Below are positions 1 to 43,812 of a DNA stretch of 43,812 bases, in pieces. The notes beneath the pieces were generated by a model that had not been told where the DNA came from, did not search any database, and was given only the letters and a program-made list of their open reading frames with translations. The position numbers were made by a program, and so were the translations under genes. Source of the stretch: Oceanospirillaceae bacterium (GTDB taxonomy: Bacteria; Pseudomonadota; Gammaproteobacteria; Pseudomonadales; Balneatricaceae); assembly GCA_002686055.1 (NCBI GenBank), contig NYZU01000009.1:12392-56203 (forward strand), in the 5' to 3' direction. The first letter of the stretch is position 1. Each line of letters begins with the position of its first letter.

Positions 1-576
1 ATCTAGCTTTGCCAACCAATCTAATCCCATAGCCAGACTAGCTCGACAGTCTACTTGTGTGCGCAAATGTTTATTAATAGTACTGGCCTGTGAGCTACCT
101 TGGGCTTGTAAAGCGCAAAACCGCTGCAAGGTTTTATTGGCAGCACCACTAAAAGCGTTAGTAAATTGCTGTAAAACTGAACCTGACATGGCATTAGGCC
201 AATCTTCGCGTTGGACAAAACTGGGGTTACTCGCCAAAGTAACAACACTAATGACCCGCTCTGACTGCAATTGCGCTAGGCGCCAAGCCACTTGTCCGCC
301 AAGGGACCACCCTAATAGGCAATAATGTGATGGCAATTGCGCCCCTAGGGCTTGCAACCAAGTATCTAGAATTTGTAGGTTTGCATCGGTATCATCTTGG
401 CAGCTATCCTCGCCATGGCCGGGTAAGTCCACTAGCCATAGATCGAAATTGGCTGCCAAAGCCAGTAACCAAGATTCTGGCCACGCGGTCTTGTTATAAC
501 CCCAGCCATGGAACATAACTAAGGTTGGCGCCTCTGCCTGCTCACAAGGGCGCCGTTGCATACTTATAGAGATCAT
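1..576 (-). CDS. bioH: BioH, pimeloyl-ACP methyl ester esterase (3' end cut by window)
   Basis: Alpha/beta hydrolase that, in the known pathway, removes the methyl group from pimeloyl-ACP methyl ester before BioF acts, in the cytoplasm. Translating the minus strand from the ATG at 576-574 gives 192 open codons to the window edge. Visible family signs are the oxyanion HGWG near residue 23, DLPGHG, the nucleophile elbow GWSLGG, and the LQAQG stretch of the lid region. The catalytic Asp and His would lie beyond the left edge, so only about three quarters of the protein is seen. Its ATG overlaps the bioF stop as ATGA, which implies translational coupling in a bioB-bioF-bioH operon. By analogy with Pseudomonas, bioC and bioD would be expected further left, but this is not visible. 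Confidence is high because hydrolase motifs and operon position agree. Confidence 0.93.
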   Translation of the reverse strand, partial: MISISMQRRPCEQAEAPTLVMFHGWGYNKTAWPESWLLALAANFDLWLVDLPGHGEDSCQDDTDANLQILDTWLQALGAQLPSHYCLLGWSLGGQVAWRLAQLQSERVISVVTLASNPSFVQREDWPNAMSGSVLQQFTNAFSGAANKTLQRFCALQAQGSSQASTINKHLRTQVDCRASLAMGLDWLAKLD

Positions 577-1751
577 GGCGACAATAAGCCTTGTTGTTGT
601 AGCTTACCCAAGGCTTCCAATAATTGTTCCACCTGTGTTTGGCTATGACCAGCCGTCAAGGTAATCCGTAATCGGGCACTATTAGCCGGCACCGTCGGTG
701 GCCGAATAGCTGTCACCAAAATACCCATATCTTGTAAAGCCTGACTCACTTGTAAAGCTCGATTAGCATCACCAATCATCAATGGCTGAATGGCTGTAGG
801 ACTATCCATTAGTGGCAAGTCCATAGCTTGGGCATAGCCGCGAAATAGGCTTATTAATTGTTGCAAATGAGCTTGGCGCCAAGCCTCTGTATGCAATAAA
901 TTTAGTGCTGCTAAACTTGCTGCAGCGACAGCTGGTGGAATGGCTGTGGTATAGATATAACTACGTGCAAATTGCACCATGGCTTCCACTAAAGTATCAC
1001 TGCCGGCAACAAACGCCCCATAACAACCTAAAGCCTTACCAAGGGTACCCATATAAATAGGGGCTTGCTCTTCATTTAAACCGACTGCAACCGCTGCCCC
1101 AGCACCTTGGGGGCCTAATACGCCCAAACCATGGGCGTCATCTAACATTAGCCAAGCATTTTCGGCCTGACAAACTTGGGCTAATTGGGATAATGGCGCG
1201 ATATCACCATCCATACTAAATACGGAATCCGTGGCCACCAGTTTATGCCGTGCTTTAGATTTACGCAGCCGTTGTTGCAAATCCTCGGCATCATTGTGGC
1301 GGTAACGTTGCAAGCGTGCCCCACTTAATAAGCCACCATCCAGCAGGGAAGCATGATTTAAGCGATCTTCAAAGACCCCATCGGTTTTATCCAACAGCGC
1401 TCCTAGCACTCCTACATTGGCCATATAACCGCTACTAAACAAGACCGCACGGCTACGACCTGTGTGCTTAGCCAAGGCTAGTTCAAGCTCAGCATGCGCT
1501 TCGCTATGTCCACACACCAAATGGGAAGCACCGCTGCCGACGCCATATGTCTGCGCCGCACTTTGCATTGCTGCAATCAGTTGCGGGTGGTTAGCTAAAC
1601 CTAAATAATCATTACTGGTAAAACACAGATAGTCTCGGCCCTGACTGCGCAACACAGTTTGCTGCGGGCCGGCTGTGGTTATCCGCTGTCGATATAGGGA
1701 CTGGTCCCGACGCTGCTGCAATCGCGCCTGTAAAACCTGCTCCAGGTTCAC
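573..1751 (-). CDS. bioF: BioF, 8-amino-7-oxononanoate synthase
   Basis: PLP enzyme that condenses pimeloyl-ACP with L-alanine to give 8-amino-7-oxononanoate, the second committed step of biotin synthesis. The start chosen is GTG at 1751-1749 (protein begins VNLEQVLQAR), giving 392 residues, a normal BioF length. A GGAG stands 6 bases upstream, and the bioB stop ends just one base before the GTG. The longer open frame to 1877 runs inside bioB and its extra residues do not look like BioF. Visible signs are TSNDYLGL near residue 45, GSGASHLVCG near 72, the DDAHGLG cofactor motif near 204, and the PLP lysine in GTLGKALG at about residue 239. It overlaps the downstream bioH start by four bases. 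Confidence 0.96.
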   Translation of the reverse strand: MNLEQVLQARLQQRRDQSLYRQRITTAGPQQTVLRSQGRDYLCFTSNDYLGLANHPQLIAAMQSAAQTYGVGSGASHLVCGHSEAHAELELALAKHTGRSRAVLFSSGYMANVGVLGALLDKTDGVFEDRLNHASLLDGGLLSGARLQRYRHNDAEDLQQRLRKSKARHKLVATDSVFSMDGDIAPLSQLAQVCQAENAWLMLDDAHGLGVLGPQGAGAAVAVGLNEEQAPIYMGTLGKALGCYGAFVAGSDTLVEAMVQFARSYIYTTAIPPAVAAASLAALNLLHTEAWRQAHLQQLISLFRGYAQAMDLPLMDSPTAIQPLMIGDANRALQVSQALQDMGILVTAIRPPTVPANSARLRITLTAGHSQTQVEQLLEALGKLQQQGLLSP

Positions 1752-1752
1752 C

Positions 1753-2847
1753 CTAGGCTCCAGCGTTATAGAACGCCTGCTCGTCTTCGGCACTCTGCAA
1801 AGCGTGTTCAATGGCGCCAACATGGGCTTCATCAGAAACATCTTCACGTTTTTCGGGACGAATACCCAATTTTTCAAATAAGCGCCGGTCTTTGGTCGCC
1901 GTTGGGTTATCCGTGGTTAATAGGCGGTCACCGTAGAAAATAGAATTCGCGCCAGCCATAAAACATAGGGCCTGCATCTGCTCATTCATTTCTTCCCGCC
2001 CAGCCGATAAGCGCACATGGGATTGAGGCATCAGAATACGTGCCACCGCAATGGTACGAACAAAGTCAAAAGGCTCTAGATCATCAACTTGATCTAGAGG
2101 TGTACCCTCAACTTTAACCAACATATTAATGGGCACACTTTCTGGGTGAATTGGCATATTGGCTAATTGTTGCAATAAGCCTACACGATCACGTAAATTC
2201 TCACCCATACCCACGATACCACCAGCACAAACTTTCATGCCGGCATCACGCACATTAGTCAAAGTATCGAGGCGATCCTGATAGGTACGAGTGGTGATAA
2301 TACTGCTATAAAATTCTGGCGAAGTATCCAAATTATGATTGTAGTAATCTAAACCGGCATCGGCTAATTGCTGAGCCTGATCATTATCTAGCATACCCAA
2401 AGTCATACAGGTTTCTAAGCCCATGGCTTTAACTTCACGCACCATTTCTAGCACATAGGGCATATCTTTGGCACGGGGGTTTTTCCAAGCTGCCCCCATA
2501 CAGAAGCGACTGGCACCAGCAGCTTTCGCAGCCTCAGCTTCTGCCAGTACTTCTTTTACTTTCATTAAGCGTTCAACTTCCAAACCAGTATCATAGCGCG
2601 CACTTTGTGGGCAGTATTTACAATCCTCTGGGCAAGCGCCGGTTTTGATCGACAAGAGGGTACTAACTTGCACTTCGTTAGGGTCAAAATGTTGACGATG
2701 CACGGTCTGGGCACGAAATAGCAAATCATTAAATGGCATGGCAAACAAGTCGGTAATTTCCTGTACTTGCCAGTCGTTACGCAGGCTAGTCTGGCCTTTA
2801 ACGCCATCTGCACTATACTGATTAACAGAGGATTGAGCGGTGAGCAT
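1753..2847 (-). CDS. bioB: BioB, biotin synthase
   Basis: Radical SAM enzyme that inserts sulfur into dethiobiotin, the last step of biotin synthesis. The 364-residue protein carries the [4Fe-4S] motif as C72, C76 and C79 (ACPEDCKYC), followed by family blocks such as [20 protein letters not shown] and [15 protein letters not shown]. The N-terminus is some 20 residues longer than the E. coli enzyme before the cysteine motif, which is common in this lineage. The ATG at 2847 has AAGGA about 8 bases upstream, so the start is well supported. It is the first gene of the minus-strand bio operon; its promoter overlaps a BirA box (2897-2928), so repression by biotin-loaded BirA is likely. Confidence 0.98.
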
Positions 2848-2875
2848 AAAACAGTTCCTTAATATGGATGTTTGA

Positions 2876-2903
2876 ATGATAGAGCCACCCCCTGCTTAGT
2901 CAA
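2876..2903 (-). promoter_or_regulatory. Probable sigma-70 promoter of the bioBFH operon
   Basis: On the minus strand a -35 TTGACT (2903-2898) and a -10 TATCAT (2881-2876) are separated by 16 bases, ending about 28 bases before the bioB ATG. The -35 lies inside the left half of the BirA box, so binding of the repressor would block polymerase. The boxes are read by eye; the start site is not measured. Confidence 0.6.
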
Positions 2904-2928
2904 CCTGAAAACTAAGGATGGTTTACAT
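2897..2928. promoter_or_regulatory. BirA (biotin repressor) operator
   Basis: The arms TAGTCAACC (2897-2905) and GGTTTACAT (2920-2928) are separated by 14 bases. The known BirA operator of proteobacteria is TTGTnAACC, 14-16 bases, GGTTnACAA, so each arm differs at a single position. Its place between bioB and comF, over the bioB -35 box, is exactly where such an operator is expected. The right arm also covers the comF ribosome-binding region and the first base or two of its start codon. Confidence 0.87.
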
Positions 2929-3664
2929 GTGGTCAATGTTTAACCAATTAAAAGCTATTTTTGCCCCCCCGTGCCTACTTTGTGGCAGCTTAGATGGCAA
3001 TCTGGATAACTACTGTCAGGGCTGTTACGACGACCTACCCCATAATGTCTATTGCTGTCAGATCTGTGCCATACCCTTTCATCAAGCATTTGGCACACAA
3101 CTAATCTGTGGTGTGTGTCTGCGCCAACCACCTAAGTTTAATCAAAGCCTTGTGGCTCTGCACTATTTGCCGCCCATTAGTGGCTTGGTGCATGCTTTTA
3201 AAGATAATAATGATCAGGCGGCTGGGCGGCTACTTAGTGCTTGTTTATTGGCCTATATCGAAGCGCAAAGGCCCGCTCTACCAGACGTCCTTATTCCCAT
3301 GCCTTTGCATCGCCAACGTTTATTAAGTAGAGGCTTTAATCAAGCAGAGGTAATGGCACAACGACTGGGTAAGGCCTTAGGAATTCCCTGCCATAACGAC
3401 CTTTGTCAGCGCCAAATCGATACCCCCAGTCAACAAGGGCTAGATAAGCAACAACGGCAGCGTAATCTAAGCAACGCCTTTGTCGTCAACCAAACCATTA
3501 CCAAGTTTCGGCATATTGCCATTATTGATGATGTTATTACCACTGGTGCCAGTGTTAATTTGCTTAGCCAAGCCCTGCGTCAGGCTAGCCCCCAGCCACT
3601 TTGCATTGAAGCTTGGTGTGTGGCTAGAACCTTGCCTCCCCAAAGCAAATTGCATCTCTACTAA
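2927..3664 (+). CDS. comF: ComF family phosphoribosyltransferase-like protein
   Basis: ComF/GntX family protein, linked in other bacteria to DNA uptake and use of external DNA, although the exact reaction is unsettled. The N-terminus has a four-cysteine zinc finger (C16, C19, C30, C33 from the start used here) with two more CxxC pairs after it, and the C-terminus has the phosphoribosyltransferase PRPP loop IAIIDDVITTGASV. The ATG at 2927 is preferred to the one at 2918 because TAAGGA lies 8-9 bases before it but touches the earlier one. It diverges from bioB, an arrangement also known in Pseudomonas. Its stop overlaps the convergent oxidoreductase stop (TAA and TAG share bases at 3661-3664). 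The BirA box sits on its start region. Confidence 0.9.
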   Translation: MWSMFNQLKAIFAPPCLLCGSLDGNLDNYCQGCYDDLPHNVYCCQICAIPFHQAFGTQLICGVCLRQPPKFNQSLVALHYLPPISGLVHAFKDNNDQAAGRLLSACLLAYIEAQRPALPDVLIPMPLHRQRLLSRGFNQAEVMAQRLGKALGIPCHNDLCQRQIDTPSQQGLDKQQRQRNLSNAFVVNQTITKFRHIAIIDDVITTGASVNLLSQALRQASPQPLCIEAWCVARTLPPQSKLHLY

Positions 3665-4974
3665 ATCTCTTTGCGGGCCAATATGCGGTCACGCAACAAG
3701 CGCAAACGCACACCCCAAGCTAAAAGTGGTTGCGGAGGTAATTTGCTTGGTTGTGGCCTAGCTTCAATTTGCGCGATTAGGTCTGTCATCTGTCCACTGG
3801 CCAGATAGGCCATCTGTTGGCCAAATAGCGTGGCTAAGCCAATACCACCACCATTGTAACAACCAGCCACCATTACATTGGGCTGTAGGCGATCAAATAC
3901 TTGGGCATTATTGCCACTTATACAGGTAATACCTGACCACAAGGATTCAAATAGCCGGCCATCAAGCTGTGGGAAGCGTCTTTGTAGTCCCCGCATATGC
4001 ATAGCTCGACGCCGCATTAATTGCCGTCCGGTCATATTAATGCGCGGCCACACTTCCACCGTATTGCGCACCATAATGCGTCGATCATTGGTGATACGTA
4101 CCGTAGCACCCATAGCTTGAGCTGATAATAGACCCCATGGTTGAGGATTACCAATGGCCGCATATTCTTCATCGTCAAGGGGACGCGTCATACTGGCGGT
4201 CAGGGTTAAGGGGAAAACTCGATCACGTTTAATATTGCCGGCGGCCATAAAGCCATTTACAGCTAGTAACAACTTGGCCGCTGTCACCTGCCCAAGAGGA
4301 GTAACCACGCGCACCTGATTAGTGCCGGCTTCCCAGCGCAATACTGGGCTATTTTCAAACAAGGACACATTCTCAGGTAACAGATCAATATAAGCCCGTC
4401 CCAACTTGGCAGGCTGTAGCATTACCCCACCCTGAGTCCATAAAGCCATCCTATAGAAGTCTGTCCCTAAGCGCTGCTCCAAGTCCGCACCAGTGATGAT
4501 TTTATGCTCTAAATCCAGCTCGCCTAGCAACTGACTAAAGCGTTCTAACTTGGCCTCATTAGCTGCTAAAGCCGTGGCGTGGAACTTACCACCTGCATCC
4601 CAATCACAGTCAATCTGATGGGCGTGCACCAAATCAGCAACACAATCCAAGGCAGCCTTATTCAGGGCATACTTATCTCGATACTGCTGTAAGCCATTAT
4701 CGGACATATGGCCATCATTCAGGGTTGAGTCAACTAGATAGCCGGAATTGCGCGCACTGGCGCCCTCAGCAGCTAATTGAGCATCTAACAAGATAACTTT
4801 TGCTTGGGGATTAAGGAGAGCGTATTGACGCGCTGCCGACAAACCTGTGTAGCCGGCGCCAACAATAACCAAATCAGCTTGCTGTTCAGCTTGCAACATC
4901 GGCCGTGGCTTCCGAGGTGGCAAACTGGTAAGCCAACCACAGCCTTGATCATTGCGCGGCAAGGGCTTAAACAT
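3661..4974 (-). CDS. FAD-dependent oxidoreductase, DAO (D-amino acid oxidase) family
   Basis: A 437-residue flavoprotein of the DAO superfamily, which oxidises amines or amino acids. Visible are the Rossmann FAD site VIVGAGYTGLSAA at residues 37-49, the ASARNSGYLVDS block that follows it, and a C-terminal FAD-contact region around GCYNGGGIGLATLFG. Substrate cannot be read from sequence; glycine, sarcosine or gamma-glutamylputrescine oxidase-like relatives are possible. There is no signal peptide, so it is probably cytoplasmic. It begins 14 bases after the stop of the unknown gene at 4989-5291 on the same strand, so the two probably share a transcript. The ribosome-binding site is weak, which fits coupling to that gene. 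Confidence 0.82.
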   Translation of the reverse strand: MFKPLPRNDQGCGWLTSLPPRKPRPMLQAEQQADLVIVGAGYTGLSAARQYALLNPQAKVILLDAQLAAEGASARNSGYLVDSTLNDGHMSDNGLQQYRDKYALNKAALDCVADLVHAHQIDCDWDAGGKFHATALAANEAKLERFSQLLGELDLEHKIITGADLEQRLGTDFYRMALWTQGGVMLQPAKLGRAYIDLLPENVSLFENSPVLRWEAGTNQVRVVTPLGQVTAAKLLLAVNGFMAAGNIKRDRVFPLTLTASMTRPLDDEEYAAIGNPQPWGLLSAQAMGATVRITNDRRIMVRNTVEVWPRINMTGRQLMRRRAMHMRGLQRRFPQLDGRLFESLWSGITCISGNNAQVFDRLQPNVMVAGCYNGGGIGLATLFGQQMAYLASGQMTDLIAQIEARPQPSKLPPQPLLAWGVRLRLLRDRILARKEI

Positions 4975-4988
4975 AATGCCAACGGCGG

Positions 4989-5291
4989 TTAAGCCTTGCC
5001 CTCAAGTTGCTTCATATACTCAGCCGGATCAATAGCAATACCTAAAGAACGCTTTTCAATATACAAGCCTTTTTTGGTTTCACGATAACGGAAGCAAACG
5101 TAACTGCCGACTTCTATCTCCAGCTCTTTAGCATCGGAAAAGTAGGCATATTTTTGGTCTTCAATCTCTAGGGTATGAATATAGTATTCTGGCATACCCA
5201 GCCATTCCATATGTGGCCCATCGGTAGAGACAGCAGCTAATGTGCCACGGCCTTGCAAGGCTTTGGCTTTTTGATAGGGTTTGCGAGCCAT
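4989..5291 (-). CDS. Conserved-looking hypothetical protein, 100 residues
   Basis: I do not recognise this protein. It is a compact, soluble 100-residue chain without signal peptide or membrane segment, with alternating short strands (YYIHTLEIED, KYAYFSD, GSYVCFRYRE, GLYIEKRSLG) that suggest a small beta-barrel. The start is very well supported: AGAGGAAA lies about 6 bases before the ATG. It precedes the FAD oxidoreductase by 14 bases and diverges from trmO. The codon use and strong ribosome-binding site argue that it is a real gene rather than chance. Function is unknown; nothing links it firmly to either neighbour. Confidence 0.78.
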   Translation of the reverse strand: MARKPYQKAKALQGRGTLAAVSTDGPHMEWLGMPEYYIHTLEIEDQKYAYFSDAKELEIEVGSYVCFRYRETKKGLYIEKRSLGIAIDPAEYMKQLEGKA

Positions 5292-5394
5292 AATAGTTTC
5301 CTCTTAACTGTCTGGTACGATAAAACGATTTGCGTGTACCTTTATGAACCGCTATTGTAACCAGCAATTGCATCCACGTCAGCAAGCAAATGCC

Positions 5395-6093
5395 ATGTCG
5401 AATAATGAAGCCACAGTTAACCTAGAACCCATAGGCTATATTGAATCCGATTTTAAGGAAAAATTTGCCACTCCGCGGCAACCAGGTCTGGTCACAGAAG
5501 CCCAAGCCAAGTTGGTATTACAAGGGCCTTATAATCAGGCTGATGCCGTTGACGGCTTGGAGGCCTTTTCCCATATTTGGCTGATCTTTGGTTTTCATGC
5601 CACGGCTGAGCAAGGCTGGAAACCAAAAGTACGGCCACCACGGTTAGGTGGTAATGCCAAACTGGGTGTATTTGCTACGCGTTCCACCTTTCGCCCTAAT
5701 CCTCTGGGCCTATCTTTGGTGCGTTTGGAAAAAATCACTACACAGCAAGGAGTGTGCTTGCATATTAAAGGCGCCGACCTAATTCAAGGGACGCCAGTTT
5801 ACGATATTAAACCCTACCTGCCATGGGTAGAATCCCAACCCGATGCAGCAAGTGGCTTTGCCGGAGAAGCACAAACCCTCGACTTACCGGTAAACTTTAG
5901 TGCTCCGGCCGAGGCTTACTTGCAAACCAAACCGCAATTACGGGCATTAATTGCACAAGTACTCAAACATGACCCAAGGCCGGCTTATCAACAGCAAGAT
6001 GAGCGTATTTATGGCTGCTTATTACAGCAAGAAAATGTGCAATGGCAAGTGTTGCCAGAGCAAATTTTGGTCATGGCAATAAGCCCGGCCTGA
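5395..6093 (+). CDS. trmO: TrmO (TsaA family), tRNA m6t6A37 methyltransferase
   Basis: TrmO uses S-adenosylmethionine to methylate t6A at position 37 of ANN-decoding tRNAs such as tRNA-Thr. The protein opens with EPIGYIESDFKEKFATPRQP, which matches the family start IGxIxSxxxEKFxxPRQ, and has the hallmark block GVFATRSTFRPNPLGLSL near the middle followed by DLIQGTPVYDIKPYLP. The C-terminal region includes a DPRPAYQ stretch. The ATG at 5395 is used (232 residues): an in-frame ATG at 5344 would add 17 residues before the family's normal start and has no ribosome-binding site. Neither start has a strong Shine-Dalgarno, so the exact start is uncertain. It diverges from the gene at 4989-5291 and is followed by bioA. 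Confidence 0.9.
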   Translation: MSNNEATVNLEPIGYIESDFKEKFATPRQPGLVTEAQAKLVLQGPYNQADAVDGLEAFSHIWLIFGFHATAEQGWKPKVRPPRLGGNAKLGVFATRSTFRPNPLGLSLVRLEKITTQQGVCLHIKGADLIQGTPVYDIKPYLPWVESQPDAASGFAGEAQTLDLPVNFSAPAEAYLQTKPQLRALIAQVLKHDPRPAYQQQDERIYGCLLQQENVQWQVLPEQILVMAISPA

Positions 6094-6119
6094 TTGTTAT
6101 GCTGAAACTGTTTTACTCA

Positions 6120-6128
6120 TGGTAGAAT
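6120..6128 (+). promoter_or_regulatory. Possible extended -10 promoter of bioA
   Basis: TGGTAGAAT fits an extended -10 (TGn followed by TAGAAT) 28 bases before the bioA ATG, with no convincing -35. No BirA box with the correct 14-16 base spacing is seen here. Low-confidence call by eye. Confidence 0.35.
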
Positions 6129-6156
6129 AGCGCCTTTGCCATATCTGGAAGCGTCT

Positions 6157-7446
6157 ATGAATAGCCAACAACTTATTGCCCTTGATCAGGCTCATGTCTG
6201 GCACCCCTACTCCAGTATGGATAACCCTCCACCTGCTTATCCCGTAGCCAGTGCTGAAGGTGTGCGCCTAAAGCTAACTGATGGTACTGAACTAATTGAT
6301 GGTATGGCCTCTTGGTGGTGCGCTATACATGGCTATAACCATCCCCACCTAAACCAAGCCATGCAATCGCAAATAGCGGATATGTCCCATGTTATGTTTG
6401 GTGGTATTACCCATGCACCAGCCGTTACCTTGGCCAAACGCCTAGTCGATATCACCCCACTAGGCCTAGAAAAAGTGTTTTTTAGTGACTCTGGCTCCGT
6501 AGCTGTGGAAGTAGCCATTAAAATGGCATTGCAATATTGGCATGCACGCGGACAAGCTGGCAAAGACCGTTTACTCACTGTACGCAATGGCTACCATGGT
6601 GATACCTTTGGCGCCATGGCGGTATGTGACCCCGTAAATGGGATGCACACTTTATTTAAGGGTGTATTACCGCAACATTATTTCTGTCCTGCACCTCCTG
6701 CTGGCTTTGATCGCCCTTTGGCTGATAGCGACCTAGACGAACTAGAAGCACAACTAAAGGCCAACCACAAAAATATAGCAGGGCTTATATTAGAACCCAT
6801 CGTGCAAGGTGCTGGTGGTATGCGCTTCTATAGCCCTGCATGGTTAACGGCAGCAGCGGCTCTATGTAAACAATATGATGTGTTACTGATTGCTGATGAA
6901 ATAGCCACCGGCTTTGGTCGTAGTGGCGCCCTGTTTGCTTGTGACCATGCCCAAGTTCAACCCGATATTATGTGCCTTGGTAAAGCCATAACTGGTGGCA
7001 CCATGAGCTTTGCTGCCACCCTCACCACCAGTCATATTGCTACTACCATTTCCCGGGGCGAGGCCAATTGTTTTATGCATGGCCCAACCTTTATGGGTAA
7101 CCCCTTGGCCTGCGCGGTCGCCAACGCTAGCTTGGATTTGTTAGAAGCAAATGACTGGCAAGCACAAGTCCAAGGTATCGAACAAGGCTTACAGCAACAT
7201 CTGGCGCCGGCTGCTGCCCAAAGCTATGTAGAAGATGTGCGCGTAATGGGTGCCATTGGCGTAGTGCAAGTAAAGGAAGCAGTAGATTTAGCCCGTATAC
7301 AAAAGTTGTTGGTTGCGGAAGGGGTTTGGGTAAGGCCCTTTGGCAAGCTGGTGTATGTGATGCCGCCCTATGTCACCTCTGCCGAAGATTTAAAACAACT
7401 TTGCGAAGGTATGTTACGCGCTTTAGAGGCCTATTTTTCTGCCTAG
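6157..7446 (+). CDS. bioA: BioA, adenosylmethionine-8-amino-7-oxononanoate aminotransferase
   Basis: Class III PLP aminotransferase that makes 7,8-diaminopelargonate using SAM as amino donor. The chosen ATG at 6157 gives 429 residues and has GGAA 6 bases upstream; an in-frame TTG at 6136 would add seven residues and is unlikely. Visible signs are WHPYSSM at residues 15-21 and WWCAIHGYNHP at 53-63 (both typical of BioA substrate binding), the ADEIATGFGR cofactor motif at 246-255, the PLP lysine at about K276 in CLGKAITGG, and HGPTFMGNPL. It lies about 3.3 kb from the bioBFH operon on the other strand and is transcribed alone; it does not carry an obvious BirA site. Confidence 0.97.
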   Translation: MNSQQLIALDQAHVWHPYSSMDNPPPAYPVASAEGVRLKLTDGTELIDGMASWWCAIHGYNHPHLNQAMQSQIADMSHVMFGGITHAPAVTLAKRLVDITPLGLEKVFFSDSGSVAVEVAIKMALQYWHARGQAGKDRLLTVRNGYHGDTFGAMAVCDPVNGMHTLFKGVLPQHYFCPAPPAGFDRPLADSDLDELEAQLKANHKNIAGLILEPIVQGAGGMRFYSPAWLTAAAALCKQYDVLLIADEIATGFGRSGALFACDHAQVQPDIMCLGKAITGGTMSFAATLTTSHIATTISRGEANCFMHGPTFMGNPLACAVANASLDLLEANDWQAQVQGIEQGLQQHLAPAAAQSYVEDVRVMGAIGVVQVKEAVDLARIQKLLVAEGVWVRPFGKLVYVMPPYVTSAEDLKQLCEGMLRALEAYFSA

Positions 7447-7460
7447 TTTTCGCTGCCTAG

Positions 7461-7492
7461 TTAATACCCTATTAATACCCTTTTAATACCCT
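7461..7492. repeat. Three direct copies of TTAATACCCT, 11-base period
   Basis: Copies start at 7461, 7472 and 7483 in the short gap between the convergent bioA and the gene at 7502-8086. Just before them CTGCCTAGTT occurs twice (7440-7449 and 7454-7463), the first copy covering the bioA stop. This looks like a slippage-derived tandem array. Confidence 0.85.
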
Positions 7493-7501
7493 AGTGGAGC
7501 A

Positions 7502-8086
7502 CTAATCAAAATAGGCATAACAATAGGCAATGGGCTTAATATCCTGTTGCTCGGCAGAACAAGGTTGGCACACATGGGTACCTGATAAGCCCCGATAGCG
7601 GGCACATTCTATGCACTTGCCCTTATGATGAAAATGCCATTCTAAGCTAGGGTATTCATGCCATTGCTTACCAAACTCCAATATAGTCTGGCCTTTTAGA
7701 AGATCACCAACCTGATATTGCCCCACCACGACTTTTAAGCGATTAGCAATAGCACGTTGGCGCCGTTGCTCTTCTTCTGGCGCTGCCTCAGGGCCAGCAT
7801 GGGCTGCCAAAATCGCCATGGTTTGGTCAAAGTCAGAGGTTTGTTGCTGGAATTTCTTCAGGGCCAAATCAATTTGCACGGCCCGCCCAAGGGGCAAAAT
7901 ATAGGCCAGTAAATCAGGATCCCAATGCCCACCAACGGTATGAAGTACTTCGGCTAAGTGGGAGGCAAAAGCGCCATATAAACGCATTTCATCTGGCGTG
8001 GTAACTAATTCATAACCCCTAGGGATATGTTGCCAAGTATAATGACTGGCGAATGGATCATCAGTGTCATCAAATAAATCGGACAT
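7502..8086 (-). CDS. Hypothetical protein with C-terminal CxxC pairs, downstream of dnaB
   Basis: I do not recognise this 194-residue soluble protein. The ATG at 8086 is preferred: a purine-rich GGGGGAG is just upstream, whereas the GTG at 8098 lies inside that sequence. The N-terminus is acidic (SDLFDDTDDPF), the middle is helical and charged with EEEQRRQR, and the C-terminus holds CIECARYRG followed 11 residues after the first pair by CQPC, a likely zinc-binding knuckle. The last residues are aromatic (YCYAYFD). It follows dnaB on the same strand, 64 bases away, and is convergent with bioA. The CxxC-x11-CxxC pattern suggests a metal-binding, possibly nucleic-acid-binding role, but this is inference only. 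Confidence 0.75.
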   Translation of the reverse strand: MSDLFDDTDDPFASHYTWQHIPRGYELVTTPDEMRLYGAFASHLAEVLHTVGGHWDPDLLAYILPLGRAVQIDLALKKFQQQTSDFDQTMAILAAHAGPEAAPEEEQRRQRAIANRLKVVVGQYQVGDLLKGQTILEFGKQWHEYPSLEWHFHHKGKCIECARYRGLSGTHVCQPCSAEQQDIKPIAYCYAYFD

Positions 8087-8150
8087 ACACTCCCCCACTC
8101 AATGTAAAAGTCAACCTAGCATAAGGTCTGACAGTTCACAGGCGGTGACA

Positions 8151-9545
8151 TTAACCCATATCATCATATTCATCATAGCTATGCACCAAGTCTTCAAAGC
8201 GACTGTATTTGCCGATAAAGGCCACCCTTACAGTACCAATAGGACCATTACGCTGTTTGCCAATAATGATTTCGGCTTTGCCCTTATCAGGACTATCCTC
8301 GTTATAGACCTCATCACGGTAAATAAACATGATAACGTCTGCATCCTGCTCAATGGCACCCGATTCACGCAAGTCAGAATTAACGGGACGCTTATTAGGC
8401 CGCTGCTCCAAACCACGGTTTAGCTGGGATAGGGCCACAACGGGACATTCTAGTTCCTTGGCCAAGGCCTTTAGGGAACGGGATATTTCAGAAATCTCAG
8501 CAGTACGGCCTTCGGTAAACCCTTTCACTTGCATCAGCTGCAGATAGTCAATCATCACCAGGCCAATCTTGCCATGCTCACGGGCAATACGGCGGGCTCG
8601 TGTGCGCATTTCAGTAGGACTTAAGCCAGGGGTATCATCAATATACAAAGGCTTATCTTTTAACAGGTTCACCGCACCCGTCAGCTTGGGCCAATCATCC
8701 TGTTCTAACTTACCAGTTCGTACCCGAGTTTGGTCAATACGGCCCAAGGATGCCAACATCCGCATCATCAATTGTTCGGCGGGCATTTCCAAACTAAATA
8801 CCAAGATAGGCGCATCACCTATAATCGCGGCATTTTCCACAATATTCATGGCAAAGGTGGTTTTACCCATGGACGGGCGACCCGCCACAATAATCAAATC
8901 AGAATTCTGTAAGCCAGCTGTTTTAGCGTCCAGATCAGTAAAACTACTGGTTAAACCCGTTAAATCATCACCCGCGGTAAATAGCTCATCAATACGTTCA
9001 ACGGCTTTCTTTAGAATCGGGTTTACGGATAAAGGGCCACCCTCTTTCGGTCGTGCTTCAGCAATCTCAAATACCTTGCGCTCAGCTTCGTCCAAGACAT
9101 CAGCAGAGGAACGCCCAGCCGTATGAAAAGCCGAATCAGCAATATCATTGGCCACGCTGATTAGTTGCCGCAAAATAGCTCGTTCACGGACAATATTGGC
9201 GTAGGAGGTAATATTCGATGCACTAGGCGTATTTTTGGCTAACTCACCTAAATAAGCTAAACCACCAATGGCCTCTAGCTCATCAATCCGACTTAGTTCT
9301 TCCGACAGGGTAATAACATCAATGGGTCGACCCTCGCCAACCAACTTGGCCATAACCCGAAAGATTAACTTATGTTCTTGGCGATAGAAATCAACTTCCG
9401 CTACCGCTTCCGCTACCCGATCCCATGCCAGCTCATCCAGCATAAGGCCGCCCAATACAGACTGTTCGGCTTCCAAGGATTGCGGTGGCACCTTCAGATC
9501 TTCCATATCCTGATCGGCACTAATGGCGGTGACATTGGTGGTCAT
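8151..9545 (-). CDS. dnaB: DnaB, replicative DNA helicase
   Basis: Hexameric 5'-3' helicase of the replication fork, loaded by DnaC or a DciA-type loader and interacting with primase DnaG. The 464-residue protein has the N-terminal domain (PPQSLEAEQSVLGG near residue 20), a linker, and a RecA-like C-terminal domain with Walker A GRPSMGKT at 222-229, Walker B LVMIDYLQLM, and the conserved LSQLNRGLEQRP and SDLRESGAIEQDAD blocks. There is no intein and length is normal. It follows the csrA-like gene with a gap of about 280 bases that holds no other gene. The order rpsF-rpsR-rplI-dnaB is common in gammaproteobacteria. Confidence 0.98.
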   Translation of the reverse strand: MTTNVTAISADQDMEDLKVPPQSLEAEQSVLGGLMLDELAWDRVAEAVAEVDFYRQEHKLIFRVMAKLVGEGRPIDVITLSEELSRIDELEAIGGLAYLGELAKNTPSASNITSYANIVRERAILRQLISVANDIADSAFHTAGRSSADVLDEAERKVFEIAEARPKEGGPLSVNPILKKAVERIDELFTAGDDLTGLTSSFTDLDAKTAGLQNSDLIIVAGRPSMGKTTFAMNIVENAAIIGDAPILVFSLEMPAEQLMMRMLASLGRIDQTRVRTGKLEQDDWPKLTGAVNLLKDKPLYIDDTPGLSPTEMRTRARRIAREHGKIGLVMIDYLQLMQVKGFTEGRTAEISEISRSLKALAKELECPVVALSQLNRGLEQRPNKRPVNSDLRESGAIEQDADVIMFIYRDEVYNEDSPDKGKAEIIIGKQRNGPIGTVRVAFIGKYSRFEDLVHSYDEYDDMG

Positions 9546-9784
9546 AAGACTCTCAATCGATAGCTTCTAATTAATAATATGCAAACTGCAATCATATATT
9601 AGAAAGCAAAAGATTTCATCGTTTTGATGATGCCAGTTTAGGCACCTAAAGATCACTCGCCCAGCACAGAAAAACAAATAGAAAAACTATGGGATTCAAT
9701 TTAAGTTGATATCAGCCATACCACTAGTTTTAACAGGAGCTTAGCAAATCTATTGATAACTTATTGCTAACCCCCAGCCAGACT

Positions 9785-9808
9785 TAATAAAAAGTATAGC
9801 CAAGCTAT
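9785..9808 (-). terminator. Possible terminator of the csrA-like gene
   Basis: On the minus strand ATAGC, loop TTG, GCTAT is followed by ACTTTTTATT. The stem is only 5 bp, so it would be a weak intrinsic terminator. It sits 20 bases after the csrA-like stop. Confidence 0.4.
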
Positions 9809-9827
9809 TGTCTATATCGACAGTAAA

Positions 9828-10004
9828 TTATTTGCTTGCAGAATTTAACTGCGCCAACTCTTCACGGAGAATTAACATATCCTTTGGCGCTTCAATAGAT
9901 AACTTAACCTGACGGGAGCCGGGCTTAATATCTACCTTTACCACTACATCATTACCAATCAACACACTTTGGCCAGAATTTCGCGTTAAGACTAATTGTC
10001 CCAT
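9828..10004 (-). CDS. CsrA/RsmA family small RNA-binding regulator
   Basis: A 58-residue protein with the CsrA pattern throughout: GQLVLTRNSGQSVLIG matches the family start LxLTRxxGExxxIG, then VVVKVDIKPGSRQVKLSIEAPKD, then the helix LREELAQLN. The conserved Arg of the N-terminal LTR strand and the Arg of the REE RNA-binding loop are both present. CsrA proteins are dimers that bind GGA motifs in mRNA leaders and repress or stabilise them. The start at 10004 is set by AAGGA about 8 bases upstream and by family length; the open frame runs further up but without homology. It is divergent from canonical CsrA, suggesting a second copy. It lies between the rplI terminator and dnaB, with its own likely -10 TATACT at 10054-10049. 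Confidence 0.82.
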   Translation of the reverse strand: MGQLVLTRNSGQSVLIGNDVVVKVDIKPGSRQVKLSIEAPKDMLILREELAQLNSASK

Positions 10005-10095
10005 AATTGACATCCTTTTTTTCATAAATCGAAATAGTCCTAATAGACAGTATAGTTGAGAAAATAAAGTCTTCACGAATGCAGCCGAATTAAAC

Positions 10096-10125
10096 AAAAA
10101 AACCCGCCATATAGGCGGGGTTTTT
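10096..10125. terminator. Bidirectional intrinsic terminator after rplI
   Basis: CCCGCC (10103-10108), loop ATATA, GGCGGG (10114-10119), flanked by an A-run on the left and a T-run on the right, so a U-tract follows on either strand. It ends the rpsF-rpsR-rplI transcript about 25 bases after the rplI stop and separates it from the csrA-like gene. Confidence 0.88.
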
Positions 10126-10149
10126 ACGGCTTTAGCTAGTAAGAAAAAC

Positions 10150-10596
10150 TTACTCAGCTTCTACCTGTACAGTAACTTCAACACTTACATCACTGTGCAA
10201 TTGCAGAGCAATGGCGTAAGAACCAATATTACGAAGGGCACCTTCGGGTAGCTTAACTTCAGACTTATCTACAGTCTGACCAGCCGCCGCTAGGGCATCA
10301 GCAATATCTTTAGTACCGATTGAACCGAATAACTTACCTTCGTCACCAGCATTGGCAACAATAGTCACAGTTAGTTCGTTCATGGCTTCTGCACGTGCTT
10401 GCGCAGCAGCTAGCTTTTCAGCAGCAGCGGCTTCTAGTTCACTACGACGTGCTTCAAAAGCTTCTTTATTAGCCTTATTAGCAGGAACAGCTTTGCCTTG
10501 TGGGATTAGGAAGTTACGACCGAAACCGGACTTAACATTTACCTGGTCACCCAGAGAACCCAACTTACCTACTTTTTCCAGCAGAATTACTTCCAT
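10150..10596 (-). CDS. rplI: 50S ribosomal protein L9
   Basis: L9 is a two-domain protein bound to 23S rRNA at the base of the L1 stalk. The 148-residue protein begins [32 protein letters not shown]-like (the family signature spans residues 1-32), continues through an Ala/Glu-rich connecting helix (about 45-75) and ends in the C-terminal domain with [22 protein letters not shown]-like sequence lies just before the ATG. Last gene of the rpsF-rpsR-rplI operon, 17 bases after rpsR. Confidence 0.98.
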
Positions 10597-10613
10597 CTTA
10601 GTATCCTCCTAGT

Positions 10614-10841
10614 TTACTTGTGGCCGTCGGTGTACGGCAACAGAGCAACGTAGCGGGCACGCTTGATAGCAGTAGCCAGCTGGCGCTGATAACGAGCTTT
10701 GGTACCGGTGATACGGCTAGGAACAATCTTGCCAGTTTCAGTAACATAGCCCTTTAGGGTGTCAATATCTTTATAGTCGATTTCAGATACGCCTTCGGCG
10801 GTGAAACGACAGTACTTACGACGACGGAAAAAACGTGCCAT
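10614..10841 (-). CDS. rpsR: 30S ribosomal protein S18
   Basis: S18 pairs with S6 on the 30S platform. The start is the ATG at 10841 (protein [13 protein letters not shown], 75 residues), with GGAG about 9 bases upstream; a TTG two codons earlier is not needed. The [21 protein letters not shown] stretch and RAR-rich end are typical. It follows rpsF by 19 bases, and S6 with S18 may together feed back on the leader hairpin upstream of rpsF. Confidence 0.98.
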
Positions 10842-10860
10842 GGTCAATATCTCCTATGGA

Positions 10861-11325
10861 TTATTCAGCCGCAGCTTCTTCAGCTGGGACTTCTTCTACT
10901 GCTGGCGCTTCTTCAGCTTTTGGGGCTTCTTCAGCTTTTGGAGCTTCTTCGGCCTTAGGGGCTTCAGCTTTAGGAGCACGTTCTTGACGACGACGGTCTT
11001 CACGGCTTTCAGCAGCTTTGATTGGAGAATCACCAGTAACGGCAGCCTTCATACGTACAACCATATTACGGATAACCGCATCGTTGTAACGGAAGTTGCT
11101 TTCCAGTTCTTCTAGGACTTCACCAGTACATTCAACATTCATTAGAATGTAGTGAGCCTTGTGAATATTGTTGATTGGGTATGCCAAGTGACGACGACCC
11201 CAGTCTTCCAAACGATGAACAGTACCACCACCAGCTTCAATAGCTGACTTGTAGCGCTCGATCATAGCAGGAACTTGTTCGCTTTGATCTGGGTGTACCA
11301 GAAATACGATTTCATAATGACGCAT
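10861..11325 (-). CDS. rpsF: 30S ribosomal protein S6 with a long acidic repeat tail
   Basis: S6 binds 16S rRNA with S18. The start is the ATG at 11325 ([17 protein letters not shown]), with AAGGAG about 6 bases upstream, giving 154 residues. The core (about residues 1-100) is ordinary, including [16 protein letters not shown]. The tail is longer than usual and made of in-frame repeats of APKAEE (four copies or near-copies) ending [11 protein letters not shown]. In E. coli the S6 tail receives extra glutamates from RimK; whether this tail is a substrate is unknown. First gene of the operon; the promoter and a hairpin lie upstream. Confidence 0.97.
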
Positions 11326-11348
11326 TGTGCGCTCCTTATGGGTTATAG

Positions 11349-11391
11349 CCTTTGGTATTAACACCGGTAACGATTACCGGGAACCCAAAAG
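11349..11391 (-). promoter_or_regulatory. Structured leader of rpsF, candidate S6:S18 autoregulatory element
   Basis: On the minus strand a perfect 7-bp stem, CCGGTAA-TCG-TTACCGG (11380-11364), sits inside a second helix formed by CTTTTGG (11391-11385) and CCAAAGG (11355-11349), with an asymmetric internal loop between. The structure ends about 12 bases before the rpsF Shine-Dalgarno (11337-11332). S6:S18 leader motifs that bind the protein pair are known from several bacterial groups at this place; assignment here rests on position and structure only. Confidence 0.55.
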
Positions 11392-11429
11392 CAAGGAGTT
11401 AAATTTCACACCTAAAATGTGAGCTGCGC

Positions 11430-11458
11430 ATTATACACAAAGCCTTGCTGCCACTCAA
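11430..11458 (-). promoter_or_regulatory. Promoter of rpsF-rpsR-rplI
   Basis: Minus-strand -35 TTGAGT (11458-11453), 17-base spacer, -10 TATAAT (11435-11430) followed by GCGC. With a start near 11423 the transcript would carry a leader of about 100 bases that includes the hairpin at 11349-11391. The rest of the 11326-11630 gap (11460-11630) shows no gene; it must contain the start signals of the divergent DUF2867 gene, which I cannot place. Confidence 0.78.
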
Positions 11459-11630
11459 GCCTGGCTTGGTTTGGGATAACATTGACCTGCTTGTTAAACC
11501 GTCTACTTGAGCCGATTAATATAGCGGTGCTGGTAGGCTATGCCAAAACTAAATAAACTGCCATAATAGCGTCTTTATTTAGCGCCTTTATTTTGCGGTT
11601 AACATGTGTGCGCCCAACTAGCTTCCAACT

Positions 11631-12137
11631 ATGCCATTCTCAATAAAATCTAAGGATATCCCCCCAGATTCCTATTTGTGTGCCAAGGAGCAACAGCCAC
11701 TCTATACAGATGCATTTGAGTTTATAGGGACTAAGTCGCAAAGTATCGAGGCTGTATATATAGGCATTTTTGGGGTGCTACCAAAGTGGATTGTGGCATT
11801 AATGCAATTGCGTAATGCTATGGTTAAACCATTTGGTTTTCCCGTCGAGCAGCAGATCCAAATGGCGCCAAGCTTGGAGGCATTTGATGTGGGTGCAAAA
11901 GCGGGTTTTCTTACCATTGAGCATTTAGATAGCAGTGAGGTTGTTGCGGCTGCCAATGATAAACATATGGATTTATGGATCTCTGTGATGGAAATAAGCA
12001 AACAGGTATACCGAGTATCGACCTTAGTAAATCTTAAAACTCGTCGGGCAAAAATTCATATGGGTTTAATTAAGCCTTTGCATAAATTGGTTGCCAAGCA
12101 AAGCATCATATCTGCTGCTAAGCATAATCGAATATAA
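11631..12137 (+). CDS. DUF2867 family protein
   Basis: A 168-residue protein that fits DUF2867: an early DAFEF block, then a hydrophobic GVLPKWIVALMQLRNAMVKPFGF segment near residues 50-75, and a DKHMDLWISV block in the second half. Some members of this family are fused to NAD-binding domains, and function is unknown. There is no signal peptide. It is the first of three plus-strand genes between rpsF and rlmB and stands about 105 bases before the MATE gene, so joint transcription is possible but not certain. The start ATG has no strong ribosome-binding site. Family call made by pattern memory, hence moderate confidence. Confidence 0.65.
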   Translation: MPFSIKSKDIPPDSYLCAKEQQPLYTDAFEFIGTKSQSIEAVYIGIFGVLPKWIVALMQLRNAMVKPFGFPVEQQIQMAPSLEAFDVGAKAGFLTIEHLDSSEVVAAANDKHMDLWISVMEISKQVYRVSTLVNLKTRRAKIHMGLIKPLHKLVAKQSIISAAKHNRI

Positions 12138-12242
12138 GGTATTGGCAGAAACAAAAAAATGCGACAATGCTGGCTATAAGGGCAACTGAGTTATTAAATA
12201 GTTAGCCCATAGGTTATTGTCGCCACAAGATGGATCAATTAT

Positions 12243-13655
12243 ATGCGCAGAGACACCGCTCATCTGGGTGAAAAACCCATTCTCCCTTTATTTTTTGGTA
12301 TCGCCACCCCCATTGCCGTGGGCATGATGGTAAATGGCCTGTATAACGTTGTGGATGCCATTTTTGTTACCCGCGTGCTGGGTGCCAATGCTATGGGTGG
12401 TATTTCTATTATCTTCCCAATCCAAATGTTTGTGTTTTCTCTGGCCGGGCTTATTGGTAGTGGTATGGCCTCTATTGTGGCGCGCCAGCTTGGTGCCAAA
12501 CAAGTTGATGATGCTCAAGCTACTATTGATATGGCAACCCGTTTGACTATTGGTTTTACCCTTGTGCTTACCGTGGGTATTTATCTGAATATGCAGTCTA
12601 TTCTTGAGTTTATGGGGGTATCAGAGGTCTTGATGCCCTATGCCATGGATTATCTGTTGCCTATTACCCTGCTTGGCATTCCTATTACCATGCTCAATCA
12701 GATTCCCAGTGATGCCTTACGAGCCGAAGGCAAGGCCGTGTATATGATGGCCATTATGACTTTCTCTGCTTTACTAAATATTGCCTTAGATGCCCTGTTC
12801 TTATTTGTCTTTAAGTCTGGCGTTGAAGGGGTAGCTTATGCCACCGTAATCGCCCAATTTATTGCTTTGGCCATTGGCATGTGGTTCTTTTTGGCGGGCA
12901 AAACTCAGTTAAAGATTCGCCCCTTTGCTTATCAGCCCGATAACAAAACCCTTAATGAAATTGTCTTGCTGGGTATTCCATTGCTAATTTCCCATGCTGG
13001 GGTGTCTATATTTATTGCCTTTACTAACTTCTCCCTAGCCCATTTATCGGGGATTAATAACGATCTTTATATTAGTGCTTATGGTCTGGTGGGCCGTTTG
13101 GTTATCTTTGCCATCTTGCCCTTGATTGCCATGACCGTGGCTTGCCAAACCATCGCTGGTTATAACTATGGTGCCAAAAAATACCAGCGTGTGCTAAGTA
13201 TGTTTAAGATAGGTATGCTGGTATCTATGGGCTATGGCGTGCTTATGAGTGGCATTATGATTCTGGCACCCCACCCAATTATTGGTATCTTTACCAATGA
13301 GCCAGAGCTGATCAACGCGGCGGCTGGTATTAGTTTATGGGTATTTATGGGTTTTGCTTTGGCTAATGCCCATGGCCTAGGTAGCAGCCTATTTCAGGCT
13401 TTAGGTAGAGCTCGCGAGGCCTTATTTTTATCCTCTTTGCGCATCTATCTACTATTATTACCAGGCTTAATTATTTTGCCCATTTTCTTTGGCTTACAAG
13501 GTTTATGGTTAGCTTTTCCATTGGCAGATATAGTGGCATTTGTGATCGTATCCGTTTTATTATTACGTGAAAGCAGAGGTTTACAACGCTTGGCCAATAC
13601 GCCAGTGGCACCTAGTGGCCCCTCTGAATCCACGTTAAAGGAGACCCGTGTATGA
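12243..13655 (+). CDS. MATE family cation-coupled efflux transporter
   Basis: Inner-membrane exporter of the multidrug and toxic compound extrusion (MATE) family, driven by Na+ or H+. The 470-residue protein has about 12 hydrophobic segments in two similar halves, starting with PILPLFFGIATPIAVGMM and the typical NGLYNVVDAIFVTRVLG segment; GAKQVDDAQATID and GYNYGAKKYQRV are the classic loop motifs of the two halves. Substrate cannot be read from sequence. The stop overlaps the start of the J-protein gene by four bases (ATGA), so the two are translationally coupled. Confidence 0.9.
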   Translation: MRRDTAHLGEKPILPLFFGIATPIAVGMMVNGLYNVVDAIFVTRVLGANAMGGISIIFPIQMFVFSLAGLIGSGMASIVARQLGAKQVDDAQATIDMATRLTIGFTLVLTVGIYLNMQSILEFMGVSEVLMPYAMDYLLPITLLGIPITMLNQIPSDALRAEGKAVYMMAIMTFSALLNIALDALFLFVFKSGVEGVAYATVIAQFIALAIGMWFFLAGKTQLKIRPFAYQPDNKTLNEIVLLGIPLLISHAGVSIFIAFTNFSLAHLSGINNDLYISAYGLVGRLVIFAILPLIAMTVACQTIAGYNYGAKKYQRVLSMFKIGMLVSMGYGVLMSGIMILAPHPIIGIFTNEPELINAAAGISLWVFMGFALANAHGLGSSLFQALGRAREALFLSSLRIYLLLLPGLIILPIFFGLQGLWLAFPLADIVAFVIVSVLLLRESRGLQRLANTPVAPSGPSESTLKETRV

Positions 13656-14122
13656 TTTTGATCTTATGGATTTTGGGTTTATTGATTGTCGCTTTGACCG
13701 TGCGCATGCTGATCAAAAGGGCGCCCCAAAACGGCAAACCCTTTTTGCTTAGGCTTATTGTTATTGTGGTATTAATCGTTGCTGCAGCGATGGCAATTAA
13801 AGGGCTATGGCCAGTTGCAATAAGTATGATTGGTGGCTTATTGGTCTATGGCCGCCCCGTTTTGGCTGCCTTTGGCCTGTGGCGCCAATGGCAATCAATC
13901 AAGGGCAACAAAACCCAACAAACAAAGCCTGATAGTGGACCTATGGATTTGGCTATGGCACGACAAATATTAGGGGTCGAGGAAGGAGCTAGTAAAGAAG
14001 ATATTCTGGCAGCTCATCGTGCTCTAATGGCGAAAAACCATCCAGACAAAGGCGGTAGCACCTATTTGGCTAGCCAAATTAATCAAGCAAAGGATCTTTT
14101 ATTGGCAGACTTAGATAAATAA
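13652..14122 (+). CDS. Membrane-anchored J-domain (DnaJ-like) protein
   Basis: A 156-residue type III J-protein. Two hydrophobic segments (about residues 1-20 and 28-60) anchor the N-terminus; a linker rich in Gln and Lys follows, then a short C-terminal J domain with the essential HPD motif in KNHPDKGGS at about residue 130. J domains stimulate ATP hydrolysis by DnaK; here the partner would be recruited at the inner membrane. The layout recalls the Tim14/Pam18-like J-proteins found in alpha- and gammaproteobacteria. ATGA overlap with the MATE gene suggests one operon. What it chaperones is unknown. Confidence 0.85.
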   Translation: MILILWILGLLIVALTVRMLIKRAPQNGKPFLLRLIVIVVLIVAAAMAIKGLWPVAISMIGGLLVYGRPVLAAFGLWRQWQSIKGNKTQQTKPDSGPMDLAMARQILGVEEGASKEDILAAHRALMAKNHPDKGGSTYLASQINQAKDLLLADLDK

Positions 14123-14209
14123 ACAATTTAGGTGAGTGGGGTTGGTTTAGGGCCTAAATCAATTCGCACTCCCTTTTACCTAGCCCTGCCCCTGCTCTTG
14201 TCCTTACTC

Positions 14210-14950
14210 TTATCCTTGTCTCTGCCTAACTGCCTCAAATAAACACACACCCGTAGCGACGGAAACGTTAAGGCTACTGACTTCGCCCGCCATGGGAATC
14301 TTAATTAACTGATCACATAGCTCTCGGGTTAAGCGCCGCATCCCATCCCCTTCAGCACCCATTACCAAGGCCATTGGGCCAGTCAAATTAGCCTCGTAGG
14401 CTAGTTGTTCTGCCTCGCCAGCTGTACCAGTAATCCATACACCACGTTCCTGCAAACTTTTTAAACAGCGCGCTAAATTAGTTACTTGCACAAAGGGCAC
14501 ACTCTCAGCTGCCCCACAGGCGACTTTTGAGACGGTGCTATTTAAGCTTGCGGATTTGTCTTTAGGCGCAATCACAGCATGCACGCCAGCAGCATCGGCG
14601 GTGCGTAGGCAAGCGCCTAAATTATGAGGGTCAGTGACGCCATCCAGCACCAGCAAAAAAGGGGCTTCAGATAGTTGATCAAGTAGTTGATTAAGATCAG
14701 TTTCTGTTTTTGCGGCACTAGGTGTACAAGCAGCTACCACACCTTGATGGCGGCCTTTTACCCGCTGATCTAGCTCTTTGCGCGCCACTATATTTAAGAC
14801 AATTTCTTGCTCAGCCGCTAAGGCTTGAAGCTTTTGCAAGCGCTGGTCTTCACGCCCTTGTTGCACCCAGATTTCTTGCACTTGTTCTGGGTGACGTTGC
14901 AACTTGGTTTGCACAGCGTGCAGACCAAATACAAATTCCACTTGTGCCAT
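14210..14950 (-). CDS. rlmB: RlmB, 23S rRNA Gm2251 2'-O-methyltransferase
   Basis: SPOUT-class enzyme that 2'-O-methylates G2251 in the P loop of 23S rRNA. The 246-residue protein starts at the ATG at 14950 ([13 protein letters not shown]) with AGAGAAAAG upstream; the longer open frame merely reads through the rnr tail repeats. Visible blocks are the small N-terminal substrate-binding domain, [20 protein letters not shown] (residues about 102-121), [11 protein letters not shown] and the knot-closing [15 protein letters not shown]. It follows rnr by 10 bases on the same strand, a common gammaproteobacterial pair. Confidence 0.96.
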
Positions 14951-14960
14951 AATCTTTTCT

Positions 14961-17288
14961 CTAACGCCGTTTACGTCTTTTGCCAGCAGAGCCTTTGCCA
15001 CTCTTGCCACTCTTGCTACTCTTGCTACTCTTGCTACTCTTGCTGCTCTTGCCACCTTTGGGGCCAGATTCGGCTAGGTCAAAGTCGATCTTTTTCTCGT
15101 CCAGATCGACGCGCATCACTTTTATCTGCAAGCTGTCACCGAGGCGGAAACTGCGGCCTGAACGCTCACCCTGCAAGCGATTTTTAGCCTGATCAAAATG
15201 ATAATAGTCACCTGGCAAGGCACTGATATGCACCAATCCTTCGACAAATACATCATCCAGTTCCACAAAGATACCAAAGCTGGTAACGGCATTAACGGTG
15301 CCCCAAAACTGGTCACCAATATGATTCTGCATATATTCACATTTGAGCCAGCCAATAACATCCCAACTGGCCTCATCCGCGCGCCTTTCTGCCATGGAAC
15401 AATGCTCGCCCAAGGCCGCCATATGTTCCCCAGAATAGGCGTACCAGACCTGTTTTGGTTTGGTGTTGGTATTATTGACGCGCTTAATATAGCGGCTGCT
15501 CTGTTCACTCTGAATTACACTGCGAATGGCACGATGTACAAGTAAGTCTGGGTAGCGACGAATAGGTGAGGTAAAGTGCGCATAGGCATCAAACCCCAGT
15601 CCAAAATGACCTTCATTCTCTGGTGTATAGACAGCTTGGCTTAAAGAACGCAGTAACACAGTTTGTACTAACCCAGCTTCAGGTCGATCCTGAACTTTTT
15701 CTAATAGCGCCTGATAATCTTCTGGCTTAGGGTCAATACCACCCGGCAACCGTAAGCCTAATTCATTTAAATAACTACGTAAGTTTTCTAATTTAGTGGC
15801 TTTAGGGCCTTTATGAACACGATATAAACTGGTGAGTTTATGTTTGCCCAAAAATTTAGCAGTACTTACATTCGCACATAACATGCACTCTTCAATAAGC
15901 TTATGGGCATCATTGCGCACTACGGGCACTATCTGGTCGATCTTGCGTTCATCACCAAACACAATGCGAGTTTCTTGGGTTTCAAAATCAATCGCACCGC
16001 GTTCTTTACGAGCTTTGCGCAGCGCGCGAAAGAGATTATAGAGTTCATCAATGGGCAGACATAAATCGCCTTGGGCTTCTCGCTCTTTATGATAGTCGGC
16101 ATGCTCCCGATCAAGCATGGCGCCTACTTTGGTATAGGTAAGGCGGGCGTGGGAATGGATTAAGCCCTCATAAAAACGATAACCCGATAGTTTACCCCTC
16201 GCACTGACGGTCATCTCACAAACCATTACAAGACGATCTACATGGGGGTTAAGTGAGCATAAACCATTGGAAATAGCTTCTGGCAGCATAGGCACCACGC
16301 GCTCCGGGAAATACACAGAAGTAGCACGCCTATGGGCTTCCGTATCAAGGGCGGTATCAGGGCGCACATAATGGCTGACATCGGCGATGGCCACATATAA
16401 ACGCCAACCCCCTAGGCTTTTTTTTCGGCAATAAACCGCATCATCAAAGTCTCGCGCATCTTCGCCATCAATGGTCACAAAGGGCAAGTTACGCAGATCA
16501 ACACGATCCGCCTTATCCGCTTCGGCAACTTCCGGTGCAAGGCGCTTGGCCTCAGCTAAGGTAGCTGCGGGCCATTCATGGGGAATACCATGGTTGCGAA
16601 TAGCCACATCAATTTCCATACCCGGAGCCATATGTTCACCCAGGATTTCGGCTACATGGCCAATAGGCTGACTGCGTTTGCTAGGCTGTTGCACAATATC
16701 CACCACTACATATTGACCTGCCTCCACGGGTAAACCAGAATCCGCAGCAATCAAAATATCTTGGTTAATACGCTGATTATCGGGGCGTACAAAACACACC
16801 CCCGATTCATTATAAAAACGACCAACAACTTGTTTAGTATTACGCTCGGTTACCTCCACAATGGTGGCTTCGGGACGCCCCTTGCGGTCAACGCCTATTA
16901 AGCGCACTAAGGCTTTATCACCATCCAATACAGCGCGCATCTGGCGATGATGCAAATAAAGATCTTCACCACCATTATCTGGCTTTAAAAAACCAAAGCC
17001 GTCACGGTGACCAATAATACGACCTAAAATAAGATCCATTTTGCTCACGGCACCATAGGCGCCTTTGCGGTCACTAATTAACTGGCCATCACGCTCCATA
17101 GCCCGTAAGCGGCGGCGCAAACCTTCTACCTCATCCAAATCAAAAAGGGCTAGCTCAAAACTAAGCTGGCGCAAGGTAGCCGGACCACTGCGGTCACGCA
17201 AATGTTGAATAATAAATTCACGACTGGGTATAGGCTTGTCGTATTTGTTAGCCTCACGGTCGGCGTGAGGGTCATTCGTGATTGTCAT
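14961..17288 (-). CDS. rnr: RNase R, 3'-5' exoribonuclease
   Basis: Processive exonuclease that degrades structured RNA and takes part in rRNA quality control. From the ATG at 17288 it has 775 residues; the upstream TTG at 17306 would add six residues that do not match the family. The order is an N-terminal helix-turn-helix ([12 protein letters not shown]), cold-shock domains, the RNB catalytic domain with [12 protein letters not shown] carrying the metal-binding Asp residues, the S1 domain ([17 protein letters not shown]) and a basic tail. The tail has repeated S-K-S units ending in KRRKRR; RNase R tails are usually Lys-rich and help unwind duplex RNA. rlmB follows. Confidence 0.97.
14992..15053. 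repeat. 9-base in-frame tandem repeat in the rnr tail
   Basis: On the plus strand ACTCTTGCT and close variants (ACTCTTGCC, GCTCTTGCC) recur with a 9-base period across roughly 60 bases, encoding Ser-Lys-Ser or Gly-Lys-Ser units. Length changes by one unit keep the frame. Confidence 0.85.
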
Positions 17289-17478
17289 GTTATAAACCAA
17301 ACTCAAGATATATGGCTATTATACGCTGTTCTGAGATGATATAGGCGGCTGTCACTAGCCTAACTAGAAAAAAGTCCCATAACGGCTAAAAAAACATCAA
17401 CAAGATGACGTAAACTATCAAGTTAGGTGATCTAAAGCCCCTATACTAAAATTCATTAATTGCCTGCGGAGTAGCGCC

Positions 17479-18264
17479 ATGAGTCAAGAAGTTGTCAACA
17501 TACAACGCCAGAATGGTATTTATACCGTGGAACTGGATCGACCCAAAGCCAATGCCATCGACCTTGCCACCAGTCGCCAACTTGGTGAAGCATTTCAAGC
17601 ATTCCGTGATGACCCTGAGATGCGTGTCGCCATCATTAAAACTGCTGGCGAGCGCTTCTTTTGCGCTGGCTGGGACCTAAAAGCCGCCGCCGCTGGCGAT
17701 GCTGTTGATGGTGACTATGGCGTGGGGGGCTTTGGCGGCTTACAGGAACTACGTGATTTAAATAAACCCGTTATTGCGCAAGTGAGTGGTATTGCCTGTG
17801 GTGGCGGTTTTGAGCTAGCTTTATCGGCCGACCTAATCTATTGCACAGATGCATCCACCTTTGCCCTGCCAGAAATTAAATCAGGTACTGTGGCCGATGC
17901 CGCCAGTATCAAACTTCCCAAGCGTATTCCCTACCATATAGCTATGGAGATGCTGTTTACTGGTCGCTGGATTGATGCCCAAGAAGCCAAAACTTGGGGT
18001 ATTGTTAATGAGGTACTCGCTACTGATCAACTGGAAGCTCGGGTTAACGAAGTTGCCCAACAATTAGCTAGCGGCCCACCCTTGGTATTTGCCGCCATTA
18101 AAGAAGTAGTGCGCGAAGCGGAAGCCATGAAATTTCAGGATGCAATGAATCTAATTACCTCACGCCAGTTTGCCACCGTCGATACCTTGTATGGCAGTGA
18201 AGATAATCTTGAAGGTGCCAAAGCCTTTGCCGAAGGGCGTGATCCTGTTTGGCAGGGTAAATAA
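17479..18264 (+). CDS. CaiD-like enoyl-CoA hydratase/isomerase (carnitinyl-CoA dehydratase-like)
   Basis: Crotonase-fold enzyme of 261 residues. It tracks E. coli CaiD closely by eye: LDRPKANAID near residue 20, FRDDPEMRVAI, FFCAGWDLKAAA near 60, the oxyanion and catalytic block CGGGFELALSADL near 110, the second catalytic segment FALPEIKSGT near 135, and the end EGRDPVWQGK. CaiD interconverts crotonobetainyl-CoA and carnitinyl-CoA. No caiA, caiB, caiC or caiT neighbour is present, so carnitine use is not shown and another enoyl-CoA may be the substrate. The ATG has CGGAG about 9 bases upstream. It diverges from rnr and is convergent with the small secreted gene. Confidence 0.85.
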   Translation: MSQEVVNIQRQNGIYTVELDRPKANAIDLATSRQLGEAFQAFRDDPEMRVAIIKTAGERFFCAGWDLKAAAAGDAVDGDYGVGGFGGLQELRDLNKPVIAQVSGIACGGGFELALSADLIYCTDASTFALPEIKSGTVADAASIKLPKRIPYHIAMEMLFTGRWIDAQEAKTWGIVNEVLATDQLEARVNEVAQQLASGPPLVFAAIKEVVREAEAMKFQDAMNLITSRQFATVDTLYGSEDNLEGAKAFAEGRDPVWQGK

Positions 18265-18382
18265 TTGTTCTCAAAAACATCGTAACGATTCGATTTTTAT
18301 CTAATTGAGCCAAACCCAGTAAATTTTGGCTTTTACTGTATCCAACTGCTGTAGACAAACAGTTAGTTTTTATCTGTGGTAT

Positions 18383-18784
18383 TTATAAATACCAATCCCA
18401 ACCACTACGGCATTCTTCTGCTATCTCCGGTATTTTAAGAAATAGTCTGCAACTTGGGCACTGTTCGTTTAGATATACTATGGCATCAACAGTGGCCCAG
18501 CCATTAGGAACTGACGTCTCCGGTTCTTTGGGCACACTATTAAAGATTGGGTTACTTAGTGATATTGTCGTTGCTTGCTTTTTTTCAGCAAACCATACTG
18601 CTTTACATATTGCATATTCAAGAATCACTTCAGTGGGCGCAATCGCCTGAAAGCTAAATAGGTCATCTTCCATATTGAAGAATGAGACTGACATTGATTC
18701 TGCAAGTGGCTGCTGACTTGTATCTTCAGCAGTAGCAAAGCTGGATAACGTCAATAAAATAAATCCAAACAGCATCTTTTTCAT
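18383..18784 (-). CDS. Small secreted protein of unknown function
   Basis: I do not recognise this 133-residue protein. It starts with a clear signal peptide (MKKMLFGFILLTLSSFATA, likely cleaved after Ala19), so it is periplasmic or beyond. The mature part of about 114 residues has four cysteines, two as CPSC near residue 112, one earlier (AICKAVW near 59) and one near the end (EECRSGWDWYL), so disulfides are likely. CPSC resembles a redox motif but lies outside any thioredoxin fold that I can see. It stands alone between purA and the caiD-like gene, separated from purA by a bidirectional terminator. No start signals other than the ATG were identified. Confidence 0.72.
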   Translation of the reverse strand: MKKMLFGFILLTLSSFATAEDTSQQPLAESMSVSFFNMEDDLFSFQAIAPTEVILEYAICKAVWFAEKKQATTISLSNPIFNSVPKEPETSVPNGWATVDAIVYLNEQCPSCRLFLKIPEIAEECRSGWDWYL

Positions 18785-18946
18785 TTTTTCTTATACCTTT
18801 TATATACCGTAGTCGCACTTTTCAATCCAAGTAGTAGGCAATTATACTGCTATATGGAAAGTATAATAGCCCTTAAACTTTTTACTTATATAAGCGTTGC
18901 AATAAGGAAATTTATAGTTAAGGTGCATCTGGCAAATAGCGACCAC

Positions 18947-18976
18947 AAAAAAGGCAACCCGAAGGTTGCCTTTTTT
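18947..18976. terminator. Bidirectional terminator after purA
   Basis: GGCAACC (18953-18959), loop CGAA, GGTTGCC (18964-18970), with A6 on the left and T6 on the right. It works for purA on the minus strand and would also stop plus-strand transcripts. The 18785-19012 gap holds nothing else that I can support. Confidence 0.9.
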
Positions 18977-19012
18977 ATTTCATCACCAGCCAAATGGCTT
19001 ATTTAAGCGTTA

Positions 19013-21534
<2,522 letters not shown>

Positions 21535-21551
21535 GGTATCTCTTATCTCTC

Positions 21552-21746
21552 CTAACGTACCAGCCATAATATGACTAAGCCTAAAAGCATACTAAACAGG
21601 CCCAACCAGCGCATATTGGCATCACTAATCTGAGCCAATTGTGCCACTAGTCGACGCCAGCGTTGTGGGTATAGAAATGGCATTATTCCTTCCAGTATTA
21701 GCATTAAGCTTATGGCTACTAGAAGGCTACTGGCCAAATCCATCAT
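21552..21746 (-). CDS. DUF2065 family small membrane protein
   Basis: A 64-residue inner-membrane protein with two hydrophobic helices (residues about 3-24 and 46-64) around a short basic loop with PQRWRRL. This is the pattern of DUF2065, a small protein that in many gammaproteobacteria lies between hflC and hisZ. Two ATGs and a GTG stand in a row at the start (GTG at 21749, ATG at 21746 and 21743); the first ATG is used. Here hflK and hflC are absent upstream; the rplS operon takes their place. Function is unknown. It is followed by hisZ with 17 bases between stop and start. Confidence 0.85.
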   Translation of the reverse strand: MMDLASSLLVAISLMLILEGIMPFLYPQRWRRLVAQLAQISDANMRWLGLFSMLLGLVILWLVR

Positions 21747-21793
21747 CACTATCCCGCTTGCTTTGGCTTACCCAAAAGGGTCGTTTTAAACAC

Positions 21794-21840
21794 AAAAAAA
21801 CCGGGCATCACAAACTACTTATTGAGCTTGCTTCCCGGTT
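21794..21840 (-). terminator. Terminator-like hairpin upstream of DUF2065-hisZ-purA
   Basis: On the minus strand AACCGGG (21840-21834) pairs with CCCGGTT (21805-21799), with an inner helix CAAGCT/AGTTTG, and is followed by a seven-base T run (21800-21794). It lies about 50 bases before the DUF2065 start. A possible -10 TAGAAT at 21851-21846 would make transcripts begin at the hairpin. It may end rplS read-through or attenuate the operon. Confidence 0.6.
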
Positions 21841-21983
21841 GACCGATTCTACCCTTTTAGTCCCCAAATAACCACTTTTTTATCTATTTGACTGGCAATA
21901 AACTGGTAATGACGACAGGAATATTCATTACTTACCAAGACTAGCCGAGCCAATGAATTTAAGGGCTGTTTTGCTGCAGGCAT

Positions 21984-22081
21984 AAAAAACCCGCTGTTTA
22001 GTGTGGAGTAAAAAAACCGTTACTGGCACTGGCAAGATCCAGAGCCTTTCACAATCATTCTATCCAGCTTTGCAGCGGGCT
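21984..22081 (-). other. Structured region after rplS (terminator cluster or small RNA candidate)
   Basis: On the minus strand CAGCGGGC... begins with GCCCGCTG (about 22080-22073) and ends with CAGCGGG (21996-21990) followed by six T. A 7-bp inner hairpin, GGC-T-CTGG/CCAG-T-GCC, is followed by its own seven-T run at 22017-22011. Either one long-armed terminator or two tandem ones end the rpsP-rplS transcript. No gene is seen in 21841-21983. Confidence 0.5.
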
Positions 22082-22119
22082 TTTGGCACCACTCTTGGCG
22101 AGTGATTAAAAAGTGTCGT

Positions 22120-22488
22120 TTACGCTTCGCGCTTAGACAACTTTTCTTTAATACGTGCAGCTTTACCAGACAATTCACGCAAGTAGTAAAGCTTAGCCTG
22201 ACGCACGTCACCACGACGCTTAACAGTCACACTATCAACTTGATGACTAAAGGTCTGGAAAGTACGCTCAACACCCACACCGTGAGAAATTTTACGTACA
22301 GTAAAGGCTGAGTTCATGCCACGGTTACGTTTGCCAATGACTATACCTTCATAGGCCTGCAAACGCTCGCGGTTACCTTCTTTTACTTTTACCTGAACGA
22401 CAACGGTATCACCGGGGCCGAAATCAGGGATTTCTTTGTTCATTTGTTCAGCTTCAAGTTGCTGAATGATGCTATTTTTGCTGCTCAT
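22120..22488 (-). CDS. rplS: 50S ribosomal protein L19
   Basis: L19 sits at the 30S-50S interface. The 122-residue protein has the expected [24 protein letters not shown] (residues about 21-44), the [12 protein letters not shown] block and [17 protein letters not shown]. The ATG is preceded by TAGGAGC. Last gene of rpsP-rimM-trmD-rplS, 9 bases after trmD, with structured terminators beyond it at 21984-22081. Confidence 0.98.
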
Positions 22489-22497
22489 GGCTCGCTC

Positions 22498-23250
22498 CTA
22501 TTCTTCAACCGCTGACGTTGCCGTCGTGCGGATAAAATCTGCTAAAGATTGTTGCTGCTCTGCAGTTAGCGTTGTTTGGTCTAGTAAGTCAGGTCGCCGC
22601 TGCCAAGTTCGTCCCAGTTGTTGTTGCATTCGCCATTTGGCAATTGCTTGATGATCACCACTTAAGAGTACCTCTGGTACTTCTATACCATCGACCACTT
22701 CGGGCCGAGTATAGTGTGGGCAATCTAACAACCCTTGGGCAAATGAATCTTCCTGCGCCGACTCTGTGTGTCCCAATACCCCTGGCAACATGCGTGCGAC
22801 AGCGTCGATCAAGACCATGGCTGGCAATTCGCCTCCGCTAAGTACAAAATCACCTAACGACCATTCTTCATCAATGTCGGTAGTCATTAAACGTTCGTCG
22901 ATACCTTCGTAACGTCCTGCCACCAACACCAAGCTTTCCAGCTCGGCTAACGCTAACACACCCGATTGATCTAATTTACGGCCTTGGGGTGATAAGTAAA
23001 TCACCTTGGGGTTTGGTAAATCAGCCTTAGCAGCAGTAATGGCATCACGTAAAGGCTGCACCTTCATCAACATGCCTGGACCACCACCGTATGGTCTATC
23101 ATCAACCGTGCGATGTTTGTCATGGGTAAAGTCGCGCGGGTTAATTCCCGTTACTTGCAACAATCCTTGTTGCACTGCTCTGCCGGTAACGCCAAAGTCC
23201 GTAATGGACTGGAGCATTTCGGGAAACAGTGTAACGACACTTACCTTCAC
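22498..23250 (-). CDS. trmD: TrmD, tRNA (guanine-N1-)-methyltransferase
   Basis: SPOUT enzyme that makes m1G37 in tRNAs reading CNN and prevents +1 frameshifting. The 250-residue protein shows the SAM-binding knot as [11 protein letters not shown] near residue 86, [15 protein letters not shown] near 108, and [17 protein letters not shown] near 128, followed by the C-terminal domain with [11 protein letters not shown]. Length is normal. It starts 10 bases after the rimM stop. Confidence 0.98.
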
Positions 23251-23260
23251 CTACTTTTAC

Positions 23261-23785
23261 CTAAAAGTCCGGATCCCAATTAACCCGGATAACGCCTCCT
23301 GAGAGGTCAATCTTTGTAATCACCTGATCAGGTAACCAAGGTATCAGTCGCTCTTCGCTATCGATACTTTCTGGTCCGCCTTTTACCACCAGTACATCAT
23401 TAGCACCTGTGGCAATCAGATGGTCGACCTTACCCAGCTTCACGCCAGCTTCGGTCTCTACGTTCATTCCAGTCAGTTGTGACCAGTAATATTCCCCTTC
23501 GTCTAAATCAGGTAACTTACTTTGGTCTACCGCTATCTCAGCACCAGCATAAAGCTTAGCTTGATCTCGGTCATAACAACCTTCCATTTGGGCTATTAGT
23601 CCTTTGCCATGATGTTTGCCTTGTTTAACTTTTACTTCCTGCCATTGGCCATTAAGATAAATCTGCCAAGGCTGATAAGTAAAAATGTTATCCATGGGTT
23701 CAGTATTAGAAAATACTTTTACCCAGCCCTTTACCCCATAAACGGTGGTAATTCGACCGAGCTTTACGCGCGAGTCTTGGGCCAT
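23261..23785 (-). CDS. rimM: RimM, 16S rRNA maturation factor
   Basis: RimM binds free 30S subunits and helps fold the 16S 3' head domain around S19. The 174-residue protein has the N-terminal barrel (KLGRITTVYGVKGWVKVFS) and a C-terminal PRC-barrel (YYWSQLTGMNVETEAGVKLGKVDHLIATGANDV region, ending RLIPWLPDQVI). AAGGA lies about 8 bases before the ATG. Order and spacing are those of the usual rpsP-rimM-trmD-rplS operon. Confidence 0.97.
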   Translation of the reverse strand: MAQDSRVKLGRITTVYGVKGWVKVFSNTEPMDNIFTYQPWQIYLNGQWQEVKVKQGKHHGKGLIAQMEGCYDRDQAKLYAGAEIAVDQSKLPDLDEGEYYWSQLTGMNVETEAGVKLGKVDHLIATGANDVLVVKGGPESIDSEERLIPWLPDQVITKIDLSGGVIRVNWDPDF

Positions 23786-23821
23786 ACAAACGATCCTTTG
23801 CTTAGACTAGGTTGCCTAAAA

Positions 23822-24073
23822 TTATTCGGCTGCGTTACGCGCAGCTTTTATCAAACCGGCTACACGGTCACTTGCCTGAGCACCTTTGCTCAACCAATAG
23901 TCAACTCGTTCTAGATCGATACGAGAGACTTCTTCCTGACCACGAGCAACAGGATTGAAGAACCCCACACGCTCGATAAAGCGACCATCACGCGCACGGC
24001 GCTGGTCAGCTACGGTTAAATGATAGAATGGACGCTTTTTAGAGCCTCCACGAGCTAAACGAATGATTACCAT
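23822..24073 (-). CDS. rpsP: 30S ribosomal protein S16
   Basis: S16 is an early assembly protein of the 30S body. The 83-residue sequence opens with [18 protein letters not shown] and continues [17 protein letters not shown], both diagnostic; length is normal. First gene of rpsP-rimM-trmD-rplS, with a promoter about 110 bases upstream. Confidence 0.98.
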
Positions 24074-24182
24074 GCGTTAGATCCCTTATGTCGTGTGAGT
24101 TTTGAAATCGCTCACTGTTTATCAGTGCGATGCGACACCATGCCACATCACGCTCGTTAGGGCAGTCCCCACGAGGGCGCGT

Positions 24183-24211
24183 ATTATATAAGAAATAAAG
24201 GGAAATGAAAA
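24183..24211 (-). promoter_or_regulatory. Promoter of rpsP-rimM-trmD-rplS
   Basis: Minus-strand -10 TATAAT (24188-24183) followed by ACGCGCCC, a GC-rich discriminator typical of stringently controlled genes, with a weak -35 TTTTCA (24211-24206) 17 bases upstream. The leader would be about 100 bases. Confidence 0.65.
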
Positions 24212-24215
24212 GCAT

Positions 24216-24250
24216 CCTAGGCCCATGAACCTTGGTTCAAACAGGCCTAG
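24216..24250 (-). terminator. Probable terminator of ffh
   Basis: Minus-strand CTAGGCC (24250-24244) pairs with GGCCTAG (about 24223-24217) around an inner palindrome TGAACCTTGGTTCA (24226-24239). The T-rich tail (GCTTTTCATTT) is imperfect. It lies between the ffh stop and the rpsP promoter. Confidence 0.6.
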
Positions 24251-24302
24251 ATTACGGCTTTTATAAATGGATGTATTTGCCGCTCACAAGTCGACAATAA
24301 AT

Positions 24303-25754
24303 TTACTTTTTCTTGCCAAAGGGTAAGCCACCGCCAAGGCCGGGCATACCACCCATACCTGGTGGCAAACCACCTGGCATACCGCCACCCATGCCTCCAC
24401 CCATACCCGGTGGCATATTGCCTTGCATGCCGCGCATCATATTTTTCATGCCGCCTTTGCCAGACATCTTTTTCATCATTTTTTGCATCTGTTTATGCTG
24501 CTTTAACAGACGATTAACATCTTGAATTTGGGTACCTGAGCCAGCGGCAATACGACGCTTACGGGAACCATTAATGGTATCTGGGAAAAAGCGTTCTTTG
24601 GGGGTCATGGAATTAATCACCGCTTCCATTTGCACAAAGTTTTTCTCGGCTCCAGCTGCCTGTGCTGCCTGTGCCATACCACCCATGCCCGGCAACTTAT
24701 CTAGCAGGCCTGCCATACCGCCCATATTCTTCATTTGCTGTAATTGATCGCGGAAGTCTTCAAGATCAAAGCCTTTGCCTTTTTTAAGCTTCTTAACTAG
24801 CTTCTCGGCTTTGGCTTTATCGACTTTCTGTTCTGCCTCTTCGATCAGAGATAGCACATCACCCATACCCAAGATGCGCGAAGCGACACGATCAGGATGG
24901 AATGGCTCTAAAGCCTCTACCTTTTCTCCTACACCCAAGAATTTAATAGGCTTGCCAGTAATATGACGCACCGAGAGGGCGGCACCACCACGGGCATCAC
25001 CATCGGTCTTACTCAATACCACACCCGTCAACGGTAAGGCCTCGTTAAAGGCTTTTGCCGTATTGGCGGCATCTTGACCGGTCATGGCATCAACCACAAA
25101 TAGGGTTTCGACAGGCTTGGCCATGGCATGCAGAGCTTGCACTTCATTCATCATGTCGCTATCGACATGGAGACGACCAGCGGTATCCACAATCACCACA
25201 TCATGGTGCTGCTGCTTAGCATGTTGTATGGCGGCCTCAGCAATACTGACTGGGGTTTGCATTACCGTCGATGGAAAGAAGTTAGCGCCCACTTCTGTTG
25301 CTAGCGTTTCTAGCTGCTTGATGGCGGCAGGACGATAAACGTCAACACTTACCAAAAGTACGGATTTCTTTTCTCGTTCTTGCAAATATTTGGCTAGCTT
25401 AGCCGTGGATGTGGTTTTACCCGCACCTTGTAAGCCGGCCATTAAGATTACAGCAGGTGGTTGGGCTGCTAAGTTTAAGCTTTCATTAGCACTACCCATA
25501 ACCGCTTCCAGCTCTTGCTGGACGATTTTCACAAACACCTGACCTGGGCTTAAGCTCTTGCTTACTTCGGTACCAACAGCCCGCTCTTTTACCTGTTCAA
25601 TAAAGTCCTTTACCACCGGCAAGGCCACATCCGCCTCCAGCAAGGCCATCCGCACTTCACGTAAAGTGGCTTTAATATTGTCTTCGGTTAAGCGGGCTTG
25701 GCCACGAATATTTTTAAGGGTTTTGCCAAGGCGTTCGGTTAAATTTTCAAACAT
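24303..25754 (-). CDS. ffh: Ffh, signal recognition particle protein (SRP54)
   Basis: GTPase of the signal recognition particle that carries ribosomes making membrane proteins to FtsY and SecYEG. From the ATG at 25754 (MFENLTERLG) it has 483 residues, the upstream 19 codons being outside the family. The N domain helices are followed by the G1 loop LQGAGKTTSTAKLA near residue 106, the VDTAGR motif and the TKTDGDARGG-like region; the C-terminal M domain contains the SRP RNA-binding GSGTQIQDVNRLLKQ and a tail rich in Gly, Met and Pro, somewhat longer than the E. coli one. GAG lies 6 bases before the start. Confidence 0.98.
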   Translation of the reverse strand: MFENLTERLGKTLKNIRGQARLTEDNIKATLREVRMALLEADVALPVVKDFIEQVKERAVGTEVSKSLSPGQVFVKIVQQELEAVMGSANESLNLAAQPPAVILMAGLQGAGKTTSTAKLAKYLQEREKKSVLLVSVDVYRPAAIKQLETLATEVGANFFPSTVMQTPVSIAEAAIQHAKQQHHDVVIVDTAGRLHVDSDMMNEVQALHAMAKPVETLFVVDAMTGQDAANTAKAFNEALPLTGVVLSKTDGDARGGAALSVRHITGKPIKFLGVGEKVEALEPFHPDRVASRILGMGDVLSLIEEAEQKVDKAKAEKLVKKLKKGKGFDLEDFRDQLQQMKNMGGMAGLLDKLPGMGGMAQAAQAAGAEKNFVQMEAVINSMTPKERFFPDTINGSRKRRIAAGSGTQIQDVNRLLKQHKQMQKMMKKMSGKGGMKNMMRGMQGNMPPGMGGGMGGGMPGGLPPGMGGMPGLGGGLPFGKKK

Positions 25755-25882
25755 GAATATCTCGTTTGCATCTGGGTAACTTATGTTTAGGCCATGCTCT
25801 TGATTGCGCAACCATTTCCATGGCGTTAATTAAGCTCTATAAAGAGGCACATTAGGGCAACAAACCTAAAGGTAGTTAATAT

Positions 25883-25912
25883 ATTATACTCAGCTTCGTA
25901 GTATAACTTGAA
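25883..25912 (-). promoter_or_regulatory. Probable promoter of ffh
   Basis: Minus-strand -35 TTCAAG (25912-25907), 18 bases, -10 TATAAT (25888-25883), leaving a leader of about 120 bases before ffh. The signals for the divergent membrane gene at 26002 must lie in the same 250-base gap but I cannot place them. Confidence 0.55.
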
Positions 25913-26001
25913 TTACCGCTGATGGGCAGTTCCCTTAGGGCTGTTAAGCCATTACAATGGAGTTAATTGCTGGTCACTGCAAACTCGGGTTAAATAGACA
26001 G

Positions 26002-26790
26002 ATGATTTTAATTAGTAGCTTTATCGCCCTACTGGGATACCTTATCGGTGGCTGGCGCCAGCATAAGCTATTGGTAACCAGCTCTCCCCAGCAACAACCT
26101 CGTCCCACAAAAATTGCCATTATTGCCTGGCTGGCACATACCGTAACTGTCTATTTACATGCATTTACTAATGAGGGACTGTTGCTGGACTTAGGTTCTG
26201 CCACCTCCTTAACGGCATGGTGTGTGGTTGGCGTGGTTTTATTTAACAGTTTTCGTAAACCTGCAGCTAATTTGCTGGTGGTTATTATGCCCATGACGGC
26301 ATTGTGTGTAGCCTTTGCTATTTTCACCCCTCCTACGGCTGCGCCTATGGCTTATGCGACTGAACTGATGCTGCATATTTTGTTTTCCTTTTTGGCCTAT
26401 GCCTTGTTTGCTGTGGCGGCTTTGCAGGCAGTTATACTGGCCTACCAGAATACGGTTCTAAAAAGCCATCACTCTTCGGCTTTAATGCGTAACCTACCCC
26501 CTCTGCAAACCATGGAAAGCCTACTGTTTGAGATGTTGGCTGTGGGCATTATTATGCTGACCCTTGGCTTGGGCACTGGCTTTATCTATATGGAAGATAT
26601 GCTGGCGCAACAAGTAGCCCACAAAACCCTGCTGTCCTTGTGCGCCTGGGTTATTTTTGCTGGGCTCTTGGTTGGCCATTACCGTTTTGGTTGGCGTGGC
26701 CGCGTCGCTGTGCGCTGGACCTTAGTTGGCTTTGGCTTGCTGTTACTGGCCTATTTTGGCTCCAAGCTGGTGATTGAGTATTTGTTATAA
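26002..26790 (+). CDS. YpjD/CcsA-family integral membrane protein
   Basis: Inner-membrane protein of 262 residues with about eight hydrophobic segments, related to cytochrome c assembly proteins (CcsA/CcmC). The family histidines can be seen in LAHTVTVYLHAF, ELMLHILFSFLAYAL, QQVAHKTLLS and VGHYRFGWRGRVAVRW, the last being the conserved C-terminal block. The tryptophan-rich heme-handling motif of true CcmC is not evident, which fits the YpjD subgroup that is usually found next to ffh. The start at 26002 (MILISSFIALLGY) is preferred because homologs begin straight in the first helix; the ATG at 25957 would add 15 residues. Neither has a strong ribosome-binding site. Heme transport or insertion is not proven for this subgroup. 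Confidence 0.85.
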   Translation: MILISSFIALLGYLIGGWRQHKLLVTSSPQQQPRPTKIAIIAWLAHTVTVYLHAFTNEGLLLDLGSATSLTAWCVVGVVLFNSFRKPAANLLVVIMPMTALCVAFAIFTPPTAAPMAYATELMLHILFSFLAYALFAVAALQAVILAYQNTVLKSHHSSALMRNLPPLQTMESLLFEMLAVGIIMLTLGLGTGFIYMEDMLAQQVAHKTLLSLCAWVIFAGLLVGHYRFGWRGRVAVRWTLVGFGLLLLAYFGSKLVIEYLL

Positions 26791-26885
26791 CACTTCTTTA
26801 CTCCTACAGACATGTAGATTCCAGCAAATACTCCTTGACACAATGGCTCTGAAGCCTAAAAATTGAATTCCGTATATTACTAGAG

Positions 26886-28175
26886 GTGAACCACGCCTTG
26901 AGCGAGATTCCCATAGGCTATCTATGTGCTAGCCTGATTTTTTTGATCTTCCTTTCCGCTTTCTTCTCCAGTTCCGAAACTGGCATGATGTCTTTGGATC
27001 GCTATCGTTTGCGTCACTTGGTGAAACAAAAACACCGGGGCGCCCTGCGGGCTGCAAAATTGTTACAGCGCCCAGACAGATTGATTGGCGTTATCCTTAT
27101 TGGCAATAACTTTGTCAATATCTTGGCTTCTGCTATTGCCACTATGATCGCACTGCGACTAATGGGTGATGCTGGGGTAGCAGTAGCTACGGCGGTTTTG
27201 ACACTGATTATTTTGATCTTTGCTGAAGTAACGCCAAAAACAGTGGCGGCATTACGTCCTGAACGCATAGCTTTCCCCGCTTCTTTGATTCTGCGCCCTT
27301 TGTTAGTGGTGCTTTACCCCTTTGTATGGGTAGTCAATTCTATTTGTAATGGTCTATTGCGCCTGCTGGGCTTTAATACCAATGACCGCTCTAATGAGCA
27401 TTTAAGCACAGAAGAACTGCGTACTATTGTGAATGAAGCTGGCGCGCTGATTCCGCGCCGTAATCAATCCATGCTATTAAGCATACTGGATCTTGAAAGT
27501 GTTACCGTGGAAGATGTAATGATCCCACGTAACGAGATCGTTGGTATTGATATTGATGACGATATGGACAAGATTGTGGCGACTATTTACCAAAGCCCAC
27601 ATACCCGCCTGCCTATCTATCAAGATGAGTTAAATAATATTATTGGTGTTATCCATGTACGCCAAATTCTGCCTTTGCTACAAATGGAAAACCCTAGCAA
27701 GGATGATTTACTGGCTCTCTCCAAAGAACCTTATTTTGTGCCAGAAAGTACGGCCCTTAATACGCAGTTATTAAACTTCCAGAAGTCCAATCACTGGATG
27801 GCCTTAGTGGTGGATGAGTATGGGGATATCCAAGGCCTAACTACTCTGGAAGATATTCTTGAGGATATTGTTGGTGATATTGCTGAAGAGCAAGATGCCG
27901 AAGATGAAGATATTTATCCCCAGGAAGATGGCTCCTATTTTGTTGATGGTACAGCCACCATTCGTGATATCAATAAGACGTTAGATTGGGATCTACCATT
28001 GGATGGGCCCAAGACACTTAACGGCTTGATTACTGAAGGTTTGGAAGAGATACCGCAAAACAATGTGTGCTTGCAATTAGGGCCATATATGATCGAAACT
28101 GTGCAAATTAGCGATAACTTTATTAAAACCGCTAGGGTGCGCAAAGAGGTTTTAGAGCCAGCAGCAGAAGATTAA
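26886..28175 (+). CDS. CorB/CorC family (HlyC/CorC) membrane protein with CNNM and CBS domains
   Basis: A 429-residue protein with an N-terminal CNNM (DUF21) membrane domain of about four helices (IFLSAFFSSSETGMMS near residue 20-35 is its signature), then a CBS pair (VEDVMIPRNEIVGID near 205 and YLVPEST-like second CBS with LVVDEYGDIQGLTTLEDILEDIVGDI near 310) and a CorC_HlyC transporter-associated domain at the end. Family members are involved in Mg2+ export or magnesium homeostasis. The open frame begins with GTG at 26886, but AGAGG lies so close that a TTG at 26898 may be used. It follows the YpjD-like gene on the same strand by 95 bases; ffh, ypjD and corB neighbouring is typical of Pseudomonas relatives. 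Confidence 0.9.
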   Translation: MNHALSEIPIGYLCASLIFLIFLSAFFSSSETGMMSLDRYRLRHLVKQKHRGALRAAKLLQRPDRLIGVILIGNNFVNILASAIATMIALRLMGDAGVAVATAVLTLIILIFAEVTPKTVAALRPERIAFPASLILRPLLVVLYPFVWVVNSICNGLLRLLGFNTNDRSNEHLSTEELRTIVNEAGALIPRRNQSMLLSILDLESVTVEDVMIPRNEIVGIDIDDDMDKIVATIYQSPHTRLPIYQDELNNIIGVIHVRQILPLLQMENPSKDDLLALSKEPYFVPESTALNTQLLNFQKSNHWMALVVDEYGDIQGLTTLEDILEDIVGDIAEEQDAEDEDIYPQEDGSYFVDGTATIRDINKTLDWDLPLDGPKTLNGLITEGLEEIPQNNVCLQLGPYMIETVQISDNFIKTARVRKEVLEPAAED

Positions 28176-28186
28176 TTTCTGCTGCT
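28160..28186 (+). other. 10-bp hairpin around the corB stop codon
   Basis: AGCAGCAGAA (28160-28169), a 7-base loop that contains the TAA stop, and TTCTGCTGCT (28177-28186). There is no T run after it. A second weaker hairpin, GAAGCT...AGCTTC (28204-28221) followed by TTTAGCC, may serve as terminator for corB. Confidence 0.6.
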
Positions 28187-28222
28187 ATACAGAGCAATCA
28201 ACTGAAGCTCATTTAAGCTTCT

Positions 28223-28429
28223 TTAGCCTTCTTTAGGAATGGAAATGACAAATGGGCTGGCTTTTTCGCGTTCAGCGACATTGGCCATTACTTGCCGGCG
28301 ACCATCATTATCCAGTCTCATCCAAGCCGTAATCTCGTCACCACTGCGAAAGCATCCCTGACAAATATCATCGTCATTTAGATAGCATATATGCACACAA
28401 GGGGATGGGATGGGTGTTTCATCAGTCAT
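28223..28429 (-). CDS. DUF1289 family small protein
   Basis: A 68-residue cytoplasmic protein with the DUF1289 pattern PCVHICYLNDDDICQGC followed by FRSGDEITAW, that is four cysteines that are likely to bind metal (zinc or iron-sulfur), and a charged C-terminus. Function is unknown in the family. AGGA lies 7 bases before the ATG. It follows the Nudix gene by 9 bases on the same strand, a common pairing, so both are likely made from one mRNA. Confidence 0.88.
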   Translation of the reverse strand: MTDETPIPSPCVHICYLNDDDICQGCFRSGDEITAWMRLDNDGRRQVMANVAEREKASPFVISIPKEG

Positions 28430-28438
28430 TAAAAAATC

Positions 28439-29020
28439 CTAAGGCTTTTGCTGCAGTGGAAAGCCAGCATCATATACATAATTTAAAAACTCTGCCAATA
28501 CAAATGCCGTCATGCCCCAGATAGTAAAGCCCTGATATTCAAAGGTAGGCACTTGATAGTACCCTGGGAGCATTTGCACACTGCGCATAGCGGGTTTTTG
28601 TTCGAGCAAGTGTGCTACTGGCACAGTAAACACATGGTCTAATTCATCAGGGTTGGCCTTTAACGACAACAAGGATGCTGGTGCTATAACACCAATAATT
28701 GGTGTTACCAGAAAGCCATGGCGAGAATAAACTTGACCAAGTTGGCCAACTACCTTCACTTGCGACGGTGCCAAAGCCACCTCCTCATGAGCTTCCCTCA
28801 AGGCAGTGGCTATTTCATCTTGATCCTCAGCATCACATTTGCCACCTGGAAAGGCTACTTGCCCCTGATGTGTTGAAAGGTTTAAGGATCGTTGGGTAAG
28901 AATAATTTCTGGCTGTTCGGCATCACTAATGGCCAAGAGCACAGCTGCTGGTTTTAAGCCATCGGCTTCTAGTCGCCGCCTTGGCACAGTTGATAATTTA
29001 TCGTACAGAAAGGAGTACAT
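28439..29020 (-). CDS. Nudix hydrolase, NudL-like CoA diphosphatase
   Basis: A 193-residue Nudix protein. The Nudix box runs as GGKCDAEDQDEIATALREAHEEV near residues 58-80, with the REAHEE core; just before it stands LTQRSLNLSTHQGQVAFPGG, which matches the CoA-pyrophosphatase (NuCoA) signature. Such enzymes split CoA or acyl-CoA to 3',5'-ADP and phosphopantetheine. Whether this one does is inference from that signature. It diverges from a second, zinc-ribbon Nudix gene by 95 bases and is followed by DUF1289. Confidence 0.9.
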   Translation of the reverse strand: MYSFLYDKLSTVPRRRLEADGLKPAAVLLAISDAEQPEIILTQRSLNLSTHQGQVAFPGGKCDAEDQDEIATALREAHEEVALAPSQVKVVGQLGQVYSRHGFLVTPIIGVIAPASLLSLKANPDELDHVFTVPVAHLLEQKPAMRSVQMLPGYYQVPTFEYQGFTIWGMTAFVLAEFLNYVYDAGFPLQQKP

Positions 29021-29115
29021 GCCGCTTTTTATCCAGCTTTTTACGTTAATTGCTATATCGAGGTGAAAGTTTATTCTACAATAACCAAGATGATTTATCT
29101 TATGCAGGTGTTCTC

Positions 29116-29640
29116 ATGAAGTATTGTAGCCATTGTCGCGCTGATATCGTGGTGACCATTCCACCAGGCGATAATCGTGAACGTTATACGTGCCCAGCCT
29201 GCGACTTAATTTTCTATGAAAACCCACGCATTGTGGCTGGTTGCATTCCTGTTTATGGCGACCAAATACTGCTCTGCAAACGCTCCATTGAACCCCGCTC
29301 TGGCTATTGGACCCTGCCCGCTGGCTTTATGGAAAATGGCGAAACCACTCAACAAGGCGCTTGGCGAGAAACCTATGAGGAGTCAATGGCCAAGGTGGAA
29401 GTGGGTCAGTTATTTAGCGTTTGTAATGTACCCCGCATTAACCAAGTGCATATGTTTTATCTTGCACAAATGACCAACACCACCTTCGGTGTCACTTCAG
29501 AAAGCAGCGACGTGGCGCTGTTTTCATCTCAAGATATTCCCTGGGATGAGATTGCCTTTGCCACCGTTAAGCAAACTCTGGAGTATTTTCTGGCAGATCG
29601 TGAGCACAATCAATTCCAATTGCATCATTTGGAATTCTAA
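29116..29640 (+). CDS. Nudix hydrolase with N-terminal zinc ribbon (NudC-like family)
   Basis: From the ATG at 29116 the protein has 174 residues. It opens with a zinc ribbon (KYCSHC, then YTCPACDLIFYENPR near residue 27-41) and continues to a Nudix box GFMENGETTQQGAWRETYEES near 73-93. These belong to the zinc-ribbon Nudix proteins; the short length and YENPRIVAGCI sequence make it more like small ADP-ribose/NADH-type relatives than full-length NudC. The ATG at 29116 has GCAGGTG about 6 bases upstream; the open frame starts at 29050 without homology. Divergent from the NudL-like gene. Confidence 0.87.
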   Translation: MKYCSHCRADIVVTIPPGDNRERYTCPACDLIFYENPRIVAGCIPVYGDQILLCKRSIEPRSGYWTLPAGFMENGETTQQGAWRETYEESMAKVEVGQLFSVCNVPRINQVHMFYLAQMTNTTFGVTSESSDVALFSSQDIPWDEIAFATVKQTLEYFLADREHNQFQLHHLEF

Positions 29641-29695
29641 GCTGCCTTAAAAATTGTCACAAGTAATGCGGATAAATATGGCGTATCAACAGCCG

Positions 29696-31297
29696 TTATA
29701 TAGCCTTGTTTTGATAGTCATCTAGCCACTGCTGTATAGCTGCTGTAGGCATAGGTTTCGCAATATAGAAACCCTGAATAAGATCGCATCCTAGTTGCGA
29801 TAACAAGTGAATCTGCCCTTGGTTTTCAATACCTTCTGCCACTACAGCCAACCCAAGTTTGCTACCCAAAGTAATTGTTGACTCAACAATCGCCCGATGA
29901 CTGGCACTAGTTTCCATATCATCTATAAATGAGCGATCTATTTTCACTTGATTTAATGGCAGCTCATCCAGCAAGGTCATGGAAGAGTAGCCCGTACCAA
30001 AGTCATCCAAACTAATTGATACACCTAATTCACTAAGCTTGGTAAGTATGGCAATAGCTTGTTTACGATTGCGCACCAGCGCACTCTCAGTGATTTCTAG
30101 GATCAGGCAATGAGGTGGAAGTTGATGTTTAAGTAATTGCTCCTCAATAAATTCAGGCAGATTATTTTCATCTAGATCACGACTGGAGATATTTACTTGG
30201 AGACTCAAAACATGGCCAGCCCTATGCCACTCGCCTAATTGTTGCAGACCAGTGGTTACAACCCAGCGCGTAACATCCCGAATCAAGTAGGTTTGCTCAG
30301 CCAAGGGGATAAAGTCACTAGGCGGCAATATGGTTTCATCTGCTTGGGGCCATCGAATTAGGGCTTCTAGAGCAAACACCTTATTGGTTTTACCTGCAAT
30401 TAAGGGCTGATAAAACAGGGTGAACTCCTGTTTGGCAATAGCTTCAGGCAATCTTGCTACTAAGGCTAAATTTTTTCTTGTCATTGCTGCCATGCTATCG
30501 TCGTAGGTGACCAGCAATAACTTCTGTTTTTTAGCTACATGCATGGCAATATCGACACTCTGCATTAATGTTGCAGTTGAATCACCATGCTCGGGGAAAT
30601 AAGCCACACCCGGACAAGACATTAAGGAAACCATATGACCATCAATATCGAATGGCTCCTGAAAATAACTGCGAATATCTGCCCCCAACTGAGTGATTCT
30701 ATTGTTGTCTGCCATTGGCACCACCATGGCAAACTCATCACCAGCCGTGCGTGCTAGAAAGATATCGGCGGCTAACCTCTCCTGCAGACGCCTCGCCAAT
30801 GCCTGTAGTAACTTATCCCCGACAAAATGCCCAAGGGTATCATTAACCCATTTAAACTCATCTAAATCCATTAACAAAACAGCAAACGTCTGCTGCTTAG
30901 AATTGGCCTCTTGGACTTGTATATCCAAATGCTGTAACAAATATTTACGGTTAGGTAATCCCGTTAAGTCATCATGGATAGCATTATATTGCTCCTGTGT
31001 GGCTACCCTATGTTTTTGTTCCAGAGTAAAGCGACTGAGACGAATAACCAAAACCACAAAAATACTGCCACCAAATAAAATACTCGCCAGCATTAAATGA
31101 ATCAGGTTGGCGTTAGTCATACCAAATAGTAAAAAGAGGTAAACGATATAGCCAACAATAAAAAAACACAGAAGTGCTAGTAAAACGCGCCATCCCCAGT
31201 GGGACTCAGAAGTAGAAATTTTTAAGGTAGGACGGGTTGCGTAGAGCAGGCAAAGCACACCAGAAATGGTTAGTAATAAGGCCAAATACTTGATCAT
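29696..31297 (-). CDS. Membrane-bound GGDEF-EAL protein (c-di-GMP turnover)
   Basis: A 533-residue signalling protein. Three hydrophobic segments (about 1-20, 36-59, 63-86) anchor it in the inner membrane with no recognisable sensor. The GGDEF domain (about 103-260) starts with DLTGLPNRKYL and has AGDEF at 185-189 instead of GGDEF; I see no RxxD inhibitory site at the usual spot. The EAL domain (about 280-525) has E311 of EAL, ITES near 402, DDFGTG at 431-436, the KIDRSF lysine, and AEGIEN, so all key metal residues appear present. I infer an active phosphodiesterase with a GGDEF domain of uncertain activity. It diverges from the exported 703-residue protein across a 345-base AT-rich gap. Confidence 0.92.
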   Translation of the reverse strand: MIKYLALLLTISGVLCLLYATRPTLKISTSESHWGWRVLLALLCFFIVGYIVYLFLLFGMTNANLIHLMLASILFGGSIFVVLVIRLSRFTLEQKHRVATQEQYNAIHDDLTGLPNRKYLLQHLDIQVQEANSKQQTFAVLLMDLDEFKWVNDTLGHFVGDKLLQALARRLQERLAADIFLARTAGDEFAMVVPMADNNRITQLGADIRSYFQEPFDIDGHMVSLMSCPGVAYFPEHGDSTATLMQSVDIAMHVAKKQKLLLVTYDDSMAAMTRKNLALVARLPEAIAKQEFTLFYQPLIAGKTNKVFALEALIRWPQADETILPPSDFIPLAEQTYLIRDVTRWVVTTGLQQLGEWHRAGHVLSLQVNISSRDLDENNLPEFIEEQLLKHQLPPHCLILEITESALVRNRKQAIAILTKLSELGVSISLDDFGTGYSSMTLLDELPLNQVKIDRSFIDDMETSASHRAIVESTITLGSKLGLAVVAEGIENQGQIHLLSQLGCDLIQGFYIAKPMPTAAIQQWLDDYQNKAI

Positions 31298-31642
31298 GCC
31301 AGCACTCTCAATAATAGGAATGTTAGATTAGTAAGCATAATAGCAATAAGCTTAAAGGCCTGTCTAGGTAATACCAGTGAGATAGTATGACAATATCTTT
31401 GCTATAAAATATTAAATCAGATGGCAATAAATATTTGGTTAAGGCACAGATGCCAATTGCATAATAATCAGTTATGCTTATAAAAATAAATAAAAAATAA
31501 ACTATCTAAACGCCAATGTAATAGGCAACAAACGCCTTGCTTATGGAGTTTGAAAATACTTAATAGGTATTTTAAGCTAAGTTTAATACTAGCTTGTAAG
31601 GCATCAATGACTTGCCATGATACTTAACTTAAGGAGACTTGT
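31298..31642. promoter_or_regulatory. AT-rich divergent regulatory gap
   Basis: This 345-base gap separates the GGDEF-EAL gene from the exported protein and holds no gene. It contains a run of A and T at 31475-31500 and an inverted repeat AAAATAC-TTAATAG-GTATTTT at 31553-31573. AAGGAG stands just before the exported protein's ATG. No convincing promoter could be placed. Confidence 0.5.
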
Positions 31643-33754
31643 ATGAAAAAGTGTTGCCAGCTAATGCTGATCTCTTTACTAACTATACTCTTAGCCAACA
31701 CAAGTTATGCCAGCAGGGTGAATAAGCAAAGTAGTGATCCCTTAACACGGTTTCAACAACAGGCTCCTGCTGATACCCTCTTTTATGTTGATGGCTCACT
31801 AGACTGGCGCACCCGTTCTATTGATATGGGTCGATTAACCTCTGTTTCACAAATGCAATCTGTGGTGGATGAGCTGGAAAAAATTGCCGAGGAAATATCG
31901 TTACCTGAATTCGACTTTTTCTCTATTTTACTTAATGATTTTATGGCAGTAAGGGCGACGGGAGACAAAAATTTTGTCGCCCATTATGGTCTTGATAAAT
32001 ATATGTCTAGCGCCTTTTATATGGACGGCCTAATGCCGGTATTGCAATTTGGTGTAGAACGTCCAGAGGCCATACTTAAAGCCTTTGATAAAGCTGGTCA
32101 AGAGAGCTTCTTACCTCGTTCAACAGCCATGTGGGGAGAGCACCAAGTCCATTACTGGACCCTCAATACAGGACCAGAAGTTGGCTTTGATCTATGGTTC
32201 ACTTTATCCTTACAAGACACTATTGCCACTATTACAGTGATCCCAGAGAATTTCTCTGAAGCACGCCGCCTAGATATCCTTGGGTTGGCACCAGAAACCC
32301 GCTCTCTGGCAGATACAAACGCCATCGCCACCCTGCGTGATGAGGAAAACTTTATCGACTATATGGCCGGCTACTTTAGCGTGCTGGAATTAACCCGCAT
32401 GCTCAGTGGCACAGAATCAAATAAGGCCAGCATGGATCTGCAGCAACTCACCATGAATACCACTGATAGTCCCTTTACCCCGAGCTGTGGCCAAGAATTG
32501 ACACTTATGGCCGAGGGTATGCCACGGGTAACATTTGGCTATGATGCTGTGAAAAAGCAAGGTAACAGCATTACCATGGAAGGCCATGCAATAATTGAAG
32601 TCACCAATCAAGATATCGCCGCGCAATTGACCAAGTTAAATGGTCACCTGCCCAGTTATGTTAATAGTGCCGATGATAGCTTGTTCTCTATGGCGCTTGG
32701 TTTAGATGTAACCTCACTGACACCAGTATTTAACGATTTACGCGCCCGTTTTATGGCTAACGATTTTGCTTGCGCTGAACTTGCTGAATTGCAAATGGCC
32801 GCCACTGCTATGGATCCATCGGCTTTAGCGATTGCCACTGCTATGGGACAAGGTATTAGCGGTGTGGGACTGGCAATTTATGATTTAGATATTAAGAGTC
32901 TGATGGCCGGACTATTTAGTGTGGACGGACTAGTGACTATCGCTGCCGAAAATCCAGCTCTGTTAGTAGGTCTGGTTGGGCTAGTTCCTGAACTGGGTGG
33001 TGTCGTTATCCCCAGTGATGGTACAACAGTGCCACTTAATCTCCCCGATCTACCCCCGGGGGTTCAACCTAAGGTCGCGGTGAAAGGCAACCAAGTGGTT
33101 ATTTTTGATGGTGACGAGGCCGCCTCAGCTGCCCGATCTTTAGCCTTTGAAAAGCTTAATCAAGATGGCCTCTTTGCCTTTACTGCCGACTATAACAAAG
33201 TGGCTGCTATCGCCCAAGAAGCCATGCCGGCTATTGGTGATATGACCGATATGAGTATCAATGATTGTGCCGATTTGCATTCTAGTCTGGCTTTATTAAA
33301 CGACCTTAATACCGACGTAGCCATGACGGAGACCTTTACCAATAAGGGCTTACGTATTGACTTTGAAACAAAATTTTATGGTGTACCAGGCAAATCGCAA
33401 ATGTGGTCACCAGAAGGCGACTATCTTGTTGAGGAGCTTACTGAAGGGTGCACCTGGGAAACTTTTGGTTATGAGACCTTATCAGGCAATGGTACTGGTG
33501 GTTATGCCATAAGCGATGAATATAATCAGTGTGACTTATATGTGGTGGAGTATGACTGGCAGCAGTCTGGCGTCACCTTGTCATTTGTTGAGCGTGATGC
33601 TTTGGATCGCGAGACCTGTGCTGATGAGTTCGAAGTAGGTGAAACCAGTGAGTATAGTTGCACTCTGATTACTCAAAGCGACAATAGTTTTGACTGTATG
33701 TTTGACTATGGTGATGGTGATAGACAGGTCTATCGATATACACGGGATCGCTAG
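31643..33754 (+). CDS. Large exported protein of unknown function
   Basis: I do not recognise this 703-residue protein. It begins with a clear signal peptide, MKKCCQLMLISLLTILLANTSYA, cleaved most likely after Ala23, and AAGGAG precedes the ATG at 31643. There are no later membrane helices except a mildly hydrophobic stretch near residues 430-455 (VDGLVTIAAENPALLVGLVGLVPELGG). The first half is helical and acidic (VDELEKIAEEIS, FDFFSILLNDFM); the end (about 580-703) is beta-rich, acidic and holds five cysteines. The mature chain has eight cysteines in total, so disulfides are likely. It stands alone, divergent from the GGDEF-EAL gene. Distant resemblance to DUF3352-type secreted proteins is possible but I cannot support it. 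Confidence 0.85.
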   Translation: MKKCCQLMLISLLTILLANTSYASRVNKQSSDPLTRFQQQAPADTLFYVDGSLDWRTRSIDMGRLTSVSQMQSVVDELEKIAEEISLPEFDFFSILLNDFMAVRATGDKNFVAHYGLDKYMSSAFYMDGLMPVLQFGVERPEAILKAFDKAGQESFLPRSTAMWGEHQVHYWTLNTGPEVGFDLWFTLSLQDTIATITVIPENFSEARRLDILGLAPETRSLADTNAIATLRDEENFIDYMAGYFSVLELTRMLSGTESNKASMDLQQLTMNTTDSPFTPSCGQELTLMAEGMPRVTFGYDAVKKQGNSITMEGHAIIEVTNQDIAAQLTKLNGHLPSYVNSADDSLFSMALGLDVTSLTPVFNDLRARFMANDFACAELAELQMAATAMDPSALAIATAMGQGISGVGLAIYDLDIKSLMAGLFSVDGLVTIAAENPALLVGLVGLVPELGGVVIPSDGTTVPLNLPDLPPGVQPKVAVKGNQVVIFDGDEAASAARSLAFEKLNQDGLFAFTADYNKVAAIAQEAMPAIGDMTDMSINDCADLHSSLALLNDLNTDVAMTETFTNKGLRIDFETKFYGVPGKSQMWSPEGDYLVEELTEGCTWETFGYETLSGNGTGGYAISDEYNQCDLYVVEYDWQQSGVTLSFVERDALDRETCADEFEVGETSEYSCTLITQSDNSFDCMFDYGDGDRQVYRYTRDR

Positions 33755-33766
33755 ATTATTCCTCTT

Positions 33767-34402
33767 CTACACTAAGAAGGGGTTATGTTGACGCTCTTGA
33801 CCAATAGTCGACATAGGGCCATGACCAGGTACAAATTGTACTTGGTCATCTAGCACCATTAACTTGTCATGAATAGACTGGATTAGGGTGGCATGGTCAC
33901 CTTGGGGAAAGTCTGTGCGGCCAATAGAGTTTTGAAATAGCACATCACCAACAAACAGCAAGCCAATAGTGGAATGGTAAAACACCACATGGCCGGGAGT
34001 ATGTCCTGGGCAATGAAAAACCTGCATGGTTTCTTTGCCAACCTGTACCTTATCACCCTCATCTAACCAACGTTGTGGTACAAAAGGTCGCGCTTCTGGA
34101 AACTGAAACATACGACTTTGGTCACTCAATTTATCGATCCAAAATTGATCAGCTTTATGGGGGCCAATAATGGAAATATCATGCTGCTCAGCAATATCAG
34201 CTGCAGCACCAGCATGGTCAATATGAGCATGGGTAAGCAGAATCTGCTTTAGTTGCACACCATGTGCCTCAATCCGCTCTAGTAATAACTCCGTATTACC
34301 ACCAGGATCAATAAGGGCAGCATCCTTGGTGCTATCACACCAAACCAATGAGCAGTTTTGTTGAAACGCTGTAACTGGAATAATTTCAACTTTTAAGCTC
34401 AT
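33767..34402 (-). CDS. Metallo-beta-lactamase-fold hydrolase, YcbL/GloB-like
   Basis: A 211-residue binuclear metal hydrolase with THAHIDH at residues 57-63, the further ligands in GHTPGHVVFYH and in GDVLFQNSIGRTDFPQGDH, and a final HGP at about 196. This is the small glyoxalase II-like (YcbL) subgroup, which may hydrolyse S-lactoylglutathione or related thioesters. It has no glutathione-binding C-terminal domain. It is 52 bases downstream of purL on the same strand and ends 12 bases from the convergent exported protein. Confidence 0.9.
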   Translation of the reverse strand: MSLKVEIIPVTAFQQNCSLVWCDSTKDAALIDPGGNTELLLERIEAHGVQLKQILLTHAHIDHAGAAADIAEQHDISIIGPHKADQFWIDKLSDQSRMFQFPEARPFVPQRWLDEGDKVQVGKETMQVFHCPGHTPGHVVFYHSTIGLLFVGDVLFQNSIGRTDFPQGDHATLIQSIHDKLMVLDDQVQFVPGHGPMSTIGQERQHNPFLV

Positions 34403-34454
34403 CTACACCACCCTCTTACCGCTCTGCTAGACCTTTATAATTCTCGCACTTGGC

Positions 34455-37400
34455 TTACTTAACCCATGCCCGCGCATTACGGAACATACGCATCCAAGGC
34501 CCATCTTCTTGCCACTCATCAGGAGCCCAAGAATTTTGCAAACTACGATATACCCGCTCAGGGTGGGGCATCATTATAGTCACACGACCATTGGCTGCGG
34601 TTAATCCAGTAATACCCTCTACTGAACCATTAGGGTTGGCTGGGTATGCCTCTGTAGGCTGGCCATAGTTATCGACATAACGTAATGCCACTTGGCCGCC
34701 CTGCGTACAGGCATTCAGATCAGCGGTGCTGGCAAATTCAGCATGACCCTCACCATGGGCAATGGCAATAGGCATATGGGAACCAGCCATACCTTGTAAG
34801 AAAATAGAATCCGATTCTTGCACCTGCACTAAGGCTGTACGACCTTCAAACTGCTCTGACTGATTACGTACAAAGTGTGGCCAGTGTTCAGCACCAGGAA
34901 TTAACTCATGTAAATTTGAGAGCATCTGACAGCCATTACACACTCCAAGAGCAAAGGTATCGCTGCGCGCAAAGAAATCGCTAAACTGTTGTCGTGCTTT
35001 GGCATTAAAAAGAATAGATTTGGCCCAACCCTCGCCCGCACCCAGCACATCACCGTAGGAGAAACCACCACAGGCAACCAACCCTACAAACTCAGATAAC
35101 TGCCGACGACCAGTTAAAATATCACTCATATGCACATCGGTACAGGCAAAGCCAGCACGATCAAAAGCGGCTGCCATTTCAACCTGGCCATTAACACCTT
35201 GCTCACGCAAAATAGCCACTTGAGGACGCTTATTTGTTTCTAAGCTAGCTGTGATATCGTCATTTAAATCAAAAGTTAGATGGGCATTTAGGCCAGGATC
35301 ACTGGCATCCAATAAGCGATCAAATTCTTGTTGGGCACAATCGGCATTATCACGCATAGCCTGCAAACGATAACTGGTCTCTGCCCAAGTGCGGTGCCAA
35401 TCTATACGTGAATCAACCAATACTTCCTCACCCTCAAGGGTAAATCGAATTTGATCATCATCATTCAGGCTACCTATAACCTGACTTTGCTCAGCCAGAC
35501 CCGCAGCACTACATTGGCGAAGCACCTCTGCCGTGTCTTCTTTGCGTACTTGGATCACAACACCCAGTTCTTCATTAAACAAACTGCCTAATAAGTCTTG
35601 GGGGTGGTCTACTAAGGTACCCATTTCAATATCAATACCCGTATGCCCAGCAAAGGCCATTTCCGCTAAGGTAGCCAGTAAGCCACCATCGGCGCGATCA
35701 TGATAAGCCAATAAAAGACCTTCCGCATTAAGGCCTTGAATGGCACTAAATAGGCCTTTAAGGTCTGCTTCATCATCTACATCAGGCGTACTGTCGCCTA
35801 ACTGTTTATATACCTGGGCCAAAGCTGAACCACCCAAACGATTTTGACCTTTACCCAGATCAATCAAAATCAAATCAGTGGCACCTTTATCAGTGCGCAA
35901 CTGGGGTGTTAAGGTTTTACGTACATCCTCTACGGGAGCAAAGCCAGAAATCACCAGTGACACGGGCGATGTAACACTTTTATCTTCATCACCATCTTTC
36001 CATACTGTGCGCATAGACATGGAATCTTTACCTACTGGAATAGAAATACCTAGGGCTGGGCATAACTCCATACCGACCGCTTTTACCGTGTCATATAACT
36101 TAGCATCTTCACCAACATAGCCAGCGGGAGACATCCAGTTGGCTGATAAACGAATATCACCCAGATCAGCAATTTGTGCACTAGCTAGGTTGGTAATGGT
36201 CTCCCCAATGGCCATACGACCCGAGGCAGGGGCGTCAATTAATGCGAGAGGTGTACGTTCACCCATCGCCATCACTTCACCCGTGGTGGTATCTAAGGCG
36301 GTGGTAGTCACAGCACAATTACCAACAGGCACTTGCCATGGGCCTACCATTTGTTCACCAGCCACCATACCCGTAATTGATCGGTCACCAATAGTAATCA
36401 AAAAGCTTTTACTCGCCACGGCTGGCAGACTTAAGACTCGCTGGGCGGCCTCGGCAAGATCAACATCCTGCATTTGCAACGCCTGTAATTGGGGGTTGTT
36501 GCGGGTTACATCACGATGCATTTTGGGTGGTTTACCAAATAGCACTGACATAGGTAAGTCAACGGGCTTATTGGCAAAGTGGGTGTCACCCAAGGTCAAA
36601 TGGTGCTCTTCCGTAGCTTCACCAACTATGGCATAAGGGCAACGTTCACGAGCACATAATTCTTCAAACAATGTCAAATTTTCTGGTGCTACTGCCATGA
36701 CATAACGCTCTTGAGCTTCATTACACCAAATCGCTAAAGGTGACATACCCGGCTCATCATTATTGACATTACGAAGTTCAAAATGACCACCACGGCCACC
36801 ATCCTTAACGAGCTCAGGGAAAGCATTGGACAAGCCACCCGCACCCACATCATGAATAAAGGCAATCGGATTGCTATCACCCAACTGCCAACAGCGGTCT
36901 ATAACTTCCTGACAACGGCGTTCCAACTCTGGGTTTTCCCGTTGCACAGAAGCAAAATCAAGATCAGCCGCACTAGCACCAGAATCCATAGAGGAAGCGG
37001 CACCACCACCGAGACCAATTTGCATCGCTGGGCCACCAAGGCAAATAAGCTTAAAGCCGACGCCAATTTCACCTTTTTCAACATGTTCGGCACGGATATT
37101 ACCCATGCCACCAGCCAACATTATGGGCTTATGGTAGCCCCGCACCTCATCACCATTGACGCCGGGTACTTTGGCTTCGTAGGTACGGAAATAGCCATTT
37201 AACGCTGGGCGACCAAATTCATTATTAAATGCAGCACCACCAATGGGGCCTTCCAACATAATATCTAGGGCCGACACAATCCGCTCTGGCTTACCATAAG
37301 CCTCTTCCCAAGGCTGCTCAAAACCAGGAATATTCAGATTAGATACGGTAAAACCAGTTAAGCCAGCTTTCGGCTTGGAACCTTTGCCCGTAGCACCCTC

Positions 37401-38348
37401 ATCGCGAATCTCACCACCTGAACCGGTAGCAGCACCGGCATGGGGCGCAATAGCTGTGGGGTGGTTATGGGTTTCTACCTTCATCAGAATATGCACATCT
37501 TCTTGATGATAAGCATATTTATGATCACCTGCTTGGGGGAAGAAGCGCCCACCTTTATGTCCCTCAATCACCGAAGCATTATCCTTATAGGCAGACAATA
37601 CGCCCTCACCATTGAGGTTATTGGTGTTTTTAATCATTTGGAACAAAGAGTGATCTTGCTCCTCACCATCTATGGTCCAGCTAGCATTAAAGATTTTATG
37701 GCGGCAATGCTCTGAGTTTGCTTGTGCAAACATCATCAGCTCAACATCAGTAGGATTGCGTTGTAATTCCTCAAAGGCAGTAACAAGATAGTCGATTTCA
37801 TCTTCCGCTAAAGCCAAACCAAGATTGGTATTCGCTGCCACTAGGGCGGCACGGCCACCACCTAAAATATCCACTGTTGACAGTGGGGCTGGCTCAGTCT
37901 GATCAAATAGCCCAGCTGCAGCATCTAAATCTGCTAATACTTGTTCAACCATACGATCATGCAAGATGACACTGGCTTGGGAAATATCAGACTCACTAAG
38001 GTCGCCAAGCAAATAGTAAGCAATGCCGCGTTCCAAGCGAGCCACCTTGTCCAAGCCACAATTGTGAGCAATATCGCTGGCCTTACTAGACCATGGTGAA
38101 ATGGTTCCTAACCGTGGTACCACCAACAGCATTGAACCAGTCGCTGCCTGCACCTGAACACTTGGGCCATAATGCAAAATAGTTTCTAACACCTGTTGTT
38201 CATCAGCTGTTAACTCTGCATGGAGATTAACAAAGTGCATAAATTCACCATAAATACCTTCTATGGCCGGGATGATGGCCTGTAATTCTGCCAGCAAACC
38301 TTGTTGACGGAATTCAGAAAGAGCGGGAGCACCACGTAAAATCAGCAT
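34455..38348 (-). CDS. purL: PurL, phosphoribosylformylglycinamidine synthase
   Basis: Large single-chain FGAM synthase of 1297 residues that turns FGAR and glutamine into FGAM with ATP, the fourth step of purine synthesis. The N-terminal PurS-like region is followed by two AIRS-like halves ([29 protein letters not shown] and the [11 protein letters not shown] block) and the C-terminal glutaminase with [11 protein letters not shown], the nucleophile in GVCNGCQM, and PHPERVYR. Full length, no frameshift. AGAGG lies 6 bases before the ATG, which is 2 bases after the tadA stop. The mltF gene that is often next to purL is absent here. Confidence 0.98.
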
Positions 38349-38350
38349 AT

Positions 38351-38860
38351 TTAGCCTCTATTAGCCTCTGCCTTGATCGCTTTATGTTGTAAGCGACGCT
38401 GTTTAAAAAAATCACTTAGTATTCGGCTAGCTTGAGTAGCTAGCACACCACCCTGCACATCGACATGATGGTTAAAATGGGGTTGTTCTAACAAGTGCAA
38501 ATTACTCTCTATTACCCCTGCCTTGGGTTCAGTAGCGCCATACACCAAACGTTCTATTCGGGCATGTACCATAGCGCCCACACACATGGAACAAGGCTCC
38601 AAGGTAACATACAACTGGCAACCGGGTAGGCGGTAATTTTCCAATTTGGCTGCCGCCTCACGGAGAGCCATAATCTCTGCATGAGCACTTGGGTCATGGC
38701 TACTAATAGGCTGGTTATATCCACACCCAATCACCTTGCCCTGTTGCACCACCACCGCACCCACTGGCACCTCACCCTGTTGTGCGGCAAGCTGCGCTTG
38801 CTCCATGGCCAAGGCCATAAAGTGCTCGTCATTGGGGGCTAGGGTGGGGTCGGTATTCAC
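38351..38860 (-). CDS. tadA: TadA, tRNA-specific adenosine deaminase
   Basis: Deaminates A34 to inosine in tRNA-Arg(ACG), which is required to read CGN codons. The deaminase zinc site is seen as HAE in [11 protein letters not shown] and [13 protein letters not shown] and the RIERLVYGA motif are also present. Start choice is uncertain: GTG at 38860 (169 residues) has GTAGAG about 9-10 bases upstream and avoids long overlap, while a GTG at 38881 (176 residues) would overlap the guaA stop by 10 bases. It lies between guaA and purL, with only 2 bases to purL, so the genes are coupled. Confidence 0.93.
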
Positions 38861-38871
38861 GCTATATTTCT

Positions 38872-40449
38872 CTACTCCCACTCAATAGTGGCAGGTGGTT
38901 TACTAGATACATCGTAAGCAACGCGAGAAATACCAGCAATCTCATTAATAATGCGTCCAGATACCTTCTCTAACAGCTCATAGGGCAAATGCGCCCAACG
39001 TGCGGTCATAAAGTCGATGGTTTCCACGGCGCGCAAACTCACTACATACTCATAGCGGCGACCATCACCCACTACACCCACAGATTTAACTGGCAAAAAC
39101 ACCACAAAGGCCTGACTCACTTTGTGATACCAATCCGCGTTATGCAGTTCTTCGATAAATATGGCATCGGCTTGACGTAAAATATCCGCGTATTGTTTTT
39201 TCACTTCACCAAGAATTCGGACACCCAAACCAGGGCCAGGGAAAGGATGGCGATAAACCATATCGTATGGCAAACCTAACTCAAGGCCAATTTTGCGTAC
39301 TTCATCCTTAAACAATTCCCTTAGTGGCTCGACTAAATCCAAAGCCATATCTTCGGGTAAACCACCGACATTATGATGGGACTTAATCACGTGTGCCTTG
39401 CCTGTTTCAGCAGCCGCTGACTCAATCACATCTGGGTAAATGGTGCCTTGCGCCAACCACTTAACATTGTCCAGCTTACCTGCTTCAGCATCAAACACAT
39501 CAATAAAGGTATTACCAATGACTTTGCGCTTGGCTTCGGGGTCACTAACCCCCGCTAAGTTATCAAGGAACAGATTTTCAGCGTCCGCCCGAATAACCTT
39601 AACACCCATATTTTTGGCGAACATATCCATCACCTGATCGCCTTCATTGAGACGTAACAGGCCATTATCAACAAACACACAAACCAATTGGTCACCAATG
39701 GCCTTGTGCAACAATGCCGCTACAACAGAAGAATCAACACCACCAGATAAACCTAATAATACGGTATCAGTGCCCACCTTGTTGCGTACTGTAGCAATGG
39801 CATCGTCAATAATATTGCTCGCAGTCCACAGAGCTTCACAACCACATATGTCGCGTACAAAGCGCTCTAAAATCCGGCCACCCTGCTTGGTATGAGTTAC
39901 TTCAGGGTGGAACTGTAAACCATAAAAGCGTTTTTCTTCCCAACTCATACCAGCAATGGGTGCACTATCAGTGGCGGCCATACAAGTAAACTGGGATGGT
40001 AATTCTGTGACTTTATCGCCATGGCTCATCCACACATCTAGGCTAAGACTGCCATCATTATGCACATGATCCTCAATACCATTAAGCAGTGCGCCAGCGG
40101 TTTCAACCCGCACTTCGGCAAAGCCAAATTCACGTTCATCAGAAGCACTAACCTTACCGCCTAACTGCTCAGCCATGGTTTGCATGCCATAACAAATACC
40201 TAACACAGGTACACCCAGCTCAAATACCTTTTGTGGTGCTCGTGGGCTATTAGCCTCAGTTACAGACTCAGGGCCACCCGCTAAAATAATGCCCTGAGGC
40301 GCAAACTTAGCAATCGCTTCATCCTGCATATCCCAAGCGCGAATTTCACAGTAAACACCAATTTCACGCACCCGACGCGCAATCAGTTGTGTATATTGGG
40401 ATCCGAAATCCAAGATAAGTATCCGCTGAGCGTGGATATCTTGCGTCAT
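38872..40449 (-). CDS. guaA: GuaA, GMP synthase (glutamine-hydrolysing)
   Basis: Converts XMP to GMP with ATP and glutamine. The 525-residue protein starts at the ATG at 40449 ([16 protein letters not shown]), with GGAG 6 bases upstream; the longer frame is not needed. The class I glutaminase has GICYGMQT with the nucleophile Cys and FHPEVTHT; the ATP pyrophosphatase has [14 protein letters not shown]; the dimerisation end is PPATIEWE. Second gene of guaB-guaA-tadA-purL; an 86-base gap with a hairpin separates it from guaB. Confidence 0.98.
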
Positions 40450-40503
40450 ATTGCACTCCATGACAGGCTGGCTTTTATAGGATACCAACCAAATAAACAA
40501 ATA

Positions 40504-40520
40504 GAGGCCATAATGGCCTC
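40504..40520 (-). other. Hairpin between guaB and guaA
   Basis: GAGGCCA-TAA-TGGCCTC is a 7-bp stem with three-base loop. On the minus strand it is followed by a T-rich TATTTGTTTATTTGG stretch, so it might slow or partly stop transcription after guaB. Confidence 0.55.
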
Positions 40521-40535
40521 CAATAATATGTAATT

Positions 40536-42005
40536 CTATTTAACCCGGTAGTTGGGTGCTTCTTTGGTGATAGTCACATCATGTACATGACTTTCATTCA
40601 TGCCCGCATTGGTAATACGGGTAAAACTCGGCTTAGTGCGCATTTCATCAATATTGGCACAACCGGTGTAACCCATACTGGCCCGTAAGCCACCCATTAA
40701 CTGATGCACAATGGCGCCCATGGGGCCTTTGCATGCTACACGACCCTCGATACCTTCAGGTACCAGCTTCTCTACACCGGCATCAGTACTCTGGAAATAA
40801 CGATCACTGGAGCCCTGACTTTGACCCATAGCGCCTAACGAACCCATTCCACGATAAGCTTTATAGGCACGGCCTTGAAACAACTCTACTTCCCCTGGCG
40901 CTTCATCAGTACCTGCCAACAGACTACCAGCCATAACCACACTGGCACCGGCAACAATAGCTTTAGCCAAATCACCAGAGTAACGTACACCACCATCAGC
41001 GATAACAGGAATACCACGAGGTTGCATGGCGGCAGCCACATTAGCAACAGCGGAAATTTGTGGTACACCGACGCCAGCTACGATACGTGTCGTACAGATA
41101 GAACCAGGCCCAATACCTACTTTAACTCCATCAGCACCGGCATCGGCCAAGGCCTCTGCTGCGGCAGCCGTAGCAATATTACCACCCACAACTTTAACTT
41201 GTGGGTAGGTCGACTTAACCCACCTTACACGCTCGATAACACCTTGGGAGTGACCATGGGCTGTGTCCACCACAATCAAATCAACACCCGCCGCAACTAA
41301 TGCATCTACGCGGTCAGGGGTGTCGGCACCGGTACCCACAGCCGCGCCAACCAGCAAACTACCATTACTATCTTTGGCCGCATTTGGGTAAGCCTTGGCG
41401 TAATACATATCTTTGACAGTCATCATGCCTTGTAATGCGCCGGCTTCGTCAACCACCAGCACACGCTCAATACGATGCTTACGTAATAAGTTACGTACCT
41501 TTTCCTGATCCACACCAGGCTGCACAGTAACCAACTGCTCTTTCGGCGTCATAATAGTTGCCACCGTAGCTTGCAGATAATTTTCAAAGCGCATATCACG
41601 GCTAGTAACAATACCTACCAAATCACCATCATCTACCACAGGAAAGCCAGAGAAGCCTGTCCGCGCAGCTAATTGCTGAAGTTCGCCAATGGTCATATCA
41701 GAACGGCAAGTAACGGGGTTTTGTACCACACCACTCTCGTGCTTTTTAACTTTAGCGACTTCCGTAGCCTGTTGCTCAATGGTTAGATTCTTATGCAGAA
41801 TACCAATACCACCTTCCTGCGCCATAGCAATAGCCAGACGTGATTCAGTAACCGTATCCATAGCGGCAGATACTAAGGGAATATTCAGAGGTAGATCGCG
41901 GGCAATAAATGTTTTTAGCTGGACATCTTTAGGGAGCACCTCAGAATATCCGGGCACTAGGAGAACATCATCAAAAGTGAGTGCTTCTTCGGAGACACGT
42001 AGCAT
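40536..42005 (-). CDS. guaB: GuaB, IMP dehydrogenase
   Basis: NAD-dependent oxidation of IMP to XMP, rate-limiting for guanine nucleotides. The 489-residue protein has the N-terminal barrel start [16 protein letters not shown], two CBS domains (about residues 95-205), the active-site [15 protein letters not shown] (catalytic Cys near residue 304), and the flap RGMGSLGAM. Length is normal. It is the head of the guaB-guaA-tadA-purL operon; a -10 TATAAT lies at 42047-42042. No strong ribosome-binding site stands before the ATG at 42005. Confidence 0.98.
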
Positions 42006-42041
42006 GGGAACCGTCCAGAACCTAATTTAAAGAAGCGCTGT

Positions 42042-42059
42042 ATTATACACCAACTGGTG
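42042..42059 (-). promoter_or_regulatory. guaB promoter -10 with adjacent inverted repeat
   Basis: On the minus strand a -10 TATAAT (42047-42042) is preceded directly by an imperfect 12-base palindrome, plus-strand CACCAACTGGTG (42048-42059), at the position of an operator. The -35 is weak. It does not match the E. coli PurR operator. The rest of the 42006-42347 gap is AT-rich, and I see no gene and no clear xseA promoter there. Confidence 0.5.
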
Positions 42060-42347
42060 GTTTTTTAGCCACTATTTTAGGCTTAAATTTGCCTTTAATA
42101 CGGTTAAAAGTAAAACCTTATACAAACCCTCAAATCCCCTCAAAAGCTGACCTTTTGGACATTATTCTAAATGCATATCGGGCTATTCAATTAGCGCTAT
42201 TGATAATAGGGAATAGCTATCAATAAGTGACCCCTAAGAACCTATCAAAAGGCTAAATTAAGGTGCTGGATTAACTATGCAGTGTTGTTCAAATCACCTG
42301 CTATAAGCTACTATAAAGAACGCGATTAATACCTAGTAAACAAACAA

Positions 42348-43664
42348 ATGCAAGAAGACTACATTTGGCAAGTTAGCGAACTCAATCATGCAGCTCGCTC
42401 CATGCTAGAAAGACAGTTTGGGTTGATCACCGTCTGTGGGGAAATCTCCAGTTTTACCCGTGCTCGTTCAGGGCATTGGTACTTTACCCTTAAAGATATT
42501 GAAGGCCAGATTCGCTGTGCTCTGTTTCGTAATCGCAATCTGTATTGCCAATTTCAACCTAAAGAAGGTGATCTAGTTCACTTACAAGCCAAAGTGTCTA
42601 TTTATCCTGACCGTGGTGAATATCAATTAATTGGCGAACGCCTGACACCAGCTGGCGCTGGCCAATTGCAAGCGGCCTTCCAACAACTAAAACAAAAACT
42701 TCAGGATGAAGGCTTATTTGCGCCAGAGCGTAAGCGACCGATACCAGAATACTGTCGCCGGATTGCCGTTATTACTTCAGCCAATGGTGCCGCCGTTCAC
42801 GATATTATCAGTGTTGCCGGCAAACGTATGCCTAGCCTACAAATCGATGTTATCCCCGTCCCTGTGCAAGGGCCTGATGCCGCTCCAGCGGCTTGTCATG
42901 CCTTGAAACTTTGCAATGAACTGGATTTGCACGACGCGATTATTATTGCCCGTGGTGGTGGCTCTATGGAGGATCTCTGGAGCTTTAATGACGAAACCCT
43001 GGCTAGACAGATTGTCAGCAGCGACATACCTGTAATCAGTGCTGTTGGACATGAAACAGATTTTACCATTAGTGATTTTGTAGCTGACTTACGGGCGCCA
43101 ACGCCATCGGCTGCGGCTGAAGCGATTACCCAAAGCCAGCAACACCTAAGTCTCCAAACAAAGCAACTTGGTCAACGTTTGCATAGTGCTTGGCAAAATC
43201 AGCTTCACAAGCAACAGTTAATAATTAATCAGCTTAAAGCCCAACTCCGCAAACCTGATCAACAGCTTCAGGATTATGGTCAACGTTTAGATAAGCTGTC
43301 ATTAGCTATGGAAAAGCATATGCAGTTTCGTATATATGACAGCCATAAAAGGATAGAAAGTCTCGATAATCGTATCCAGAGCCTATCTCCCAAGGCCCAT
43401 ATCACTTTACAGCGCCAACACTTGCAAAACCTTGCCGCCAGAGCAGATAAAACCATCACCATTAAACAGCGCCAGAGTAAAGAACAAGTTGCTTATTTGG
43501 CGGGTATGCTAAACCAACTTAGCCCCCTTCAAACCTTAAGTAGAGGCTATACCATGACCCAAGATGAAGAGGGTAATATTATCACCAAAGCAGCTGATGT
43601 CAGTTCTGGACAGCGCTTAAAAGTCCGCTGGCAAGATGACACCCTGCCCGTCACCGTGGACTAA
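42348..43664 (+). CDS. xseA: Exodeoxyribonuclease VII large subunit
   Basis: Large subunit of ExoVII, which with XseB degrades single-stranded DNA from both ends. The 438-residue protein has the N-terminal OB fold (WQVSELNHAARSMLERQFG start, ARSGHWYFTLKD), the catalytic domain with RIAVITSANGAAVHDI, ARGGGSMEDLWSFNDE and SAVGHETDFTISDFVADLRAPTPSAAAE, and a long coiled-coil region with many Gln and Leu (about 260-400), then the C-terminal segment SRGYTMT. It diverges from guaB. The ATG lacks a clear ribosome-binding site. xseB is not in the window. Confidence 0.97.
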   Translation: MQEDYIWQVSELNHAARSMLERQFGLITVCGEISSFTRARSGHWYFTLKDIEGQIRCALFRNRNLYCQFQPKEGDLVHLQAKVSIYPDRGEYQLIGERLTPAGAGQLQAAFQQLKQKLQDEGLFAPERKRPIPEYCRRIAVITSANGAAVHDIISVAGKRMPSLQIDVIPVPVQGPDAAPAACHALKLCNELDLHDAIIIARGGGSMEDLWSFNDETLARQIVSSDIPVISAVGHETDFTISDFVADLRAPTPSAAAEAITQSQQHLSLQTKQLGQRLHSAWQNQLHKQQLIINQLKAQLRKPDQQLQDYGQRLDKLSLAMEKHMQFRIYDSHKRIESLDNRIQSLSPKAHITLQRQHLQNLAARADKTITIKQRQSKEQVAYLAGMLNQLSPLQTLSRGYTMTQDEEGNIITKAADVSSGQRLKVRWQDDTLPVTVD

Positions 43665-43712
43665 TTTAGCAAAACTATTATTTATATAGTCAGACTTAAA
43701 AATAAAAGCCAT

Positions 43713-43746
43713 AAAAAAAGCCCCACCCAAAAGGGTGAGGCTTATT
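43713..43746. terminator. Bidirectional terminator between xseA and a gene to the right
   Basis: AAGCCCCACCC (43718-43728), loop AAAA, GGGTGAGGCTT (43733-43743): an 11-bp stem with one C-A mismatch. The minus-strand side has a strong U-tract (seven A at 43713-43719 on the plus strand), so it mainly ends a gene coming from the right, while also closing xseA. Confidence 0.85.
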
Positions 43747-43776
43747 CATTAGACGCTTGGCAATGGCCTGTCGGCG

Positions 43777-43812
43777 CTACAAGCCCCGCCGCTCGCTGGC
43801 TAAAAAGCAGCC
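43777..43812 (-). CDS. Possible 3' end of an unidentified minus-strand gene
   Basis: The strong minus-oriented U-tract at 43713-43719 implies a gene that ends near the right edge. One frame gives GCFLASERRGL then a stop at 43779-43777; another frame runs open to a stop inside the terminator stem. Eleven codons are too few to name the protein. Confidence 0.3.
   Translation of the reverse strand, partial: GCFLASERRGL

Follow-up and report, generated by a model that had tools for sequence, protein, structure and literature searches.

The divergent gap between bioB and comF in the window, which is the whole stretch of DNA analysed (43,812 nucleotides), contains an inverted repeat that is almost certainly the BirA operator of the bioB operon. 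As BirA sites of biotin operons go, the operator itself is ordinary and of a known kind. The new aspect is the position of its second half, which was found in the initiation region or the first codons of a functionally different neighbour across much of the order. We consider it likely that the site is a BirA operator with a widespread and constrained overlap with comF. BirA control of comF is plausible.

The bioB–comF gap of the window

The gap is flanked by the bioB start at 2847 on the minus strand and the comF start at 2927 on the plus strand. The bioB gene (1753–2847, minus strand) encodes a biotin synthase with Radical_SAM and BATS domains. The comF gene (2927–3664, plus strand) encodes 245 aa from the ATG at 2927, and its reading frame opens at an ATG at 2918. 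The comF product matched DZR_2 above the cut-off and Pribosyltran with 21.3 bits, under the cut-off of 26.3 for that model, and it carries the PRT motif DDVITTGAS. Both the zinc ribbon and the phosphoribosyltransferase domain that define ComF/ComFC are thus found in the window protein. A ComEC-like gene (PF03772) is present in the window's genome. Compared by ComF, the closest named record is an assembly of 'Oceanospirillaceae bacterium isolate UBA8291' with 98% identity, which would put the window in the Gammaproteobacteria. The in-frame ATG at 2918–2920 lies within the Shine-Dalgarno sequence of comF, and it occurs in just two of the 15 genomes of the genus, the window and its near-copy L130.

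A consensus scan placed the bioB −35 box TTGACT at 2898–2903 and the −10 box TATCAT at 2876–2881, 16 nt apart on the minus strand. This was the only sigma70-like promoter that the scan found in 2200–3000, a range in which shuffled sequences gave a mean of 1.7 promoters (0.4 for a 251-base stretch). By consensus, no sigma70 promoter for comF was found on the plus strand upstream of the gene in the window or in genus locus L005. The Shine-Dalgarno-like sequence of comF, AAGGATGG, lies at 2914–2921 on the plus strand, with a predicted duplex energy of −9.4 kcal/mol against a typed 16S tail.

The BirA-type inverted repeat comprises the left, bioB-proximal half-site TAGTCAACC at 2897–2905, a spacer of 14 nt at 2906–2919 and the right, comF-side half-site GGTTTACAT at 2920–2928, both arms being read on the plus strand. 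The bioB −35 box falls within the left arm; the right arm overlaps the end of the Shine-Dalgarno sequence and reaches two bases into the comF start codon. An earlier note on this DNA had described near-perfect arms 14 bases apart that lie over the bioB −35 box and run into the Shine-Dalgarno sequence and start of comF. The sequence confirmed this arrangement; the term near-perfect suits the core bases and is less apt for the outer ones. The window site (genus g1) matched all 12 positions of the core GTnAACC/GGTTnAC. E. coli bioO reads TTGTAAACC-N16-GGTTTACAA in NC_000913.3, and the window arms (locus L004) were identical to it at 15 of 18 positions, whereas shuffles of the window gap (mononucleotide, 20 per locus) reached a mean of 11.1 and a maximum of 12.

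E. coli bioO lies between bioA and bioB and is regulated by BirA (PMC5438404). The window site resembles bioO in its inverted GTnAACC/GGTTnAC arms and in its place in a divergent gap upstream of bioB. The two differ in the spacer, which is 14 nt in the window, 14–16 nt in the order loci scoring at least 10 and 16 nt in E. coli. They also differ in the partner gene, which is comF in the window and the biotin gene bioA in E. coli, and in that an arm of the window site touches a start codon.

A loose BirA pattern gave 1 site in the 1.44 Mb genome and the reversed pattern gave 3, so the motif alone is not rare and the significance of the site comes from its place and its conservation. A chance motif was rejected on the placement and on conservation above the shuffles, although the loose pattern is not rare. 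The pattern scan of the genome (a 72% complete assembly) showed no second BirA target elsewhere. A bioA-like class-III aminotransferase gene lies apart from bioB at window positions 6157–7446, where the BirA pattern gave no site.

BirA and the conservation of the operator

Gammaproteobacterial BirA regulons of biotin genes have been reconstructed by comparative genomics, and such regulons are described as absent where the DNA-binding domain of BirA has been lost (PMC5343134). The window's genome encodes a BirA of 329 aa (G000:C35) with an N-terminal helix-turn-helix (HTH), as the earlier note had required of this genome. The protein matched birA_ligase over the cut-off. Its HTH matched birA_repr_reg with an E-value of 2.4e-15 and 56.9 bits, below the curated cut-off of 70 bits, which was exceeded in only 18 of the 99 family genomes. 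The BirA match extended into the N-terminal part in 97 of the 99 family genomes, and the HTH model was matched in 98, one of them weakly. A BirA without a DNA-binding domain was therefore rejected for the window genome and for 97 of the 99 family genomes. One family genome (G023) has two BirA-like genes (C62, 335 aa; C32, 320 aa) with an HTH match in both. Because almost all BirA proteins of the family have the N-terminal part, a negative control was not available within the family and was sought among class genomes.

The family set of 99 genomes includes four without bioB, which leaves 95 loci, 84 of them outside the window's genus. A divergent comF faces bioB in all 95. The sequence GTCAAC at the −35 box, which served as the anchor, was also found in all 95. 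The TTGAC of the −35 box follows from the GTCAA of the anchor; in 82 of the 84 family genomes outside the genus the box ends in A. A −10 box TAnnAT with the same spacing as in the window was present in 91 of 95. Within the window's genus, the right arm matched 6/6 core bases in all 11 genomes and is also carried by 4 further genomes of the genus; both arms are present in 15 of 15, two of which are one base short in the left arm. Sequence comparison thus showed conserved arms around a drifting spacer in relatives; conservation of the arms was a check on the operator that the earlier note had named.

Across the family, the arm distal to bioB matched 5–6 of 6 core bases in 42 of the 95 genomes, compared with 1.1% at other comF positions, and 4 or fewer in 53. 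Five genera (g6, g8, g11, g12 and g15) keep the AC of the distal arm and have largely lost GGTT (2–4/6 core bases), and apart from AC their distal arm hardly exceeds chance. In genera g2, g3, g4, g7 and g16 the distal arm is mixed. The HTH of BirA is retained in the genera with a decayed or mixed distal arm. There are three possibilities: BirA tolerates the decayed arm, the site is a weaker one, or the AC has another function.

At the level of the order, a search gave a match in 221 of 244 genomes. From the matches listed, 76 loci were chosen by hand, with at least one for each of 33 other families and with the weakest matches left out. Each order and class locus was represented by its highest-scoring site within about 430 nt, over spacers of 13–17. 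The operator upstream of bioB scored at least 10/12 in 72 of these 76 loci, at least 11 in 67 and 12 in 46. In 63 of the 76 loci the observed score was unreached by any of 30 mononucleotide shuffles per locus, and in 13 it was reached. A divergent comF was present in 66 of the 76. Where comF was not found upstream of bioB, an operator scoring at least 11 was kept in 9 of 10 loci. Since operators persist without comF, the site does not owe its presence to comF, and the operator serves bioB.

The class set comprised 40 loci out of 67 genomes with a bioB match among 71 chosen. Eleven of these genomes have a BirA match that starts at residue 59 or later; the criteria for their lack of the HTH were the BLAST range and short reading frames, rather than the HTH model, and one of them (L231) is represented by a 498-base stretch. 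The 29 genomes with the HTH were picked among the BirA proteins most similar to that of the window. Sites scoring at least 11 were found in 0 of 11 genomes without the HTH and in 11 of 29 with it (Fisher p 0.019, kinship ignored). For sites scoring at least 10, the counts were 1 of 11 and 19 of 29 (p 0.003, kinship ignored). The lineages whose BirA has no DNA-binding domain are thus a natural control, which is confounded by kinship because the 29 HTH genomes carry the BirA proteins closest to that of the window. A comF gene was near bioB in only 2 of the 11 genomes without the HTH, about 530 nt away, so this control bears on the operator and not on the overlap. Ten of the 29 HTH genomes scored 9 or less; the bioB and comF matches lie more than 500 nt apart in six of these and not in the other four. 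At eight class loci (L229, L230, L239, L240, L241, L242, L248 and L260) the bioB and comF matches are about 530–675 nt apart and no site scoring at least 10 was seen; something may lie between the two genes there.

The overlap with comF

The position of the comF start was compared in the 63 order loci with comF and an operator scoring at least 10. An in-frame ATG or GTG lies inside the operator in 30 of them, only upstream of it in 12 and within 20 nt downstream of it in 9; in the remaining 12 it lies further away or none was found. If the start is used in the 12 loci where it lies only upstream, the entire operator is comF coding sequence. The comF start thus shifts between families from tens of nucleotides upstream of the operator to beyond it, as expected if bioB holds the operator in place. 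It is bioB that keeps the operator where it is, and comF has had to accommodate it. An in-frame comF ATG upstream of the operator was seen in L162 and L163 (f20), L190 and L191 (f38) and L171 (f27). In f20 and f38 this ATG sits at the bioB −10 box, so that the entire operator and the bioB −35 box would be coding.

Outside the window's genus, an ATG was found exactly 8 nt from the start of GTCAAC in 79 of the 84 family genomes. This ATG is inside the operator spacer, so comF would begin there and the distal arm would fall on codons 6–7. In 77 of the 79 genomes no stop interrupts the frame within 50 codons of this ATG; L083 and L091 are the two without an open frame. The comF start lies elsewhere in the window's genus and in the single genome of g9, namely at the outer end of the distal arm.

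Codon 7 was read only in the 79 of 84 genomes with the ATG at the fixed place. It is AAC in 59, TAC in 12, GAC in 6 and CAC in 1, that is, NAC in 78 of 79. In the rest of comF, 1134 of 2393 codons for the same amino acids (Asn, Tyr, Asp and His) end in C (47%). With one draw per genus, the chance of NAC at codon 7 is about 4e-5. Control codons showed C:T splits of 13:11 (codon 4), 27:11 (codon 8) and 27:22 (codon 13). A constraint on the amino acid was rejected as the reason for the fixed AC, since the residue switches among Asn, Tyr, Asp and His whereas the third base remains C. Codon usage thus shows a DNA-level constraint on the first codons of comF, where the BirA arm should be. Even without an effect of biotin on comF, this is a clean case in which a repressor site constrains the codons of a neighbour family-wide, with a variable amino acid and a fixed wobble base.

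The codon after the right arm, just past GGTTTAC, is ATG in 8 of the 15 genomes of the window's genus and ATC in 7 (L008, L009, L010, L013, L014, L132 and L133). GGAGG lies five nucleotides upstream of the ATC in 6 of the 7. Between the in-frame stop and the ATC there are 4–9 sense codons, with no ATG, GTG, TTG or CTG among them in 5 of the 7; L014 has a GTG and L133 a CTG. The ATC is followed by Trp-Ser in 5 of the 7, by Cys-Ser in L010 and by Trp-Leu in L133. The predicted Shine-Dalgarno duplexes of the ATC genomes are −12.8, −12.8, −12.6, −12.6, −10.5, −7.0 and −13.3 kcal/mol, the value of −7.0 belonging to L132, whose comF frame has 129 codons only. Those of the ATG genomes are weaker, at −9.4 to −3.7 kcal/mol (Mann-Whitney p 0.009, kinship ignored).

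For comF in two pairs of ATC genomes, dN was 0.07 and dS 0.491 (L008/L009), and dN was 0.133 and dS 0.691 (L013/L014), with dS undefined or saturated in 4 of the 8 comF pairs compared. Since dN is well under dS in these pairs, comF is under purifying selection. The ComF alignment (A1) used 26 of the 34 listed ComF references. On the bioB tree, two changes between ATG and ATC are needed, and the well-supported branches alone force only one. Judged from these sequences, the simplest reading is that comF of the ATC genomes has a real AUC start, which would be backed by a strong Shine-Dalgarno sequence.

Biotin, BirA and comF expression

By analogy with E. coli, when biotin is plentiful a BirA-biotinyl-AMP dimer would occupy both half-sites, cover the bioB −35 box and turn bioB off. 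As comF starts on the operator, a comF transcript coming from the bioB side would have to cross it. A dimer bound over the comF initiation region would probably lower comF transcription, either by occlusion or as an elongation roadblock. The C-protein of Kpn2I is a precedent for a bound regulator that acts as a roadblock to transcription elongation (PMC6237814). That case concerns the autoregulation of a restriction-modification system, unlike a vitamin repressor acting on a neighbour (PMC6237814).

A divergent linkage of a biotin gene with comFC is known from comFC/gntX–bioH (PMC5438404). It differs from the bioB–comF pair of the window in that bioH of E. coli is described as outside BirA control, and the parts of that source used here mention no operator overlap (PMC5438404). 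The main text of the reconstruction of BirA regulons does not mention comF (PMC5343134). The literature searched, some of it available in part, gave no report of a BirA site on comF; a 2002 paper on the BirA regulatory signal might mention one. Transformation of Helicobacter pylori requires ComFC (PMC9005727). Should biotin act on comF, DNA uptake in many environmental bacteria would be linked to a vitamin repressor.

A measurable effect of biotin on comF is possible, if somewhat doubtful, and a physiologically meaningful link of biotin to DNA uptake is unlikely. We also think it rather unlikely that holo-BirA co-represses comF in many gammaproteobacteria, such that replete biotin would lower and starvation would raise the amount of this DNA-uptake protein, with a site in the comF start region order-wide and one genus tuned by a weak AUC and a stronger Shine-Dalgarno sequence. 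The chances seem evenly balanced that the overlap is incidental. In that case the operator would control bioB only, comF would be expressed at a low and constant level from a promoter that BirA does not noticeably hinder, and the overlap would persist since a compact divergent gap is hard to open without harming one of the genes. An incidental overlap agrees with the operators retained at nine of the ten order loci without comF, with the comF start that moves between families over 63 order loci (30, 12, 9 and 12 in the four positions above) and with the wide spacing of the bioB and comF matches at 8 of the 40 class loci. However, the close arrangement recurs in most of the sampled order loci, as the 66 of 76 with a divergent comF show, and a dimer bound on the start region of a gene would be hard to make neutral.

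Two further explanations concern the conserved bases themselves. The conserved part might be mainly the bioB −35 box plus an unrelated constraint on the N-terminus of comF, the second arm being part of an operator only in the window's genus and in a few more. We hold this to be very improbable. The invariant GTCAAC of the left arm is what a −35 box would show, and five genera show a decayed distal arm, but codon 7 remains NAC in 34 of the 35 genomes of these genera, the exception being L083, which has no open frame from the ATG at the fixed place. The frequency of distal arms with 5–6 matching bases relative to other comF positions also speaks against it, as does the lack of any site scoring at least 11 in the 11 class genomes whose BirA match is without the HTH. 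The BirA operator with a constrained overlap is the reading that we prefer here.

It is also quite improbable that another regulator acts in part of the family through the inverted repeat GACAG-N6-CTGTC, which spans the Shine-Dalgarno sequence of comF and the bioB −35 box. GACAG (at least 4/5 at this position) occurs in 61 of the 84 family genomes outside the window's genus; against this, the repeat was not seen in the window's genus and GACAG was absent (0) from g5, g9, g11, g13 and g14. One of its arms is the fixed −35 box, so the pairing can scarcely be assessed, and the repeat may be leader sequence. GACAG-N6-CTGTC was observed in g2, g4, g6, g7, g8, g10, g12, g15, g16 and one g3, with the comF Shine-Dalgarno sequence in the loop and part of the bioB −35 box in the right arm.
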